Shown: positions 1-64,000 of the stretch, in pieces
How the letters are laid out: each line of letters begins with the position of its first letter
Position numbering within the stretch: the first letter of the stretch is position 1
From: an uncultured Nitrosomonas sp.
GTDB lineage: Bacteria > Pseudomonadota > Gammaproteobacteria > Burkholderiales > Nitrosomonadaceae
Assembly (NCBI GenBank): GCA_949281375.1
Contig: CASDLT010000053.1
Span: forward strand, 1 to 64,000
Length of the DNA: 64,000 nt
Reading direction: 5' to 3'
Made by a program: the position numbers and the translations under genes
Notes under the pieces: generated by a model
The model's database searches: none
What the model saw: only the letters and a program-made list of their open reading frames with translations
What the model was told of the DNA's origin: nothing

Positions 1-116
1 AAGAGGAAGAAGACGAAGAGGATGACGAAGAAGGCGGAGAGAGCGAATCTGGGGCAGCAACCAGTGACTCTCGCAGCGAAGATGCCGATGATGAAGATGA
101 GGAAGACGAAGAGTAA
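1..116 (+). CDS. 3' end of an unidentified gene with a highly acidic C-terminal tail (partial)
   Basis: An open frame runs in from outside the window and stops at TAA 114-116. The visible 37 codons are almost all Glu and Asp, with a short Gly/Ser/Ala/Thr-rich stretch in the middle (EGGESESGAATSDS) and a final run ending EEDEE. Such acidic, presumably disordered tails occur on many unrelated proteins, so nothing visible identifies the product. The repetitive GAA/GAG/GAT/GAC codons may make this stretch prone to length variation. The terminator at 309-332 probably ends this transcription unit. Confidence 0.6.
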   Translation, partial: EEEDEEDDEEGGESESGAATSDSRSEDADDEDEEDEE

Positions 117-308
117 TCGTCATCGCATCGTTGGAAAAGTAAAATAAGCTAGTTAAAGTAAGCTGATGACCCATGAGCGGAAGATAAATAATCAACACTC
201 ATGGGAGCTTATGTAAGTATTTATAGAAAAAAAACACAAGTATTGTTTGTATTTATTTAAAAAACCAAAATAGTGGACTTGATTTGCAGTCAGAAAGAAT
301 AGGTTAAT

Positions 309-332
309 AACCCGCTGATGGCGGGTTTTTTA
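309..332 (+). terminator. Rho-independent terminator
   Basis: A perfect 7-bp stem, AACCCGC / GCGGGTT, encloses a 5-nt loop (TGATG) and runs directly into TTTTTT ATTATT. It lies 190 bases after the stop of the acidic-tail gene and 20 bases before the next start codon. The bases between (117-308) hold no gene I can recognise, only an 8-bp inverted repeat (CCCATGAG 170-177, CTCATGGG 198-205). The terminator could therefore end the upstream gene or a short untranslated RNA. Confidence 0.85.
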
Positions 333-354
333 TTATTGTAGGGTATCGCACAGT

Positions 355-1107
355 ATGTTTGATCATTTTCCTAAACCTGATAAAACGTATCCGCATAACA
401 ATCGTGATTATTTTATTGCCGGGTTTACATTTTTTTGTGTAGGAGTAAGCCTAGTCGTTGATGGTAGCGCGAGCCTACAAATGCAAAACTTGTTGGGTGT
501 AATCGCCTGGATATTTTTAATTGGATTGTTGATTGGTGAGAATAAGGAAGTAAGAATGCAAGTCGCAATTGCAGTAGCGTTTGCTACTGCAGGAGAGCAT
601 TTTGCATCTATTTTTATGGAAGGATACACCTATCGATTTGGCAATGTGCCATTATATGTTCCTCCTGGTCATGGAATGGTTTATTTGACTGCCGTAGCGC
701 TTTCTCGCTCCAGATTTTTTTTGATGAATGCAAAGAATCTGACTTTTCTTGTTCTTACAGTGGGAGGTATATGGTCGCTGTGGGGTATCAGCGGCATACC
801 TGAGCAGGGCGATCAGGTCGGAGCATTTTTGTTTTTCATCTTTGTGATATGCATTTTCAAAGGTAGGTCTCCCCTGGTTTATCTGGGAGCTTTTTTTATC
901 TGTACATGGCTAGAGATTGTAGGTACAGCAGCTGGCACATGGAAGTGGGCAACTATTGAGCCTGTTTTTGATTGGACCCAGGGTAACCCACCCAGTGGGG
1001 TGGCAGCTTGGTATTGTTTGGTTGATGCGGTGGCTATTGGATTTGCTCCAATATTTTTAAATGGTTTGCAAAAAATGAATAACTGGTATAAAACGATCGT
1101 CCATTGA
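355..1107 (+). CDS. unknown multi-pass membrane protein
   Basis: A 250-residue protein with roughly seven hydrophobic segments spread over its length and a short polar N-terminus (MFDHFPKPDKTYPHNN), so it is predicted to sit in the inner membrane. Conserved-looking polar features inside or near the membrane are GEHFASIFMEGYTYRFGN (about residues 80-98), PPGHGMVYLTA (about 102-112), a TWLEIVGTAAGTWKWA stretch and a NPPSGVAAWY stretch near the C-terminus. The buried His and Glu residues resemble those of membrane-embedded enzymes, but I do not recognise the family. It lies between a terminator and thrS and may share a transcript with thrS. No strong ribosome binding site precedes the ATG. Confidence 0.75.
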   Translation: MFDHFPKPDKTYPHNNRDYFIAGFTFFCVGVSLVVDGSASLQMQNLLGVIAWIFLIGLLIGENKEVRMQVAIAVAFATAGEHFASIFMEGYTYRFGNVPLYVPPGHGMVYLTAVALSRSRFFLMNAKNLTFLVLTVGGIWSLWGISGIPEQGDQVGAFLFFIFVICIFKGRSPLVYLGAFFICTWLEIVGTAAGTWKWATIEPVFDWTQGNPPSGVAAWYCLVDAVAIGFAPIFLNGLQKMNNWYKTIVH

Positions 1108-1187
1108 TGAAGATTTTTATTCAGATCAAGTGGGCTCAGATAGGAAATGATATTCATTAATCTAATTTTGAAACGAAGGGAATATTT

Positions 1188-3095
1188 GTGACAGTTGTTC
1201 GTTTGCCAGATGGTTCTGAGCGTTGTTTTGATCATGTCGTAAAGGTCTTAGACGTTGCTGCAGCAATCGGGCCTGGTTTGGCACGTGCGGCGATTGCAGG
1301 AAAAATAAATGGTAAGGCCGTCGATTTAGATAGCCCAATTGAACGAGATTGCGAGCTTGCCATCATTACTGAAAAGGATCCCGAGGGAGTTGAAATTATT
1401 CGGCATTCCTGTGCACATTTATTGGCGCATGCTGTTAAAGAATTATTCCCGGATGCGCAGGTTACCATCGGCCCCGTGATTGAAGACGGGTTTTACTACG
1501 ATTTTTCTTATAAGCGTCCTTTTACCCCCGACGATTTGGCTGCGATTGAAAAACGCATGCATGATATAAGTAAACGCGATCTAAAAATAGAGCGAAAAAT
1601 TTGGGAGCGTAATGAGGCAATCAATTTTTTCAAACAGCAGGGTGAGCATTATAAGGCTCAGATTATTCAATCAATTCCCGGAGATGAAGATTTATCCCTG
1701 TATTCGCAAGGCAATTTTACTGACTTGTGCCGTGGGCCTCACGTTCCAGCCACATCCAGAATAAAAGTTTTTAAGCTGATGAAATTAGCTGGGGCTTATT
1801 GGCGAGGTGATTCCAATAACGAAATGCTGCAGCGCATTTATGGAACGGCATGGAGCAACAAGGATGATCAAAAAAATTATTTACATCGCCTGGAAGAGGC
1901 AGAGAAGCGAGATCATAGGAAACTAGGCAAACAGCTTGATCTATTTCATGTTCAGGATGAGGCGCCAGGCATGGTTTTTTGGCATCCCAAAGGATGGATG
2001 CTGTGGCAGCAAATTGAACAGTATTTGCGTCATCTATTGAATGATAATGGCTATCAGGAAATTCGCACACCACAGATTTTGGATAAAAATTTATGGGTAC
2101 GCTCTGGGCATTGGGAAAATTTCCGTGAAAATATGTTTACTACCCATTCTGATGAACGAGATTTTGCCATAAAACCGATGAATTGCCCTGGACATGTGCA
2201 AATCTTCAATCAGGGATTGCGAAGCTATCGGGAACTTCCCATACGATTGGCTGAATTCGGATCCTGTCACCGAAACGAAGCATCAGGAGCGTTGCATGGC
2301 ATCATGCGTGTAAGATCATTTACGCAAGATGACGCTCATATTTTCTGTACCGAAAATCAAATTCAAGATGAGGTTGTAAGCTTTATCGCTTTATTGAAAG
2401 AAGTCTATGCCGATTTTGGCTTCAAAGAACTTGCCGTTAAGCTTTCGACAAGGCCACAGAAGCGTGTCGGCTCTGAAATACAATGGGATAAATCTGAGGC
2501 TGCTTTAAAGTCTGCGCTGGATCAGGCCAAACTTGAATGGGAGTTGCAGCCTGGAGAAGGAGCTTTTTACGGTCCAAAGATTGAGTTTTCACTTAAAGAT
2601 TGCATTGGACGGGTATGGCAGTGTGGAACGCTGCAGCTCGATTTTTCGATGCCTGAGCGACTTGGAGCCGGCTACGTTGCAGAAGATAATTCGCGCCAGG
2701 TACCCGTTATGCTTCATAGAGCAATTTTGGGTTCATTGGAAAGATTTATCGGAATTCTGATCGAAAATTACGCTGGCGCATTTCCATTATGGTTATCTCC
2801 TGAACAAGTCGTCGTCATGAATATTTCTCGCGGACAAATAGATTATGCGACAGAAATTGCTCATCAATTAAGAATGCAGGGTATACGAGCCGGATTGGAC
2901 TTGAGAAATGAGAAAATTACCTATAAAATCCGCGAGCATAGTCTGCAAAAGCTTCCTTATCAAATAATTGTTGGCGACGAAGAAGTACAATCAAATAAAA
3001 TAGCAGTTCGTAATCGTGCAGGTGAAAATCTGGGCGCTATGACCGTCGAAACATTGATAGCTCGCCTAAAAGAAGAATTGTCTTTAAAGGTATGA
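1188..3095 (+). CDS. thrS: threonyl-tRNA synthetase
   Basis: Class II synthetase charging tRNA-Thr in the cytoplasm. The 635-residue length matches the full-length bacterial enzyme. It has an N-terminal TGS domain (about 1-60), an editing domain with the HxxxH pair His77/His81 (CAHLLAH), a class II core containing the zinc-binding Cys of KPMNCPGH and the [11 protein letters not shown] and [13 protein letters not shown] motifs, and a C-terminal anticodon-binding domain. The start is GTG at 1188, preceded by GAAGGGA at a suitable distance; the protein then begins [10 protein letters not shown] as family members do. It opens the thrS-infC-rpmI-rplT-pheST-ihfA cluster found in many proteobacteria. 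Confidence 0.97.
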
Positions 3096-3122
3096 TTTTT
3101 AAATAAATTTGGAGGAATTACC

Positions 3123-3695
3123 ATAGCTCACGAAAAGACAGCCCGCATTAATGAAGAAATTGATGTGGCAGAAGTGCGTTTGATTGGTGTAAATGGAGAA
3201 CAACTTGGTATTGTTACACTAGCAGAAGCGAATAATTTAGCTGAAGAAGCAGGAGTCGATCTCGTTGAGATTGCTCCAACCGCTCAGCCTCCTGTTTGTC
3301 GTTTAATGGACTATGGTAAATTTCGCTATCAGGAAAGCAAGAAAAAGCATGATGCGAAGTTGAAACAGAAGCAAGTGCAGATTAAGGAAATTAAGTTCAG
3401 ACCCAACACAGATGAAGGCGATTACAATATAAAATTACGGAATCTGACTAATTTCCTTAATGAAGGGGATAAGGTTAAGGTTACTTTACGTTTTAGAGGA
3501 CGAGAAATGGCGCATCAGGAATTCGGAATGCGCCTATTGGAACGAGTGAAGGGTGACTTAGAATCATGCGCAGTGGTGGAGCAGTTTCCGAAAATGGAAG
3601 GTAGACAGATGGTCATGGTATTGTCACCAAAAAAAAGAGATCCGAAGTCAGATAAAACCAAAACAGTGAATGACAATTCAAGTATCACGCCGTGA
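3123..3695 (+). CDS. infC: translation initiation factor IF-3, with an AUA start codon
   Basis: IF-3 binds the 30S subunit, keeps subunits apart and checks start-codon pairing. The recognisable protein runs through [19 protein letters not shown], the linker and the C-terminal domain ([27 protein letters not shown]). No ATG, GTG or TTG gives a full-length N-terminus; the first GTG (3165) would remove the conserved RINEEI segment. A strong GGAGG at 3111-3115 is placed 7 bases before ATA at 3123, giving [12 protein letters not shown] after the initiator and 190 residues. An ATT at 3117 is only one base from the ribosome binding site. Rare infC start codons (AUU in E. coli) are known to mediate autoregulation by IF-3. 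Confidence 0.93.
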
Positions 3696-3958
3696 CAGTC
3701 AAGTAGTACCGTTAGTAACGGAAAGTTCTTGAAAAAACTCTCAAGCGCTGATGAGGCAGTGAAATCATGAATGTATATTTATGAATGCTAAATAAGTTGG
3801 CAAATTTTGAATATCATTGTAAACGATCGAGTCAGAATGCAGTATTTTCTAAGAACTTATCTGGATGTGTTATTGAAACAATAAGTGATTGTTAGGTTTG
3901 TAAAGATTTTCAATATCCATGAAAACACCTAGCCTTCATACATAAATGAGGAGGATTC
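3696..3958 (+). promoter_or_regulatory. leader between infC and rpmI
   Basis: A 263-base gap with no credible gene separates infC from rpmI-rplT. It begins with a small perfect hairpin, CCGTT / AACGG at 3709-3721, and a further CTTGA / TCAAG pair follows. The spacing is unusually long for this operon. In E. coli this part of the operon carries the site through which L20 represses its own translation, and an equivalent role here is possible but is inference only. A strong AGGAGG lies just before the rpmI start. Confidence 0.4.
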
Positions 3959-4156
3959 ATGCCAAAAATCAAAACTAAAAGTGGTGCTGCAAAGCGCTTT
4001 AGATTCAGAGCGAGTGGCAGTATTAAACGCTCCCAAGCATTCAAACGCCATATCCTGACCAAGAAAACTACCAAAAACAAGCGCCAATTGCGGGGGATTG
4101 CGAATGTTCATTCCACAAACGTTGCTTCAGTGCGCGTTATGATGCCGTACGCCTAG
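3959..4156 (+). CDS. rpmI: 50S ribosomal protein L35
   Basis: A 65-residue, strongly basic protein beginning [15 protein letters not shown] and containing the [24 protein letters not shown] segment, which is diagnostic for L35. It is part of the large ribosomal subunit. The start is ATG at 3959 with AGGAGG just upstream (GAGGAGGATTC ATG). It is followed 10 bases later by rplT, the usual order, so the two are presumably cotranslated. Confidence 0.97.
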
Positions 4157-4166
4157 AGGGGAAATC

Positions 4167-4526
4167 ATGCCAAGAGTTAAACGTGGTGTTACAGCACATG
4201 CGCGACATAAAAAAATACTTGATCTAGCGAAAGGCTATAGGGGACGACGCAAGAATGTCTATCGTATAGCCAAGCAAGCGGTCATGAAGGCAGGTCAGTA
4301 TGCTTACCGAGACCGCCGCCAACGCAAAAGACAATTCCGTGCTTTATGGATTGCGCGCATTAATGCGGCTGCTCGTGAATGCGGATTATCGTACAGTGTA
4401 TTCATGAATGGCCTCAAAAAAGCATCCATTGATATTGATAGAAAAGTTTTAGCTGATTTGGCAGTTTTCGATAAAAGTGCTTTCGAGAAAATCGCTGATC
4501 AAGCAAAAGCTAGCTTGGCTACGTAA
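4167..4526 (+). CDS. rplT: 50S ribosomal protein L20
   Basis: A 119-residue basic protein starting [18 protein letters not shown] with the [31 protein letters not shown] segment typical of L20, an early assembly protein of the 50S subunit and, in E. coli, the translational repressor of its own operon. AGGGG lies just before the ATG. A hairpin terminator follows 23 bases after the stop, so much of the thrS-rplT transcription may end here. Confidence 0.97.
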
Positions 4527-4549
4527 TTATTTGTAAATAAATATTTATT

Positions 4550-4582
4550 GGGAGGTCGGGTTAAACCTGCACCTCCCTTTTT
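4550..4582 (+). terminator. intrinsic terminator or attenuator between rplT and pheS
   Basis: GGGAGGT (4550-4556) pairs with ACCTCCC (4571-4577), and an inner GGTT/AACC pairing makes the stem longer; TTTTT follows directly. It sits in the 104-base gap between rplT and pheS. It probably sets the ratio of ribosomal-protein to synthetase transcripts or acts as an attenuator for pheST. No clear Phe-rich leader peptide like the E. coli pheM product was seen in this gap. Confidence 0.85.
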
Positions 4583-4603
4583 CATGTGGAATATAACGGA
4601 TAA

Positions 4604-5650
<1,047 letters not shown>

Positions 5651-5696
5651 GACCTTATTTCGATTAACAAGCTGATGTAATAGAAGAAATAGATTT

Positions 5697-8060
5697 ATGA
5701 AATTTTCCGAAAAATGGTTGCGAACCTTTGTTAATCCACCTTATTCAAGTGCTCAGCTTGCGCATGCGCTGACCATGGCGGGGATCGAGGTGGAGAATGT
5801 TGAATCCGTTGCCTCCGTGTTTGAAAAGGTGGTAATTGGGGAAGTTTTATCGGTGGACAAGCATCCATCAGCCGATCGATTGAAGGTTTGCACCGTTAAA
5901 GTGGGAGGTCATCAAGACCCTGTGCTGCAGATCGTGTGTGGAGCGCCCAACGTCAGCGCAGGAATAAAAGTACCTTGTGCATTGGTTGGCGCGACATTGC
6001 CGGGGATCAGCATTAAAAAGGCGCAACTGCGCGGGGTGGATTCTGCTGGGATGTTGTGTTCAGCAAAAGAGCTTGGCCTCAGCGATGTGACCGAGGGACT
6101 GTTGGTGTTGCCGTACGATGCGCCGGTTGGCACTGATTTCCGGGAGTATTTCGAGCTAGATGACAGCATTTTTACGCTCAGTTTAACGCCCAATCGTGCA
6201 GATTGCCTTGGAGTCGTTGGCGTCGCGCGTGAAGTTTCCGCGATTTCCGCAGCTGCGCTGCATGCGCTTCAGATTGATTCCGCGCCATCTGAAATCGATG
6301 ATTCGATGAATGTTCACATCAGTTCGGCAGAAGCTTGTCCGCTATATACTGGTCGGATAATTCGCAATGTTGATGCCAGTGCATTCGTTCCCCTATGGTT
6401 GAAGCAGAGGCTGGAACGAAGCGGCATTCGTTCTATTAATGCGGTTGTCGACATCACAAACTATGTGCTGCTGGAAACCGGGCAGCCTATGCATGCTTTC
6501 AATCTGGCTGCTCTGAATGGAGCTATTCAAGTACGCTATGCGTCAATGCAAGAGAAGCTTCAGTTATTGAATGACATGGATATCGAATTAACCGAAGATA
6601 TGCTGGTGATCGCAGACGATCACAAACCTCTTGCATTGGCTGGCATTATGGGAGGATCGGAAAGCGGTGTTACACACACAACGACAGATGTGTTCTTGGA
6701 AAGTGCATTTTTCGCGCCGGCCGCGATCAGTGGTAAATCATTCCGCTTGGGATTTAGTTCTGATTCTGCCTATCGTTTCGAGCGCGGGGTTGATTTTGCG
6801 GCAACCCGATCTGCTTTGGAACGGGCCACATACTTAATAAAGTCTATCTGTGGCGGCAAGGTGGGCCCTGTGACAGAAGTTAAGCATGAACTGCCGCTGC
6901 GGTTACCTATTAACGTGCGTATTGGGCGGATACAACGCGTACTTGGGATTGCTATTTCTCAGCATCAGATTGCTGATTATTTTGAGCGGCTAGGCATGCA
7001 ATGTTCAATTCAGGCCGATACTTTTAAGGTCATTCCGCCCACTTATCGTTTTGATCTGACGATTGAAGAGGATCTGATAGAGGAAGTGGCCCGCATTTAT
7101 GGATATGATCAGATACCTGCGCACTCACCACGCGCCAGTTTGGAGATGCTATCTGCATCAGAAAAATTGCAATCCCCTATCAATTTCAAACATACCCTCG
7201 TGATCCGTGATTATCAAGAGGTGATCAATTATGCCTTTGTGAACGCCGAATGGGAGCGTGATTTCGGCAATGATGATCCTATTACGTTAAAAAACCCGAT
7301 TGCAAGTCAAATGAACGTCATGCGCAGCACACTGATCGGCGGCCTGCTGGCGAATTTGCAATTTAATCTGAACCGCAAGCAAACTCGAGTGCGCCTGTTC
7401 GAGATGGGCGGGTGTTTTGTAAGAGATGGCAAGAATGGAACGAAGCAAATTGATAAAATCGCCGGCGTCAGTTATGGAGATGCGGTAACCGAACAGTGGG
7501 GGGTGGCGGCGCGGGATATTGATTTCTTTGATATTAAAGCGGATGTCGAGGTGTTATGTGGCAACAATACCCTACGCTGCAAGAAGTTGCTGCATCCCAT
7601 GCTTCATCCGGGTAAATCTGCTCAGGTTTGTATCAATGATGAAGCGGTGGGCTGGATAGGGGAATTGCATCCCCGCTTACAAAATAAATATGGCTTGCAG
7701 AAAAATGTGGTGTTGTTCGAATTGAATGTAGAACAGTTGCTGCCTAAATCTCTGCCAACTGCCCAGGAACTAACGAAGTTCCCCCCAGTACGCCGGGACA
7801 TTGCGATCATTGTTGATAACGAGGTGAGCGTTGATTCACTTTTGACCAGTATGTATGGAGCAAAATCAGCGATAGTTACCGATATTTCTCTGTTCGATAT
7901 TTATCGTGGTAAGGGGATGGAAAATAACAAAAAAAGTCTTGCATTCCGTGTATTGTTACAAGATACTGAGAAAACATTAACCGATAAAGAAGCCGATTTT
8001 GCTGTAACAAGTTTGATAAAAATTCTAGAAGAGAAATTTGCTGCAGTACTGCGAAATTGA
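5697..8060 (+). CDS. pheT: phenylalanyl-tRNA synthetase beta subunit
   Basis: The 787-residue beta chain, of normal bacterial length. Visible parts are the N-terminal B1 domain (KFSEKWLRTFV), the OB-fold tRNA-binding domain at about 40-150 (VVIGEVLSVDKHPSADRLKVCTV), the B3/B4 region (SLTPNRADCLGVVGVAREV), the editing region, and a C-terminal anticodon-binding ferredoxin-like domain (KFPPVRRDIAIIVD, then AFRVLLQDTEKTLTDKEAD). It acts with pheS in the cytoplasm. ihfA follows 60 bases later, as in many proteobacteria. Confidence 0.97.
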   Translation: MKFSEKWLRTFVNPPYSSAQLAHALTMAGIEVENVESVASVFEKVVIGEVLSVDKHPSADRLKVCTVKVGGHQDPVLQIVCGAPNVSAGIKVPCALVGATLPGISIKKAQLRGVDSAGMLCSAKELGLSDVTEGLLVLPYDAPVGTDFREYFELDDSIFTLSLTPNRADCLGVVGVAREVSAISAAALHALQIDSAPSEIDDSMNVHISSAEACPLYTGRIIRNVDASAFVPLWLKQRLERSGIRSINAVVDITNYVLLETGQPMHAFNLAALNGAIQVRYASMQEKLQLLNDMDIELTEDMLVIADDHKPLALAGIMGGSESGVTHTTTDVFLESAFFAPAAISGKSFRLGFSSDSAYRFERGVDFAATRSALERATYLIKSICGGKVGPVTEVKHELPLRLPINVRIGRIQRVLGIAISQHQIADYFERLGMQCSIQADTFKVIPPTYRFDLTIEEDLIEEVARIYGYDQIPAHSPRASLEMLSASEKLQSPINFKHTLVIRDYQEVINYAFVNAEWERDFGNDDPITLKNPIASQMNVMRSTLIGGLLANLQFNLNRKQTRVRLFEMGGCFVRDGKNGTKQIDKIAGVSYGDAVTEQWGVAARDIDFFDIKADVEVLCGNNTLRCKKLLHPMLHPGKSAQVCINDEAVGWIGELHPRLQNKYGLQKNVVLFELNVEQLLPKSLPTAQELTKFPPVRRDIAIIVDNEVSVDSLLTSMYGAKSAIVTDISLFDIYRGKGMENNKKSLAFRVLLQDTEKTLTDKEADFAVTSLIKILEEKFAAVLRN

Positions 8061-8120
8061 TTGTCGTTAATAACCAACATACGTAAAAATTAAAATAAAT
8101 ATATTGAAATGGAGTGAAGT

Positions 8121-8429
8121 ATGGCCTTAACTAAAGCTGAATTGGCGGATTTACTATTTGAAAACGTCGGATTGAACAAGCGTGAAGCAAAGGATATGGT
8201 CGAGTCGTTTTATGAAGAAGTTCGCAATGCCTTGCAAAATAATGAAGGCGTTAAGCTCTCTGGTTTCGGTAATTTTCAACTGCGTGAAAAACCGCAGCGT
8301 CCAGGGCGAAATCCCAAAACCGGTGAAGAAATACCTATCACTGCACGTCGCGTCGTCACTTTCCATGCCAGTCAGAAACTGAAAACCCTGGTTGAAAAAA
8401 ATTATCATGGAAAACAGAAAACCAAATAA
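8121..8429 (+). CDS. ihfA: integration host factor alpha subunit
   Basis: A 102-residue DNA-bending protein of the HU/IHF family, starting [19 protein letters not shown]. The beta-arm residues [25 protein letters not shown] include the Pro that intercalates at DNA kinks ([10 protein letters not shown]). With IhfB it would compact the chromosome, assist sigma-54 promoters (rpoN lies 10 kb away) and aid recombination. Its position behind pheT is the typical one. The following gene begins inside its 3' end, so the two are translationally coupled. Confidence 0.96.
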
Positions 8430-8784
8430 CACGCTCATTCCAATCCCTGCTAAGCGCTATTTCACAATCGGCGAAGTAGGCACTTTGTGTGGCGTTAAGC
8501 CGCATGTATTACGCTACTGGGAACAGGAATTCACTCAACTCAAACCCGTCAAACGGCGGGGTAACCGTCGTTATTATCAACACCAAGAGGTATTATTGAT
8601 TCGACGTATTCGGGAATTGTTGTATGATCAAGGCTTTACGATCAACGGTGCACGGAATCGACTGGACGATGGTCAAACTCCTACCATTAAATCGCTCAAT
8701 GACATCGATATGACTCTTTCAGAAACTGACATGAGTTACGTAAGACGTGAGATTAAAAGTGTAATGTCTCTGCTTCTTTCTTGA
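8407..8784 (+). CDS. MerR-family transcriptional regulator
   Basis: A 125-residue regulator whose N-terminal half is a MerR winged helix-turn-helix: [26 protein letters not shown], then [23 protein letters not shown]. The C-terminal part is short and lacks an obvious effector-binding domain, so the signal it senses is unknown. ATG at 8407 overlaps the ihfA 3' end by 23 bases. An in-frame TTG at 8392 is also possible but lies deeper in ihfA. The ihfA-merR pair is a conserved proteobacterial arrangement. Confidence 0.9.
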
Positions 8785-8982
8785 GGAAAATCCAATTGAG
8801 GATACAAATAAGGTTAAGCAGCCGTAATCGAGTTAATAATGCAGGCTGGTTATGCAATATATAGAACTAACTCCAGCTTGACTTCAATGCAGTTGAATTC
8901 TGGTCGATCTTATTCAGTCTTTTTTCATAATTTCTTTACTATATTTCAGCGATAGTTTTTCAAGCTAAGGTGGTTAGTTTGC

Positions 8983-8988
8983 TATAAT
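8983..8988 (+). promoter_or_regulatory. -10 element of the tRNA-Pro promoter
   Basis: A perfect TATAAT sits 8 bases before the first base of tRNA-Pro. The best -35 candidate is TTCAAG at 8959-8964, 18 bases upstream, a poor match to TTGACA. The 212-base gap from the MerR gene to the tRNA shows nothing else convincing. Confidence 0.6.
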
Positions 8989-8996
8989 TCCTTGTT

Positions 8997-9073
<77 letters not shown>

Positions 9074-9180
9074 TCGGCGAATATGAATTCGCTTAGGATT
9101 AACCTACAAGACGATACTGAGTTTATTTGTGCATGATTGTTTGACCAGCCAATAATTTAACAGCGTTATAGAACGAAGCG

Positions 9181-9924
9181 ATGCGCATATTACTGAGTAA
9201 CGATGATGGCTACTTTGCACCGGGTCTGGCTTATCTAGCCGAAGCACTTTCAGAAATTGCAGAAATTACTGTCGTCGCACCTGAGCGAGATCGGAGTGGA
9301 TCGAGCAATTCTCTGACCTTGGATCGCCCTTTAAGCCTGCATAAATCCCATAATGGATTTTATTATGTCAATGGCACTCCCACGGACTGCGTTCATTTGG
9401 CGGTTACCGGTATGCTGGATGTGATGCCGGATATGGTTGTGTCTGGTGTCAATCATGGCGCCAACATGGGAGATGATACGATTTATTCGGGTACTGTAGC
9501 GGCTGCGACTGAAGGATTTTTGCTGGGAATTCCATCATTGGCCGTTTCCCTGGTCAGTGCATCACACGGAAATTACAGAACGGCAGCACGCGTGGCTGCC
9601 GATATGGTGTTACGTTGCAGAGACAATGAGATACAAAGACCCGTGCTGTTGAACATCAATGTTCCCGATATCGAGTATGAGCAGCTTGCCGGAATTGAAG
9701 TGACTCGGTTAGGACGGCGTCATAAAGCGGAACCCGTGATCAAATCGCAGAGTCCACGAGGTGAACGCGTTTATTGGGTGGGTGCAGCCGGAGCGGAGCA
9801 GGATGCTGGGAATGGTACGGATTTTTTTGCCTTGCGGCACAACCGGGTTTCGGTTACCCCATTACAGATCGATTTAACTCGCTATGATCAGATGGATCTG
9901 ATAGCGAAATGGCTAACAAGTTAG
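9181..9924 (+). CDS. surE: 5'/3'-nucleotidase SurE
   Basis: Metal-dependent phosphatase acting on nucleoside monophosphates and short polyphosphates. The 247-residue length is typical. The N-terminus [16 protein letters not shown] contains the metal-binding Asp-Asp pair and [17 protein letters not shown] supplies the SGxSxS region; [23 protein letters not shown] completes the active site with its Asn and Ser. It begins the surE-pcm-nlpD stress-survival arrangement conserved in proteobacteria. Confidence 0.96.
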
Positions 9925-9963
9925 CAAATTAGAGGACAATTTGAATCATAAGGGTACTCATTG

Positions 9964-10626
9964 GTGAGTGTGCGTCATTCTGGCATAGGCATGACCTCAC
10001 AACGTACGCGAATGCGGATGATCGAGCGTATGCGCGCGCAGGGAATAGCTGATGAGGTCGTTCTATCGGTGATGAGCACTATTCCTCGTCATATTTTCGT
10101 TGAAGAAGCACTGGCCAGCAGGGCGTATGAGGATGTGGCCTTGCCCATCAATTACGGCCAGACCATTTCGAGCCCATGGATTGTAGCGCGTATGAGCGAA
10201 CTGCTGCGAAATCAATCTGACCTGGGTAAGGTGCTCGAGATTGGCACAGGTTGCGGATACCAAACCGCGGTACTGGCCAAAATCGCTCAAAAGGTTTACT
10301 CGGTCGAACGGATAGGGCCTTTGTTGACGCGAACCCGTCTGAGATTGATCGAACTGCAGATTAAAAATGCTCACCTGAGGCATGCCGATGGGCTGCATGG
10401 ATTTATTGAAGCTGCGCCTTTTGATGGAATCATCATGACAGCTGTGACTACACATGTGCCTGTTACGCTGCTGGAACAACTGGAAGTAGGTGGACGAATG
10501 GTTTTTCCAAAAGGCACCCGAAAGCAGAATTTATGTATCATTGAACGAACTCCACAAGGTTATAGTGAAACTGTGCTGGAAGAGGTCAATTTTGTACCCT
10601 TGTTGGCTGGTGTCGTGAAAAAATAA
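9964..10626 (+). CDS. pcm: protein-L-isoaspartate O-methyltransferase
   Basis: SAM-dependent enzyme that starts repair of isoaspartyl residues in ageing proteins. Seen in the sequence are GIGMTSQRTRMRMIERM at the N-terminus, the PRHIFVEEALASRAYEDVALPINYGQTISSP segment and the SAM-binding motif VLEIGTGCGYQTAVLA, all characteristic of Pcm, with a normal length near 220 residues. AAGGG at 9950-9954 precedes TTG 9961 and GTG 9964. I chose GTG, but the TTG three bases earlier or ATG 9991 are possible. It lies between surE and nlpD. Confidence 0.94.
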   Translation: MSVRHSGIGMTSQRTRMRMIERMRAQGIADEVVLSVMSTIPRHIFVEEALASRAYEDVALPINYGQTISSPWIVARMSELLRNQSDLGKVLEIGTGCGYQTAVLAKIAQKVYSVERIGPLLTRTRLRLIELQIKNAHLRHADGLHGFIEAAPFDGIIMTAVTTHVPVTLLEQLEVGGRMVFPKGTRKQNLCIIERTPQGYSETVLEEVNFVPLLAGVVKK

Positions 10627-10638
10627 CGATACAAGGAA

Positions 10639-11718
10639 ATGAACATGGTAAATAATCAAATTTCACAGATATCGATCAAAAATAGAGATCAATATGTTTG
10701 CGAACAGAACAGTTCTGGATTTCTTTCGCGTGGCGATTTTTTGTGGTTAGGGGCTATTTCGCTTGTGCTGATTGGGTGCGCCACGCAGCCACCCGTCCCC
10801 GTCATCGATCGATCCAATAGTACGTTAGCTTCAACTGCTAAGCCAGCAGAATCGAATACCCAGAATAATCAGATGTATATTGTGCAAAAGGGTGATACGT
10901 TATACAGCATTTCACTCAATCATGGCATTGATGCCAGAAAGCTGGCGGAATGGAACAATATTACCGACCCTAAAATGCTCAAACCAGGACAAAGGATAAG
11001 CCTGTCGGCGCCTTCAACTGGGACAGCAACTGACTCCCAGCCTGTTTTATACGCGTTACCTCAGCGTCCTATCGAAACGACACTTGAACCGAATGAACAG
11101 CCTTTTTTGACGCTGCCGAGTGAGAGTGGAAGTAAGTCAGGGGATGCAGGCAAGAATCTGAAGAATAGTCCTAAAGCAGTGAAGCTTCCTTTTTCCGAGC
11201 AGAATGTCGCACGTTTAAAAAATTCACCGGACTCAACACTTGATATATCTGCGCCGTCCGCAGCTCAGGCAACCGAGATTGCCAAGCAAACCCGAATTGA
11301 GACTGCACCGCAGCCTGTATCGCAGCAGTTTGATAAATCCAGCGAGGGTACTGTCGCGCAATGGATCTGGCCAACGACGGGCGCAGTGATGTCGACATTT
11401 TCTAAAAACTCCAAAGGGGTCAAGATTTCTGGACAAGCCGGACAGCCGGTGGTGGCTTCTGCTGCGGGTGAAGTCGTATACAGCGGTCACGGCTTGCGCG
11501 GATACGGCAATTTGATCATCATCAAGCACAATAACACTTTCCTGAGCGCCTATGCGCACAACAGCAAGCTTCTGGTCAAGGAAGGCGAGGCTGTTTCAAA
11601 AGGCCAAAAAATCGCTGAGATGGGTAATACCGATACTGACATCATCCAGTTGCATTTCGAAATTCGCAAACACGGGAAGCCGGTCGACCCGATGGAATAC
11701 TTACCCAGTCAATCCTAG
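10639..11718 (+). CDS. nlpD: NlpD-type lipoprotein with LysM and degenerate LytM (M23) domains
   Basis: An outer-membrane lipoprotein predicted to activate a cell-division amidase such as AmiC. The lipobox LIGC puts the lipidated Cys at residue 47, after an unusually long polar N-terminal stretch. A LysM peptidoglycan-binding domain spans about 79-122 (YIVQKGDTLYSI through LKPGQRISL), followed by a Pro/Ser/Thr-rich linker and an M23 domain at about 240-357. The first zinc-site motif HxxxD is missing (VKISGQAGQP), while LHFEIR remains, so the fold is probably a non-hydrolytic activator, as in known NlpD and EnvC proteins. The stress sigma gene rpoS, which follows nlpD in E. coli, is absent here. 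Confidence 0.93.
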   Translation: MNMVNNQISQISIKNRDQYVCEQNSSGFLSRGDFLWLGAISLVLIGCATQPPVPVIDRSNSTLASTAKPAESNTQNNQMYIVQKGDTLYSISLNHGIDARKLAEWNNITDPKMLKPGQRISLSAPSTGTATDSQPVLYALPQRPIETTLEPNEQPFLTLPSESGSKSGDAGKNLKNSPKAVKLPFSEQNVARLKNSPDSTLDISAPSAAQATEIAKQTRIETAPQPVSQQFDKSSEGTVAQWIWPTTGAVMSTFSKNSKGVKISGQAGQPVVASAAGEVVYSGHGLRGYGNLIIIKHNNTFLSAYAHNSKLLVKEGEAVSKGQKIAEMGNTDTDIIQLHFEIRKHGKPVDPMEYLPSQS

Positions 11719-11799
11719 TTTCAAGTGGAAAAATCCTATAGTTCGGGCCTCAAAAATCTTAGCTGTTTAAATTGATCGGCGCATGCGCTAATGATGAAT

Positions 11800-12141
11800 T
11801 CAGCGTCGCATATGGTTTAGTGCCTCTCTGACCTGATCTGTCGCCACATCGGCATGATCTTGGTTTGCTTGATTGATGGCTTCTTCGAGATGTTTGATGG
11901 AGGTCATCCAATGCTGATTATTTTCCGATGAAGATTCTTTATAGGCTGCCCGTGCATGGGTAAGGCTTTCTTGCGCGTGTTCGAGCAGCGCACTGATATG
12001 GCCGGCCCGGCCGTGAATTTCGGCATCTTCTGCATGCCTGATGGCGCTGTCAATGTGCTCCTGAGCGTCGGATGCTATTGCCAGTGAGGCAGCACCGAGC
12101 AATAGGCTGATGATGATCATTACCGTAGATATTGATTTCAT
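11800..12141 (-). CDS. smbP: SmbP-like small periplasmic metal-binding protein
   Basis: A 113-residue protein with a cleavable signal peptide (MKSISTVMIIISLLLGAASLAIAS) and a mature helical region with about ten histidines. It contains the heptad-like pattern HIDSAIRHAEDAEIHG, LLEHAQESLTHARAA and IKHLEEAI, matching the layout of SmbP, the copper-binding four-helix protein described from Nitrosomonas europaea. Histidine density falls toward the C-terminus, where Asn, Asp and Gln stand at some expected His positions, so its metal capacity may differ. AAGGA lies 6 bases before the ATG. It is convergent with nlpD, and the cbbY-like gene lies upstream on the same strand. Confidence 0.82.
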   Translation of the reverse strand: MKSISTVMIIISLLLGAASLAIASDAQEHIDSAIRHAEDAEIHGRAGHISALLEHAQESLTHARAAYKESSSENNQHWMTSIKHLEEAINQANQDHADVATDQVREALNHMRR

Positions 12142-12258
12142 GTTATTTCCTTATTCTTTGAACTTTCGCGGTATTGTCGAGTAACGCCGCCGATACGGCA
12201 AGATACCCTCTGAGAAGTCCCGTGTACAATAGAGAGCGCGGCAATTTGTAAGGCTACC

Positions 12259-13029
12259 TCAATGGTTCATCAAGGTGTTGAGCATGTGATAGTCAACCCA
12301 TCCTTGAGTGAGCGCCGGACCGTTCAGTCGAATATACGGTTGTGATGGTTCACCCAGGTCTGACAAAACGGACACTGCGCCTTCAAAATTCTGGGCTTGG
12401 GTATAACCGCTGACGGTGATCAGCGTGGTGAGATCAGCAGAAAGGGCTGCTTTTAAGCCATTTTCAGAATCTTCAATAGCGATGCATTGCTGTGGAGTCA
12501 ATCCAAGTTGATTCAGCACCCAGTGATAAATATCGGGTGCGGGTTTTTTCAGCGGAACGATATCGCCTGCGCCAATCACATCGAACCAATCCATCGATTC
12601 TTCGCCTAGTGTCGACTTTAGCAAGGCGGTCACATTGTCCATGGTAGTGGTTGTTGCGATTGCGAGCCGGACCTCTTTTTGGCGTAACTCATGAATCAGG
12701 CGTGCAACCCCGGGACGAAGTGGTATGCTTCCGGTCTCCATCAAATCTTCAAAAAATTTGGTTTTTGTCTTGTGCAGGCTGGCGATCCAATCCGCGATGT
12801 CCGGTTTTTCGAGCGCGGCGGGATCATATATTTCCATATAGTGGCGGATTCGCTCTTTCCCACCAGTAACCGCCAATAATTGGCCATACAGCTCGATATC
12901 CCAGTTCCAGTCAAGATTGAATTGCTTGAAGGCAGCATTGAATGCCAGTCGGTGCCCATCCTGTTCCGTGTCGGCCAATGTGCCATCCACATCAAATAAG
13001 ACTGCCTGGAGTTTATGTTTTTTATTCAT
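12259..13029 (-). CDS. cbbY: HAD-superfamily phosphatase, CbbY type
   Basis: A 256-residue HAD hydrolase with motif I FDVDGTLADTE near residue 14, a helical cap, motif II (ATTTT), the motif III Lys in PLKKPAPDIYHWVL and motif IV (IAIEDSENG). The cap sequence GKERIRHYM and the DVDGTLADTEQDGHRLAFN start resemble CbbY, the xylulose-1,5-bisphosphate phosphatase that removes a RuBisCO inhibitor in Calvin-cycle organisms. That role suits an autotroph but rests on similarity alone; the gene is not next to RuBisCO here. It follows the tsaC/sua5 gene by 39 bases and is probably cotranscribed. Confidence 0.83.
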   Translation of the reverse strand: MNKKHKLQAVLFDVDGTLADTEQDGHRLAFNAAFKQFNLDWNWDIELYGQLLAVTGGKERIRHYMEIYDPAALEKPDIADWIASLHKTKTKFFEDLMETGSIPLRPGVARLIHELRQKEVRLAIATTTTMDNVTALLKSTLGEESMDWFDVIGAGDIVPLKKPAPDIYHWVLNQLGLTPQQCIAIEDSENGLKAALSADLTTLITVSGYTQAQNFEGAVSVLSDLGEPSQPYIRLNGPALTQGWVDYHMLNTLMNH

Positions 13030-13068
13030 TATGTTGCGATTAGATATGTTAAATGGAAGCCTGCGGGA

Positions 13069-14097
13069 TCAGTGATGACTGGCACGTTGCAACCGGTCAG
13101 CGATGGCGAGCCATTCCGGAAGTTCGGGAGGCGCTTCAACCAACAGATAGTCTAACTCCGCCTGATCAAAATGGCGTAATGTAGCATAAAGCTGTCGCCC
13201 ATACAGGACTGGATCGGCAGGCATCGAATGGATCTGGATGGAGGCATGGGTGCTGAGCGAAGTAAGATCAATTCCAGACCATGGCATGACTACAGCACGC
13301 AAATTTTGTGCGCCCAATGCGGATGCGTGCTGCCCGATCAATTCCGTGGAATGGATGCGTAACGGAGTGGCAGGTGCATAATGCGATGGCAGGGATCCTG
13401 AAGTGCGTATGATGGGGTTGGCTGCTGCGATAAGAAAAGGGCTTTGCAATGCCGCTTCCAGAGCTGATGCTGTAATTGCACCAGGACGCAGAATATGAGG
13501 TAACTGCGCATGAAAGCTGACGATCGTGCTTTCCAATCCTACTTCACAAGCGCCGCCGTCAAGTATGAGATCCACTGTCTTTCCAAGTTCTTGCCGGACA
13601 TGCTCGGCGGTGGTGGGGCTGATGCGGCCAAATCGATTAGCAGACGGCGCCGCCAGTGCTTTTTCCTGGCCTAACGCATTAAGTAGAGCCCGTGCCATGG
13701 GATGAGCGGGCATGCGTATTCCCACGGTGCGTTGTCCGCCGGTGACGCAATCTGGAATGCGGTAGCTGCGCTGTAAAATGAGCGTCAACGGCCCAGGCCA
13801 GAAATGATGTGCCAATGTCCAGGCTGATTCCGGGATTTCTTCCGCCCAAAATGACAATTGTGCGAGATCTCCAATATGAACAATCAGTGGATGATCAGCA
13901 GGGCGCTGTTTGATCTCGTAAATCTTGCGAATTGCATGAGGATTGGAGACATCTGCGCCGAGACCATATACGGTTTCGGTTGGAAAGGCTACCGTGCCAC
14001 CCGCGCGCAGAATGTCGGCAGCCTGGTTGATATTGAATTGCTGCGATTGGGATAACTCAGCGGAATGACTGTCATTCAGGCTAGATTCGGGAAACAT
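13069..14097 (-). CDS. tsaC: L-threonylcarbamoyladenylate synthase (Sua5/YrdC/TsaC family, long form)
   Basis: Makes threonylcarbamoyl-AMP for t6A37 modification of ANN-decoding tRNAs. At 342 residues this is the long Sua5 form: a YrdC catalytic domain (about 20-215) with GGTVAFPTETVYGLGADV, KQRPADHPLIVHI and PSANRFGRISPT, plus a C-terminal Sua5 domain after the linker SGSLPSHYAPATPL. It lies between clsB (36 bases upstream) and the cbbY-like gene on the same strand. Confidence 0.93.
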   Translation of the reverse strand: MFPESSLNDSHSAELSQSQQFNINQAADILRAGGTVAFPTETVYGLGADVSNPHAIRKIYEIKQRPADHPLIVHIGDLAQLSFWAEEIPESAWTLAHHFWPGPLTLILQRSYRIPDCVTGGQRTVGIRMPAHPMARALLNALGQEKALAAPSANRFGRISPTTAEHVRQELGKTVDLILDGGACEVGLESTIVSFHAQLPHILRPGAITASALEAALQSPFLIAAANPIIRTSGSLPSHYAPATPLRIHSTELIGQHASALGAQNLRAVVMPWSGIDLTSLSTHASIQIHSMPADPVLYGRQLYATLRHFDQAELDYLLVEAPPELPEWLAIADRLQRASHH

Positions 14098-14133
14098 GTA
14101 TGGGCAATAATGATTGTCGGTATGAAGTGACCA

Positions 14134-15306
14134 TTAAGGTGTGCCGTCGCGCCATTCATAACCGAGAAGACCCTGAAGAATTCGCACGATGTAGAAGCTG
14201 AGCCAGTTCACAACCAAACTGTGCCATGAGTAAATGTGTTTGCTGTCTGCCGTTACTGGCGTAGATTCCTGGGTAATTGCTGTTTTCAAGCTGGCTCTCA
14301 GTTGATTCGCGAATAGATGGTCTTCAATGACAACGTTGGCTTCGCGTGCCAAAAGTAGACTAAATGGATCAATGTTGGAAGAGCCAACCGTTGCCCAATA
14401 TTGATCAATGACAGCTACTTTGGCATGCAAATAACTGCGATTATATTCATAAATGTTCACTCCTGCTTTCGATAAATCGTCATACAATGCCCGAGTGGCG
14501 TGATGCTGCAAGAAATATTCGACTTTGCCTTGTAACAACAGTTCGACACACACTCCCCGGCGGGCGGCATTTTTGAGTGCGTTGCTGAATTTTCTGCCCG
14601 GCAGAAAATAGGCACAGGCGATGATGATTTCAGATTGTGCTTGATTGATTGCTTCCAGATAAGCACGTTCAATGTCGTGGCGGTGACGCCAATTATCACG
14701 TATCAGCAAGGCTGCTTTTTGATTGCCAGATGGTGTATCGGTTGGCTTAATAATTGATCGATGAGTCCAGCGCTTCTTGAGATGCGCCCAGGCGACGATC
14801 ATCCATAAATGCTTTGCCGCTTTGTGAATAGTTGCCAGTAAGGGCCCTTGTATGGCCACGGCATAATCAAAACGCGGCAGCAGATGTTCTGGGTTGTGAC
14901 GGTCATCAATGATATTGATGCCGCCAATGAAGGCGGTTTGAGCATCGATTACTGCCAGTTTGCGGTGCATTCGTCGCAGGCGGTGACGGCGTGGCATTGA
15001 AAAAATAAACTCTGGCCGGAAGATCAGTACTTTGATATCCGCATTGAGCAGATTATGAATAATTTGCTGAGAAAGATTTTGTGAGCCAAACCCATCCAGC
15101 AGGAGATAGACGGAGACTCCTCGCCGGGCGGCGCGCATGAGCGCTTCAGCAATTTTGTGACCGACCGCATCATATTCAAAAATATAGGTTTCCAGGTGTA
15201 TTTCCGTTTGCGAACTATCAATTGCAGCCTCGAGGCGCGGGAAGTATTCGTTGCCATTACATAGCAAATCAATCTGGTTATTTCCAACAAGTTCAGGCTT
15301 CTTCAT
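14134..15306 (-). CDS. clsB: cardiolipin synthase B-like phospholipase D protein
   Basis: A 390-residue enzyme with two HKD motifs, HRKLAVIDAQTAFIGGINI (first half) and HAKVAVIDQYWATVGSSNID (second half), as in ClsB-type cardiolipin synthases, which form cardiolipin at the inner membrane. The N-terminal NQIDLLCNGNEYFPRLEAAID segment is usual for the family and there are no N-terminal membrane helices. It is clustered with nadA upstream and tsaC/sua5 downstream on the minus strand. Confidence 0.92.
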   Translation of the reverse strand: MKKPELVGNNQIDLLCNGNEYFPRLEAAIDSSQTEIHLETYIFEYDAVGHKIAEALMRAARRGVSVYLLLDGFGSQNLSQQIIHNLLNADIKVLIFRPEFIFSMPRRHRLRRMHRKLAVIDAQTAFIGGINIIDDRHNPEHLLPRFDYAVAIQGPLLATIHKAAKHLWMIVAWAHLKKRWTHRSIIKPTDTPSGNQKAALLIRDNWRHRHDIERAYLEAINQAQSEIIIACAYFLPGRKFSNALKNAARRGVCVELLLQGKVEYFLQHHATRALYDDLSKAGVNIYEYNRSYLHAKVAVIDQYWATVGSSNIDPFSLLLAREANVVIEDHLFANQLRASLKTAITQESTPVTADSKHIYSWHSLVVNWLSFYIVRILQGLLGYEWRDGTP

Positions 15307-15418
15307 TGGATTGAGGTAGCGCTTCGATAATTCTCATCGCCCATTCTCAGGCACTTAATTGATCATGCCCAATGTTAATAGTGAAAATCTGCACAGTTGT
15401 GGATAAGGGCGAAGACGG

Positions 15419-16516
15419 TTACGAGATTTTCAGCATTCTGTCGAGTGCTAGCTTAGCCAATCCAGCTTCTTCAGGAGGAACCCGGATTTGATTGACGACA
15501 TTGCCATTGACGAGATTTTCGAGCGTCCAGGCCAGATGCTGTGGATCGATTCGCGCCATGGTCGAGCACATGCATACCATTGGAGACATGAACTGAACGA
15601 TCTTGTCCTGCGACTTGAACTCTTCGGTTATCCTGCTGACCAGATTCAGCTCGGTCCCAACTAACCAGCGAGTGCCACTTTTTGCAGCCGCAATCGTTTT
15701 GATGATGTATTCCGTTGAACCGACATAATCGGATAATTTGCACACTTCAAAACTGCATTCCGGATGAGAGATGACGATGCCATCCGGGTGCTGATTGCGA
15801 AAGCGGATGATGTGCTGCGGTTGAAACATTTGATGAACGGAACAATGACCTTTCCATAACAGAATTTTGGCCTTTTTGATCTGTTCGGGAGTCAATCCAC
15901 CCATCGGTTCATCGAAATTCCATACAGCCATTTCCTCGAGCGGGATCCCTAACTGATGGCCACTCCAGCGTCCCAGATGCTGGTCGGGAAAAAACAGCAC
16001 CTTTTCGCGCTGACTGAAAGCCCATTCCAGCACTTTGCCGGCGTTGCTGGAGGTGCATACAATGCCTTCATGAGTGCCGCAAAATGCCTTGAGGTCTGCG
16101 GCGGAATTAATATACGTCACCGGCGTGATAATCTCGTCGGGATCGAATATTTCGGAAAGTTCCTGCCATGCACGTTCAACTTTCGAAAGACTGGCCATGT
16201 CAGCCATTGAACAACCTGCCGACATGTCAGGCAAAATGGCGATTTGCTCAGGACTTGATAGCATATCAGCAACTTCAGCCATGAAATGAACGCCGCAGAA
16301 GACCAGATAGTCTGCATCGGTCTGTCCGGCCAGGAAAGACAACTTCAACGAATCACCCGTTAAGTCAGCATGGCGATATACATCGGCCCGCTGATAGTGA
16401 TGAGCCAGAATTACGGCGCGTTTTCCCAGCGACTGCTTGGCGGCAAGGATACGTTGCGCACAAGCATCATCTTGTAATTGATCATATTGTTCGAATTCTA
16501 AAGCTTTTGTTTGCAT
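15419..16516 (-). CDS. nadA: quinolinate synthase A
   Basis: A 4Fe-4S enzyme that condenses iminoaspartate with dihydroxyacetone phosphate in NAD synthesis. The 365-residue length is standard. The three cluster cysteines fall in VFCGVHFMAEVADML, GIVCTSSNAGKVLEW and the C-terminal MVCMCSTMARIDPQHLAWTLE; the N-terminal AHHYQRADVYRHADLTGDSL is also diagnostic. nadB and nadC are not in this window. Its upstream region is shared with the divergently transcribed lptC. Confidence 0.96.
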   Translation of the reverse strand: MQTKALEFEQYDQLQDDACAQRILAAKQSLGKRAVILAHHYQRADVYRHADLTGDSLKLSFLAGQTDADYLVFCGVHFMAEVADMLSSPEQIAILPDMSAGCSMADMASLSKVERAWQELSEIFDPDEIITPVTYINSAADLKAFCGTHEGIVCTSSNAGKVLEWAFSQREKVLFFPDQHLGRWSGHQLGIPLEEMAVWNFDEPMGGLTPEQIKKAKILLWKGHCSVHQMFQPQHIIRFRNQHPDGIVISHPECSFEVCKLSDYVGSTEYIIKTIAAAKSGTRWLVGTELNLVSRITEEFKSQDKIVQFMSPMVCMCSTMARIDPQHLAWTLENLVNGNVVNQIRVPPEEAGLAKLALDRMLKIS

Positions 16517-16644
16517 TGCTATCGTTAATTATTAAATAATCGAATGACACACGTTAACATAATTCAATATAGATTCAAGTTTGAAATTTAAAGGCTTATC
16601 AAAAACAGCGTCAGGATCTATTCAACAAATGCCGATTGGAGTTC

Positions 16645-16653
16645 TGGTATAAT
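16645..16653 (+). promoter_or_regulatory. extended -10 promoter upstream of lptC
   Basis: TGGTATAAT combines a TGn extension with a perfect TATAAT, 85 bases before the lptC start. No good -35 box lies 16-18 bases upstream, which fits extended -10 promoters. It probably drives lptC-lptA-lptB and perhaps rpoN. The rest of the 221-base nadA-lptC gap shows nothing else convincing. Confidence 0.55.
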
Positions 16654-16737
16654 TCCAGCGATCCTGAGTTGGTCAATAGGAACAACTTGATATTCAAATC
16701 AAGCAGCCAGATACCCCATTAAGCAACAAGTTATTGA

Positions 16738-17304
16738 ATGATCAATCGCCCACATATTAGCTTTCCTCTGATTGTGCTTGTCGTGCTGGGTTTATTGACC
16801 GTCTGGTTAGATCGCGTCACCCACCCGCCTGAACACGCTAAAGATGGCGATCTGTACCATACACCCGATTATATCGTCGAGGATCTATCGGGCATTCGAA
16901 TGGAATATGACCGTGAAATTCTTAGAAAATTTACGGCTCATAAACTTTTCCATTATCTTAGTGAAAATGTGACTCAGATGGAACAGGTGAGCTTTATCAG
17001 TACACAGCCCGAGAAACCTCCCATCCATTTGCAAGCCAATCGTGCTGAAGTGACAAATAAAGGCGAAAATATACTTTTACGCGACAATGTCACGGCGATC
17101 AGAGGTACCGATCAGGACAAAGGCAAGATTACGCTGATCACCGATTTCCTGCATCTCATTCCGCATCAGAATTTAGTGACGACCAATCAGCCAGTGACCA
17201 TTTCCCGGATGAATACCACGATCAATGGCATCGGCTTGGAACTCAACAATGAAACCGGGATAATACAACTTCTTCAACAAGTCAAAGCAGTCAATCGCAA
17301 ATGA
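16738..17304 (+). CDS. lptC: lipopolysaccharide export protein LptC
   Basis: A bitopic inner-membrane protein of 188 residues that carries LPS from LptB2FG to LptA. A single N-terminal membrane segment (about 8-24, PLIVLVVLGLLTVWL) is followed by a periplasmic beta-jellyroll with the family signature YHTPDYIVEDLSGIRMEYD near 40. ATG 16738 is used. The last bases overlap lptA by 4 (ATGA), a sign of translational coupling. Confidence 0.93.
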   Translation: MINRPHISFPLIVLVVLGLLTVWLDRVTHPPEHAKDGDLYHTPDYIVEDLSGIRMEYDREILRKFTAHKLFHYLSENVTQMEQVSFISTQPEKPPIHLQANRAEVTNKGENILLRDNVTAIRGTDQDKGKITLITDFLHLIPHQNLVTTNQPVTISRMNTTINGIGLELNNETGIIQLLQQVKAVNRK

Positions 17305-17837
17305 TTAGAAAAATAAAATTGTTTTTCGTGATTACCGCGTTATTTTTTGTTCAATCTGCACTCGCTGAGAAAGCCGATCGGAAAAAACCTGTGTATCTCG
17401 AAGCTGACCGCGCCACCGTTGAAGATGTCAATCGCAAGGAATCAAGCCGGATCAGTATTTTTACCGGGAATGTGATCCTTACTCAAGGAACGATGCGTAT
17501 CCATGCGGATAAACTAGTGATGAAAGAGGATCTGAATGGTTTCAAGCATGCGACTGCAACAGGAGATCTGGTCAGTTTCCGTCAGAAACGCGATGGTCTG
17601 GATGAGTACGTCGAGGGTTGGAGTCAGCGGGTTGAGTATGATAGCAAGACCGACAAGATCGAGTTATTTCGGCAGGCACGATTGAAACGTGGCGTGGATG
17701 AAGTGCAAGGTGATTATATTTCGTACGATATGAATACTGAATTCTTTAAAGTGATCGGCAGCAAGGAACGTGGCATCGAAACGGGACCTGACAAGCGGGT
17801 TCGCATTACCATTCAACCTAAAAACAAATCGGAGTGA
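17301..17837 (+). CDS. lptA: lipopolysaccharide transport periplasmic protein LptA
   Basis: A 178-residue protein with a cleavable signal peptide (KLFFVITALFFVQSALA, cut near residue 22) and an OstA/LptA beta-jellyroll. Diagnostic stretches are PVYLEADRATVEDVNRKE, FTGNVILTQGTMRIHADKL and DEVQGDYISYDMNTEFFKV. It forms the periplasmic bridge between LptC and LptD. It lies between lptC (4-base overlap) and lptB (39 bases), the canonical order. Confidence 0.95.
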   Translation: MIRKIKLFFVITALFFVQSALAEKADRKKPVYLEADRATVEDVNRKESSRISIFTGNVILTQGTMRIHADKLVMKEDLNGFKHATATGDLVSFRQKRDGLDEYVEGWSQRVEYDSKTDKIELFRQARLKRGVDEVQGDYISYDMNTEFFKVIGSKERGIETGPDKRVRITIQPKNKSE

Positions 17838-17876
17838 ATGCTGTCGCTGAACGGGCGGAAAAGCTGATCCCAGGCA

Positions 17877-18599
17877 ATGAGCGAGCTAAAGGCCAATAAT
17901 TTAAAAAAGCGCTACAAATCACGAACTGTGGTGCAGGATGTTTCCTTTTCATTGCGAAGCGGAGAGGTGGTTGGCCTGTTGGGACCGAATGGCGCTGGAA
18001 AAACGACCTGTTTCTACATGATCGTGGGTTTGGTTCCACTAGACGGTGGTTCAATCTATCTGGATGATCAGGATCTGAGCCGGCTTCCCATTCATCAGCG
18101 GGCCAAGCTTGGATTAAGCTATTTACCTCAAGAAGCATCCATTTTTCGACGCTTAACAGTTGAAGAAAATATTTATGCAGTCCTGGAATTACAAGATTGG
18201 GATGATGACAAAAAACAGCGGCATTTAGATGGTCTATTACATGATTTGCATATCAGTCATTTGCGTAATAATTCTGCAATCAGTTTATCGGGTGGAGAAC
18301 GCCGTCGAGTCGAGATAGCTCGCGCTTTGGCATCTCAGCCTCGTTTCATTCTTCTCGATGAACCATTTGCTGGCGTTGATCCTATCGCAGTGATCGACAT
18401 TCAGAAAGTAATCGCTTTCCTTAAAGAGCGCCAGATCGGTGTATTGATTACCGATCATAATGTGAGAGAAACATTGGGAATCTGCGACCGAGCATACATC
18501 ATTAGCGAAGGCCATGTTCTGGCCAATGGGAAGCCCGGAGAAATTATCGATAACGAACAAGTGAGAGAAGTCTATCTGGGCGAGCATTTTCGATTGTAA
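17877..18599 (+). CDS. lptB: LPS export ABC transporter ATPase LptB
   Basis: The cytoplasmic ATPase of the LptB2FG LPS extractor, 240 residues. Walker A GPNGAGKT is at residues 36-43, the signature LSGGE at 137-141 and Walker B ILLDEP at about 158-163, followed by the D-loop GVDP and the switch His (ITDHNVRET). All catalytic motifs are intact. lptF and lptG are not in the window. rpoN follows 38 bases downstream, as in many proteobacteria. Confidence 0.97.
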
Positions 18600-18637
18600 T
18601 GAAGCGAATCATTGGATATTAATTTTTTTTCTGAATC

Positions 18638-20095
18638 TTGAAACAGACACTGCAATTAAAGCTATCGCAGCAATTGAAGCTGACTCCCCAATTGCAGCAA
18701 TCGATTCGGTTGCTGCAGTTGTCGACGCTTGAGCTGAACCAGGAAATCGAGCGGATTGTGCAGGAAAATCCATTGCTGGAATTGGGTGAAGACTGGAACA
18801 CTTCCACAACGGATATTTCTTCTCCTGATAATCTCTCCGCCGATACGGAGCATCTCGAAAATGTGCCTGAACCAGCTGATAACTCAGAACAATCTGTATC
18901 TTCTGACGAGCATGCTCAGAATGATATGGAATGGCCAGAAGCAAATCATACTGCTGAGAGTACTTCTCACCATGATGATGATTATGAAGGTCCTCAGATT
19001 CCAGCACAACCCATTACATTACGCGAGCATCTGACGCTGCAGGTTGCGTGTCTTAATCAGGTTTCAGACCGCGAGAAGAGAATCATCGGGGTTCTGATCG
19101 ACAGTCTCGATGATGACGGCTATCTGCTTCAGCCTTTGGATGAGCTGCTGGAGATGTTGCCTTCCGAACTCGGTATTAATGGGAGCGATCTGCAGAGCGC
19201 GCTCAAGCAGTTGCAGCGTTTGGATCCTCCAGGAGTGGGCGCGTGTGATCTGCAAGAATGTCTGGTTTTACAATTGCAGGCGCTGCCTGAGCATGTTGAT
19301 CATCGTGAACAGGCACTCATCGTAGTTCAGGAGCATTTGAAATTACTGGCAGCGCATGACTTTACGCAAATCAAGAAATTGCTGGGATGCAATGACGAAT
19401 GTCTGCGGACAATTCAGAAGCTAATTACCCATTTGAATCCGAAACCGGGGTCCGAATTCGATTCTCAACGCGAACGCTATATCGTGCCGGACATTATGGT
19501 CACCAAACAACAGGGCGGCTGGGTGGTCAGTCTCAACATGGATGCCTTGCCAAAGCTCAGTATCAACCGCCTATATGCTAATATACTGAAACAGGCTCAC
19601 GATAGTTCCGCCCGCAGTTTGGCGCATCAAATGAATGAAGCGAAATGGCTGATTAAGAACATTCAACAACGTTCGTTTACCATTCTGCGCGTGGCTAGAG
19701 CGATTATTGAGCGACAACAGCAATTTCTCGAGCATGGAGATGTAGCCATGCGCCCGTTGGTATTAAGGGAAATTGCGGAAGTATTGAATTTACATGAATC
19801 GACTGTATCGCGCGTAACGACCCAGAAGTTCATGCATACGCCGCGGGGAATTTTTGAGCTTAAGTATTTTTTTGGCAGTTACGTGTCTACCGATTCAGGA
19901 GGAGCTTGTTCAGCTACGGCTATACGGGCATTGATCAAGCAACTGGTGCAACAGGAAAATTCAAAGAAACCCCTGAGTGATAACAAAATTGCAACCCTAC
20001 TGGAACAACAGGGTATTGTTGTCGCTCGTCGAACTATTGCGAAATATCGAGAGTCGCTACAAATTCCCGCAGCAAATCTTCGCAAATCATTTTAA
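18638..20095 (+). CDS. rpoN: RNA polymerase sigma-54 factor
   Basis: A 485-residue sigma-54 that recognises -24/-12 promoters and needs enhancer-binding activators. Region I is the Gln/Leu-rich N-terminus (KQTLQLKLSQQLKLTPQLQQSIRLLQLS), followed by an acidic region II (about 50-115), the core-binding domain and a C-terminal DNA-binding part ending in the RpoN box ARRTIAKYRE at 463-472. The conserved N-terminus forces a TTG start at 18638: an in-frame TGA lies at 18632-18634 and no ATG or GTG is available. No ribosome binding site is visible, so coupling to lptB is likely. hpf and ptsN follow, the usual context. Confidence 0.95.
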   Translation: MKQTLQLKLSQQLKLTPQLQQSIRLLQLSTLELNQEIERIVQENPLLELGEDWNTSTTDISSPDNLSADTEHLENVPEPADNSEQSVSSDEHAQNDMEWPEANHTAESTSHHDDDYEGPQIPAQPITLREHLTLQVACLNQVSDREKRIIGVLIDSLDDDGYLLQPLDELLEMLPSELGINGSDLQSALKQLQRLDPPGVGACDLQECLVLQLQALPEHVDHREQALIVVQEHLKLLAAHDFTQIKKLLGCNDECLRTIQKLITHLNPKPGSEFDSQRERYIVPDIMVTKQQGGWVVSLNMDALPKLSINRLYANILKQAHDSSARSLAHQMNEAKWLIKNIQQRSFTILRVARAIIERQQQFLEHGDVAMRPLVLREIAEVLNLHESTVSRVTTQKFMHTPRGIFELKYFFGSYVSTDSGGACSATAIRALIKQLVQQENSKKPLSDNKIATLLEQQGIVVARRTIAKYRESLQIPAANLRKSF

Positions 20096-20113
20096 TTAGA
20101 ATAAAGGAAGGAT

Positions 20114-20440
20114 ATGAATCTCAAACTTACTGGCAATCATGTGGAAATTACCGATTCAATGCGCGAATATGTTATTTCTAAGATCAGTAAAATTACACGT
20201 CATTTCGACCATGTCATTGATGTCAGCGTCATCTTATCGGTTGAGAAACTGAAACAAAAAGCTGAAGCCAACGTTCATGTAAAAGGAAAAGATATTTTCG
20301 TCGAAACCGACAGTGAAGATATGTATGCCTCCATCGACAGTCTGGTAGACAAACTGGACCGGCAAATTCTCAAACACAAGGAAAAGAATCTGGAGCGCCG
20401 AAATCACGGTGCATTGAAAGATCAGGATTTCGAGGAATAA
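20114..20440 (+). CDS. hpf: ribosome hibernation promoting factor (short form)
   Basis: A 108-residue protein of the HPF/RaiA family that binds idle 30S subunits and promotes 100S dimers or silences ribosomes. It begins MNLKLTGNHVEITDSMREYV and includes EANVHVKGKDIFVETDSEDMYASID, both typical. It lacks the C-terminal dimerisation domain of long HPF, so it is the short form. AAGGAAGG is placed just before the ATG. It lies between rpoN and ptsN. Confidence 0.94.
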   Translation: MNLKLTGNHVEITDSMREYVISKISKITRHFDHVIDVSVILSVEKLKQKAEANVHVKGKDIFVETDSEDMYASIDSLVDKLDRQILKHKEKNLERRNHGALKDQDFEE

Positions 20441-20529
20441 GAAATCATCTGTATGCCAGCGAGGCTTGGCGCCGCGTGGGCGATACATTCTGAGATTTCT
20501 TTTAGCATCTGATTGAGTTGATCTTTTTC

Positions 20530-20997
20530 ATGAATTTAATTTCGCAATTATTACCGCCATCCAATGTCATTGTCGATCTTGATGTCGCCAGTAAAAAACG
20601 GGTATTCGAGCAAGCCGGATTGTTATTTGAAAATACCAGCCAAATAGCACGCAGCCAGGTGTTTGATAGCTTGTTTGCTCGTGAAAAACTGGGATCTACC
20701 GGTCTGGGTCAGGGAGTGGCGATCCCCCATGGTCGTATCAAAGGGTTACGTGAGGCCGTGGCGGCTTTGGTAACAATGAAGGAAGCCATCCCCTTCGATG
20801 CGCCTGATGGCCAGCCGGTGAATATCGCTTGTATTTTATTGGTGCCGGAAAAGGCGACTGACAAACATCTGCAAATTCTCAGTGAGCTGGCACAGATGTT
20901 CAGTGACAAGCAATTCCGCGAAAGCATCCTGCGAAGCAAGGATGCTTCGGAAATCCATCAATTCATTGCTGAATGGGAACCCAATGTCACGAATTAG
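20530..20997 (+). CDS. ptsN: nitrogen-regulatory PTS IIA protein
   Basis: A 155-residue EIIA(Ntr) domain protein with the phospho-accepting His67 in GVAIPHGRIKGL. It has no IIB or IIC parts and so is regulatory. The MNLISQLLPPSNVIVDLDV start at ATG 20530 matches the family; an in-frame TTG at 20518 is less likely. It overlaps hprK by 14 bases, which ties it to the HprK kinase system. Complete sugar PTS components are not seen in the window. Confidence 0.94.
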   Translation: MNLISQLLPPSNVIVDLDVASKKRVFEQAGLLFENTSQIARSQVFDSLFAREKLGSTGLGQGVAIPHGRIKGLREAVAALVTMKEAIPFDAPDGQPVNIACILLVPEKATDKHLQILSELAQMFSDKQFRESILRSKDASEIHQFIAEWEPNVTN

Positions 20998-21931
20998 CAT
21001 AGCGCAGCTATTTGAGCATAAGAAGGAAAAGCTGGGTTTGAGCTGGATAGCAGGGCAGGAAGGTGGTGCCATTGAGCTGAGTGATGATGAGATTGGCCAA
21101 TCAGGACAGGGAATGATTGGTCATTTGAATTTTATTCATCCGGACTGGATACAAGTATTGAGCAGTGATGAAATTCACTACCTCAATAAACTGGAGCCTG
21201 CTTCGCTTGAAAAAAAACTCGGACAGCTCACTCAGAGTAATCTGGCGTGCCTGATTGTTGCCGATCATTCGGAAGTTCCCGACTCCATACTTCAGATGGC
21301 CAGCACCTCGAATATCCCCGTGTGGCGGTCACCTTATCCGAGTCTGGAAATCATCTGGGTGATACGGACATACCTGGGCAGCGTGTTGGCTCCTTCATGC
21401 AGTTTGCATGGCGTGCTTCTGGATGTGCTCGGAATGGGTGTATTGATCACCGGCGAAAGCGGCGTGGGCAAGAGCGAGTTGGCGCTAGAGCTGATCAGTC
21501 GCGGCCATGGTTTGGTAGCGGATGATGTCGTCGAATTACGACGTATCGCACCGGAGACGCTGGAAGGTCGCTGCCCGCCGATGTTGAGAGACTATCTGGA
21601 AGTTCGTGGACTGGGTATGCTGAATATCCGTACGATTTTTGGCGAGACGGCCGTAAGGCGCCATAAGAACATGAAATTGATTGTTCATCTGCAAAATAGC
21701 GGCGGTACCGATGCCAGTCAATTAGAACGACTGCCGCTCAGCAATCTGAATGAGAACATTATGAGTGTCGATATCCGCAAGGTGATCATTCCAGTGGCGG
21801 CGGGGCGAAATTTGGCCGTTCTGGTGGAAGCTGCGGTACGAAATTATGTTCTGCAATTACGCGGTATCGACAGTACCAAGGATTTTATTGAACGCCATGA
21901 TCAGGCCATGGGAAATGATTCAGCCGAATAG
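20984..21931 (+). CDS. hprK: HPr kinase/phosphorylase
   Basis: Phosphorylates or dephosphorylates the regulatory Ser of HPr. ATG at 20984, inside ptsN, gives 315 residues, the usual size. The Walker A motif GESGVGKS is at 157-164, followed by GHGLVADDVVELRR and the family signature EVRGLGMLNIRTIFGETAVR. In betaproteobacteria hprK is typically linked to ptsN and rpoN rather than to sugar transport. rapZ, a frequent next gene, is absent and ubiX follows. Confidence 0.95.
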   Translation: MSRISIAQLFEHKKEKLGLSWIAGQEGGAIELSDDEIGQSGQGMIGHLNFIHPDWIQVLSSDEIHYLNKLEPASLEKKLGQLTQSNLACLIVADHSEVPDSILQMASTSNIPVWRSPYPSLEIIWVIRTYLGSVLAPSCSLHGVLLDVLGMGVLITGESGVGKSELALELISRGHGLVADDVVELRRIAPETLEGRCPPMLRDYLEVRGLGMLNIRTIFGETAVRRHKNMKLIVHLQNSGGTDASQLERLPLSNLNENIMSVDIRKVIIPVAAGRNLAVLVEAAVRNYVLQLRGIDSTKDFIERHDQAMGNDSAE

Positions 21932-21991
21932 CTCTGGCTGTTAATTTTAAGATTATGTCTTGTGGCAATGTCAATTCCGGGAATTGCGCTA

Positions 21992-22612
21992 ATGATGATG
22001 AAGAATCCGCAAACAATTACGCTGGCATTGACGGGTGCGTCAGGAATGCCATACGGAATTCGATTGTTGGAACGGCTGCTGGCGGCTGATCGTCAAGTCT
22101 ATTTGCTGTACTCCCAAGTGGCGCAGATAGTCGCGCAGCAGGAAATGAACATGAGCCTGCCCTCGCGTCCGCAGGAAGCCGAGTTGTTTTTTAATCAGCT
22201 CTATCATCTGCCTGAAGGTCAGTTACGAGTTTTCGGACGAGAGGAATGGTTTGCGCCGGTGGCATCCGGATCCAATCCAGCGGATGCGATGGTGATTTGT
22301 CCGTGCAGCATGGGAGCTCTGGCCGCGATTGCAGCAGGATTAAGCCAGAAACTCATCGAGCGGGCGGCAGACGTGATGTTAAAGGAAAACCGACCGCTTA
22401 TCATAGTGCCGCGGGAAATGCCTTTTTCGACCATTCACTTGGAGAACATGCTCAAGCTTGCCCGATCTGGGGTCATCATCTTGCCTGCCAATCCAGGTTT
22501 TTATCATCATCCGCAATCCATTCAGGACATCGTGGATTTCGTAGTGGCGCGCGTTCTTGATCATCTGGGTATCGAACATACGCTGATGCCACGTTGGGGT
22601 TCTGACCGATAA
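21992..22612 (+). CDS. ubiX: flavin prenyltransferase UbiX
   Basis: Makes prenylated FMN, the cofactor of UbiD-type decarboxylases in ubiquinone synthesis. The TLALTGASGMPYGIRLLERLL start, PVASGSNPADAMVICPCSMGALAAIAAG and PREMPFSTIHLENML stretches are typical. Three consecutive ATG codons (21992, 21995, 21998) precede KNPQTITLALTG and give about 206 residues. The frame stays open to GTG 21962, but that adds a non-conserved extension. ubiD is not present in the window. Confidence 0.92.
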   Translation: MMMKNPQTITLALTGASGMPYGIRLLERLLAADRQVYLLYSQVAQIVAQQEMNMSLPSRPQEAELFFNQLYHLPEGQLRVFGREEWFAPVASGSNPADAMVICPCSMGALAAIAAGLSQKLIERAADVMLKENRPLIIVPREMPFSTIHLENMLKLARSGVIILPANPGFYHHPQSIQDIVDFVVARVLDHLGIEHTLMPRWGSDR

Positions 22613-22786
22613 CCAGAACTTCAGGTTACTCTGTCAACAAATGCTGAACATCCCCGCGTTTTGATCGGGCTGCGCTGAAACCGGATTCAGCGGTTCTTCC
22701 TTCATGACCAACTCGTCCCATTTGGCTCAATGATATCGGGCCTTACCGTTGCCAATGACCATATGGGCTTTCAGAAAGATTTACCA

Positions 22787-23383
22787 TTATTGGGAGAATT
22801 CTGGTTCGGCATGGGGCGTCTGAAAAATACCGGCTTCGGTGACGATGTAATGCATCGCGATATCATGGGGTTGTGGATGAACGCTATCGAGCCGCTGAAT
22901 TTCGAATGCAATGCCGATGGTCAACGGTAGCGGGTGATAGTTCGCTAAGGTGCGGTCAAAATAGCCGCTGCCATAGCCGAGCCGATATCCCTGCCGGTCA
23001 AATCCCACCATCGGTATGCAGATCGCATCGGGTGTGACGCTATGGGTATCGACGGGCACAGGAATGTCATACGCGCCGTTTTTCATCGGCGTATCAGGCG
23101 TCCACGTTCGAAAACATAAAGGATTGTTCTTGTCGATGACTTCGGGCAGGGCAAGCACAACGCCTTGATGTCTCAACTGTTCAGCAATCTGCCGTGGATC
23201 ATATTCGCCGCGAAAAGGCCAATAAATTCCTAACGTCAATCCTTGCGAAACGGGCAGGAGGCGTGTAAGGCCGTCGGAAATGGCCGCGCTCCAGCGTTGG
23301 TGAAGGTCTGGAGAGATCGTCTCTCGGGCTCGGATCAAACGTTGACGCTGCTGCTTTTTCCATTCGGGCACGTTATCCATCAT
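22787..23383 (-). CDS. fau: 5-formyltetrahydrofolate cyclo-ligase
   Basis: A 198-residue enzyme converting 5-formyl-THF to 5,10-methenyl-THF with ATP. The N-terminal basic helix (KKQQRQRLIRARETIS), GIYWPFRGEYDPR and the signature GFDRQGYRLGYGSGYFDRTLA are diagnostic. Its ATG directly abuts the TGA of mutY, so the two are cotranscribed. The E. coli gene is also called ygfA. It is convergent with ubiX across 174 bases that hold no gene, only an imperfect CGCTGAA / TTCAGCG hairpin at 22673-22692. Confidence 0.93.
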   Translation of the reverse strand: MMDNVPEWKKQQRQRLIRARETISPDLHQRWSAAISDGLTRLLPVSQGLTLGIYWPFRGEYDPRQIAEQLRHQGVVLALPEVIDKNNPLCFRTWTPDTPMKNGAYDIPVPVDTHSVTPDAICIPMVGFDRQGYRLGYGSGYFDRTLANYHPLPLTIGIAFEIQRLDSVHPQPHDIAMHYIVTEAGIFQTPHAEPEFSQ

Positions 23384-24505
23384 TCACAGGGAAAGCTCAG
23401 CGCTTCGAAGTTTATCATTATGAGATAACACATTCTGTTTCAGCAATGTTCTCACCGGAACAGGAATGGCGTGTTCAAGTGCCTCGATGGGGTCGATCCA
23501 GATGAATTGATTGCAAACGTCCAGCGTACTCGAAATCACGTGCAGCATTTGCGGATGGATGCGGAGTTTGAAATGTGTGAATTGGTGATTCAGCGCCGGA
23601 AGCGTGCGCGATGAGCCAATGCTGATCCCCCATTGCTGCTGGCAGTAATGATTCGTGTTGACGCCGATCTCCACCTCCGGAAAACACCATAAAGCACCCC
23701 AGATGCCATGAGCAGGTCTTTTCTGCAGCAATATTTTATGGTGTTGCATGAGGATCAAAAAGATCGCGTCCTTGCAAGGAAGCAATTTGCGGGTTTTGGG
23801 GGTTGGAAGCTGATCGACTGTATTTTCTGCATGCGCGCTGCATCCTTGTCTGAGTGGACAAAGGGTACAGGAAGGTTTGCTTCGTGTGCATACGGTAGCA
23901 CCAAGATCCATCAAGGCCTGCGTATAGATTTCCATCTCACCGTGGCAATGGTTGTCAGGTAATAATTCTTCAGCTTTTTGCCATAGCTGATTCTGAATTG
24001 AAGTATTACCGGGATACCCGCGGATACTAAAGTAACGTGCAAGAATTCGCTTGACGTTGCCGTCCAGGATCGCTTCGCGTTTCTGAAAAGCAAACACAGC
24101 GATTGCAGCAGCCGTTGAGCGGCCGATACCGGGAAGTTGCTGAATCGTTTCGCGCGTGTCGGGAAACTGCCCCTGATAATCTCGTACGAGAATGTGTGCT
24201 GCCTGATGCAGATTTCGGGCGCGTGAATAGTAGCCCAGCCCGCTCCATAGCGCCAGCACCGAATCCAAAGGCGCGAGAGCGAGACGGCGTATGGTTGGAA
24301 ATTCCTGCATGAACCGTTGATAATAAGGAATGACAGTGTTGACCTGGGTTTGCTGCAACATGATTTCGGACAACCAGATCGCATACGGATCCTGGCTTTT
24401 TTGCCAAGGTAGATGGTGTCGACCGTGGTGTTTATGCCAGTTGATTAATTGTTGCGCGACAGATGACATAGTGGGGAGGTTCGGTTGTTGCCAAGAATGG
24501 ATCAT
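23384..24505 (-). CDS. mutY: A/G-specific adenine DNA glycosylase
   Basis: Removes A mispaired with 8-oxoG. The catalytic Glu47 is in LSEIMLQQTQV, the helix-hairpin-helix in LPGIGRSTAAAI (about 124-135), and catalytic Asp148 in ILDGNVKRIL. The 4Fe-4S cysteines are Cys206, 213, 216 and 222 in the C-x6-C-x2-C-x5-C spacing. A C-terminal NUDIX-like domain (about 235-365) recognises 8-oxoG. A second ATG at residue 13 could be the real start. Directly followed by fau. Confidence 0.95.
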   Translation of the reverse strand: MIHSWQQPNLPTMSSVAQQLINWHKHHGRHHLPWQKSQDPYAIWLSEIMLQQTQVNTVIPYYQRFMQEFPTIRRLALAPLDSVLALWSGLGYYSRARNLHQAAHILVRDYQGQFPDTRETIQQLPGIGRSTAAAIAVFAFQKREAILDGNVKRILARYFSIRGYPGNTSIQNQLWQKAEELLPDNHCHGEMEIYTQALMDLGATVCTRSKPSCTLCPLRQGCSAHAENTVDQLPTPKTRKLLPCKDAIFLILMQHHKILLQKRPAHGIWGALWCFPEVEIGVNTNHYCQQQWGISIGSSRTLPALNHQFTHFKLRIHPQMLHVISSTLDVCNQFIWIDPIEALEHAIPVPVRTLLKQNVLSHNDKLRSAELSL

Positions 24506-24589
24506 AAATTGATCATCAATGGCTTGGCTTTTTATCCAGTGTTGTATCGGACAGGGATTGAGACAAAAAATGCTGAAGTGCTGTAAATA

Positions 24590-24844
24590 TCAGTCGAACT
24601 TTACTTCGTGGAATTTGGCATTGGGGTTGAGTGTCTGCATTTTTGCTAGCTCAGTCAAGTCAATATGTTGACGCGTATCGCTATCGATAACCAGACATTC
24701 CCGTTTTTCAGCAGAAGTGACGATGTCGATCGCTTTGCCCTCTATGGTCTGGCCATTCTTTAAAGTCAGTCTGACTTGATAGCCATACATACATGCTACT
24801 TCAACAAAGTCGTGCAATTCACATGAAATGTTATCTTGAGTCAT
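24590..24844 (-). CDS. rof: Rof-like Rho-binding antiterminator
   Basis: An 84-residue protein with the pattern of Rof/YaeO, which binds Rho and inhibits its termination activity: ISCELHDFVEVACMYGYQVRLTLKNGQTIEGKA, a CLVIDSDTRQHIDLTELAKM strand-turn-strand and a short acidic tail. This Sm-like fold competes with RNA for the Rho primary site. Identification rests on pattern similarity over the whole length. It sits alone between mutY and an HDOD gene on the minus strand. Confidence 0.7.
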   Translation of the reverse strand: MTQDNISCELHDFVEVACMYGYQVRLTLKNGQTIEGKAIDIVTSAEKRECLVIDSDTRQHIDLTELAKMQTLNPNAKFHEVKFD

Positions 24845-24973
24845 GGGATTTCCTCAGTTGAAAGTCACATGTTATACGATACCTCAGTCAATATGACAAG
24901 GTGATGTTCGGGCGATTCTGAAGGCAAGTGGAAGAAAAGGAGGGAGTTTGTTGCGGATGTTCAACAGGAATAC

Positions 24974-25804
24974 TCATTCCCTTTGCTTGTCAGCACCGAC
25001 TATGGTCATGACCTCAGTTGGTTGCAAATGCAGCAGTTTGGCAATGTCATCATAATCATCGGGTAATGCCGCATCGTCCCATCCATTGGCGGAATGCCTG
25101 GCCAAATTGACCGCGTAATTTACATTTCGCACCCGTTGTTGATTGGAGCAATTCGAGTCCATGACCGTCATCAGCAACTGGGGCAATTTCCATTTAACGG
25201 CGAGTTCGTACTGCAACTGATTCAACGAGAAGCCAAAAACGCTTTCTTGTGCTGTTGCGCTGCGTATTGTCTTGTCCTGTTTTTGCATGTTCTTTATTTT
25301 CAGCATGTCATCGGGCGCAAAACACCACATCAGTATTTCTGAAATGTCATGAAGTAGCGCGGTGATGCGGATTTCTTCGAAGTGAAGGTCATGCAAGCGC
25401 ACTGCCCAGTCAAATGCATAGGATGAGGCGACATGGGCGCGATGAGTGGTTCTCAATAGATAAACCAATGTGTTCATGTGATCCCGGCCAAGTATGTCTT
25501 CGACCACTGGCTTGGCTGATACTTTGTTTAAAGTCGCTTCCAGACCCAGCATCATGATCATCTGCTCAACTTCAACGACATCATGCTCCTGACAGCGGTG
25601 TTTGTGCTGTTGCAAGTATCGCAACAACTTTGCCGTCATGAGTGGATCATTTTTTACCACATGAGCAAGACTTCGTGCGTTCAAGTGTTTGTCATCCTGT
25701 TCCAGCAGGGTGATATTACGTGCCGTTTGCCTGAGAACAGGAATCTCTGTTCTAGTCAGGAAACTGACCCATTCCGATAATTTGTTTTTAGTCTTAAATT
25801 GCAT
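24974..25804 (-). CDS. HDOD-domain signalling protein
   Basis: A 276-residue protein dominated by an HDOD domain (about 5-225): PVLRQTARNITLLEQ at the start, VVKNDPLMTAKLLRYLQ, EQMIMMLGLEATLNKV and the HD-like ALLHDISEILMWCF. HDOD proteins regulate signalling or motility and usually lack phosphodiesterase activity. The start at 25804 has AGGAG 6 bases upstream; an in-frame GTG at 25849 and an ATG beside it have no such site. There is no receiver or GGDEF partner domain, and the specific role is unknown. Confidence 0.85.
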   Translation of the reverse strand: MQFKTKNKLSEWVSFLTRTEIPVLRQTARNITLLEQDDKHLNARSLAHVVKNDPLMTAKLLRYLQQHKHRCQEHDVVEVEQMIMMLGLEATLNKVSAKPVVEDILGRDHMNTLVYLLRTTHRAHVASSYAFDWAVRLHDLHFEEIRITALLHDISEILMWCFAPDDMLKIKNMQKQDKTIRSATAQESVFGFSLNQLQYELAVKWKLPQLLMTVMDSNCSNQQRVRNVNYAVNLARHSANGWDDAALPDDYDDIAKLLHLQPTEVMTIVGADKQRE

Positions 25805-26117
25805 GCTTGACTCCTGAGCTGGAATACCATGTGTTTTAAACGACATCACATTATGCGATCTTTAGATAAAATTCAGTGGTTAAGCAGCGCTGATGACGTT
25901 GCAAAAAAGGGAATGAAGCAAGCTTGATGGGGTTTTGTTACTACGCAGTGAATTCAGTACAGTGGTTTTCAGACTCCACGAGGAGGTGTCGATTTGGTTG
26001 CTGGTCGAGAACAAGCAATAGCCGTTAGGAACACAGCAACCGGGACATATCAACCCGATAGGCGACTGGTTGCTGCGCAATGACGCGATTAATCTTTAGT
26101 GTCAAATAATCCTTTTT
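25805..26117. repeat. intergenic stretch with a degenerate copy of a dispersed repeat
   Basis: A 313-base gap between trpC and the HDOD gene. Bases 26036-26065 match 27 of 30 bases at 50875-50904, in the core of the palindromic element described there; shared words include GACATATCAAC and CGATAGGCGA. A hairpin CAGCAACC / GGTTGCTG surrounds this core. The terminal inverted repeats seen in the other copy are not intact here. An open frame at 25880-26080 (minus) covers it but looks non-coding. Confidence 0.55.
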
Positions 26118-26966
26118 TTAAAAGAACAATCGCTCTAATTCGATACCGGGATCCTTTGCTCGCATGAAAGCTTCGCCTACAAGAAATGCATTGACGTGAT
26201 GTCCGCGCATGAGCGCAACATCGTCGGGGGTATGAATACCGCTTTCAGTTACGACGATTTTATCTGACGGAATCTTATCCAGTAACTCCAGGGTAGTTTG
26301 CAAGGAAGTACTGAAGGTATGCAAATTACGGTTATTGATGCCGATCAAGGGGGTCGCCAATTGCAATGCCAATTCGAGTTCGGCAAAATCGTGAACTTCC
26401 ACCAGAACGGACATATTCAGGGAATGGGCTAGTGTTTCCATTTTCTGCATTTGCGACAAGGCTTCAGCGGGTGCAGTGCGGTGTTCCAATAAAAAGGCGC
26501 TTACGATCAATAAGATACAGTCAGCATTCATGGCCCGTGTTTCCGCAATCTGGTAATCGTCAAGCATGAAGTCTTTGCGCAAAACCGGCAAAGCACAAGC
26601 GGAACGAGCTTCCTGCAAATATTCCGGACTTCCCATGAAAAACTGCCGATCCGTCAAGACGGATAGACAAGCAGCGCCATGCTGAGCATAGGTTTCGGCT
26701 ATCTCACCTGGTGAAAACGCCAAAGACTGGGTATCGGTTTCTGAAACAGGGCCGCGCAATCGTCCTTTGCTGGGGCTGGCCTGTTTGATTTCAGCAATGA
26801 CCGCTGATCGACCAGCAGTGATTTTGTCGCGGATGGCCGCTGCAAAATCGCGTGGACGGGAATTCTCCCGCGCTTCATCAAGCAGCGTGGCATACGATTT
26901 TGCAGCTTTGGCCGTCTGGATTTCCTGTTTTTTTATCGCGAGAATTTTTTCTAAAATATCAGACAT
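26118..26966 (-). CDS. trpC: indole-3-glycerol phosphate synthase
   Basis: Fourth step of tryptophan synthesis, a TIM barrel of 282 residues from the ATG at 26966. Typical features are the [16 protein letters not shown] start, the catalytic Lys in [68 protein letters not shown] and [12 protein letters not shown]. The frame extends to 27005 but the family start is at 26966. It overlaps trpD by 8 bases. Confidence 0.95.
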
Positions 26967-27999
26967 TGGATGATTGAATAGAGTCTTTCTGGGAAAATTC
27001 CACAAGCTGCTGAAGCTTTGTCATCGCAGCGCCACCTTCAATGGCTTGGCGCGCTGTATTGATGCCATCGTCAAGCGTGCCGGTAAGCCCAGCGGCGTAA
27101 ATGGCGGCGCCCGCATTCAATAGAACGATGTCCCTTGCCGGACCGGGCGTGTTATCGAGAACTGACATCAGCATGTCTTTGGCCTGTTCGCTATCCGCTA
27201 CCTGAATAGTATCGATGGCAGCTGTTTTCAAACCGAAATCTTCCGGTCTGATGGTGTAGGTTGTGACTTTGTCATCTTTTAATTCGCCGACATGCGTTTC
27301 ACCGCTGATCGAGATTTCATCCAGGCCATCTTTGCCATGCACGATCAGTACATGCTCACTGCCCAGTTGCTGCAGAACGTGGGCCAGTTTTTCCACCAGT
27401 TCCGCGTTGAATACGCCCAGAACTTGCCGTTTGGCATGAGCGGGATTAGTCAGAGGCCCAAGAATATTGAACAAAGTTTTTATGCCCAGTTCGCGCCGAA
27501 CGGGTGCAGCATGTTTCATCGCGGCATGGTAGTGAGGCGCAAACATGAAACCCACGCCGATGTCCTGAATGCTTCGAGCGGCTTGTTGGGGGGTTTGGTT
27601 CAGATTAACGCCCAGGGCTTCCAGTACGTCAGCACTGCCCGATTTGCTCGAAACGGATCTACCGCCATGCTTGGCGACATGAGCGCCGGCAGCGGCCGCC
27701 ACGAAAGCGGATGCCGTTGAGATATTGAAGGTATGCGCAGCGTCACCACCCGTGCCGCACGTATCCACCAGATGCGTTAGTTCCGGAACCTCGACGTTTA
27801 AGGCCAGTTCCCGCATGACTTTTGCAGCCGCAGCAATTTCTCCGACGGTTTCATTTTTTACTCTCAATCCGATGATGATGGCGGCAATCAGAACGGGTGA
27901 AACTTCGCCCTGCATGATTTGCCGCATCAACGCCACCATGTCGTCATGCGTGAGGTGTTGATGAGCAACAATGCGATGCAGTGCTTCCTGGGGCGTCAT
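26959..27999 (-). CDS. trpD: anthranilate phosphoribosyltransferase
   Basis: A 346-residue enzyme transferring phosphoribose to anthranilate. It shows the PRPP-binding [17 protein letters not shown] loop, [21 protein letters not shown] and [20 protein letters not shown]. Its start overlaps the trpG stop by 4 bases and its end overlaps trpC, so trpG-trpD-trpC is a translationally coupled operon. trpE is not in the window. Confidence 0.96.
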
Positions 28000-28589
28000 T
28001 TACTTACCTTGCCAGGTTGTTTTATGGAGTGTTGAAGAAAATTTTTCAGCATTTGATGGCCATGTTCGCTCAGGATTGATTCGGGATGAAATTGTATGCC
28101 TTCGATTGCCAGCGTCTTGTGGCGTATTCCCATGATTTCATCGTCTTCGGTCCATGCCGTAATTTCGAGGCAATCGGGTAGCGTTGAGCGTTCAACTACC
28201 AGTGAATGATACCGGGTGGCAGTGAATGGATTGGGCAAGTTCTCGAAGACTCCGACATTATGGTGAAAGATGAGCGATGTTTTTCCATGCATGAGCTGTT
28301 TGGCATGAATGACTCGTCCGCCAAATGCCTGTCCGATGCTTTGATGTCCCAGGCAGACGCCCAGCACGGGGATGTCCTGACTGAATTGATTAATGACAGC
28401 CAGTGATACACCTGCCTCATTGGGAGTGCAAGGACCCGGAGAAATCACGATGCGCTCGGGATTGAGCTCGAAAATCCTGTCTACAGTGATTTCGTCATTT
28501 CGATACACGAGGACGTCTTCACCCAGTTCAGAAAAATATTGTACAAGGTTGTAGGTGAAGGAGTCGTAGTTATCAATCATTAGTAACAT
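27996..28589 (-). CDS. trpG: anthranilate synthase component II (glutamine amidotransferase)
   Basis: A class I glutamine amidotransferase, 197 residues, supplying ammonia to TrpE (and possibly PabB). It has the [13 protein letters not shown] start, the oxyanion region [11 protein letters not shown], the nucleophile Cys in [18 protein letters not shown] and the His-Glu pair in [15 protein letters not shown]. It is the first gene of the trpGDC operon. No Trp-rich leader peptide was recognised upstream. Confidence 0.95.
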
Positions 28590-28749
28590 AAGGATTAATA
28601 TTCTGTTTTAATTGGTTATTATTCAGTGCTGAAACTGGGAACTCCTGAAATGGGTGAACATCCATAAACTGAACGAATGAAAGTTGCCAAATTTTACCAG
28701 TTCAACGTGAAGGAGTGTTGATTCATCGCCAGCTGATTGTTTCGAGCAT

Positions 28750-28778
28750 TTGATATTGCTCCGTTAATTCAGTAGAAT
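28750..28778 (+). promoter_or_regulatory. sigma-70 promoter of the rpsF operon
   Basis: TTGATA (28750-28755) and TAGAAT (28773-28778) are separated by exactly 17 bases, a strong match to the sigma-70 consensus, 67 bases before rpsF. The transcript would start near 28785. The rest of the 256-base gap between trpG and rpsF contains nothing else I can support. Confidence 0.75.
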
Positions 28779-28845
28779 AAGCCCCTTTTCAAACCTTGCC
28801 TCATCAAAATCCTTGAGAGGCTTTACCCATAAGGAACCTATGCGT

Positions 28846-29259
28846 ATGAGACATTACGAAATAGTTTTTATTGTGCACCCTGATCAAAGTGAGCAAGTCC
28901 CTGCAATGATCGAACGCTATCGTGGCATCGTTACGGCGAAAAATGGCAAAATCCATCGTGTCGAAGACTGGGGACGCCGTCAATTGGCCTATCTGATTGA
29001 GAAAGTTCACAAGGCTCACTATGTTTTGATGAATATCGAATGCGATCAAGAGGCACTGAATGATTTGGAGCATGCGTTTAAATTCAGCGATGCGGTGCTT
29101 AGGCATCTAACACTCCGCACCAATGGTCCGGTCACAGAACCATCACCAATGATGCGTCAGGAAGAACGTTCAAGCTCTACCGGCGCGCCCAATCCCGACG
29201 CGAGCGCCGATGACTCTGAGACGGAGGATGTCGCCGAAGAAGCGAGCGCTTCTGCATAA
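28846..29259 (+). CDS. rpsF: 30S ribosomal protein S6
   Basis: S6 of the small subunit platform, binding 16S rRNA with S18. The protein begins [25 protein letters not shown], matching the family from the ATG at 28846; an ATG two codons earlier (28840) is equally near the AAGGA at 28831-28835. A long Ser/Glu/Asp-rich acidic tail (about the last 40 residues) follows the conserved VTEPSPMM region. First gene of rpsF-priB-rpsR-rplI. Confidence 0.95.
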
Positions 29260-29261
29260 GC

Positions 29262-29567
29262 TTGGTCGCATTGGATTGTAATCAAACTATCATTTGCGGA
29301 AAAATCAATAAATTAGGCGTGTTGCGCTATTCGCCGGCAGGTGTTGCAGTGATCGAATTTACGATAGATCACCTGTCTCGCCGAATCGAAGCCGATGTGG
29401 CGAGGCAAGTGCGATGTGAGATTCATGCCATTGCCCTAGGCCAGCTCGCATTGACGATTGCTGAATTCAAAGTCGAAAGCAAGCTTAAGTTGATTGGGTT
29501 TCTCAATCGAAAGAATCAGAAGAACCCGCAGCTCGTTTTGCATGCTCAGCAGGTTGCACTTATCTAA
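29262..29567 (+). CDS. priB: primosomal replication protein N (PriB)
   Basis: A 101-residue OB-fold, single-strand-DNA-binding protein of the PriA-PriB replication restart pathway. [32 protein letters not shown] and the closing [18 protein letters not shown] are the family landmarks. The only start that keeps the N-terminus is TTG 29262, two bases after the rpsF stop, so it is likely coupled to rpsF. The position between rpsF and rpsR is conserved. Confidence 0.92.
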
Positions 29568-29587
29568 TCAGTAAAATAGGAAATAAA

Positions 29588-29869
29588 ATGACACGATTTA
29601 CACGGCGTAAAGACAGTAAAGATAAAGAAAGAGAGAAAAAAGCCAATCGTCCTTTGTTCAAGCGCAGGAAGTTTTGCCGCTTTACCGCGGAAGGCATCAA
29701 GCAAGTGGACTATAAGGACATTGACATATTGAAAGATTTTATCAGTGAGAATGGCAAGATCATTCCCGCGCGCATTACCGGCACACGTTCCTTCTATCAG
29801 CGTCAGCTTGGCACAGCGATAGAAAGAGCCCGTTTTCTGGCGTTGCTGCCTTACACTGATCAGCATTAA
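29588..29869 (+). CDS. rpsR: 30S ribosomal protein S18
   Basis: A 93-residue S18 with a longer than usual charged N-terminus ([17 protein letters not shown]) followed by the conserved [43 protein letters not shown] and [20 protein letters not shown]. It binds S6 on the platform of the 30S subunit. rplI follows 12 bases later. Confidence 0.97.
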
Positions 29870-29881
29870 GGGAGTCGAAAC

Positions 29882-30337
29882 ATGCAAATTATTTTGATGG
29901 AAAAAATTGCGAACTTGGGGCAACTCGGAGATATCGTCAATGTGAAGAGTGGTTTCGCGCGTAATTATCTGATACCTCAAGGAAAGGCTAAGCGCGCCAC
30001 GGAACAGGCCATTGCAGAATTCCAATCCAAACGGGCTGAACTTGAGAAAATTCAGGCGGCGTCGCTGACTGCTGCGCAGGCGGTGGCCGACAAGCTGGAT
30101 GGATTATTGGTGCAGATTACCCAAAAGACCGGCAATGATGGCAAATTATTTGGCTCGGTGAACAACGCAAATATTGCTGAAGCGCTGGCGGCTCAAGGGT
30201 TTGCCATCGAGCGTGCAATGATCCGCATGCCACACGGTCAATTGAAGCAAGTCGGTGATTATCCGTTGACCGTTGCGCTGCACAGCGACGTAACAGCAAC
30301 GATTACTGTATCCGTACTGGGCGAAGCCATGATGTAG
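29882..30337 (+). CDS. rplI: 50S ribosomal protein L9
   Basis: A 151-residue L9 that binds 23S rRNA near the L1 stalk and affects reading-frame maintenance. It has the N-domain [34 protein letters not shown], a long central helix and the C-domain [23 protein letters not shown] lies before the ATG. A strong terminator follows, ending the rpsF operon. Confidence 0.97.
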
Positions 30338-30352
30338 CGCATCCAGATGCTA

Positions 30353-30392
30353 TAAAAAAGGGACTATTGAAATTTTGATAGTCCTTTTTTAT
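30353..30392 (+). terminator. Rho-independent terminator after rplI
   Basis: GGACTAT (30361-30367) pairs with ATAGTCC (30378-30384) and is followed by TTTTTT ATTTT. An A-run (30354-30359) precedes the stem, which lengthens the pairing and would let it act in both directions. It ends the rpsF-priB-rpsR-rplI operon before dnaB. Confidence 0.9.
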
Positions 30393-30460
30393 TTTGCCGA
30401 CCAGTCCGTAGTCAGCAAGTGATAAAATCAAACGTTCTTCTCCTGGATTTTCGCTAAGCC

Positions 30461-31849
30461 ATGGCACAATCATCCATCAGTGTTTATCAAGATCAACTAG
30501 CAGATCCTTTCAAGACTCCTCCTCACTCGATAGAAAGCGAGCAATCCGTGCTCGGGGGATTGATGCTCGATAACAGCGCCTGGGAAAAAGTGGCTGACAT
30601 TGTCACCGATCAGGATTTTTACCGTCATGATCACCGGCTGATTTACCATCACATCTGTAAATTGATTGAGCACAACAAGCCGGCGGATGTGATCACGGTC
30701 GCCGAATCGCTCGAAACGTCAGCGGAATTGCAAACGATCGGCGGACTTGCTTATATCGGCACGATTGTGCAGAACACGCCATCTGCAGCCAATATCAAAC
30801 GCTATGCCGAGATCGTCCGGGAACGAGCAATCATGCGGAATCTGGCCCAGATTGGTGCTCAGATTACTGATTCTGCCTATAATCCAGTCGGCAGAACTGC
30901 AGCAGACCTGCTCGATGAAGCGGAAGCGAAGGTTTTCGAAATCGCGGAGGAGGGTGCGCGTGGCAAGCAGGGATTCATTGATATTCAACCGTTGCTGAAA
31001 CAAGTGGTTGAGCGGATTGAACTGCTCTACAGTCAGGATAATCCGAGTAACGTGACAGGCATTGCATCCGGTTTTTACGATCTGGATCAGAAAACATCCG
31101 GTTTCCAGCCCGGCGATCTTGTTATCGTCGCAGGGCGGCCTTCGATGGGGAAAACCGCATTTTCCCTGAATATCGCCGAGAATGTGGCGCTGGAATTGAA
31201 CAAGCCCGTGGCGGTGTTCAGTATGGAGATGAGCGGGGCGCAGCTGGCGATGCGGATGCTGGGGTCTGTCGGCAAGCTCGATCAGCACCGGGTGCGTACC
31301 GGACGGCTGGATGATGAAGACTGGCCGAAACTTACGCACGCCCTAGGAAAATTAAATGAAGCGCCCATATTCATTGATGAGACTGCTGCGTTGAATGCGT
31401 TGGAACTGAGAGCGCGCGCCCGGCGGCTGTACCGGCAATATGGCGAACTGGGGTTGATCGTCGTCGATTATCTACAGCTCATGTCGTCGAGTAGTCCAGG
31501 TGAAAACCGCGCCACTGAAATATCGGAAATTTCACGTGCCTTGAAGGGGTTGGCGAAAGAACTGAAAGTGCCTGTGATTGCGTTATCGCAACTGAATCGG
31601 AGCCTGGAGCAGCGCCCGAATAAACGGCCGGTGATGTCGGATTTGCGTGAATCGGGAGCGATCGAACAGGACGCCGATGTCATTCTATTTATTTACCGTG
31701 ATGAAGTCTACAACCCTGATTCTCCGGACAAAGGCATCGCCGAGATCATTATAGGCAAGCAAAGAAACGGCCCGATCGGAAAAGTGGATCTGGCCTTTCT
31801 GGGCGAATACACCCGGTTCGAAAACTATGCAAGGCCAGAATACTATTGA
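30461..31849 (+). CDS. dnaB: replicative DNA helicase DnaB
   Basis: A hexameric 5'-3' helicase of the replication fork, 462 residues. The N-terminal domain (PPHSIESEQSVLGGLMLDN) is followed by a linker and a RecA-like motor: Walker A AGRPSMGKTAF, VFSMEMSGAQLAMRM, Walker B LGLIVVDYLQLM, and the C-terminal SQLNRSLEQRPNKRPVMSDLRESGAIEQDAD segment. There is no intein. It follows the rplI operon, a frequent neighbour. Confidence 0.97.
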   Translation: MAQSSISVYQDQLADPFKTPPHSIESEQSVLGGLMLDNSAWEKVADIVTDQDFYRHDHRLIYHHICKLIEHNKPADVITVAESLETSAELQTIGGLAYIGTIVQNTPSAANIKRYAEIVRERAIMRNLAQIGAQITDSAYNPVGRTAADLLDEAEAKVFEIAEEGARGKQGFIDIQPLLKQVVERIELLYSQDNPSNVTGIASGFYDLDQKTSGFQPGDLVIVAGRPSMGKTAFSLNIAENVALELNKPVAVFSMEMSGAQLAMRMLGSVGKLDQHRVRTGRLDDEDWPKLTHALGKLNEAPIFIDETAALNALELRARARRLYRQYGELGLIVVDYLQLMSSSSPGENRATEISEISRALKGLAKELKVPVIALSQLNRSLEQRPNKRPVMSDLRESGAIEQDADVILFIYRDEVYNPDSPDKGIAEIIIGKQRNGPIGKVDLAFLGEYTRFENYARPEYY

Positions 31850-31875
31850 GCCTGATAAGTTGTATTGTCATACCT

Positions 31876-33531
31876 TCAATAGGTTGAGCCGGTTATTGTG
31901 GAATCGTATCGGGTGGAAGAGACTGGAGTTCCGCCTGCAAAATGAGAGACCTTGGGCGCCGACTCGCCGATATGAAAACGATTGATCGCTTCCTGGATGC
32001 GTTGATCTTCGCGGGTGATACGCGCATGCTGGCGTAAATGATCAAGCCACGAATCGACCTGGAAAATCTCGACATAATGGCCGGGTGCAGCGAGATTTTC
32101 GAACACTCCCCAACTAAATGCGCCATCCCGGCGCCGTATGATCTTCAGTGATTGCATTGCATGCAGGAAATCGGTCCGCCGGTTCACTGAGATTTCGTAT
32201 TCAACGGTAACCAGCACGGGACCGCGATTTTCGTCTGGCTCTTCTGCGATAAAGGGATGCGGCCAATGGCCAGATGGTGCAAGATCGGGTGCTTCGTGCG
32301 AACCGAGACTGAATTTCCTCACCAACACCGCCGCGATTACGGCACAAACGGCGGAAATCAGCAATGCTGCCGGCGTATTGGTGTGTGCGGCAACCCAGCC
32401 CCATAGCAAACTCCCCAGCGTCATGCCGGCGAAAAATATCATGATATACAGCGACAATGCTCGGCCGCGAACCCAGGACGGAACAGAAATCTGCGCGGCA
32501 ACTTGCAGCGATGACAAGACCGTGAGCCATGCCGCGCCGCAGATCGCCATGATGGTGTACAGCAACATTTCATTCCGCATTATCGCGATAGCCAGGGTAG
32601 TCAGTGCATAGATCATGGTTGCGATAAATACCAAATGGCCGCGAGTCGTGTGTGTGCGTATGCGGGGTAGTACTATTGCGGCAATGACAGCTCCAATACC
32701 AGCCGAAGTCAATAAAAATCCATACGTCCCCGGATTTCCTGCAAGCTCGTGTCGCGCAATCAGCGGAAGCAAAGCCCAGACGGAACAGGAGAAGACAATA
32801 AAAGCGGTTGCCCGAACCAAAACTGCACGAAATGATGAAGCCATCCAGCTATAGCGCAATCCAGCCCGCAATGCCTTAAAAAAACGCTCGGGTGGTAAAG
32901 CAGGTTCAACCGGCAGGCGCTTCCAGTACCATAGCATGACGATCATGCCGATGAACGAGATCATATTGAGACCATAGGCGGCCCAGGCGCCTAGCTGAGC
33001 GAGCAGTAATCCGCCAATCGCAGGGCCGATTGATCGTGACACATTCATCGACAATGAGTTCAGCACAATCGCCTGTGCTAGCAAATTTCTGGGCACGAGT
33101 TCGGCGATGGCTGCGCTCAAGGCTGGCATTGCCATTGCCGTGCCCAAGCCCAGAGCAAAAGTCAGCGCCAATAAACTCCAGGCACTCAGTTGACCTGTTG
33201 CAGTAAGAATAGCCAGCAGCGCCGCTGTAAACGTCATCCAAATCTGTGTGACGATCAGATAACGGCGGTGATCAACCGTATCGGCAAGTGCTCCAGCTAT
33301 CAGCGCAAACATTACGATCGGCAGTGAAGTTGCGACCTGTACCAGTGATACCATCACTGGAGAAGCCGACAGATCGGTCATAACCCAGCCTGATGTGGTT
33401 GTGTTGATCCAGGTGCCAATGTTGGAACCCAAAGTAGCGAGCCAGAACATGCGGAAGACCGGAAACTGAAAGGGCGCCCATGCTCCAGTGTTCGAAACGC
33501 CGGATATGTTGGTTTCAGAAGGGTGGCTCAT
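31876..33531 (-). CDS. MFS transporter with a C-terminal soluble domain
   Basis: A 551-residue protein with about twelve membrane helices in the first 420 residues, resembling the EntS/transmembrane-secretion-effector branch of the major facilitator superfamily (GAWAPFQFPVFRMFWLATLGSNIGTWINTTTSGWVMTDL start, ALAELV-type SAAIAELVPRNLLAQAI). A soluble domain of about 100 residues follows (VEYEISVNRRTDFLHAMQSLKIIRRRDGAFSWGVFENL), similar in pattern to antibiotic-biosynthesis-monooxygenase folds. The substrate is unknown. It lies 43 bases after the amidohydrolase gene and may share its transcript. Confidence 0.82.
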   Translation of the reverse strand: MSHPSETNISGVSNTGAWAPFQFPVFRMFWLATLGSNIGTWINTTTSGWVMTDLSASPVMVSLVQVATSLPIVMFALIAGALADTVDHRRYLIVTQIWMTFTAALLAILTATGQLSAWSLLALTFALGLGTAMAMPALSAAIAELVPRNLLAQAIVLNSLSMNVSRSIGPAIGGLLLAQLGAWAAYGLNMISFIGMIVMLWYWKRLPVEPALPPERFFKALRAGLRYSWMASSFRAVLVRATAFIVFSCSVWALLPLIARHELAGNPGTYGFLLTSAGIGAVIAAIVLPRIRTHTTRGHLVFIATMIYALTTLAIAIMRNEMLLYTIMAICGAAWLTVLSSLQVAAQISVPSWVRGRALSLYIMIFFAGMTLGSLLWGWVAAHTNTPAALLISAVCAVIAAVLVRKFSLGSHEAPDLAPSGHWPHPFIAEEPDENRGPVLVTVEYEISVNRRTDFLHAMQSLKIIRRRDGAFSWGVFENLAAPGHYVEIFQVDSWLDHLRQHARITREDQRIQEAINRFHIGESAPKVSHFAGGTPVSSTRYDSTITGSTY

Positions 33532-33574
33532 TAGCGGAACATCATACTTGAGCTGTCAAAAAAACGGACAGCCA

Positions 33575-35554
33575 TCATACCCAACAGGAACAACCGAGTG
33601 CACCCCAGAAACGGCCTTGATCGTTGGCAGCCACGACATTATGATAAGCTCGCCCATGTGCATGGCCATGCACAATGCAGCGGTTACTGCAGCCACAAGC
33701 CGTTGAAGCGAATGGGTGTGCGAGGTCTGCTGCTGGCTTGTAATAGCCGCCGAAGTGATTCACCGGTGACCAATCAGGCATGGCTGGCGGTAGCGGTGGC
33801 GCCAATCCGCTGAATTCATCGCTGGCGTAAACGATATTGCCGTCAACCAGAGTCAATACCGAGACCATCTGGCGAATTTCATGATCGGGGATTTCGAAAT
33901 AATCAGCGGAAAGTACTGCCAGATCGGCGTATTGACCCGTTTTGATCTGACCTTTGACGCCTTCTTCATTTGAGAACCAGGTATTGGCAAGTGTGTACAG
34001 GCGTAGCGCGGTCTCACGGTCGATCAAATTTTCTCGAGGATACAGCGACAGGCCACCCACGGTTCGGCCCGTGATCATCCAGTACAGCGCATTCCATGGA
34101 TCATAGCTGGAAACCCGTGTGGCATCTGTGCCTGCACCGACATTCACGCCCATGTCCAGCATGCGCCGGTACGGTGGCGTTCGCTCTGCCGCTTTGCGGC
34201 CGTAACGTTGCACAAAATATTCGCCCTGATAGGCCATGCGGTGCTGGATTGCAATACCGCCACCCAATTTTGCGATGCGTTCGAGGTTGATGTCCGTCAC
34301 CGTTTCAGCATGATCAAAAAACCAGTGAAGGCCATCGAAAGGGACGTCGCGATGTACTTTCTCAAATACATTCAATGCCTCCGTGATGGTTTCATTATAG
34401 GTGGCATGCAGGCGAAACGGCCAGCGGTGGCTGACAAGCAGGCGGACGACGGCTTCCAGATCATTGTTCAAGTCAGACGCTACTGTCGGGCGCGGCATCC
34501 GAAAATCCTCAAAATCTGCTGCGGAAAAAACCAGCATTTCACCCGCGCCATTGTGACGGTAGTAACGATCGCCGTAGCCAGGCTGCACCATTTTGATCCA
34601 TTTTGAGAAATCGGCGATTTCTTTGCCGGGTTTCTGCGTGAATAAGTTGTAAGCAATCCGCAATGTTAGTTCGCCTGCCCGATGCAATGTCTCGATGACT
34701 TTATAATCGTCGGGATAATTCTGATAGCCTCCGCCGGCGTCAATGATGCTGGTCACACCCAGGCGGTTCATCTCGCGCATGAAATGTCGCGTCGAATTGA
34801 TCTGGTATTCGAACGGCAATGCCGGGCCCCGCGCCAGCGCTGAATAGAGAATCAATGCGTTGGGTTCCGCCAGCAGCAGACCGGTGGGTTCACCATGGTT
34901 ATCCCTGGCAATCAAGCCACCCGGCGGATTGGGCGTGTCGCGGTCGTAGCCACAGGCGCGCAAGGCCGCGCGGTTGAGCAAAGCGCGGTCATACAAATGT
35001 AAAATGAAAACCGGCGTATCCGGCGCGGCCACATTGATTTCATCGAGAGTAGGCAAGCGTTTTTCAGAGAACTGCAATTCGGAAAAGCCGCCTACTACCC
35101 GTACCCATTGGGGCGCAGGCGTGCGTGCCGCCTGATCTTTAAGGCGGCGCATCGCATCGGCCAGCGACGGGATGCCATCCCATCGCAATTCGAGGTTGTA
35201 ATTGAGTCCACCCCGGATCAGGTGGAGGTGCGAATCGATCAGTCCCGGAATGACGCGTCGGCGGTTAAGATCAATGACATCCGTATGACTGTCAGCCAGC
35301 CGCATGACTTCATCATCGCTACCCACCGCAAGGAATCGGCCATTCGCGATCGCGACGGCGGTTGCATGTGGATTTTGACGGTCGAGCGTGCTGAAGCGGC
35401 CGTTGCGAAGTATCCGCAGAGCTTTCAGATCGTCGGTAAAGGCAGGTTCGCCCGAGGCATTGGTGAAGCGTCCTGTCTGAGAAAATAGCATGGTCGCACC
35501 GGCGGCTTGGAGAAAACGGCGACGCATCGAATCAGGTGGCGGTGAATTTTTCAT
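33575..35554 (-). CDS. Tat-exported amidohydrolase, YtcJ-like
   Basis: A 659-residue metal-dependent amidohydrolase. The N-terminus has a twin-arginine signal (MRRRFLQAAGATMLF), implying folded export to the periplasm. Barrel motifs include VIPGLIDSHLHLIRGG (HxH metal pair), the HWFFDHAETVTD and AIQHRMAYQGEY stretches, the GAGTDATRVSSYDPWNALYW aspartate motif and GQYADLAVLSADYF. The C-terminal HGHAHGRA and FWGALGCSCWV segment is Cys/His-rich and also seen in relatives. The substrate cannot be told from sequence. Isochorismatase-family and MFS genes flank it on the same strand. Confidence 0.85.
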   Translation of the reverse strand: MKNSPPPDSMRRRFLQAAGATMLFSQTGRFTNASGEPAFTDDLKALRILRNGRFSTLDRQNPHATAVAIANGRFLAVGSDDEVMRLADSHTDVIDLNRRRVIPGLIDSHLHLIRGGLNYNLELRWDGIPSLADAMRRLKDQAARTPAPQWVRVVGGFSELQFSEKRLPTLDEINVAAPDTPVFILHLYDRALLNRAALRACGYDRDTPNPPGGLIARDNHGEPTGLLLAEPNALILYSALARGPALPFEYQINSTRHFMREMNRLGVTSIIDAGGGYQNYPDDYKVIETLHRAGELTLRIAYNLFTQKPGKEIADFSKWIKMVQPGYGDRYYRHNGAGEMLVFSAADFEDFRMPRPTVASDLNNDLEAVVRLLVSHRWPFRLHATYNETITEALNVFEKVHRDVPFDGLHWFFDHAETVTDINLERIAKLGGGIAIQHRMAYQGEYFVQRYGRKAAERTPPYRRMLDMGVNVGAGTDATRVSSYDPWNALYWMITGRTVGGLSLYPRENLIDRETALRLYTLANTWFSNEEGVKGQIKTGQYADLAVLSADYFEIPDHEIRQMVSVLTLVDGNIVYASDEFSGLAPPLPPAMPDWSPVNHFGGYYKPAADLAHPFASTACGCSNRCIVHGHAHGRAYHNVVAANDQGRFWGALGCSCWV

Positions 35555-35575
35555 CGTGTTTACGTTCGTAACAGG

Positions 35576-36208
35576 CTATTTTTTAGTCATGGCGACATAG
35601 CTCGTCATTAAATTGCGGTAATTGGGTAGATAGCTGGAAAACAGCGCACCCAGACCTTCGACATCGTTGCGCCAGTCACGGTGTAATTCACAGGCAATAC
35701 CGAACCAGTTCATCAATTGCACCCCGGCATTCTGCATCCGCAACCAGGCGGCGTCCCGAGTTACTGGATTGAACGTGCCAGAGGCATCCGTAACCACGAA
35801 TACATCATAACCCTGCTCAACTGCAGACAATGCCGGGAAGGCCACGCAAACTTCAGTGACGACTCCAGCGAGGATCAGCTGGTGGCGTCCTGTTTGCTTG
35901 ATCGCGTTGACGAAATCGTCATTATCCCAGGCATTGATGTTACCGGGGCGTGCAATGTAAGGCGCAGCCGGATGCATTTCCTTGATTTCGGGAACCAGCG
36001 GGCCATTCGGGCCTTCCTCGAAACTGGTCGTCAGGATCGTGGGCAGACCGAAATACTTGCCGCACGCTGATAAGGCCAGCACGTTATTCTTGAACTCATT
36101 CGGTGAAAAATCCTGTACCAGTGAAATCAGCCCGGCCTGATGATCGACCATGAGCAAAACGGCATCATCCTTGGATAATCGTTTATAGGTAAAAGTATGA
36201 TTCATCAT
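35576..36208 (-). CDS. isochorismatase-family cysteine hydrolase (YcaC-like)
   Basis: A 210-residue hydrolase with the family triad: Asp in VLLMVDHQAGLISLV, a presumed Lys/Trp region around INAWDNDDFVNAIKQTG, and the nucleophile Cys in LILAGVVTEVCVAFPALSAVEQGYDVFVVTDASG. YcaC relatives have no firmly assigned substrate; other members cleave amide or carbamoyl bonds (biuret, ureidoacrylate, nicotinamide). It lies 21 bases before the exported amidohydrolase gene and 142 bases after the pirin gene on the same strand. Confidence 0.88.
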   Translation of the reverse strand: MMNHTFTYKRLSKDDAVLLMVDHQAGLISLVQDFSPNEFKNNVLALSACGKYFGLPTILTTSFEEGPNGPLVPEIKEMHPAAPYIARPGNINAWDNDDFVNAIKQTGRHQLILAGVVTEVCVAFPALSAVEQGYDVFVVTDASGTFNPVTRDAAWLRMQNAGVQLMNWFGIACELHRDWRNDVEGLGALFSSYLPNYRNLMTSYVAMTKK

Positions 36209-36350
36209 TGTGTCCTCTATCGTTGGTCAAGTTGTGGTGCAAATTTACGCATAGCGGCGTTGCCGGATAACGGTACCGTTGAAGCCGGCTGAACAAGTTC
36301 ATGCAAACGGGCAGCTCGGGCCATGCTTTTCATAGAATGATGGGCAATGA

Positions 36351-37244
36351 TTATGTCATCACGCCCATTTTGCCATTTTGATAATCCTCCATGGCTTGGT
36401 GAATTTCATCGGCAGTATTCATTACGAACGGACCGCTACCGGAGATGGGCTCATCGATGGGCTCGCCGCTCAACAGCAGTGCTACTGCATCCGATGCATG
36501 ATCGATAAGAATGTGGCCGCCGGTACGGTCGAATAGCGCTACTTCTGCTGCCGCGAGAGTTTCCGATCCGGCGATACTCACTGTTCCACGCAGCACCGCC
36601 AGGAGCGTGTTATGGCCATCCGGCACTTCAACTTTAAAACAGTTAGGGTTCGCCAAGCGCAGATCCCAGACGTTAAGTGACGTGAATGTATGGGCTGGCC
36701 CGACTGTGTCTTCGAATTCGCCTGCAATGACACGAACACTGCCGCGATTATCCGGGAGCGTGATCACAGGAATTGCAGCGCTTGGTATGCTTTGATAATG
36801 CGGAGCGGACATTTTATGTTTGGCGGGCAGATTGACCCATAGCTGCACCATCTCAAGAATGCCGCCGTGGCGCGCAAAATCACGACCGTGAAATTCTTCA
36901 TGAACCAAGCCTGAAGCTGCTGTCATCCATTGCACATCGCCGGGGCCGATCTTGCCGCCACCGCCGGAGCTGTCGCGGTGTTGGACTTCGCCGCTATACA
37001 CGATGGTCACGGTTTCAAATCCACGATGCGGATGAGCGCCTACGCCATGTCGTTGTTCAGTCGGGGCAAAGTTTTTCGGTCCGGCATAATCGAATAACAA
37101 GAAAGGACTGATCAACGAACCCAGCGTGGAATACGAAAATAAGGTGCGCACCGGAAAACCATCGCCAACCCAGTGTTGATATGTATTTTTCTGAATCTGT
37201 AACAGTTTTTTCGGGGATATTTCAGCTTGTGTGGGCGACATCAT
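36351..37244 (-). CDS. pirin-family bicupin
   Basis: A 297-residue two-cupin protein. The N-terminal cupin carries the metal ligands GAHPHRGFETVTIVYSGEVQHRDS and the later His/Glu in SGLVHEEFH; the second cupin is less conserved. Bacterial pirins include quercetin dioxygenases and redox or metabolic regulators, so the role is open. The start is ATG 37244, which has AAGGAG 5 bases upstream; the frame continues to 37286 without such a site. It lies 142 bases after allophanate hydrolase. Confidence 0.88.
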   Translation of the reverse strand: MMSPTQAEISPKKLLQIQKNTYQHWVGDGFPVRTLFSYSTLGSLISPFLLFDYAGPKNFAPTEQRHGVGAHPHRGFETVTIVYSGEVQHRDSSGGGGKIGPGDVQWMTAASGLVHEEFHGRDFARHGGILEMVQLWVNLPAKHKMSAPHYQSIPSAAIPVITLPDNRGSVRVIAGEFEDTVGPAHTFTSLNVWDLRLANPNCFKVEVPDGHNTLLAVLRGTVSIAGSETLAAAEVALFDRTGGHILIDHASDAVALLLSGEPIDEPISGSGPFVMNTADEIHQAMEDYQNGKMGVMT

Positions 37245-37386
37245 CGTTACTCCTTGAATGGTCATATACCAATAGAGTGAGCGCAATGATTTAAATTCCG
37301 GGGAATTTATTTGGCAAAGCCTGGAAGGATTCTGAAACCCAGCGATTCTGAGGCTGGCTGGATCTCAGAACTTAGCATAATTCGAA

Positions 37387-39204
37387 CTATGGCTGCTTCA
37401 ATTGCCGCAGATAAGCTCGCCATCCACCGCAATGACTGATATCTTCCGCAGTGCCGATGGCATGATGCTCGCACAGAAAACCCTGAATCGATTCGCCATT
37501 CGCCAATGTCAAGGTTCCGATCCCCAGTGGCGCAGGAATGCCGGCGATCAAACTGCCGAATTGCCGCAGGGATAATTCCCAGACTTCGACTTCGATTGCG
37601 AAACCTCTTTCGCCAGGTTTCACGCGAATCAATCCCGGCCGTCGGGGAGGGAAGCCAGGTAATGCAACCAGCCGGTATTCCGGCGATGTGGTTGTAACGG
37701 CGATCAGTCGGCCCTGACGGCTGGTCAATTGTTCGTTCAAAGGCAAACCGGATAAATGTGCGCCGCAGACGGCGATCCGCACCTGACCGGAATGCGATGC
37801 AGCAGCAAACTGCGCTGCGGTTGGAAAGGGAAGGCCAGTTGCGCCCAATGGAAGGCAATAAGCCTGTTGCAGGCGATGAGCGAAATGCAGCAACGGTTCG
37901 TCCTGATGTGCTGGCGCAACCAAGGTAATACCAAATGGCAGCCCATTCTGTTGAAAGCCAGCCGGTACGGCGACTGCTGCATAATCGAGCAAATTCATGA
38001 AATTGGTGTAGTAACCCAGGTTGTTATTGAGGCGGATGGGATCGTGCTGCAACGCTTGAATGGTATAGATCGTTCCAGCGGTTGGGGTCAACAGACAATC
38101 GATGGTTGCCCAAACCTGATTTGCCTGCCGGGCGGTATCGCGTAATCGGTAAAAACCCTTGAAAGCATCGGCTGCCGTGTGTTGCTTTGCAGAGGCGATG
38201 ATGTCCCGCACCGGCGAAATGATCTGATCGCTATGCCGATCAAAGAAAGATTGAATGGCCGCATACCGTTCTGCGACCCAAGGGCCTTCATACAGCAAAC
38301 GAGCCGCTTTCAGGAATGGCTCGAAATCGATGTCGATGATTGCTCCGCCGAGTGCTTCAACCTGAGCGACCGCCTCGTTAAATAACCGTTCGCAGTCGCG
38401 GTTACCGAAGAACTTCAGTTGATCTTTCCGGGGTATGCCGACGCGAAAATGCGCTGCTTTGCCAAAATCAAACCCATGACCTTCTTTTTCGCGGGAGAAA
38501 CTATCCTGTCGGTCAAAACCAGCCGCGATATCCAGGATGCGCGCTGCATCCGTTGCCGTATGCGCGAAGATGGATATCGTATCGAGGGAGCGGCAAGCCG
38601 AGACCATACCGGCAGATGAAAACCATCCTTTGGTCGGTTTATAGCCGATCACGTTGTTGAAAGCTGCGGGAACTCGGCCAGAACCGGCGGTATCGGTGCC
38701 CAGGCTGAAACATACCTGGCCTTTTGCAACAGCAACGGCAGAACCCGAGCTTGATCCGCCGGAAATATAGCCGGGGTCGAACGCATTTTGGCACGCGCCA
38801 TACGGAGACCGGGTGCCATTCAAGCCGGTGGCGAATTGATCGAGATTGGTTTTGCCGACCGGAATCGCGCCGGCATCGAGCAACCGTTGCACGACAGGCG
38901 CAGAATGTTCCGGTTGATAACCAAAAGCCGGGCACGCGGCTGTCGTAACGGTATTTGCCAGATCAATATTATCCTTGATTGCAAACGGCACGCCATACAG
39001 TGGCAATGCTTCCAACCCGCGCGCTTCGACATTGCGGGCATGATTTTTTAATGCCGTCAGTGGCAGGATCGAGATCCAGATGGCATTTTCGTTCTTTTGA
39101 ATACTGGCATGCAACGCCTCGACCATTGCGGTGGGTGTCAGCGTTCCCGCGGCATACCGTTGCAATAGCGATGAAATATCACCAAATGGCAGGACATCGT
39201 GCAT
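37387..39204 (-). CDS. atzF: allophanate hydrolase
   Basis: Hydrolyses allophanate to NH3 and CO2, the last step of urea-amidolyase and guanidine-carboxylase pathways. Residues 1-440 are an amidase-signature domain with the Ser-Ser-Lys triad: Lys77 (FAIKDNID), the GGSSSGS serines at 151-153 and nucleophile Ser175 (DTAGSG). The C-terminal 160 residues form the AtzF-specific domain that handles the N-carboxyurea intermediate. The length of 605 is full size. Its ATG shares one base with the carboxylase stop, so the two are translationally coupled. Confidence 0.95.
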   Translation of the reverse strand: MHDVLPFGDISSLLQRYAAGTLTPTAMVEALHASIQKNENAIWISILPLTALKNHARNVEARGLEALPLYGVPFAIKDNIDLANTVTTAACPAFGYQPEHSAPVVQRLLDAGAIPVGKTNLDQFATGLNGTRSPYGACQNAFDPGYISGGSSSGSAVAVAKGQVCFSLGTDTAGSGRVPAAFNNVIGYKPTKGWFSSAGMVSACRSLDTISIFAHTATDAARILDIAAGFDRQDSFSREKEGHGFDFGKAAHFRVGIPRKDQLKFFGNRDCERLFNEAVAQVEALGGAIIDIDFEPFLKAARLLYEGPWVAERYAAIQSFFDRHSDQIISPVRDIIASAKQHTAADAFKGFYRLRDTARQANQVWATIDCLLTPTAGTIYTIQALQHDPIRLNNNLGYYTNFMNLLDYAAVAVPAGFQQNGLPFGITLVAPAHQDEPLLHFAHRLQQAYCLPLGATGLPFPTAAQFAAASHSGQVRIAVCGAHLSGLPLNEQLTSRQGRLIAVTTTSPEYRLVALPGFPPRRPGLIRVKPGERGFAIEVEVWELSLRQFGSLIAGIPAPLGIGTLTLANGESIQGFLCEHHAIGTAEDISHCGGWRAYLRQLKQP

Positions 39205-42200
39205 CAGCCGTTTCCTTCCTGAACGATGAACAATACCTGGCCAGCCGATACATAGTTTCCCTGGTGGCAGAAGAGCCGTTGTATCGTGCCGGTAACTGGC
39301 GAATCGATCGGAAATTCCATTTTCATCGACTCGACCATTATTATCGTTTCACCTGCGGTGATCGAGCCGCCTTCATCGACCAATAGCTTCCAGATCGTGC
39401 CGGTAACCGGTGAGCTGACGGCGTGGGCACCGCTGGGCAAATCCAGTTCGCTTTGCGCATCGGCTTCTTCAAGTGCATCTTCATCCGTATACTGCGCCTG
39501 GTCCTGCGCTTCCCAGCGCCGGCGTTCGGCTTCAAAAGCTTCTTGCTGCCGGGTTTTGAATGCGGCAATGCTGGCTGCGTGCTGCTGCAGATCAGCGTTA
39601 TATTGCCTAAGATTCAGCGTCGATTGCTCAGTGCGCAACTTGAAATGACCGCTGATGAAATCCTTGCGCAGCGTCAGCAACTCGCTTTCGCTGACGGGAT
39701 AAAAACGGATCTGGTCAAAGAAGCGCAGCAGCCACGGCTGACCATCCTTGAAATCGGCAGTCTGGCGGTAGCGGTTCCACATTTGCACGGTGCGCCCGAC
39801 GAATTGATAACCGCCAGGGCCTTCCATGCCGTAGACGCATAAGTAAGCACCGCCGATGCCGACGGCGTTTTCAGGGGTCCAGGTTCGGGCCGGGTTGTAT
39901 TTTGTGGTGACCAGCCGGTGCCGGGGATCCAACGGAGTTGCAACCGGCGCGCCGAGATAAACATCCCCGAGTCCCATGACCAGGTAACTGGCTGTGAATA
40001 CGATGTGACGGACGTCTTCGATGCTTTCCAAGCCATTGATGCGGCGTATGAACTCAATGTTGCTCGGGCACCAGGGTGCATCACTTCGCACCGAATGCAT
40101 GTATTTATCGATTGCCTGGCGGGTGGCGGCATCATCCCACGACAGGGGGAGATGCACGATGCGGGATGGCACTTCCATGTCATCGATGGGCGGCAATTGG
40201 TTTTCTGCGGCGATCAGCAGCTCGAGCAATTGATCGCGGGCGACACTCAGCGAATCAAAATGAATCTGCAACGAGCGTATCCCAGGAGTCAAGTCGATAA
40301 TACCGTGCAATTCGCCGCGCTGAATGTGTTTCTGCAACCAGATCATCAGCGCATGCGCACGAAAACGCAAATTCAGATCCAGTACGGGAGGACCATACTC
40401 GACCAGTAGATAATGATCGCCCGATTGCCGGTAAGTTACTTCCATCCGGGCGCTACTTGCAGCCATGCGATGCAATACTGGATCATGCAATGGCGCCGGG
40501 TGCACATCGATGAGTGGTTCGCAATCCGCCTGCAACCGTTCGATCAATTGATGTTGTTGTTTTTCCAGAATTGGCGCCAACTCAGTTGGTATCGCCTGAA
40601 AACGGACACTGTCTCCGGGTCTGAGCTGGCCGATTTTCCACAATTCAGCCTGAATAATGGTAACTGGGCAGACAAATCCCCCCAGACTGGGCCCATCCGG
40701 GCCGAGGATGATCGGCATGTCGCCGGTAAAATCGACTGCACCGATGGCATAGGCGTTGTCGTGGATATTGGACGGGTGCAGGCCGGCTTCGCCGCCATCA
40801 CTCCGCGCCCATTGGGGTTTAGGGCCGATGAGCCGCACGCCGGTGCGGCTGGAGTTGTGGTGCACTTTCCACTCGGCCGCAAAAAATTGCGCAATATCGG
40901 CCTCGGTGAAAAAATCAGGAGCGCCGTGAGGTCCATACAGCACGGCGATTTCCCAATGGTTGGAATAACCGGGGATCAATTGCTGGGGTAATTGCTGTGG
41001 AACAAAGGGTTGCGATGGATGCATGGGCGCGACATGCAGCACGTCACCGGCGCGCAGCACGCGGCCTGCATGACCGCCAAATTGACCGAGCGTGAAAGTG
41101 GATTTGCTGCCGAGATAGTCTGGCACCTGAAAGCCGCCCTGTATCGCCAGATAAGCACGGCTGCCGGCTTGTTTGATTTTGCCGAACTGTAACAGAGATC
41201 CTGCGGTGACGCGCCGCGATTGCCATTGTGGCAACGGTTCGCTATCCAGCGATATGTCTATCGGCGCTCCACAGATCGCGATGATGCTGTCGCAATTGAA
41301 GCGCAGCGTAGGGCCCGCCAGAGTGATTTCCAGTCCGGCGCATGTCGGGGCATTATTTACCAATCGATTAGCCAGACGGAAAGCCAGGTTATCCATCGGT
41401 CCGGAAGGAGGTACGCCGACGCTCCAGTAGCCGGTGCGTCCAGGATAATCCTGAATCATGGTTTGAACGCCCGCGCTCAAAACGTCGATCGTATCCGGGT
41501 GATAATGGAAGCCATTCAGGAACTGCGTGGTTGATTGTCCACTGCGGAAGGTTTCGCCGTGCAGGATCTGTTTGAGATAATCCAGATTGGTTTCGATCCC
41601 ATGCAGCGAGGTCTGATCCAATGCATCGATCAATCGGTTGATTGCTGTGTTGCGATCCGGCGCATGCACGATGATCTTGGCGAGCATCGGATCGTAAAAG
41701 GCGGATACGTCGCTACCCCGTTCGATCCAGGTTTCTACCCGCGCCTGTGCAGAAAACTCAGCGGCGGTCAGAATGCCGCTCGACGGCTGAAAATCCTTGG
41801 CAGGATTTTCAGCATAGACGCGAACCTGTATCGAAGCGCCCTGGGGTGTAATTGCGAATGAATCGAGCGCTGGCAAATCTCCGGCAGCTTGACGCACCAT
41901 CCATTCGACCAGATCGATGCCGGTGACTTCTTCCGTGACCCCATGCTCGACCTGCAAGCGGGTGTTGACTTCGAGAAAATAGAATTGGCCGGTGTCAGCG
42001 TCAAAGATGAATTCTACCGTACCTGCCGATTGATAATTAACCGCCTTTCCTAGTCGCACCGCGGTATCGAGCAGCGCCTGACGCTGTGCTGTCGCGAGAT
42101 TGGGAGCGGGAGTTTCCTCGATGACTTTCTGGTTGCGTCGCTGCATCGAACAATCGCGCTCACCCAGTGCAACGACGTCGCCCTGACCATCGCCGAAAAT

Positions 42201-42833
42201 CTGCACTTCGATATGTCGCGCCGCAGACACATATTTTTCCAGAAACAGGCCAGCATCCTTGAAATTATTCTGCGCCAGCGTTTTGACCGACTCATAGGCG
42301 CCGACCAATTCGTCTTGATTCCAGCACAGTCGCATGCCGATACCACCGCCGCCCGCAGTGCTCTTCAGCATAACCGGATAACCGATGTGCTTGGCTTGAT
42401 GGCAGGCTGTTTCGAGGTTTTCCAGCAATTCGCTTCCCGGCAACAGCGGTATCTGATTTTGCAGTGCTATTGCGCGTGCCGTGTGCTTTAAACCGAAGGC
42501 GCGCATTTGCTGCGGCGTCGGGCCAATGAATGAGATGCCGTGCGCGGCGCATTGCTCGGCAAAGTCGGCTTTTTCGCTGAGAAAACCATACCCGGGATGA
42601 ATCGCCTGCGCGCCGGTTTGCTGGGCAATGTCGAGAATTTTATCAGTACGCAAATAACTTTCAGCTGCAAGGCCGGTGCCGATGCAGTACGCCTCATCCG
42701 CGTCCGTGACATGCCGGGATAGCGCATCGGCTTCGGTATAGACGGCGATACTGCGTATTCCCATGCGCCGCAGCGTGCGGATGATCCGGCAGGCAATGGC
42801 GCCGCGGTTGGCGATCAGGATGGTATGAAACAT
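39204..42833 (-). CDS. biotin-dependent guanidine carboxylase (urea carboxylase-like)
   Basis: A 1209-residue multidomain enzyme. Domains in order: biotin carboxylase (about 1-450; ILIANRGAIACRIIRTLRRMG, the KSTAGGGGIGMR ATP-grasp loop, EVNTRLQVEHGVTEE), the KipI/KipA-like carboxyltransferase (about 465-1030; VGVPPSGPMD, LGLGDVYLGAPVATPLDPRHRL, GIGGAYLC), and a C-terminal biotin carrier with biotinyl Lys1171 in VESMKMEF. By sequence alone it could be urea carboxylase; the ykkC riboswitch and the two DUF1989 genes point to guanidine as substrate, giving carboxyguanidine. ATG 42833 has AAGGAG 6 bases upstream; the longer frame to 42887 lacks this. Confidence 0.92.
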   Translation of the reverse strand: MFHTILIANRGAIACRIIRTLRRMGIRSIAVYTEADALSRHVTDADEAYCIGTGLAAESYLRTDKILDIAQQTGAQAIHPGYGFLSEKADFAEQCAAHGISFIGPTPQQMRAFGLKHTARAIALQNQIPLLPGSELLENLETACHQAKHIGYPVMLKSTAGGGGIGMRLCWNQDELVGAYESVKTLAQNNFKDAGLFLEKYVSAARHIEVQIFGDGQGDVVALGERDCSMQRRNQKVIEETPAPNLATAQRQALLDTAVRLGKAVNYQSAGTVEFIFDADTGQFYFLEVNTRLQVEHGVTEEVTGIDLVEWMVRQAAGDLPALDSFAITPQGASIQVRVYAENPAKDFQPSSGILTAAEFSAQARVETWIERGSDVSAFYDPMLAKIIVHAPDRNTAINRLIDALDQTSLHGIETNLDYLKQILHGETFRSGQSTTQFLNGFHYHPDTIDVLSAGVQTMIQDYPGRTGYWSVGVPPSGPMDNLAFRLANRLVNNAPTCAGLEITLAGPTLRFNCDSIIAICGAPIDISLDSEPLPQWQSRRVTAGSLLQFGKIKQAGSRAYLAIQGGFQVPDYLGSKSTFTLGQFGGHAGRVLRAGDVLHVAPMHPSQPFVPQQLPQQLIPGYSNHWEIAVLYGPHGAPDFFTEADIAQFFAAEWKVHHNSSRTGVRLIGPKPQWARSDGGEAGLHPSNIHDNAYAIGAVDFTGDMPIILGPDGPSLGGFVCPVTIIQAELWKIGQLRPGDSVRFQAIPTELAPILEKQQHQLIERLQADCEPLIDVHPAPLHDPVLHRMAASSARMEVTYRQSGDHYLLVEYGPPVLDLNLRFRAHALMIWLQKHIQRGELHGIIDLTPGIRSLQIHFDSLSVARDQLLELLIAAENQLPPIDDMEVPSRIVHLPLSWDDAATRQAIDKYMHSVRSDAPWCPSNIEFIRRINGLESIEDVRHIVFTASYLVMGLGDVYLGAPVATPLDPRHRLVTTKYNPARTWTPENAVGIGGAYLCVYGMEGPGGYQFVGRTVQMWNRYRQTADFKDGQPWLLRFFDQIRFYPVSESELLTLRKDFISGHFKLRTEQSTLNLRQYNADLQQHAASIAAFKTRQQEAFEAERRRWEAQDQAQYTDEDALEEADAQSELDLPSGAHAVSSPVTGTIWKLLVDEGGSITAGETIIMVESMKMEFPIDSPVTGTIQRLFCHQGNYVSAGQVLFIVQEGNG

Positions 42834-42896
42834 GCTGTTCTCCTTTTTTTCGAAGAGTGAACTGCTTTGAAGCGACGTTTGATTCAATCCATCGGG

Positions 42897-43565
42897 CTAT
42901 TGCCGGGAATCCCAGATGAGCAGGCGTATCGGAGTGGGATTGTAGGCATTGCAGGGATTGTTCAATTGCGGGCAATTCGAGATCAACACCAGAACATCCA
43001 TTTCCGCCTGCATCTCAACAAATTTCCCGGGCGCAGAGATGCCATCGACAAACTCCAGCTCGCCCACTTCAGTGACAGGCACATTCATGAAGAAATTGAT
43101 GTTGCTGGGAATATCGCGCTTGCTCATGCCCAATTGCTCACAGTGCGAATCATGCGCCAGGGCGTGCAGAAAGTTGTCTCGGCAACTATGCATCGGAAAT
43201 TTGTCGAGCGCATAACGAACAGTATTGCTCTCCGCCGCGCAGGCGCCGCCCAGGGTGTCATGCCGCCCGCAGGTGTCGGCCGTGATCGTCAGCATCACAT
43301 TGCCGAGATTGGAATATAGCTTGCTGCCAGTTGTCAGATACAGTTTGTTCTGGGCGCGTATGGTATGGGTCGCGCTATAACGTTCAGCGGCATAGTGCGC
43401 ATTGTAGAACAACGTGTCGACTGCCTGATTGCCTTCCAAATCGACGATACGGAAAATCTGTCCTTGCCGGATGATTTGAGTCCAGGGCTCACCGGCTGCG
43501 CAGGTGTTATCGATGAGAGCCCGTTCGGGATCGAGCTGATCTGAATGAAGGGTTGATGTATTCAT
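42897..43565 (-). CDS. carboxyguanidine deiminase subunit (DUF1989, urea carboxylase-associated protein)
   Basis: A 222-residue DUF1989 protein, formerly called a urea carboxylase-associated protein. Family features are the [29 protein letters not shown] start, [19 protein letters not shown] with a conserved Cys, CRDNFLHAL and the INFFMNVPV segment. In other bacteria the two paralogues form the CgdAB enzyme that turns carboxyguanidine into allophanate and NH3. Which of the two is CgdA or CgdB I cannot say. It overlaps the next upstream gene by 4 bases and precedes the carboxylase. Confidence 0.9.
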
Positions 43566-44287
43566 AACGTATCCTCACAATAAAAATGTTTGGCGTTTTG
43601 TAATGCCCGCCTGTTCTCAGCGATTTGCAGGCATTCATTCAAGGCTTCGGCAGGCGTATTGAACAACTCCAGATCGACCGCGCCGGGTTGATAGGACGGC
43701 CGTGGATCGAGCGGGTGTGGCGCTGTGGACAGTACGACCAGCGTATTCATGGCGAAACTCAGATCGATCAAATCGCCGGCCTTGCTGTGGTTGGGATGAA
43801 ATGCCAGTTCACCGGCGCTGTTGGTGGTCACTTTGCTGAAAAAATTGATGTTCGAAACGATGTCACGCATTCCCAATCCCCATTTACCCAGTTCGATCAA
43901 CAAACCATCCACGCCGCTGCGATACATGGCGTTACGATGTTCCTGATAGCGGGCGGTACCGTATTTGTGGCGGATGAGTTCACTGTCACTGAGGCCGCAT
44001 ACGGTATCGTTCCAGCCCGCCGTATCAGCGGTGATGCAGCAGAAGATGCGTCCCATGTCGGAGTGGCAGGCATGACCCTTGGTCAAACGGAATGTGCGCT
44101 GGGATTTCAGCGTGTCCGCCATATTGTAACGTTCAAGCTTTTCCTCCTGATTGAAGAACAATACCGCGGCATTGGCGCCGCCGTCGACATCGATCAAACG
44201 TAAAGTAGTGCCGTGCCGGACGATGCCCGACCAGTGGCAACCTCCCGGTATGGATTGTTTCCAGATGATTGTATTCTGTTCATTCAT
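43562..44287 (-). CDS. carboxyguanidine deiminase subunit (second DUF1989 paralogue)
   Basis: A 241-residue paralogue of the next gene, with the same plan: [48 protein letters not shown], and [33 protein letters not shown]. It differs in lacking the [12 protein letters not shown] cysteine pattern (here [12 protein letters not shown]), which suggests that only one subunit carries the full active site or that the two are specialised. It overlaps the permease gene by 8 bases and the next DUF1989 gene by 4, so the three are coupled. Confidence 0.9.
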
Positions 44288-45746
44288 GATCTATTCCTTT
44301 GTAGGATGGTTTTTTGTCACCAATCCAATAATGATAAAAAATATATAACGTGGTGATGGCTAGAATACCTCCTAACACCAGCGGCGTTGCCCATAATTGC
44401 CACCACGGGGCTTCCGCTGATATGGCATACGGGCGTGGCCATGCAATATTGATGACTTCAAACAGAGACCACAGGAATGCCAGAATATTGATGACCAATC
44501 CCCATGCGCCAAGTTTCAACTCGCCGAGTTGAGGATTCCAGCGGCCCGACAGCCTGGCAAACAACGCAAAGCCGGTCGTGAACGTGAACATGGCGTATAA
44601 ACCGCCCGTGCCGAAAGCAATGATGGTGGCGACGGCGTCGTCATTCAGCCCGAAAATCAATCCGCATGCTGCTAGAACAACGGTAAAAAGAACGGCATTG
44701 CGCGGGGTTCCGCTGGTCGTGACTTTGCTCAATACGGCTGGCATATTGCCTTCGCGCGCCATCGAAAACACAATGCGCGAGGTATATTTGACCATCGATG
44801 CGCCGCAAGCCAGAAAAGCGGTCATCACAATCGTCAGAAAGGGTATTTCGAACCACTCGCCAATGCTGCTGGCGATGAGTGGAGTGACGGGATCGGACGT
44901 GTGACTCGAATGCCGCAAAGTGTCATGCTCAAAAGACAGAATCAGTGCGGCTGAATTGAATAGCACCACTGTGCCTACCACCAGCAATGACATAAAGATG
45001 GCGCGGGGCACCATGCGTTTTGGGTGATGGGTTTCTTCCGCGGTGGTCGAACAGGCATCGAAGCCGATGAAAGCCCAGCCTGAAATCGCCAAGGCCGCCA
45101 AAAACGCGGCCATTTCACTCGGCGCCGTGCCAGTGCCCATATTCTGGAACAAGGTGTCGAGGGAATGCTGGCGGAAGAAAAAGAACAATACCAGCGCTAC
45201 GCCGAATGATCCGACCACTTCGGCGTATACACCCAGCTTGATGACGATATTGAAAATGCTGACAGGAGCCAAATTGAGTATCGTACAAAGCAGTAGAAAT
45301 ATCGCACCCCAAAATACCATGAAGCCGCCGCCTTCATTCGATAATCCACTGAAGATAGCCAGCCAGAAACCACCGGTATAAGCCGTGGTCGTGACCATCG
45401 CGATGGTGGAGCAGATATATATGACGCCGGCATAGTGCCCGGCGATTACGCCGCCCAATTGACGCGCCCATTTATAGGCCCCACCAGCGATGGGAAACTG
45501 GGATGATAGTTCGGCATACACGGTTGCGACCAACAATTGCATCAGCAAGCATACGGCCAGGGCGGAAAACCAGCCACCGCCGGCTACCACTGTCTGAACA
45601 CCGATGATGGCGTACAAACCAGCCACTGGCGAAACCACTGCGAAACCGAGCGTGAAACTGTGCCATACGCTCATGCTTCTACTAAGCGTATCGCAAATTA
45701 TAGGATCGCCCTGAGATGAAACGGTGTGGTGTGTTGAATCTGACAT
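44280..45746 (-). CDS. APC-family permease, predicted guanidine importer
   Basis: A 488-residue amino-acid/polyamine/organocation transporter with about twelve membrane segments; conserved first-helix sequence FTLGFAVVSPVAGLYAIIG and FPIAGGAYKWARQLGG, and GFDACSTTAEETHHPKR in the region after helix 6. APC permeases of this type often head guanidine-I-controlled carboxylase clusters, so import of guanidine is inferred. The start is ATG 45746, which has GGAG 6 bases upstream; ATG 45758 in the same frame has none. It is the first gene after the riboswitch. Confidence 0.87.
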   Translation of the reverse strand: MSDSTHHTVSSQGDPIICDTLSRSMSVWHSFTLGFAVVSPVAGLYAIIGVQTVVAGGGWFSALAVCLLMQLLVATVYAELSSQFPIAGGAYKWARQLGGVIAGHYAGVIYICSTIAMVTTTAYTGGFWLAIFSGLSNEGGGFMVFWGAIFLLLCTILNLAPVSIFNIVIKLGVYAEVVGSFGVALVLFFFFRQHSLDTLFQNMGTGTAPSEMAAFLAALAISGWAFIGFDACSTTAEETHHPKRMVPRAIFMSLLVVGTVVLFNSAALILSFEHDTLRHSSHTSDPVTPLIASSIGEWFEIPFLTIVMTAFLACGASMVKYTSRIVFSMAREGNMPAVLSKVTTSGTPRNAVLFTVVLAACGLIFGLNDDAVATIIAFGTGGLYAMFTFTTGFALFARLSGRWNPQLGELKLGAWGLVINILAFLWSLFEVINIAWPRPYAISAEAPWWQLWATPLVLGGILAITTLYIFYHYWIGDKKPSYKGIDHE

Positions 45747-45806
45747 AACGCTCTCCATTCAAAAGGATTTGCCGAGATTGTAATGGACTCGACGACCATT
45801 ACACCT
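45747..45806 (-). promoter_or_regulatory. expression platform between riboswitch and permease gene
   Basis: On the minus strand an 8-bp hairpin TGTAATGG / CCATTACA (45779-45803) follows the aptamer. The aptamer 3' end (GAGAT) can instead pair with ATCTC just after this hairpin, which would lengthen it and break the conserved GGGAGA of the aptamer. No U-run follows, so it is not a standard terminator. The ribosome binding site GGAGAG is at 45751-45756. Translational or Rho-linked control is possible. Confidence 0.5.
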
Positions 45807-45904
45807 AATCTCCCGGGTTTTTTTCCCTCCGTGGAGTCCCGTTATCACGAGACCGGAAACTCTTGGACCAGACGCCAGGATGAAGATGGCCGGAACCCTA
45901 GTTT
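45807..45904 (-). ncRNA. guanidine-I (ykkC) riboswitch aptamer
   Basis: The minus-strand leader contains the conserved ykkC elements in order and spacing: CTAGGGTTCCG, a variable stem, TCTGGTCCAAGAG (consensus GGTCCGAGAG, one change), a second variable stem, and CACGGAGGGA followed by an A-run and CCCGGGAGA. This class binds guanidinium and turns on detoxification or degradation genes. It lies about 60 bases before the permease start and presumably controls permease, both DUF1989 genes, carboxylase and allophanate hydrolase as one operon. Confidence 0.94.
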
Positions 45905-45948
45905 CTCATTAAAGCGAACTAAGAAAGTATTCGCTAAAAAGTATTTGC

Positions 45949-45977
45949 ATTGTATGTGCGCATTTCCAGAAAAGCAA
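45949..45977 (-). promoter_or_regulatory. sigma-70 promoter of the guanidine operon
   Basis: On the minus strand TTGCTT (45972-45977) and TACAAT (45949-45954) are 17 bases apart. Transcription would start near 45942, about 38 bases before the aptamer. A second candidate -10 (TTTAAT) lies closer to the aptamer but lacks a good -35. Confidence 0.5.
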
Positions 45978-46589
45978 CGGCGGGGAAAAAGTTTCGGTTC
46001 ACGCGCTATCGAAACATCCCATCCGATTGGCATGTGTGACTGATGCTGGCGCAACCGTTAAAAAGATCGTAGGCATATCATGAGCATAGAGGCTTCCTTA
46101 TTTTTATGGAAGCTATTAGTAATGCATCATGGCGTCTTAATGTATTAGCTTGATTGATCAAGTCAACTACATAAATTGTATGAACTTTATAGGACAGGCA
46201 TGAGATATTTTGCACAGCAAGGACAATTTAATTCATCGATTAAGCAAAAAAATGTAAGCTTTATAGCTCTTGACGGCCAAACAATAGAGTCATAGTAGAG
46301 ATCGTCATTATCGAAAAGCAAATGAATCGAGGGCTTGTCATATTCTTCCTGTTCCAGGGTCTGGAATGATAAATCATCCCCAAGGTAAAAAAGTTTTAGT
46401 CGAGAAGCGGAAGTGACTATCAAGTATGATTCTTCAATAAATCAATACTTCATGCAGTTATGTTTATTTCTTAGTATACCCATAAGCATATTTTATTGAG
46501 CGCAGCATGGTTTATAGTAAACTCTGCGTTCGCTTGATAAAATTAATTTCCAAAAAAACTTAGATTATATTGTTAACTTAGGATTGTTC
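45978..46589. other. AT-rich intergenic stretch without a clear gene
   Basis: About 610 bases between the guanidine-operon promoter and the aminotransferase gene. The only longer open frame (46187-46423, minus, TTG start, 78 codons, with a CPCCAKY cysteine cluster at its end) lacks a ribosome binding site and resembles nothing I know. Short inverted repeats occur but no transposase remnant or RNA gene is recognisable. The promoter of the aminotransferase must lie near the right end. Confidence 0.4.
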
Positions 46590-47807
46590 ATGAATACCGA
46601 AGATTTTCGTCCCGAAAAGAAAGCCAAAATATTTTATCCACCACAACGTGTTTTGATGGGGCCCGGACCATCGGATACGCATCCGCGCGTCCTTAACGCC
46701 ATGGCACGGCCGACGTTGGGCCATCTTGACCCGGTCTTTACCGAGATGATGGAAGAAATCAAGGATTTGATGCGTTATGCCTTTCAGACCAAGAATCGGA
46801 TGACTTTTCCGGTCTCCGGGCCTGGATCGGTGGGGATGGAAATGTGTTTCGTTAATATGATCGTTCCAGGCGACAAGGTCATCGTCTGCCGCAATGGCGT
46901 GTTTGGCGGACGCATGATCGAGAACGTCGAACGCCATGGCGGAGTGGCGGTCGTTGTGGATGATAAATGGGGTGAACCGGTCGATCCGCAAAAAGTCGAC
47001 GATGCGCTGAAAAATAATCCCGACGCCAAGATCGTCGCTTTCGTTCATGCGGAAACATCGACCGGAGCACAATCCGATGCGAAGACGATATGCGAAATTG
47101 CACGCAAGCATGACTGTCTGACCATTGTGGATACTGTTACGTCATTGGGTGGAACACCCATCAAGGTGGATGAATGGGGCATCGATGCGATCTACTCCGG
47201 CAGCCAGAAATGCTTGTCCTGCCCGCCGGGCCTATCGCCAGTCAGCTTTTCCGAACGCGTGACCGATCTGGTCAAGAACCGTAAGGAAAAAGTGCACAGC
47301 TGGTTCATGGACATCAGCTTGCTGTTGAATTACTGGGGATCAGCCGCGCGTACTTACCATCATACTGCACCGACCAACGCGTTGTATGCGTTACATGAAT
47401 CGTTGCTGATGCTGTCGGAAGAGGGACTGGAACATTCATGGGCGCGTCATCGTTACAATTACGAAGCATTGAAAGCCGGTTTCGCTACGCTCGGCATGAA
47501 TTACGTCGTTGCGGAGCAACATCGCTTGCCGCAACTGAATTCAGTGTTCATACCCGCTGGCGTGGATGAAAAAGAAGTCCGCCGTCGGTTGCTGGAGGAC
47601 TACAATCTGGAAATTGGCGCTGGGCTGGGTGATTTTGCCGGCAAGGTCTGGCGTTTTGGTTTGATGGGAACTTCATGCCGCGTTGAGAATGTGATTTTCT
47701 GTCTCAACGCGCTGGAAAGTATTCTGGCTGATATGGGAATGAAGGTCGAACGCGGTGCTGCCGCCTCGGCTGCGCATCAATGTTATGCAGCACACCCGAT
47801 GTTTTGA
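46590..47807 (+). CDS. serine/alanine-glyoxylate aminotransferase
   Basis: A 405-residue class V PLP aminotransferase. Typical parts are LMGPGPSDTHPRVLNAM (N-terminal substrate-binding loop), FPVSGPGSVGMEMCF, FVHAETSTGAQSDAKTI, IVDTVTSLGGTPI and the PLP-lysine site YSGSQKCLSCPPGL. Family members convert glyoxylate to glycine with serine or alanine as amino donor, as needed in glycolate salvage of autotrophs. ATG 46590 has AGGA 6 bases upstream. It is monocistronic, with a hairpin after it. Confidence 0.92.
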   Translation: MNTEDFRPEKKAKIFYPPQRVLMGPGPSDTHPRVLNAMARPTLGHLDPVFTEMMEEIKDLMRYAFQTKNRMTFPVSGPGSVGMEMCFVNMIVPGDKVIVCRNGVFGGRMIENVERHGGVAVVVDDKWGEPVDPQKVDDALKNNPDAKIVAFVHAETSTGAQSDAKTICEIARKHDCLTIVDTVTSLGGTPIKVDEWGIDAIYSGSQKCLSCPPGLSPVSFSERVTDLVKNRKEKVHSWFMDISLLLNYWGSAARTYHHTAPTNALYALHESLLMLSEEGLEHSWARHRYNYEALKAGFATLGMNYVVAEQHRLPQLNSVFIPAGVDEKEVRRRLLEDYNLEIGAGLGDFAGKVWRFGLMGTSCRVENVIFCLNALESILADMGMKVERGAAASAAHQCYAAHPMF

Positions 47808-47845
47808 TGCGTTATCAAAATTAATCGATAGTTAGCTGTTTACAG

Positions 47846-47890
47846 CCGCGTTCTTTCTGAAAAGATGAGAACGCGGTGGATGTATTTTTT
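47846..47890 (+). terminator. probable terminator after the aminotransferase gene
   Basis: A perfect 9-bp stem, CCGCGTTCT (47846-47854) with AGAACGCGG (47868-47876), encloses a 13-base loop; a T6 run follows at 47885-47890, 8 bases after the stem. The distance to the T-run is longer than ideal. It ends before the glycosyltransferase gene. Confidence 0.65.
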
Positions 47891-47916
47891 GACCTATTAC
47901 GGATAATCCGGTCACT

Positions 47917-48912
47917 ATGGTTGTGGATTTTCCCTTATCGGCGCTCCTAGCACCGCTTATTTCATTTGTGGTTGCTTTTCTTTCAATCATTGGATTGATC
48001 AATAAAAGTAACACCGGCTGGGCGCTGGATTTTCCGAATGCGCGTTCGTTGCATTCAATACCTGTTCCACGCGTAGGCGGCTTAGGCTTGCTATTTGCCG
48101 CCATGCTCAGTTGGATATTTTTTTCTGTTGTCATTCCGGTTGAAATTTGGGTGGGTGTCAGCCTGTTGGCCGGCATTTCATTACTTGATGATATCAGGCA
48201 TCTTCCCGTCTGGAGCCGGTTGCTGGTGCACATCATGGTCGCTTTGGGTGTTTCGGCGATCATGTTGCTGCCATTGTATGGATGGGTGGCTGCACTGTGC
48301 ATGACCTTTGTAATCATCTGGATGACTAACCTCTATAACTTCATGGATGGCTCAGATGGTTTGGCAGGTGGAATGACCGCGATTGGGTTCGGATATTACG
48401 GTGTGCTGGCCTATCTGACGGATGATTATAATTTTGCCGTGATCAATCTCTGCGTTGCAGCAGCAGCACTGGCTTTTCTGGTGCACAATTTTCATCCGGC
48501 ACGAATTTTTCTTGGTGATGTAGGCGCGATTCCACTAGGATTTCTAGCAGCAGCTTTTGGTATTATGGGATGGATGAATCAAACATGGTCCATTTGTTTG
48601 CCATTGCTGATATTCTCTCCATTTATTGTCGATTCGACAGTCACGTTGATCAAGCGATTGCTGCGTGGTGAAAACATCTGGCAGGCGCATCGTGAACATT
48701 ATTATCAGCGTCTGATCGAACGCGGGATTGGGCACCGCAATATGGCATTGTTGAGCTATGGGCTGATGCTGGCCGTGGGAGGAAGCGCTGTGTGGGCAGG
48801 ACAACGGGATCTGACGGTGCAATATTGGGTAGTGATTATGTGGGGAGTGATTTATCTGATATTAATGACTTTTGCGGATTGGGATCAGCAATGGCGCTCG
48901 GATCGAGGATGA
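47917..48912 (+). CDS. WecA/WbpL-like undecaprenyl-phosphate glycosyl-1-phosphate transferase
   Basis: A 331-residue MraY-WecA family membrane enzyme with about ten membrane segments. Landmarks are GLLDD-type Asp pair (ISLLDDIRHLPVWSRL), the YNFMDGSDGLAGG motif and the VHNFHPARIFLGDVGA motif with catalytic Asp, then HREHYYQRL near the C-terminus. It would link the first sugar phosphate of an O-antigen or similar glycan to undecaprenyl phosphate at the inner membrane. The next gene starts one base after its stop, a WbpL-WbpM-like pair. Confidence 0.9.
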   Translation: MVVDFPLSALLAPLISFVVAFLSIIGLINKSNTGWALDFPNARSLHSIPVPRVGGLGLLFAAMLSWIFFSVVIPVEIWVGVSLLAGISLLDDIRHLPVWSRLLVHIMVALGVSAIMLLPLYGWVAALCMTFVIIWMTNLYNFMDGSDGLAGGMTAIGFGYYGVLAYLTDDYNFAVINLCVAAAALAFLVHNFHPARIFLGDVGAIPLGFLAAAFGIMGWMNQTWSICLPLLIFSPFIVDSTVTLIKRLLRGENIWQAHREHYYQRLIERGIGHRNMALLSYGLMLAVGGSAVWAGQRDLTVQYWVVIMWGVIYLILMTFADWDQQWRSDRG

Positions 48913-48913
48913 T

Positions 48914-50803
48914 ATGTTCGTGAGCAGATTTGGAATTCGCACATTGATTGCGATTACGCATGATTTTGTTGCCATTGCAGTCGCCTGGTGGCTTGCTTAT
49001 TTATTCCGCTTCAATTTTGATATCCCTGCCTCGACGTTATCATTCCTGCCAACCATATTACCGTGGGCTGTGCTGATTCAAACGAGTTTCTTTTTTGGGC
49101 TTGGACTGTACCGCGGGTTATGGCGATATGCCAGTTTCCCCGATTTAAAGCGAATATTTATAGCCGTTGTCGCAGGTACTGCGACGGTATTGCTGATGTT
49201 CTGGATATTGGGTGTTCTGGATGATATTCCTGGATCAGTGATTTTGTTGGCACCATTATTGTTATTGCTGATCATGGGCAGCAGCCGGTTGGCCTATCGC
49301 GCCTGGAAAGAACATCGCCTGTACAGTCTTGAGAGCTACGAAGCCAAGCTGGTGCTGGTGATCGGTGCCGGCAACACGGCGGTCAATCTCGTCAAGGATC
49401 TGGCGCACAGCCGCGACTGGCACGTCGTGGGCATGCTGGATGATGACCGCAGGAAGATGGGTACCCGATTACTGGGCGTACGGGTGCTCGGCAAAATCGA
49501 TGAATTGCCGCATTGGGTGCAGCAACTGAATGTGGGCCATGTCATCATCGCGATCCCTTCAGAAGCCCACCGAATTCATCGCCATACCCTGGAAATGTGC
49601 GCCGAAATCGGAGTAAAAGTGATGACAGTGCCGTCCTATGCCGATTTGATCAGCGGTAAGGCTACCGTCTCGACGATCCGGGAAATCGAATTGGATGATT
49701 TGCTCGGCCGTGAACCAGTGGTTCTCGATACGGATGGCCTGCATAGCTTGTTGACCGGCAAAGTTGTGCTGGTTACAGGAGCGGGAGGATCGATTGGCTC
49801 GGAGTTATGTCGGCAACTCATTGCGTATGATCCCGATCGGATCGTATTTCTCGAGCTGAATGAATTTTCGCTCTATAGCATCCAAGAAGAGCTTGCGCCG
49901 CGGTTCCCTAATATCAACATGTCGTTTGTGATTGGCGATATCAAGGATTATGCGCGTATGACTCAAATTTTCACGCAATTCCGGCCCTCGGTCGTTTTTC
50001 ATGCTGCTGCGTATAAGCATGTACCCCTGATGGAGCAGGAAAATGCCTGTCAGGCATTGTTGAACAATGTGCTTGGCACTTATGTGCTGGCGCAAATCGC
50101 CATTAGTTACGGTGTAGGGAAATTTGTGCTGGTTTCAACCGATAAGGCGGTCAATCCCGTGAGCGTCATGGGAGCGAGCAAACGATTGGCAGAAATGGTA
50201 TGTCAGGCGTTACAGCAATCCATTTCTAGGCAAACCTCACAAAATCAAGTTACGCAAACGCTTCCGACATGCTTCGTGATGGTTCGGTTTGGCAATGTGC
50301 TCGGCAGTACGGGCAGCGTTATCCCCAAGTTCCGCGAACAAATCGCCAGGGGCGGGCCCATTACCGTGACGCATCCTGACATGACGCGTTATTTCATGTC
50401 CATTCCCGAAGCTGCGCAGTTGGTATTGCAAGCGGGCTGGATGGGAGGGGTGCGGGGAGGAGGCGAGATATTTGTACTGGATATGGGCAATCCCGTCAGG
50501 ATCGTCGATCTGGCGAATGACCTGATTCATCTTTCAGGTCTGGCTGAAGACGACATCCGGATCGTATACAGCGGACTACGACCGGGCGAGAAATTGCACG
50601 AAGAATTGCTGGCAACCAATGAGAACAGTCTACCGACACCGCACGAAAAATTACGTATTGCGCAGGCGCGCGAAGTCGATGAGCGCTGGCTATCGGATTT
50701 GATCTTGTGGCTAGAGCGAGTATCCGTGCTAAGCGACAAGGAAGTGCGTGATCAGTTGACCAAATGGGTGCCGGAATATACCAATAAAGAATCGACGCAT
50801 TGA
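48914..50803 (+). CDS. WbpM/CapD-like nucleotide-sugar 4,6-dehydratase
   Basis: A 629-residue inner-membrane protein: four N-terminal membrane segments (about 10-115), a first Rossmann region (LVLVIGAGNTAVNLVKDLAH) and a second SDR domain with VLVTGAGGSIGSELCRQL, FHAAAYKHVPLMEQE and VLVSTDKAVNPVSVMGASKRL. The active site has the Met-x3-Lys form typical of UDP-GlcNAc 4,6-dehydratases of the WbpM/FlaA1 group. It would supply UDP-4-keto-6-deoxy sugars for the adjacent transferase. ATG 48914 has GAGG upstream. Confidence 0.92.
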   Translation: MFVSRFGIRTLIAITHDFVAIAVAWWLAYLFRFNFDIPASTLSFLPTILPWAVLIQTSFFFGLGLYRGLWRYASFPDLKRIFIAVVAGTATVLLMFWILGVLDDIPGSVILLAPLLLLLIMGSSRLAYRAWKEHRLYSLESYEAKLVLVIGAGNTAVNLVKDLAHSRDWHVVGMLDDDRRKMGTRLLGVRVLGKIDELPHWVQQLNVGHVIIAIPSEAHRIHRHTLEMCAEIGVKVMTVPSYADLISGKATVSTIREIELDDLLGREPVVLDTDGLHSLLTGKVVLVTGAGGSIGSELCRQLIAYDPDRIVFLELNEFSLYSIQEELAPRFPNINMSFVIGDIKDYARMTQIFTQFRPSVVFHAAAYKHVPLMEQENACQALLNNVLGTYVLAQIAISYGVGKFVLVSTDKAVNPVSVMGASKRLAEMVCQALQQSISRQTSQNQVTQTLPTCFVMVRFGNVLGSTGSVIPKFREQIARGGPITVTHPDMTRYFMSIPEAAQLVLQAGWMGGVRGGGEIFVLDMGNPVRIVDLANDLIHLSGLAEDDIRIVYSGLRPGEKLHEELLATNENSLPTPHEKLRIAQAREVDERWLSDLILWLERVSVLSDKEVRDQLTKWVPEYTNKESTH

Positions 50804-50822
50804 ATAACTCAGCCGTCTAGTG

Positions 50823-50961
50823 AAACGCTGATTAATTCAGTGAACGAGAGGAAGTGTAGGGCGCTTGGAACGCTGCAACCAAGACATATCAACGCGATAG
50901 GCGAGAGAGCGAGTATCCCGCAAGGAAGCGATTCGCTCGTGCAGCGAATTAATCAGCGTTT
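50823..50961. repeat. palindromic repeat element with 16-bp perfect terminal inverted repeats
   Basis: AAACGCTGATTAATTC (50823-50838) is repeated in perfect inverse as GAATTAATCAGCGTTT (50946-50961), and pairing continues inward with few mismatches (ACGAG / CTCGT). The 139-base unit has no coding capacity and resembles a small non-autonomous element. Its core 50875-50904 matches 27 of 30 bases at 26036-26065. The right arm supplies the last codons and TAA stop of the minus-strand ABC transporter gene, so insertion appears to have set the end of that protein. Confidence 0.8.
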
Positions 50962-52658
50962 ACCTGTGTTGATCCGTGGTTGGAAGAACGCATGTGGGTG
51001 AGATTTTTTGTGATGCAGCCATTTTCCAGAACCACGATCCGGTCGATTTTCTTCAAAGGAGGAATATGCCGATTAAAGATGAGTGTGGTGCGCTGATGTG
51101 TGAGTTTATCCAGAGCGGAAAGCAAATGGCCTGCATCCGGCGCATCAAGCGTAGGTAATTCATCCAGAATCATTATGGATGGATTCTTGAGGAAATTGCG
51201 CGCAACGGCGATGTAATGACATTGGACTGGCGTGAGTTGTACCTGACCTTCACCAACCCGAGTCTGCAAGCCTTCTGGCATTTCTCGAATGAATGACATC
51301 GCATGGGAGGCTTGAGCAGCGGCGGTAATCGGAGACTCATGCGAGCAACGCATTTTTCCATAGGCAATGTTTCCAGCAATGCTGCCACTCAACACCCGGC
51401 CATTTTTCGAGACGATTCCTATACTGCTGTGCAGGCAACCCAGAACAATGTCGTTCAGTGGGTGATCATCCAGCAACAATGATCCGCTGCTGGGTTGCTG
51501 CATGCGCAGTATCAGGTCGATCACGGTATTTTTTTCGTCATCCGTGTAGCCTGTGAATACAATGGTTTCACCAGCTTTAATGACGAGATTGATGGGGCCG
51601 AGAACCGGTTTTGAGCCCATATTCTCCTGTGCGCGCAACTGCTTGAATTCCAGTTTTCCCAGGATGGGCTTAAGGTAAACAGTGCCTGAGTCTTCTTCCG
51701 ACTCCCGATTCAGAAAAAGCCCTAAGGGCTCGCTATCCTGTTTATGTTCTTGCCATATTTTTACAAGGTCAGCAATGCGGCCGAGCGGACCGATCAGCAA
51801 CGCGGCTGCAGTAACTAATGCGCCAGCGTCAGCGATAGTCAAGGAATGATCGAAGATTTGCTGAGTGAAGAAATACACGACGGCTGCAATGATCAGCGCG
51901 GTGATCAATTCACCAATCGGTTTAATGATGGCCCCGATCGAAGAACGGCGAATTTCTTCCTGATAAAAGGACTGTGCGATCTTGCCCAGTCGCTGGCTTT
52001 CCTGAGTCTGGCCTTCATTCAAGCGGATTTCTCGGTAATGCTTGATTGATTGATGTACATGGTTGGATAGATTGGCAGATGCCGCTTCCTTGCGCTGAGA
52101 AAGCTTGCTGAGGTGCCCCCGTGTAATATGAACGTTCAGCATTAGGAGCGGCCCAATGAACAGCAACAGCACAAAAAATTCCCGGTTGAGAAAAAACAAG
52201 CACAGCATCAGTCCAACGATGGTCAAGCTGGCATGGATTGCGGTGGCGATATTTTTTACCGTGGATTGAGTGACATGATGAATCTGGGATATCAACGCAT
52301 CGATTTCATTGCTGTCGTCTAGTTGCCGGTAATCGTTGACTGGTAATGTCAAGAGCTTCTCGAATAGTTCAATGCGCACATCAGTTCCCAACTGATCGCT
52401 GGCTCTGGCAGCGGAATGGCTGCTCATGTAATCGGCTAAGCTCCGTATTACAAAGAGCATCAATGTAGCCAGCAATGTGCCTTGCACGAGCGTCAAATCC
52501 TGCTGGATGAAAATACTGTCGAGCAATCGTTGGATGAATAGCGGTAACGCCGCTACAGTAGCCGCACTGATGAATATGGCGCAAAAAGCCAGCGCTAATA
52601 GCTTCCAATACGGCCCAAGCTTGCGGGGTAATAGCCAATGTGATCGTCGGTGCATCAT
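50949..52658 (-). CDS. ABC exporter (MsbA-like fusion) with degenerate ATPase domain
   Basis: A 569-residue half-transporter with six membrane helices (about 15-310) and a C-terminal nucleotide-binding domain. The ATPase motifs are eroded: Walker A reads GYTDDEKNT instead of GxxGxGKS/T, keeping the Lys, and the signature reads QLTPVQ instead of LSGGQ. Walker B with catalytic Glu (SIMILDE) and the switch His (FNRHIPP) remain. It may be a weak or dead ATPase, a heterodimer partner, or in decay. The start is uncertain: the frame reaches 52757, and I chose the ATG pair at 52658. It is divergent from rfbA, within polysaccharide genes. Confidence 0.8.
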   Translation of the reverse strand: MMHRRSHWLLPRKLGPYWKLLALAFCAIFISAATVAALPLFIQRLLDSIFIQQDLTLVQGTLLATLMLFVIRSLADYMSSHSAARASDQLGTDVRIELFEKLLTLPVNDYRQLDDSNEIDALISQIHHVTQSTVKNIATAIHASLTIVGLMLCLFFLNREFFVLLLFIGPLLMLNVHITRGHLSKLSQRKEAASANLSNHVHQSIKHYREIRLNEGQTQESQRLGKIAQSFYQEEIRRSSIGAIIKPIGELITALIIAAVVYFFTQQIFDHSLTIADAGALVTAAALLIGPLGRIADLVKIWQEHKQDSEPLGLFLNRESEEDSGTVYLKPILGKLEFKQLRAQENMGSKPVLGPINLVIKAGETIVFTGYTDDEKNTVIDLILRMQQPSSGSLLLDDHPLNDIVLGCLHSSIGIVSKNGRVLSGSIAGNIAYGKMRCSHESPITAAAQASHAMSFIREMPEGLQTRVGEGQVQLTPVQCHYIAVARNFLKNPSIMILDELPTLDAPDAGHLLSALDKLTHQRTTLIFNRHIPPLKKIDRIVVLENGCITKNLTHMRSSNHGSTQVNAD

Positions 52659-52805
52659 AAGGAAGGATTCTACATGAACATCGGGTCGATAATTGTAGTG
52701 CGCAGCTATCAGGTATGAATAGTAGATATAGTACAATCGCACTACTTTTTCACGCATGAGTCAGTACCCATTACTTTCGAACGCTTCTGATTATCGAGAT
52801 TCCGT

Positions 52806-53732
52806 ATGTCAATATCGAACACGTCGTCCTCATTTCGTCAACGTTCTTCTTTGCCACGCCGCAAAGGTATCGTACTCGCGGGTGGTTCCGGTACCCGGCT
52901 GTATCCAGTAACGCAGGTTGTGTCGAAACAATTGTTGCCGGTATTCGACAAGCCGATGGTTTATTACCCGCTCAGTACGCTGATGCTGGCGGGGATTCAG
53001 GACATTCTGATTATTTCCACACCCCGGGATGTGAGTAGCTTTCAGGAGCTTCTCCGCGACGGTCACCAATGGGGGCTGAACATTTCCTATGCTGAGCAGC
53101 CCTCGCCGGATGGTCTGGCACAAGCATTCATCATCGGCGAATCATTTATCGGGAATGACGCTTCGGCATTGGTGCTGGGGGACAATATTTTTTATGGCCA
53201 TGATTTTCACCATTTGCTGAGCAATGCGATGCAACGTACCCAAGGCGCCAGCGTATTCGCTTATCATGTGCATGATCCGGAGCGCTATGGTGTAGTGGAG
53301 TTCGATCAACAGGGCAATGTGATCAATCTCGAGGAAAAGCCGCAGCAGCCCAAGTCGCACTATGCCGTCACCGGTCTCTATTTTTACGATGCCAAGGTCG
53401 TCGATTACGCCAAAATTCTCAAGCCATCGTTCCGCAATGAACTGGAGATTACTGACTTGAACCGGATGTACCTGGAACAGTCAGCACTAAGCGTCGAGAT
53501 TATGGGGCGGGGTTATGCCTGGCTGGATACAGGTACACACGAATCATTGCTGGATGCGAGTCAATTCGTGGCCACGATTGAACATCGTCAAGGATTGAAA
53601 ATTGCCTGTCCGGAGGAAATCGCTTTTCGACAGGGTTGGATCGATGCTGCGCGGCTGGAAACATTGGCGCTTCCGCTGGCAAAGAATGGGTATGGACAGT
53701 ATTTGCTGGAAGTGCTTAAACGTGAATTTTAA
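52806..53732 (+). CDS. rfbA: glucose-1-phosphate thymidylyltransferase
   Basis: A 308-residue RmlA making dTDP-glucose, first step of dTDP-L-rhamnose. The nucleotide-binding loop [29 protein letters not shown] and [10 protein letters not shown] are diagnostic; the later [15 protein letters not shown] is also typical. A 20-residue Ser-rich N-terminal extension precedes the conserved KGIVLAGG, so translation may begin slightly later. rfbC follows 24 bases downstream; rfbB and rfbD are missing here. Confidence 0.95.
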
Positions 53733-53756
53733 CCGCCATTGATTGGATAGCCTTAT

Positions 53757-54305
53757 ATGAAGTTTACTCAACTAGCCATACCTGAAGTGTTTCTGTTCGA
53801 GCCGAAGGTCTTCAGTGATGATCGCGGTTTTTTTTTCGAAAGTTTCAATCAGCAGCAATTTGAAGCGGCGGTAGGAAAAAGAATACATTTCGTACAGAGC
53901 AATCACTCCTATTCGATCCAGCATGTGCTGCGCGGTCTGCATTATCAGATTCAGCAAGCGCAGGGAAAACTGGTGCGTGTGATTGCAGGTAGTGTGTTCG
54001 ATGTCGCAGTGGATATTCGCCGTCAATCACCGACGTTTGGACAATGGATCGGTGAGGTGCTGAGCGCCGAGAATAAAAAGCAGCTTTGGATACCTGCTGG
54101 TTTTGCGCATGGTTTTGTGGTGCTTTCGGAGCGCGCCGAATTTCTATACGACACGACTGATTATTGGGCGCCGCAGCATGAACGCTGCATCGTATGGAAT
54201 GACGCCCATTTGGCCATCGACTGGCGGCTGGACGGCATTCGACCGGTACTGTCAGACAAAGATGCACGCGGTGTATCCTTCCATGATGCGGAAGTGTACG
54301 AGTAA
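53757..54305 (+). CDS. rfbC: dTDP-4-dehydrorhamnose 3,5-epimerase
   Basis: A 182-residue RmlC cupin, third step of dTDP-rhamnose synthesis. Landmarks are PEVFLFEPKVFSDDRGFFFESFNQ, FVQSNHSYSIQHVLRGLHYQ with the active-site His, VDIRRQSPTFGQW and IPAGFAHGFVVLSERAEFLY. It pairs with rfbA upstream. radA begins 9 bases after the stop on the same strand, probably in one transcript. Confidence 0.95.
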   Translation: MKFTQLAIPEVFLFEPKVFSDDRGFFFESFNQQQFEAAVGKRIHFVQSNHSYSIQHVLRGLHYQIQQAQGKLVRVIAGSVFDVAVDIRRQSPTFGQWIGEVLSAENKKQLWIPAGFAHGFVVLSERAEFLYDTTDYWAPQHERCIVWNDAHLAIDWRLDGIRPVLSDKDARGVSFHDAEVYE

Positions 54306-54314
54306 TCGACCGGA

Positions 54315-55664
54315 ATGGCCAAACAAAAATCAGTTTATACCTGTACTGAATGTGGCGGCCAGACTCTGAAATGGCAGGGTCAATGTACGCATTGCCTGTC
54401 ATGGAATACCTTGGTCGAAACCATTGCCGAGAAACCTGTTACACGCTTCAGTCCCGTATCGGCGACTGGGCAGGTACAGAATCTAAGCACGATCGAGGCG
54501 CATGAGGAACCTCGATTTCCGACTGGTTTGGAAGAACTGGATCGGGTTCTGGGAGGCGGAATTGTTCACGGGGGAGTGGTGCTGCTGGGAGGGGATCCCG
54601 GCATTGGCAAGTCGACCTTGCTGTTGCAAGCGCTTTCTTATATGTCAGCACATCAGCAAGTGCTGTACGTCAGCGGTGAGGAATCGGCGCAACAGGTTTC
54701 TTTGCGCGCCAAGCGTCTGGCGCTGAACGTCAACGCTGTGAATCTGCTGGCGGAAATTCAGTTGGAAAAAATTCAATCGGTACTTGCCGAACGCAAACCG
54801 GCGATTGCGGTGATTGACTCAATCCAGACCGTATATTCAGAAGCTCTGCAATCGGCGCCGGGGTCTGTTGCTCAGGTGCGTGAATGTGCTGCGCAATTGA
54901 CGCGTCTGGCAAAATCGAGCGGAACTTGCATCATACTGGTTGGCCACGTCACAAAAGAAGGTGCATTGGCAGGGCCGCGTGTGCTGGAACATATGGTCGA
55001 TACAGTGTTGTACTTCGAAGGTGATCTGCATTCGAGTTTTCGCATGATCCGCGCATTCAAGAATCGCTTTGGCGCCGTGAACGAACTGGGTGTTTTTGCG
55101 ATGGGAGAAAAAGGATTGCGCGAGGTGAAGAATCCTTCGGCGTTGTTTCTTTCGCATCATGACGCTCAAGTTCCAGGTTCGTGCATCATGGTAACGCAAG
55201 AAGGCTCCCGACCGTTGCTGGTAGAGATACAAGCCTTGGTCGCTGAAGCACACTCTCCCAGTCCACGGCGGTTATGCGTGGGGCTGGAGCAAAACCGGCT
55301 CGCGATGTTATTGGCGGTGCTGCATCGCCATGCCGGCATGGCTTGTTATGACCAGGATGTATTCGTCAATGCGGTCGGTGGCGTCAAAATCACTGAACCC
55401 GGTGCGGATCTTGCGGTGTTGCTTGCAATAGTTTCTTCTTTGAAAAACAAACCGTTAGCAGAAAAGATGGTCGTGGTCGGCGAAATTGGCCTGGCCGGCG
55501 AAATACGTCCGGTGCAACGCGGCCAGGAGCGGCTCAAGGAAGCGGCAAAACTCGGATTTAAACGGGCGCTCATTCCAATAGCCAATAAACCCAAGCAACC
55601 CATTGACGGCATCGAGGTCATCGCCGTCAAAAGAATTGCAGAAGCTGTCGCACACATGGACTGA
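54315..55664 (+). CDS. radA: DNA repair protein RadA
   Basis: A branch-migrating RecA-like ATPase of recombination, 449 residues. Zinc finger cysteines 10, 13, 24 and 27 (CTEC ... CTHC), Walker A GGDPGIGKST at 91-100, the RadA-specific KNRFGAVNELGVF motif near 250 and a C-terminal Lon-like domain (VNAVGGVKITEPGADLAVLLAI). All motifs are intact. Its location after rfbC is unusual but in frame with the strand of that cluster. Confidence 0.96.
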   Translation: MAKQKSVYTCTECGGQTLKWQGQCTHCLSWNTLVETIAEKPVTRFSPVSATGQVQNLSTIEAHEEPRFPTGLEELDRVLGGGIVHGGVVLLGGDPGIGKSTLLLQALSYMSAHQQVLYVSGEESAQQVSLRAKRLALNVNAVNLLAEIQLEKIQSVLAERKPAIAVIDSIQTVYSEALQSAPGSVAQVRECAAQLTRLAKSSGTCIILVGHVTKEGALAGPRVLEHMVDTVLYFEGDLHSSFRMIRAFKNRFGAVNELGVFAMGEKGLREVKNPSALFLSHHDAQVPGSCIMVTQEGSRPLLVEIQALVAEAHSPSPRRLCVGLEQNRLAMLLAVLHRHAGMACYDQDVFVNAVGGVKITEPGADLAVLLAIVSSLKNKPLAEKMVVVGEIGLAGEIRPVQRGQERLKEAAKLGFKRALIPIANKPKQPIDGIEVIAVKRIAEAVAHMD

Positions 55665-55746
55665 TGAGTCCGTGCGAAAACTTTTTCAACACTGTGCTAA
55701 CGAATGAGATTGTGTATGTTCTCAAGAAAATGAAACGCTGATGCGG

Positions 55747-56565
55747 CTACAAAAAATGCATGATAGCGATCAATGTGAGTCCTCCGGTTGCATAGATCAG
55801 CGGACTATCCCAAGTGTGAGGAGAAAAAGCTTCGGCCAGAGTGATCAGCAGCGGAAGCGTAACACATGCGGCAAATAGCTGAACCGGACTGAAATAGGCA
55901 TGGAATGCTATCACTGTGATCAACGTCGTCACGAATATGCAAGCACTACCGGCATCACTTCGCACATACCGCTCCTTGGTGAATAACGCATAAGTCGCAT
56001 ATTTCCGTTGTCCAAAGCGTATGCCGATGGGTTCAGCCAAGCCGTCGCCAACGCCGTTGGCGATAATGATGATCATCAGCAGCGGTATCATGTTGTTACT
56101 TTCGAAGTAGATCAACAGTGGAATGAGCACGGCATAACTAGCCATGAATTGCGTATACAGCCATATCAGGGTGTATGGCCTGTCTTCGGGTCTATCGATC
56201 GAGCGGAACATGATCTGGAGGAACTGAAATCGATTGCGCAATGGCGCTGCAAAACAGGTCAGAAAAACGAATGCACATACCATGTCCATGAAAAATGTGA
56301 CTGCGCTGTAGGAATATTCAACGACCGATGACAGCAATGTTGGTAGAAAGAAAAAAGCAAAATGGTTGATCTTGCGAGTGTAATTGACCTTGACATCGTG
56401 CTTGATGACCAGCAATCCATTGAGATAATGGATTAGCAGCAATACGATGTAAAAACAAGCATGATGCAACCAATAAGTCGATGGGATGTCCATTTTTTCA
56501 AAAGCTATAGGTATACTGCCGGATTTTTTCATTCGATTTTGAAATAATCCGCGGTTAACATTCAT
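55747..56565 (-). CDS. dolichol/phytol kinase-like membrane protein
   Basis: A 272-residue protein with about seven membrane segments. NGVGDGLAEPIGIRFGQRKY (about 175-195) resembles the GDa-A-iG-fG motif of the CTP-dependent dolichol and phytol kinase (SEC59/VTE5) family, which phosphorylate isoprenoid alcohols. FTKERYVRSDAGSACIF continues the motif region. The bacterial substrate is unknown. Several Met codons in the first 25 residues leave the start open. It is divergent from the ceramidase-like gene, which may point to a shared lipid-alcohol function. Confidence 0.65.
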   Translation of the reverse strand: MNVNRGLFQNRMKKSGSIPIAFEKMDIPSTYWLHHACFYIVLLLIHYLNGLLVIKHDVKVNYTRKINHFAFFFLPTLLSSVVEYSYSAVTFFMDMVCAFVFLTCFAAPLRNRFQFLQIMFRSIDRPEDRPYTLIWLYTQFMASYAVLIPLLIYFESNNMIPLLMIIIIANGVGDGLAEPIGIRFGQRKYATYALFTKERYVRSDAGSACIFVTTLITVIAFHAYFSPVQLFAACVTLPLLITLAEAFSPHTWDSPLIYATGGLTLIAIMHFL

Positions 56566-56705
56566 TGAGGAATGCCTGCGTATTATTGATCAGTAGTATA
56601 GATCGAATGAATCCATTGCAGGCGTTTTCGATCTGATTGCAGCAATGGGGTAAGTAACTGAAATGGCGTAACTTCACTTTGATAAATAAAGTAAGGCCCG
56701 ACTAA

Positions 56706-57488
56706 ATGAATAAGCAGCGGCAATTCTGGATGCTGGGAGGATGTTCGATTATAGTCGTGATGGTCGCGTGGCTGCTGCCGCCTTTTCCCCAACCTGTCGA
56801 TTATCATGAATTCGCAGATCAGCGCAGCTTTTTCGACATTCCCAATTTCAGGGATGTAATGTCCAATCTGGCGTTTCTATTGAGTGCCATTGCCGGGACA
56901 TTATTTCTATATCGAACTCATTGCGCACCGGCGCAACGAATCTTTACTCACCTCAATGAATCGTTGCCCTACTGGATTTTGTTTCTGAGCGTAGGTACGG
57001 TTGCGTTAGGCTCTATGTATTATCACTGGGCACCCGATAACGACCGCCTTATATGGGATCGCTTACCCATCGTTTTTGCACTTGCCGCATTGTTATCGGC
57101 TACGCTGGTTGAACGTGTCGATCGCACTGCCGGTCTATGGGCGTTACCTGTATTCATGCTGCTGGCTGCCTTGAGTGTATGGCATTGGCACTGGACTGAA
57201 TTGCAAGGCAGAGGCAATCTGAACTTCTATGTTGTGACTCAGTTCTATTCGATTGCCGTAATTCTCTGGATCAGTTCGCAGTTTCCATCGCGGTACAGCC
57301 ATGCCAATGATATTTATCAGGTGATTGCGTTGTACGGGGTAGCGAAGGCCGCTGAAATGCTCGACGAATCCATTTTTTCATGGACTCATGGGCATGTCAG
57401 CGGTCATACCCTCAAGCATCTCATTGCAGCTTATGCCGTTTACCGGATCGTGCAGATATTAATTAAACGGCGCGCTACTCAACTATAG
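56706..57488 (+). CDS. alkaline ceramidase-like membrane hydrolase (CREST superfamily)
   Basis: A 260-residue protein with seven predicted membrane segments. It carries the conserved Ser and His of the CREST family in GSMYYHWAPDNDRLIWDRLPI, the Asp in the same stretch, and a C-terminal HTLKHLIAA (HxxxH) for the catalytic zinc. The family includes alkaline ceramidases, progestin receptors and uncharacterised bacterial members, so lipid amide hydrolysis is plausible but unproven. It is convergent with rhlE across 45 bases. Confidence 0.7.
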   Translation: MNKQRQFWMLGGCSIIVVMVAWLLPPFPQPVDYHEFADQRSFFDIPNFRDVMSNLAFLLSAIAGTLFLYRTHCAPAQRIFTHLNESLPYWILFLSVGTVALGSMYYHWAPDNDRLIWDRLPIVFALAALLSATLVERVDRTAGLWALPVFMLLAALSVWHWHWTELQGRGNLNFYVVTQFYSIAVILWISSQFPSRYSHANDIYQVIALYGVAKAAEMLDESIFSWTHGHVSGHTLKHLIAAYAVYRIVQILIKRRATQL

Positions 57489-57533
57489 AGCGGATTTCTG
57501 CGGTTAATCCCGCGAGCGAAGCAATCCAAGGGG

Positions 57534-58907
57534 TTATTTTGATCTCGCAAATTGAAAACCTGCTGATTTTCCACTATTGCCGCGAAAGGACGAGTTGCCA
57601 CGATTACTTTGATCGAAAGGACGGCGACGTTGTCCGTTCTCGCTCCGTCCCGATTCATGGCTGGCACCGAAGCCCGGGCGACTTTCATTAGCCGAGAAAG
57701 GCGAACGTTTACGTTTCTGAAAGACGCTGGTGGTGCTTTTGATGCCATTATTCTGGAATCTTGGTTTGATGCGGGGTTCCAATCCTGGAATGATATGTGA
57801 AGTTATGCGTTGACCAGTATAACGTTCAATTTTTGATAAATGCGCGCTATCTTTAACAGATGCAAACGAAACTGCGATACCTGAGGCTCCCGCCCGGCCT
57901 GTGCGTCCGATGCGATGCACATAATCCTCTGCGAATTTCGGCAGATCAAAATTGATGACATGAGTGATAGCGGCTACGTCGATTCCTCGCGCAGCGACAT
58001 CGGTTGCGACGAGTACGCGTAAGCCACCACTGCGCAGCCGGGTTAGGGTACGGTTGCGTTCACGCTGGTTCATGTCACCGTGCAATGCCGCAGCGGCAAT
58101 GCCTTGAGCGTACAAATTATCCGCCAGTGTATCGGCGTCGCGTTTAGTGGCAGTAAAAACGATGGCTTGCTTCAATGTTTCGTCGCGCAAGACGTGATCC
58201 AATAAACGGTTTTTGTGCGACATGTCATCGGCGTAATGCAAGCGTTGCTCGATATTGTCAAGTTTGGCCTTGGACGACGCAACCTGGATGCGCTTAGGCG
58301 TTTTCAATAGCTTGGCGGCGACTTTATCAATGGCATTGTCCAGCGTAGCGGAGAACAATACGGTTTGGCGCGTGGCCGGGGTTGCCGAGGCAATGGTTTC
58401 GACATCGTCAATGAAGCCCATATCGAGCATACGATCCGCTTCATCGAGCACAAGCATCTGCAGTCGACTGAAATCGATTCGGCCGCGTTGGATGTGGTCG
58501 ATCAATCTTCCTGGAGTTGCCACGAGAATATCAACCGGTTGGGATAATAATTTATTCTGCAGCGGATAAGGCATTCCACCCAGGATGCTGATGACTTTGC
58601 TGCGCGGAAGATATTTTCCATATTTCTTGGTTGCATCGGACACTTGAAGAGCAAGTTCTCGAGTAGGGGTGAGAACCAGAATGCGCGGGCCGCGGCCTTG
58701 AACCTTTGAAGGAGTCGCCAACAAATGCAGCGCAGGCAGCATGAAAGCGGCTGTTTTCCCCGTGCCTGTCTGGGCTGAAGCCATGATGTCGTGCCCTGAT
58801 AACAATTCAGGAATTGCCTGCTTTTGAATGGGTGTCGGAGTTGTGTATCCGGCATCATTAATGGCGTTAATAATGGAGCTATTTAAATTCAGATCTTCAA
58901 AAGACAC
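57534..58907 (-). CDS. rhlE: DEAD-box ATP-dependent RNA helicase, RhlE type
   Basis: A 457-residue helicase. It begins MSFEDLNLNSSIINAINDAGYTTPTPIQKQAIP (Q motif); motif I AQTGTGKTA, motif II VLDEADRMLDMGF, SAT motif VLFSATLDN, and the C-domain VATDVAARGIDV and HRIGRTGRAG all are intact. The C-terminal about 75 residues are basic and Gly/Arg/Ser/Asn-rich, typical of RhlE tails that bind RNA. It is likely involved in rRNA maturation or RNA decay. Confidence 0.93.
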   Translation of the reverse strand: MSFEDLNLNSSIINAINDAGYTTPTPIQKQAIPELLSGHDIMASAQTGTGKTAAFMLPALHLLATPSKVQGRGPRILVLTPTRELALQVSDATKKYGKYLPRSKVISILGGMPYPLQNKLLSQPVDILVATPGRLIDHIQRGRIDFSRLQMLVLDEADRMLDMGFIDDVETIASATPATRQTVLFSATLDNAIDKVAAKLLKTPKRIQVASSKAKLDNIEQRLHYADDMSHKNRLLDHVLRDETLKQAIVFTATKRDADTLADNLYAQGIAAAALHGDMNQRERNRTLTRLRSGGLRVLVATDVAARGIDVAAITHVINFDLPKFAEDYVHRIGRTGRAGASGIAVSFASVKDSAHLSKIERYTGQRITSHIIPGLEPRIKPRFQNNGIKSTTSVFQKRKRSPFSANESRPGFGASHESGRSENGQRRRPFDQSNRGNSSFRGNSGKSAGFQFARSK

Positions 58908-59223
58908 GGTAATTTCCTAAAGAGTGGGGAATAGGGACGCGCAAACAGACGATACTCTCTTCGTCAAATAATGATTATCTCCGCCAGCGCAATTTAAAAA
59001 AATATCGCTGCTAACCAAGATTGCAATAGTCATTTTCCGCAAAGGATCGAGGAATTGAAGAGAGGTCAGGAACGATGTGACTACTAATTAAAGTTAATCA
59101 GATACTTAAAAAGTTCGAATCAACCAAGCGCGCAAGTATACTGGATCATAAAATAACCTGCAATTATTTATGGATTAAACAGGAAAAAGAGAGAAATAGT
59201 GTTGCGTGTGAGAGAAAGTTGCA
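58908..59223. other. intergenic stretch without a recognised gene
   Basis: The 316-base gap between tyrS and rhlE (both minus) is AT-rich, with several stop codons in all frames. It should contain the rhlE promoter on the minus strand. No clear terminator for tyrS, tRNA or other RNA gene was identified. Confidence 0.35.
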
Positions 59224-60426
59224 TTATTGGATGGTGACACGGGCATATTTGCGTTTTCCAACCTGGAGCACGACCGTATTACCTCGCGAGATTTTGATTG
59301 ATTTGTCGGAGACTTTTTCATTATCGAGCTTGACAGCACCCTGATCAATCATGCGTATGGCTTCACTGGTGCTGGAAGTGAGCTCTGCTTGTTTCAAAAT
59401 GTGAATCAGTGCAATGTTTTCCTCTTGCGCCTGAATGATTTTTTCGGTGATATCATCGGGTAATGCGCCATGTCTGAAGCGAGTTTCAAAATCGGCAAGG
59501 GCGTCTGAGGCGTCTTTCTGAGTATGAAAGCGGGCGACAATCTCTTGGGCAAGCAGAATCTTGATATCCCGCGGATTTCGGCCTTCGGCAACTTCGCTTT
59601 GCCATGTCTGAATTGTCGTCAACGATTCAAATGAGAGGAGTTCCAGATAACGCCACATGAGCTGATCGGAGATTGACATAAGCTTTCCGAAGATTTCTTT
59701 TGGGCTTTCGGTAATTCCGACATAATTATTCATTGATTTTGACATTTTGTTCACGCCATCCAGGCCTTCAAGCAAAGGCATGGTCATAATGCATTGCGGT
59801 GATTGGCCAAAATGCTTCTGCAATTCACGTCCCATCAGCAAATTAAATTTTTGATCGGTTCCACCTAATTCAAGATCGGCTTTCAACGCAACAGAATCAT
59901 AGCCCTGAATCAATGGGTACAAAAATTCATGTATCGCGATAGCCTGGTTGCTGCGGTAGCGCTTATCGAAATCATCTCGTTCCAGCATGCGGGCCACCGT
60001 ATGCGTGGCCGCGAGTTTGATCAAGTCCGCTGCATTGAGTTGATCCATCCAGTTTGAATTGAATACTACTTCGGTATGTTCCGGTTTCAGTATTTTAAAA
60101 ACTTGGGCAGTGTAGGATTCGGCGTTTTGCGAGACTTGTTCTCGGGTGAGAGGGGGGCGGGTGGTATTTTTGCCGCTTGGGTCGCCGATCATGCCAGTGA
60201 AATCTCCAATCAGAAATAGTATGTGATGCCCCAGATCCTGCAATTGGCGGAGTTTGTTCAGCAATACCGTATGACCCAGATGTAAATCCGGCGCGGTCGG
60301 ATCAAATCCCGCTTTGATCCGCAAAGGCCGACCTGACAGGAGTTTTTTTTCCAGCTCGGATTCAACCAAGAGTTCATGACTACCACGTTTGAAAACGTCA
60401 ATTTGAAGTTTTTCTGATGTATTCAC
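59224..60426 (-). CDS. tyrS: tyrosyl-tRNA synthetase
   Basis: Class I synthetase of 400 residues. The HIGH-type motif is HLGH (49-52) in [21 protein letters not shown], the KMSKS motif is [10 protein letters not shown], and a C-terminal S4 RNA-binding domain ([15 protein letters not shown]) is present. The gap between motifs and the length match the TyrS2 (TyrZ-like) branch. It is divergent from the MepM-like gene. Confidence 0.95.
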
Positions 60427-60428
60427 TG

Positions 60429-60476
60429 TATTGATAGATTTGATTTTTTATTTATTGATAGATTTGATTTTTTATT
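60429..60476. repeat. perfect tandem repeat of 24 bp (two copies)
   Basis: Bases 60429-60452 and 60453-60476 are identical AT-rich 24-mers (each beginning TATTGATAG). They lie in the 5' leader of tyrS, starting two bases upstream of its start codon, so they could affect tyrS translation or promoter spacing. Confidence 0.9.
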
Positions 60477-60599
60477 GTTTGCACGATTGCGGAGATATTT
60501 TTTATCGCGCTCGCTATTGTACCTTGGTACATGTTTTAATAATTTTTGTGTTAGACTCGCGCCTGTTTGCACATGATAAAGACTGGAGGCTCTTCATAT

Positions 60600-61928
60600 A
60601 TGCTATCTAAACCCTTTAGCAGTCAACAAAGGATTCTAGCTCAAAAATCATCAAAACTTACAAAAAAAACGATTCGCCTGCTGGTAGTTTTATCCAGCGT
60701 TCCATTGTTCGGAATAGTCACTGCATTTGGTATCGCACCCAATTCTCCTTCGTTTGAAGATGTTCAGGTAGAAGAAGTTGTTCTGGATTTGTCAATTCCT
60801 GAAACTGTTCAGGATACGACCTCTTCGACAATCTGGCATGAAGAAAATATTCGACGTGGAGACACGATTACCGCCATTCTGAATCGGTTGGATATCAACG
60901 ATCAGGACTCGATTGATTTTTTACAGGCAGCCCGGGGCAGCCGCGCATTACGCCAGCTTAAACCCGGTCAGACCATCTATGCCAAAAAAACAGCCGATGG
61001 AGAGTTATTGACTCTTCGTTATCTCTTTGGAAATGAAGAACTGTTTCTGATGGAAAAAACAGATGACGAATTCAAAATGACTGAGCAGGCCATTGATCTG
61101 GATGCTCAGATAATCATGAAATCTGGCGTGATCAGCAGCTCATTATTCGCGTCCACCGATCGGGTCGGCATACCCAATCATATTGCTATGCAGCTTACGG
61201 AAATATTTGCATCAGATATTGATTTTTATCGGGATATGCGACAGGGAGATCGATTTACCGTTGTATACGATACAACGTCAAATAATGGTAAAGGCGCCAA
61301 AAATGGGCGAGTTCTTGCTGCGGAATTCGTGAACAAGGGAAAATTACATCAGGCGATTTATTTCAAGGCGTCGAATGGAGCCGATGGGTATTACTCACCT
61401 GAAGGTGGAAGCTTGCGCAAGGATTTTTTATTATCACCTCTGGCTTTTTCGCGCGTCAGTTCGGGGTTCAATAAAGCACGCTTTCATCCCATCCTGAAAG
61501 AATGGCGAGCGCATAAGGGAATTGACTACGCGGCGCCGACCGGCACTCCTGTGCGAGCCACATCGAATGGAATCGTTGCGTTTTCCGGCTCACAACGAGG
61601 CTACGGAAATTTGGTAGTACTCAAGCACAATGGCAAATTTGAAACTGCGTATGGTCATCTGTCGAGATTTGCTGGTGGATTGTCCAAAGGTAAGCGCGTA
61701 AATCAAGGCGAAGTGATCGGATACGTAGGTTCGACCGGGATGGCTACAGGGCCGCATTTGCATTATGAATTGCGAGTTGATGGCCTGCAACGCGATCCCA
61801 CCAAATTAGCATTGCCGACTGCGCCGCCGATTTCCAAGAAAGACATGGCCGCTTTTCACACAACCACTCAGTCCTTGATGGCTCGCTTGAACATCATGCG
61901 AAATATCCATTACGCAGCATTGGAATGA
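60600..61928 (+). CDS. mepM: M23 peptidoglycan endopeptidase, MepM-like
   Basis: A 442-residue periplasmic protein with an N-terminal membrane anchor or signal (about 20-45), a LysM-like/OapA domain (HEENIRRGDTITAILNRL) and a C-terminal M23 domain. All zinc-site motifs are present: HKGIDYAAPTG (HxxxD), TAYGHLSRF, and TGPHLHYEL (HxH). It is therefore predicted to cleave peptidoglycan crosslinks. The start is ATG 60600 with GGAGG 10 bases upstream; the frame continues to a TTG at 60567. anmK follows, the usual pair. Confidence 0.92.
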   Translation: MLSKPFSSQQRILAQKSSKLTKKTIRLLVVLSSVPLFGIVTAFGIAPNSPSFEDVQVEEVVLDLSIPETVQDTTSSTIWHEENIRRGDTITAILNRLDINDQDSIDFLQAARGSRALRQLKPGQTIYAKKTADGELLTLRYLFGNEELFLMEKTDDEFKMTEQAIDLDAQIIMKSGVISSSLFASTDRVGIPNHIAMQLTEIFASDIDFYRDMRQGDRFTVVYDTTSNNGKGAKNGRVLAAEFVNKGKLHQAIYFKASNGADGYYSPEGGSLRKDFLLSPLAFSRVSSGFNKARFHPILKEWRAHKGIDYAAPTGTPVRATSNGIVAFSGSQRGYGNLVVLKHNGKFETAYGHLSRFAGGLSKGKRVNQGEVIGYVGSTGMATGPHLHYELRVDGLQRDPTKLALPTAPPISKKDMAAFHTTTQSLMARLNIMRNIHYAALE

Positions 61929-62030
61929 TATGGCTAAATGAAATGAGGTGGATTTGGCTCTGATGACCACCCATTTCATGGTCCATGTTCTAATGTTCTC
62001 TATCAAGCAACATAAGGATGCAATGGTGCG

Positions 62031-63128
62031 TTGAATTCTGAGTACTACATCGGCATTATGTCCGGGACCAGTCTGGATGGCATTGATGTAGTGCTGGTGG
62101 ATTTTAATGCTACCTCATCACTGATCTATAGTTATTTCTCTCCTTATGATGACAATTTGCGCAAGGCACTATTGTCGTTACATCAGAGTGGTTACGATGA
62201 ACTCGATCGTGCCGCGCTTCTGAGCAATTATCTATCGTCGTTGTACGCACTAGCTGTTCAAAACCTACTGAAATATGCGGAAGTGCAGCCACAGGAAGTT
62301 GCGGCGATTGGCTGCCACGGGCAGACTATCCGGCATTGTCCCGAGACGGATAAAAGATATACCATTCAGCTGGTGAATGCCGCGCTCTTGGCGGAGCTTA
62401 CGCAGATTACGGTGGTGGCGGATTTCCGCAGCCGGGACATCGCTGCAGGAGGCCAAGGAGCACCTTTGGTGCCGGCTTTCCATCAAGCATGGTTCGGGGA
62501 CTCGAATATTCATCGTGTCATTGTGAATATCGGCGGTATCGCCAATATTACCAATCTTGATCCACGCAGCATGACCATTGGTTTTGACTGTGGCCCGGGT
62601 AATATTTTGATGGATGCGTGGTGTCAACGACATCGTGCACAACATTTTGATAAGGATGGTCAATGGGCAGCGAGTGGAGAGGTCATTCCAGAATTATTGG
62701 TAAAATTTCTGGAAGATCCTTTTTTCACGAGCTTGCCACCTAAAAGCACCGGCAGAGAACTATTCAATCTTGAATGGGTACAAGGCTGTCTGTGTGGAAA
62801 TGAAAAAAACGAGGATGTACAAGCAACGCTATTGCAGCTAACGGTTGAGACTATTGTCCAATCCATTCAAGTACATTGTTCCGGCGCTTCCGAAATCTAT
62901 GTGTGCGGGGGAGGAGCCCAAAATGCGCATTTGATGCGTGGCTTAATGGAATCCTTGCCCGGTAAAAGGGTGACGCCGACGGATTCACTGGGAATTGCAG
63001 CTGACTGGGTCGAGGCGTTTGCCTTTGCATGGTTGGGTCAACGCACGTTAGCGCATAAGCCGGGTAATCTTCCTGCGGTCACTGGCGCCAATGGAGAGAG
63101 AATCCTAGGCGCGATTTATCCTGCCTGA
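62031..63128 (+). CDS. anmK: anhydro-N-acetylmuramic acid kinase
   Basis: Phosphorylates 1,6-anhydroMurNAc in peptidoglycan recycling. The YIGIMSGTSLDGIDVVLVDF start and GFDCGPGNILMDAW, VCGGGAQN and GIAADWVEAFAFAW motifs are typical; length 365. The family N-terminus requires TTG 62031 as start, since a stop codon lies 18 bases upstream in frame and no ATG or GTG is available. AAGGA at 62014-62018 is 12 bases away. It follows the MepM-like endopeptidase. Confidence 0.94.
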   Translation: MNSEYYIGIMSGTSLDGIDVVLVDFNATSSLIYSYFSPYDDNLRKALLSLHQSGYDELDRAALLSNYLSSLYALAVQNLLKYAEVQPQEVAAIGCHGQTIRHCPETDKRYTIQLVNAALLAELTQITVVADFRSRDIAAGGQGAPLVPAFHQAWFGDSNIHRVIVNIGGIANITNLDPRSMTIGFDCGPGNILMDAWCQRHRAQHFDKDGQWAASGEVIPELLVKFLEDPFFTSLPPKSTGRELFNLEWVQGCLCGNEKNEDVQATLLQLTVETIVQSIQVHCSGASEIYVCGGGAQNAHLMRGLMESLPGKRVTPTDSLGIAADWVEAFAFAWLGQRTLAHKPGNLPAVTGANGERILGAIYPA

Positions 63129-63283
63129 GCTGGCTCTTTAGAAAATGATTGAATTCGCTTATGTTTTGTTGAGTTTAGCTTCAAGTTGATGATTTGTCTG
63201 GCGACATGAATAGACTGCATTTTTAGCAGATTTTGGTGCGCCGGAGTGCTGTTTGCTGTCCTTGCCAGAATTTTTGCGTGGGG

Positions 63284-63628
63284 TTATACCGAAAATGATG
63301 AGCCGCAGCCACAGGTGCTGGTCGCTCCGGGATTCTTGATGACAAATTGAGCGCCTTTGATATTTTCCTGATAATCGATCTCAGCGCCAATCAGATACTG
63401 AAAGCTCATCGCATCGACAAGCAGCTTGACACCATTTTTTTCCATGATCATATCATCTTCATTGATCGTCTCATCAAAGGTAAAGCCATATTGAAAGCCC
63501 GAGCAGCCGCCCCCACTGACGAAAACTCTCAGGTTAAGATTATCATTGCCTTCTTCTACAATCAGTTGCTTCACCTTAGAAGCTGCACTATCGGTAAACG
63601 AAAGCGGCGTTGTATTTTCCATATTCAT
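63284..63628 (-). CDS. erpA: iron-sulfur cluster insertion protein ErpA
   Basis: A 114-residue A-type carrier that delivers Fe-S clusters to apoproteins. The three ligands are Cys42 ([11 protein letters not shown]) and Cys106/Cys108 (TCGCGSS). ATG 63628 with GGAG upstream (GGAGACTGAT) gives the family length; the longer frame to 63706 runs into the end of the bactofilin gene. It is placed after bactofilin on the same strand, a common betaproteobacterial order. Confidence 0.95.
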
Positions 63629-63662
63629 ATCAGTCTCCGCCAGTACGGTTGTTGCGCAGTTT

Positions 63663-64000
63663 TCAATTTTTGATCTTAGAATTATATTCACCACTTTCAG
63701 AAGCAATAGGACGTTGATTTGGTGCTGCGGAGATCAGCGTCACCATTTTTTCTGACTGCTTTTGTTTGGCTTCCAATGCATCGTGATGGATCATCTTGCC
63801 TTCAACAGAGGCTCCTAACTGAATCTCCAAAGAGCCATAGTGAATATCTCCGTAGACCTTGGCTTTAGCCTGTAGTTCCAGATAGCCACTGGCATGAATA
63901 GGTCCTGATACGGTGCCATTGATGATGATATTGACGACGCTTATCTTGCCAGTGATACTGCCTTCATTACTGAGAACCAGAGTGCTGCGATCATCATCGT
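63663..64000 (-). CDS. bactofilin (partial, 5' part outside the window)
   Basis: The minus-strand frame ending at TGA 63663-63665 encodes the C-terminal about 110 residues of a polymer-forming bactofilin. The right-handed beta-helix repeats are visible as short Gly/hydrophobic strands: [50 protein letters not shown] Lys/Glu-rich tail follows. Bactofilins form cytoskeletal filaments at the membrane that help place peptidoglycan enzymes. The start lies beyond position 64000. Confidence 0.88.

What the first reader, a model, noticed from the sequence alone, without database searches (positions are those of the whole stretch)
37387..45977. Complete guanidine-degradation operon under a guanidine-I riboswitch in a probable ammonia oxidiser
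Seen: a ykkC aptamer on the minus strand, then permease, two DUF1989 genes, a biotin carboxylase-carboxyltransferase and allophanate hydrolase, all overlapping or within 64 bases except for the last coding gap. Known: in other bacteria these steps convert guanidine to carboxyguanidine, allophanate and finally NH3 and CO2, releasing three NH3 in total. Inference: in a Nitrosomonas-like host guanidine would serve as an ammonia source for energy as well as nitrogen. Comammox Nitrospira inopinata is reported to use guanidine through a different enzyme (a guanidinase), so this would be an independent route in nitrifiers.
Basis: partly seen in the sequence, partly recalled or inferred. Interest (0 to 1): 0.88.

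Follow-up and report, generated by a model that had tools for sequence, protein, structure and literature searches.

The report
Riboswitch-controlled guanidine breakdown operon in Nitrosomonas
An ammonia-oxidising bacterium carries a guanidine-sensing RNA switch in front of a full set of genes predicted to import guanidine and break it down to ammonia; this is real, but the same pathway was already reported in 2024 for most bacteria of this group.

Summary
On the minus strand lie a guanidine-I aptamer (85.3 bits, gathering 63), an APC permease, two DUF1989 proteins, a biotin carboxylase-carboxyltransferase and allophanate hydrolase. The diagnostic residue is Asp (opposite K. lactis Asn1330), so a guanidine carboxylase is predicted. 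The host is a Nitrosomonas-type ammonia oxidiser with HAO, amoC and urease; amoA is missing from the assembly.

The novelty claim fails. Palatinszky et al. 2024 (PMC11410670, passages) found guanidine-degradation genes, always of the carboxylase route, in 135 of 145 betaproteobacterial ammonia oxidisers. Of five strains tested, none used guanidine alone; three used some with ammonium.

Added here: a hairpin competing with the aptamer's 3' end folds in 55 of 55 distinct leaders, without a consistent U-tract. Allophanate hydrolase passes its cut-off in only 34 of 85 congeners, the carboxylase in 78. Seven congeners have a second riboswitch-linked operon whose carboxylase lacks the biotin-carboxylase half.

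The parts
45808..45912 (-). guanidine-I (ykkC) riboswitch aptamer
   Evidence: RF00442, 85.3 bits, model 1-107 of 107; only one in the genome assembly
45772..45816 (-). hairpin whose 5' arm is the 3' end of the aptamer (CCGGGA of CCCGGGAG); likely the OFF structure of the expression platform (inferred)
   Evidence: Folds in the window and in all 55 distinct leader segments examined, window included; shuffle control: for the window alone 6 of 100 shuffles fold as stably
44280..45758 (-). APC-superfamily permease, probable guanidine importer (second ATG at 45743 follows GGAG)
   Evidence: PF13520 2e-34; TIGR03428 'permease, urea carboxylase system' 164 bits, cut-off 740 not met; permease next to the riboswitch motif in 41 of 58 related loci
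43562..44287 (-). DUF1989 protein UAAP1, carboxyguanidine deiminase subunit (predicted)
   Evidence: TIGR03425 316 bits, cut-off 206; PF09347
42897..43565 (-). DUF1989 protein UAAP2, carboxyguanidine deiminase subunit (predicted)
   Evidence: TIGR03424 342 bits, cut-off 285; PF09347
39204..42833 (-). guanidine carboxylase (biotin carboxylase, carboxyltransferase and biotin carrier domains); TTG at 42887 would add 18 residues
   Evidence: TIGR02712 1943.7 bits, cut-off 1303.9; D719 aligned with K. lactis Asn1330; D975 in GLGD; biotinyl Lys motif ESMKMEF
37387..39204 (-). allophanate hydrolase (amidase plus C-terminal AH_C domain)
   Evidence: TIGR02713 795 bits, cut-off 511; PF01425 and PF21986

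Best explanation
A guanidine-inducible catabolic operon. Guanidinium binds the ykkC aptamer in the leader RNA and stabilises its 3' helix, so that a competing hairpin (45816-45772) cannot form and the operon is expressed. The APC permease brings guanidine in; the biotin enzyme carboxylates it to carboxyguanidine at the cost of ATP; the two DUF1989 subunits deiminate that to allophanate, releasing NH3; allophanate hydrolase splits allophanate to two NH3 and CO2. In this ammonia oxidiser the NH3 can be assimilated or oxidised. Shown here: the genes, their order, the aptamer, the signature residues, conservation in relatives, and the competing hairpin as a recurrent predicted fold. Inferred: ligand binding, the direction of switching, substrates, and use of the NH3 for energy.
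For: Aptamer. Family assignments above curated cut-offs for carboxylase, both DUF1989 subunits and allophanate hydrolase. Asp at the K. lactis 1330 and 1584 equivalents in the window and in 56 of 56 and 54 of 54 readable named relatives, out of 58 loci (these are close relatives found with the window's own protein). The six-part order riboswitch-permease-deiminase-deiminase-carboxylase-hydrolase in 23 of those 58 loci (riboswitch scored there by a 10-base motif). RF00442 in 73 of 85 genomes of the genus, TIGR02712 over cut-off in 78 of 85. HAO and amoC in the genome. Published guanidine degradation in related strains with ammonium present: N. multiformis Nl12 and Nl13, N. communis Nm2 (PMC11410670, passages). 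Nitrosomonas sp. Is79, annotated with 'urea carboxylase' and without urease, made no nitrite from urea (PMC3764937, passage, citing unpublished data), which fits an enzyme that does not use urea.
Against: No binding or enzyme assay for this strain was found or could be made here. The permease misses the cut-off of the named urea-carboxylase-system permease by far (164 against 740 bits). The hairpin is not followed by a consistent U-tract, so it is not a standard intrinsic terminator and how expression is stopped is open; for the window alone its energy was reached by 6 of 100 shuffles, and the 79-base leader piece gave z -1.46 with 17 of 200 shuffles as stable. Pair-by-pair covariation of the hairpin was not tested. 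amoA was not found in the assembly. Published tests of five related strains found no use of guanidine as the sole substrate.
Confidence: 0.93

Rival explanations
1. A urea carboxylase / urea amidolyase pathway (the traditional annotation): urea is carboxylated to allophanate and hydrolysed.
For: NCBIfam still names the enzyme urea carboxylase, and genome papers call it that in N. communis Nm2 and Nitrosomonas Is79 (passages).
Against: Asp, not Asn, at the K. lactis 1330 position; a guanidine-I riboswitch in front; two carboxyguanidine-deiminase-type subunits, not needed for urea; this genome has a urease alpha subunit gene already; Is79 made no nitrite from urea.
Confidence: 0.03
2. Mainly a detoxification operon: the riboswitch senses harmful guanidine, and the gain of nitrogen or energy is incidental.
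For: Guanidine at 1 mM is reported to inhibit N. europaea (PMC11410670, passage). In 46 of 85 genomes of the genus the carboxylase passes its cut-off and allophanate hydrolase does not (tallied by hand), which would suit removal of guanidine rather than full recovery of nitrogen. Tested strains did not use guanidine alone.
Against: The first gene is a permease of an importer-type superfamily, and no exporter gene lies in the operon; the window has allophanate hydrolase inside the operon, so all three nitrogens could be released; the pathway costs ATP.
Confidence: 0.15
3. The host is not an ammonia oxidiser, so guanidine serves only for assimilation.
For: No AMO (PF02461) match in the own genome assembly.
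Against: amoC matches on four contigs, all at contig ends, as expected when near-identical copies of a multi-copy amoCAB operon collapse in assembly; hydroxylamine oxidoreductase present; 14 of the 41 genomes have amoA, all of the same genus, with three copies in each of the single-contig congeners G006 and G019.
Confidence: 0.01

Closest known systems
Guanidine carboxylase pathway of betaproteobacterial ammonia oxidisers (Palatinszky et al. 2024, PMC11410670; passages read)
   Same: Same pathway and signature Asp residues, mostly with an APC permease in the same region; guanidine-degradation genes in 135 of 145 genomes; the arrangement under a guanidine-I riboswitch is drawn there for Nitrosospira multiformis (figure legend).
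   Different: Nothing essential was found.
Guanidine carboxylase operons of Vreelandella boliviensis, Raoultella and Klebsiella (PMC12508155, PMC12186494; passages read)
   Same: Guanidine carboxylase, CgdA/B, allophanate hydrolase, guanidine-I riboswitch at the start.
   Different: Those use an ABC importer and a second, guanidine-II riboswitch before the carboxylase; Vreelandella also has mgdH and mgdL. The window has an APC permease and one guanidine riboswitch at Rfam's gathering scores.
Guanidinase route of comammox Nitrospira inopinata (PMC11410670, passages)
   Same: Guanidine-I riboswitch followed by an APC permease in a nitrifier.
   Different: A nickel guanidinase plus urease, with no ATP cost, instead of guanidine carboxylase.
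K. lactis urea amidolyase / urea carboxylase (PDB 5i8i, 3va7)
   Same: Homologous over almost the whole carboxylase.
   Different: Asn1330 in K. lactis, Asp in the window; in 5i8i the carboxylase follows about 600 further residues in one chain, here carboxylase and hydrolase are separate genes.

Membership tests
Guanidine-I riboswitch (RF00442) | Match to the covariance model at or above the gathering score | tested here: met
   85.3 bits against 63, whole model
Guanidine-I riboswitch (RF00442) | Binds guanidinium and changes gene expression | not testable with these tools
   Needs in-line probing and a reporter
Guanidine carboxylase | Urea-carboxylase-type architecture (TIGR02712) | tested here: met
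   1943.7 bits, cut-off 1303.9; biotin carboxylase, CT_A_B, CT_C_D and biotinyl domains
Guanidine carboxylase | Asp at K. lactis 1330 (Asn in urea carboxylase) | tested here: met
   D719 aligned with N1330 of 5i8i, position counted by hand on the printed alignment; residue confirmed by script
Guanidine carboxylase | Asp at K. lactis 1584 | tested here: met
   D975 in GLGDVYLG opposite GLGDVFL of K. lactis, counted by hand; residue confirmed by script
Guanidine carboxylase | Prefers guanidine over urea | not testable with these tools
   Needs an enzyme assay
Carboxyguanidine deiminase (CgdA/CgdB) | Two DUF1989 subunits, UAAP1 and UAAP2 types (that these are CgdA/B is taken from the literature, partly recalled) | tested here: met
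   TIGR03425 316 of 206 bits and TIGR03424 342 of 285 bits
Carboxyguanidine deiminase (CgdA/CgdB) | Falls in the CgdA/CgdB clades of the PF09347 tree | not tested
   No wide DUF1989 tree was made
Allophanate hydrolase | TIGR02713 above cut-off with amidase and AH_C domains | tested here: met
   795 of 511 bits; PF01425 and PF21986
Permease of the urea carboxylase system (TIGR03428) | Score above the curated cut-off | tested here: not met
   164 of 740 bits; it is another APC permease (PF13520)
Ammonia-oxidising bacterium | amoCAB and hydroxylamine oxidoreductase | tested here: inconclusive
   HAO and amoC met; amoA not found in the assembly, amoC copies at contig ends; amoB not searched

The most novel reading that the evidence does not exclude
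Nitrosomonas divides into two guanidine physiologies. A minority, including the window's strain, has the complete route with allophanate hydrolase. The majority has guanidine carboxylase without a recognisable allophanate hydrolase, so guanidine would stop at allophanate or urea: a detoxifying or urea-releasing route. In a group that includes N. eutropha a second riboswitch-controlled operon adds a biotin-carboxylase-less carboxyltransferase under purifying selection, which may borrow carboxybiotin from the full-length enzyme or run as a decarboxylase. The guanidine-I switches of the genus would moreover act through a hairpin without a U-tract.
Probability: 0.45. Interest if true: 0.45.

Novelty: already known. 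Interest (0 to 1): 0.2.

Why it matters
Guanidine is a nitrogen-rich compound excreted in human urine and used in industry. Knowing which ammonia oxidisers can turn all three of its nitrogens into ammonia helps to predict where guanidine feeds nitrification. The locus itself confirms published work. The useful additions are that possession of the carboxylase does not imply a complete route (allophanate hydrolase passes its cut-off in only 34 of 85 genomes of the genus), and that one group has an unusual shortened second carboxylase.

Tried and rejected
Urea carboxylase reading: held unlikely on the Asp residue, the riboswitch and the deiminase genes. Non-nitrifier host: held very unlikely on amoC and HAO. 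Functional link to the downstream genes (pirin 36351-37286, YcaC-type isochorismatase family 35576-36208, amidohydrolase 33575-35554): no family above cut-off named guanidine; the isochorismatase protein has only a weak match to biuret amidohydrolase (32 of 370 bits); they were left out. Intrinsic terminator with U-run: not supported; the T count in the 10 bases after the hairpin ranges from 1 to 7 over 55 leaders. The short ORFs between aptamer and permease in long-leader congeners were looked at by eye only and their coding nature is unproven. An Rfam search of three long-leader loci (L015, L018, L032) found, apart from the aptamers, one match far below its gathering score. A stand-alone AH_C-like gene in six inspected congeners whose hydrolase misses the cut-off is only about 30-37% identical to the hydrolase's C-terminal domain and was not taken as a replacement. 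Rows labelled BCless for L057 and L058 are split or cut-off genes, not the second carboxylase, and were left out of the dN/dS set of seven. In one search duplicate leader segments and segments under 50 bases were dropped before the count of 55. A 22-row leader alignment was made but no covariation count was run on it. Region L139, from a congener without the pathway, is 20 kb only and gave no match; it says nothing.
Full report
WHAT IS THERE. The finding's coordinates hold. On the minus strand, in order of transcription, lie a guanidine-I aptamer at 45912-45808 (85.3 bits, gathering score 63, complete model), an APC permease, two DUF1989 proteins, a biotin-dependent carboxylase and an allophanate hydrolase ending at 37387. 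Genes overlap by 8, 4 and 1 bases; the one gap is 63 bases before the carboxylase ATG at 42833. The aptamer is the only guanidine-I match in the 3.04 Mb assembly. Carboxylase and allophanate hydrolase pass their NCBIfam cut-offs by hundreds of bits, and both DUF1989 proteins pass theirs (UAAP1 316 of 206, UAAP2 342 of 285). The permease is a clear APC protein, but scores 164 bits against a cut-off of 740 for the model named permease of the urea carboxylase system.

THE DIAGNOSTIC RESIDUE. In the printed alignment with K. lactis urea amidolyase (5i8i), residue 1330 (Asn) stands opposite D719 of the window protein numbered from the TTG start; the second signature Asp (K. lactis 1584) stands opposite D975 (positions counted by hand; residues confirmed by script). 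The biotinyl lysine motif is intact. By the criterion used in print (Asp at both places; PMC11410670, passage) this is a guanidine carboxylase.

THE HOST. The nearest named relative of the carboxylase is Nitrosomonas sp. JL21 (89% identity; records very near the window's genome may be left out of that search). Two genomes of the window's genus have carboxyltransferase parts identical to those of N. eutropha Nm24 and Nm57, so the genus is Nitrosomonas. Hydroxylamine oxidoreductase is present. amoC matches lie on four contigs, each at a contig end, and amoA (PF02461) was not found. Of the 41 genomes (the own one included), all of the genus, have amoA; its absence in several drafts of the genus is best read as collapse of near-identical amoCAB copies. 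amoB was not searched. A urease alpha subunit gene is present.

CONSERVATION. Among 79 loci fetched from named genomes with the window's carboxylase (close relatives only), 58 carry a carboxylase at 60% identity or more on the expected strand. Asp at the 1330 position was found in 56 of 56 readable, and at 1584 in 54 of 54 readable (the rest are cut off). 23 of 58 show the full order riboswitch-permease-deiminase-deiminase-carboxylase-hydrolase; 14 show it without a hydrolase, some of these cut by a contig end; 4 are riboswitch-permease-carboxylase; the others are cut or arranged otherwise (riboswitch scored by a 10-base motif, hydrolase by 55% identity). In the genus, 73 of 85 genomes have the aptamer (strict filters) and 78 of 85 the carboxylase over cut-off. 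In a quick tree the window and JL21 sit inside Nitrosomonas, and two sequences filed as Nitrospira (palsa_1310, 337R) group with Nitrosomonadaceae; the published screen names two comammox genomes with this pathway, which may or may not be these.

HOW THE SWITCH MAY WORK. Directly after the aptamer a hairpin (45816-45772) uses the aptamer's own 3' end (CCGGGA) as its 5' arm. In 55 of 55 distinct leader segments at least three bases of CCCGGGAG pair downstream, in 53 of 55 at least five. With the tails shuffled, 53% still reach five, because the arm is G+C-rich, but the observed folds are more stable (mean -17.0 against -10.2 kcal/mol, mean z -2.9; 43 of 55 below -2). For the window alone 6 of 100 shuffles are as stable, and its 79-base leader piece gave z -1.46, 17 of 200 shuffles as stable. 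This fits an ON switch in which ligand binding prevents the hairpin. But the bases after it hold no consistent U-run, so ordinary intrinsic termination is not shown, and covariation was not counted. Direction and level of control remain inferred.

WHAT IS ALREADY KNOWN. Palatinszky et al. 2024 (PMC11410670; passages read) screened ammonia oxidisers: guanidine degradation genes in 135 of 145 betaproteobacterial genomes, exclusively by the guanidine carboxylase pathway, most carriers with an APC permease in the same region, and an arrangement under a guanidine-I riboswitch drawn for Nitrosospira multiformis. Five strains with the gene set were tested: none used 50 uM guanidine as sole substrate in two weeks; N. 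multiformis Nl12 and Nl13 and N. communis Nm2 degraded part of it when ammonium was present. A 2025 review repeats the main points (PMC12186494, passages). Older papers call the enzyme urea carboxylase (passages); Is79 made no nitrite from urea, which fits guanidine as the true substrate.

WHAT THE SURVEY ADDS. (a) The complete set is the minority state. Allophanate hydrolase passes its cut-off in 34 of 85 genomes; nearly all others have only matches far below it, which look like other amidases, or broken copies (G011). Tallied by hand: 32 have carboxylase and hydrolase, 46 the carboxylase only, 2 the hydrolase only, 5 neither. In the 14 assemblies of four contigs or fewer the carboxylase passes in 13 (in G071 as a split gene) and the hydrolase in 5, so missing contigs do not explain it. 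In one group of loci the gene after the carboxylase is a TPMT-family methyltransferase (PF05724). In L020 the same gene follows the hydrolase, while in its close kin L019 and L025 it follows the carboxylase directly, so the hydrolase was lost from, or gained in, the middle of the operon; loss seems likelier because distant relatives have it at the same place. A 2011 table also lists N. europaea with the carboxylase and no amidase (PMC3073912, passage). (b) Seven of 85 genomes, two of them N. eutropha by identity, carry a second carboxylase match lacking the biotin-carboxylase half (780 and 786 aa in the two read). It is in an operon riboswitch-permease-deiminase-deiminase-short carboxylase; in five of the seven this stands back to back with the riboswitch of the full-length enzyme, and in the other two the copies are on separate contigs. 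Both signature Asp and the biotinyl Lys are kept in all seven, the clade has SH-aLRT support 100 and dN/dS is 0.06-0.11 in all 21 pairs, with dS above 1 in many of them. In none of the seven was urease alpha found or an allophanate hydrolase over cut-off; one of the seven is only 80% complete. Searches (the last listing 10 of 19 papers) showed no paper that, from its title, abstract start or the passages I read, describes this short enzyme. In N. [quoted passage not shown] I infer, without having identified those genes, that this may be the same cluster.

VERDICT. A sound observation of a pathway already described for this group of organisms. Interest is low for the locus itself and moderate for the patchy allophanate hydrolase and the shortened second carboxylase in relatives.

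Noticed in passing
L131:5288-11021, L132:2329-8032, L133-L137 (seven congeners): Second guanidine-I-riboswitch operon with permease, two deiminase subunits and a carboxylase lacking the biotin-carboxylase half; catalytic positions kept, dN/dS 0.06-0.11.
   Followed up: partly
genus survey, 85 genomes: Allophanate hydrolase over cut-off in only 34 of 85 genomes against 78 of 85 for the carboxylase; 8 of 14 assemblies of four contigs or fewer have the carboxylase without the hydrolase.
   Followed up: partly
L019:7049-7711, L043:9643-10302, L045:9612-10301, L054:9606-10295; L020 near 11459: A TPMT-family methyltransferase gene follows the carboxylase (or, in L020, the hydrolase) in the same orientation; role unknown.
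   Followed up: partly
L011, L014-L018, L044, L059, L060 between aptamer and permease: Relatives with a long leader have a small ORF with a likely ribosome-binding site after the hairpin, where the window has the permease start; N-terminus partly alike by eye, function unknown.
   Followed up: partly
L143:4249-4611, L144, L145, L146, L147, L148: Stand-alone gene resembling the C-terminal domain of allophanate hydrolase, about 30-37% identical, in six congeners whose hydrolase misses the cut-off.
   Followed up: partly
L138:1109-3266 (G072): Allophanate hydrolase behind its own guanidine-I aptamer, away from the carboxylase operon.
   Followed up: no
L030 and L034: Carboxylases in assemblies named Nitrospira (palsa_1310, 337R) group with those of Nitrosomonadaceae: transfer or misbinning.
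   Followed up: no
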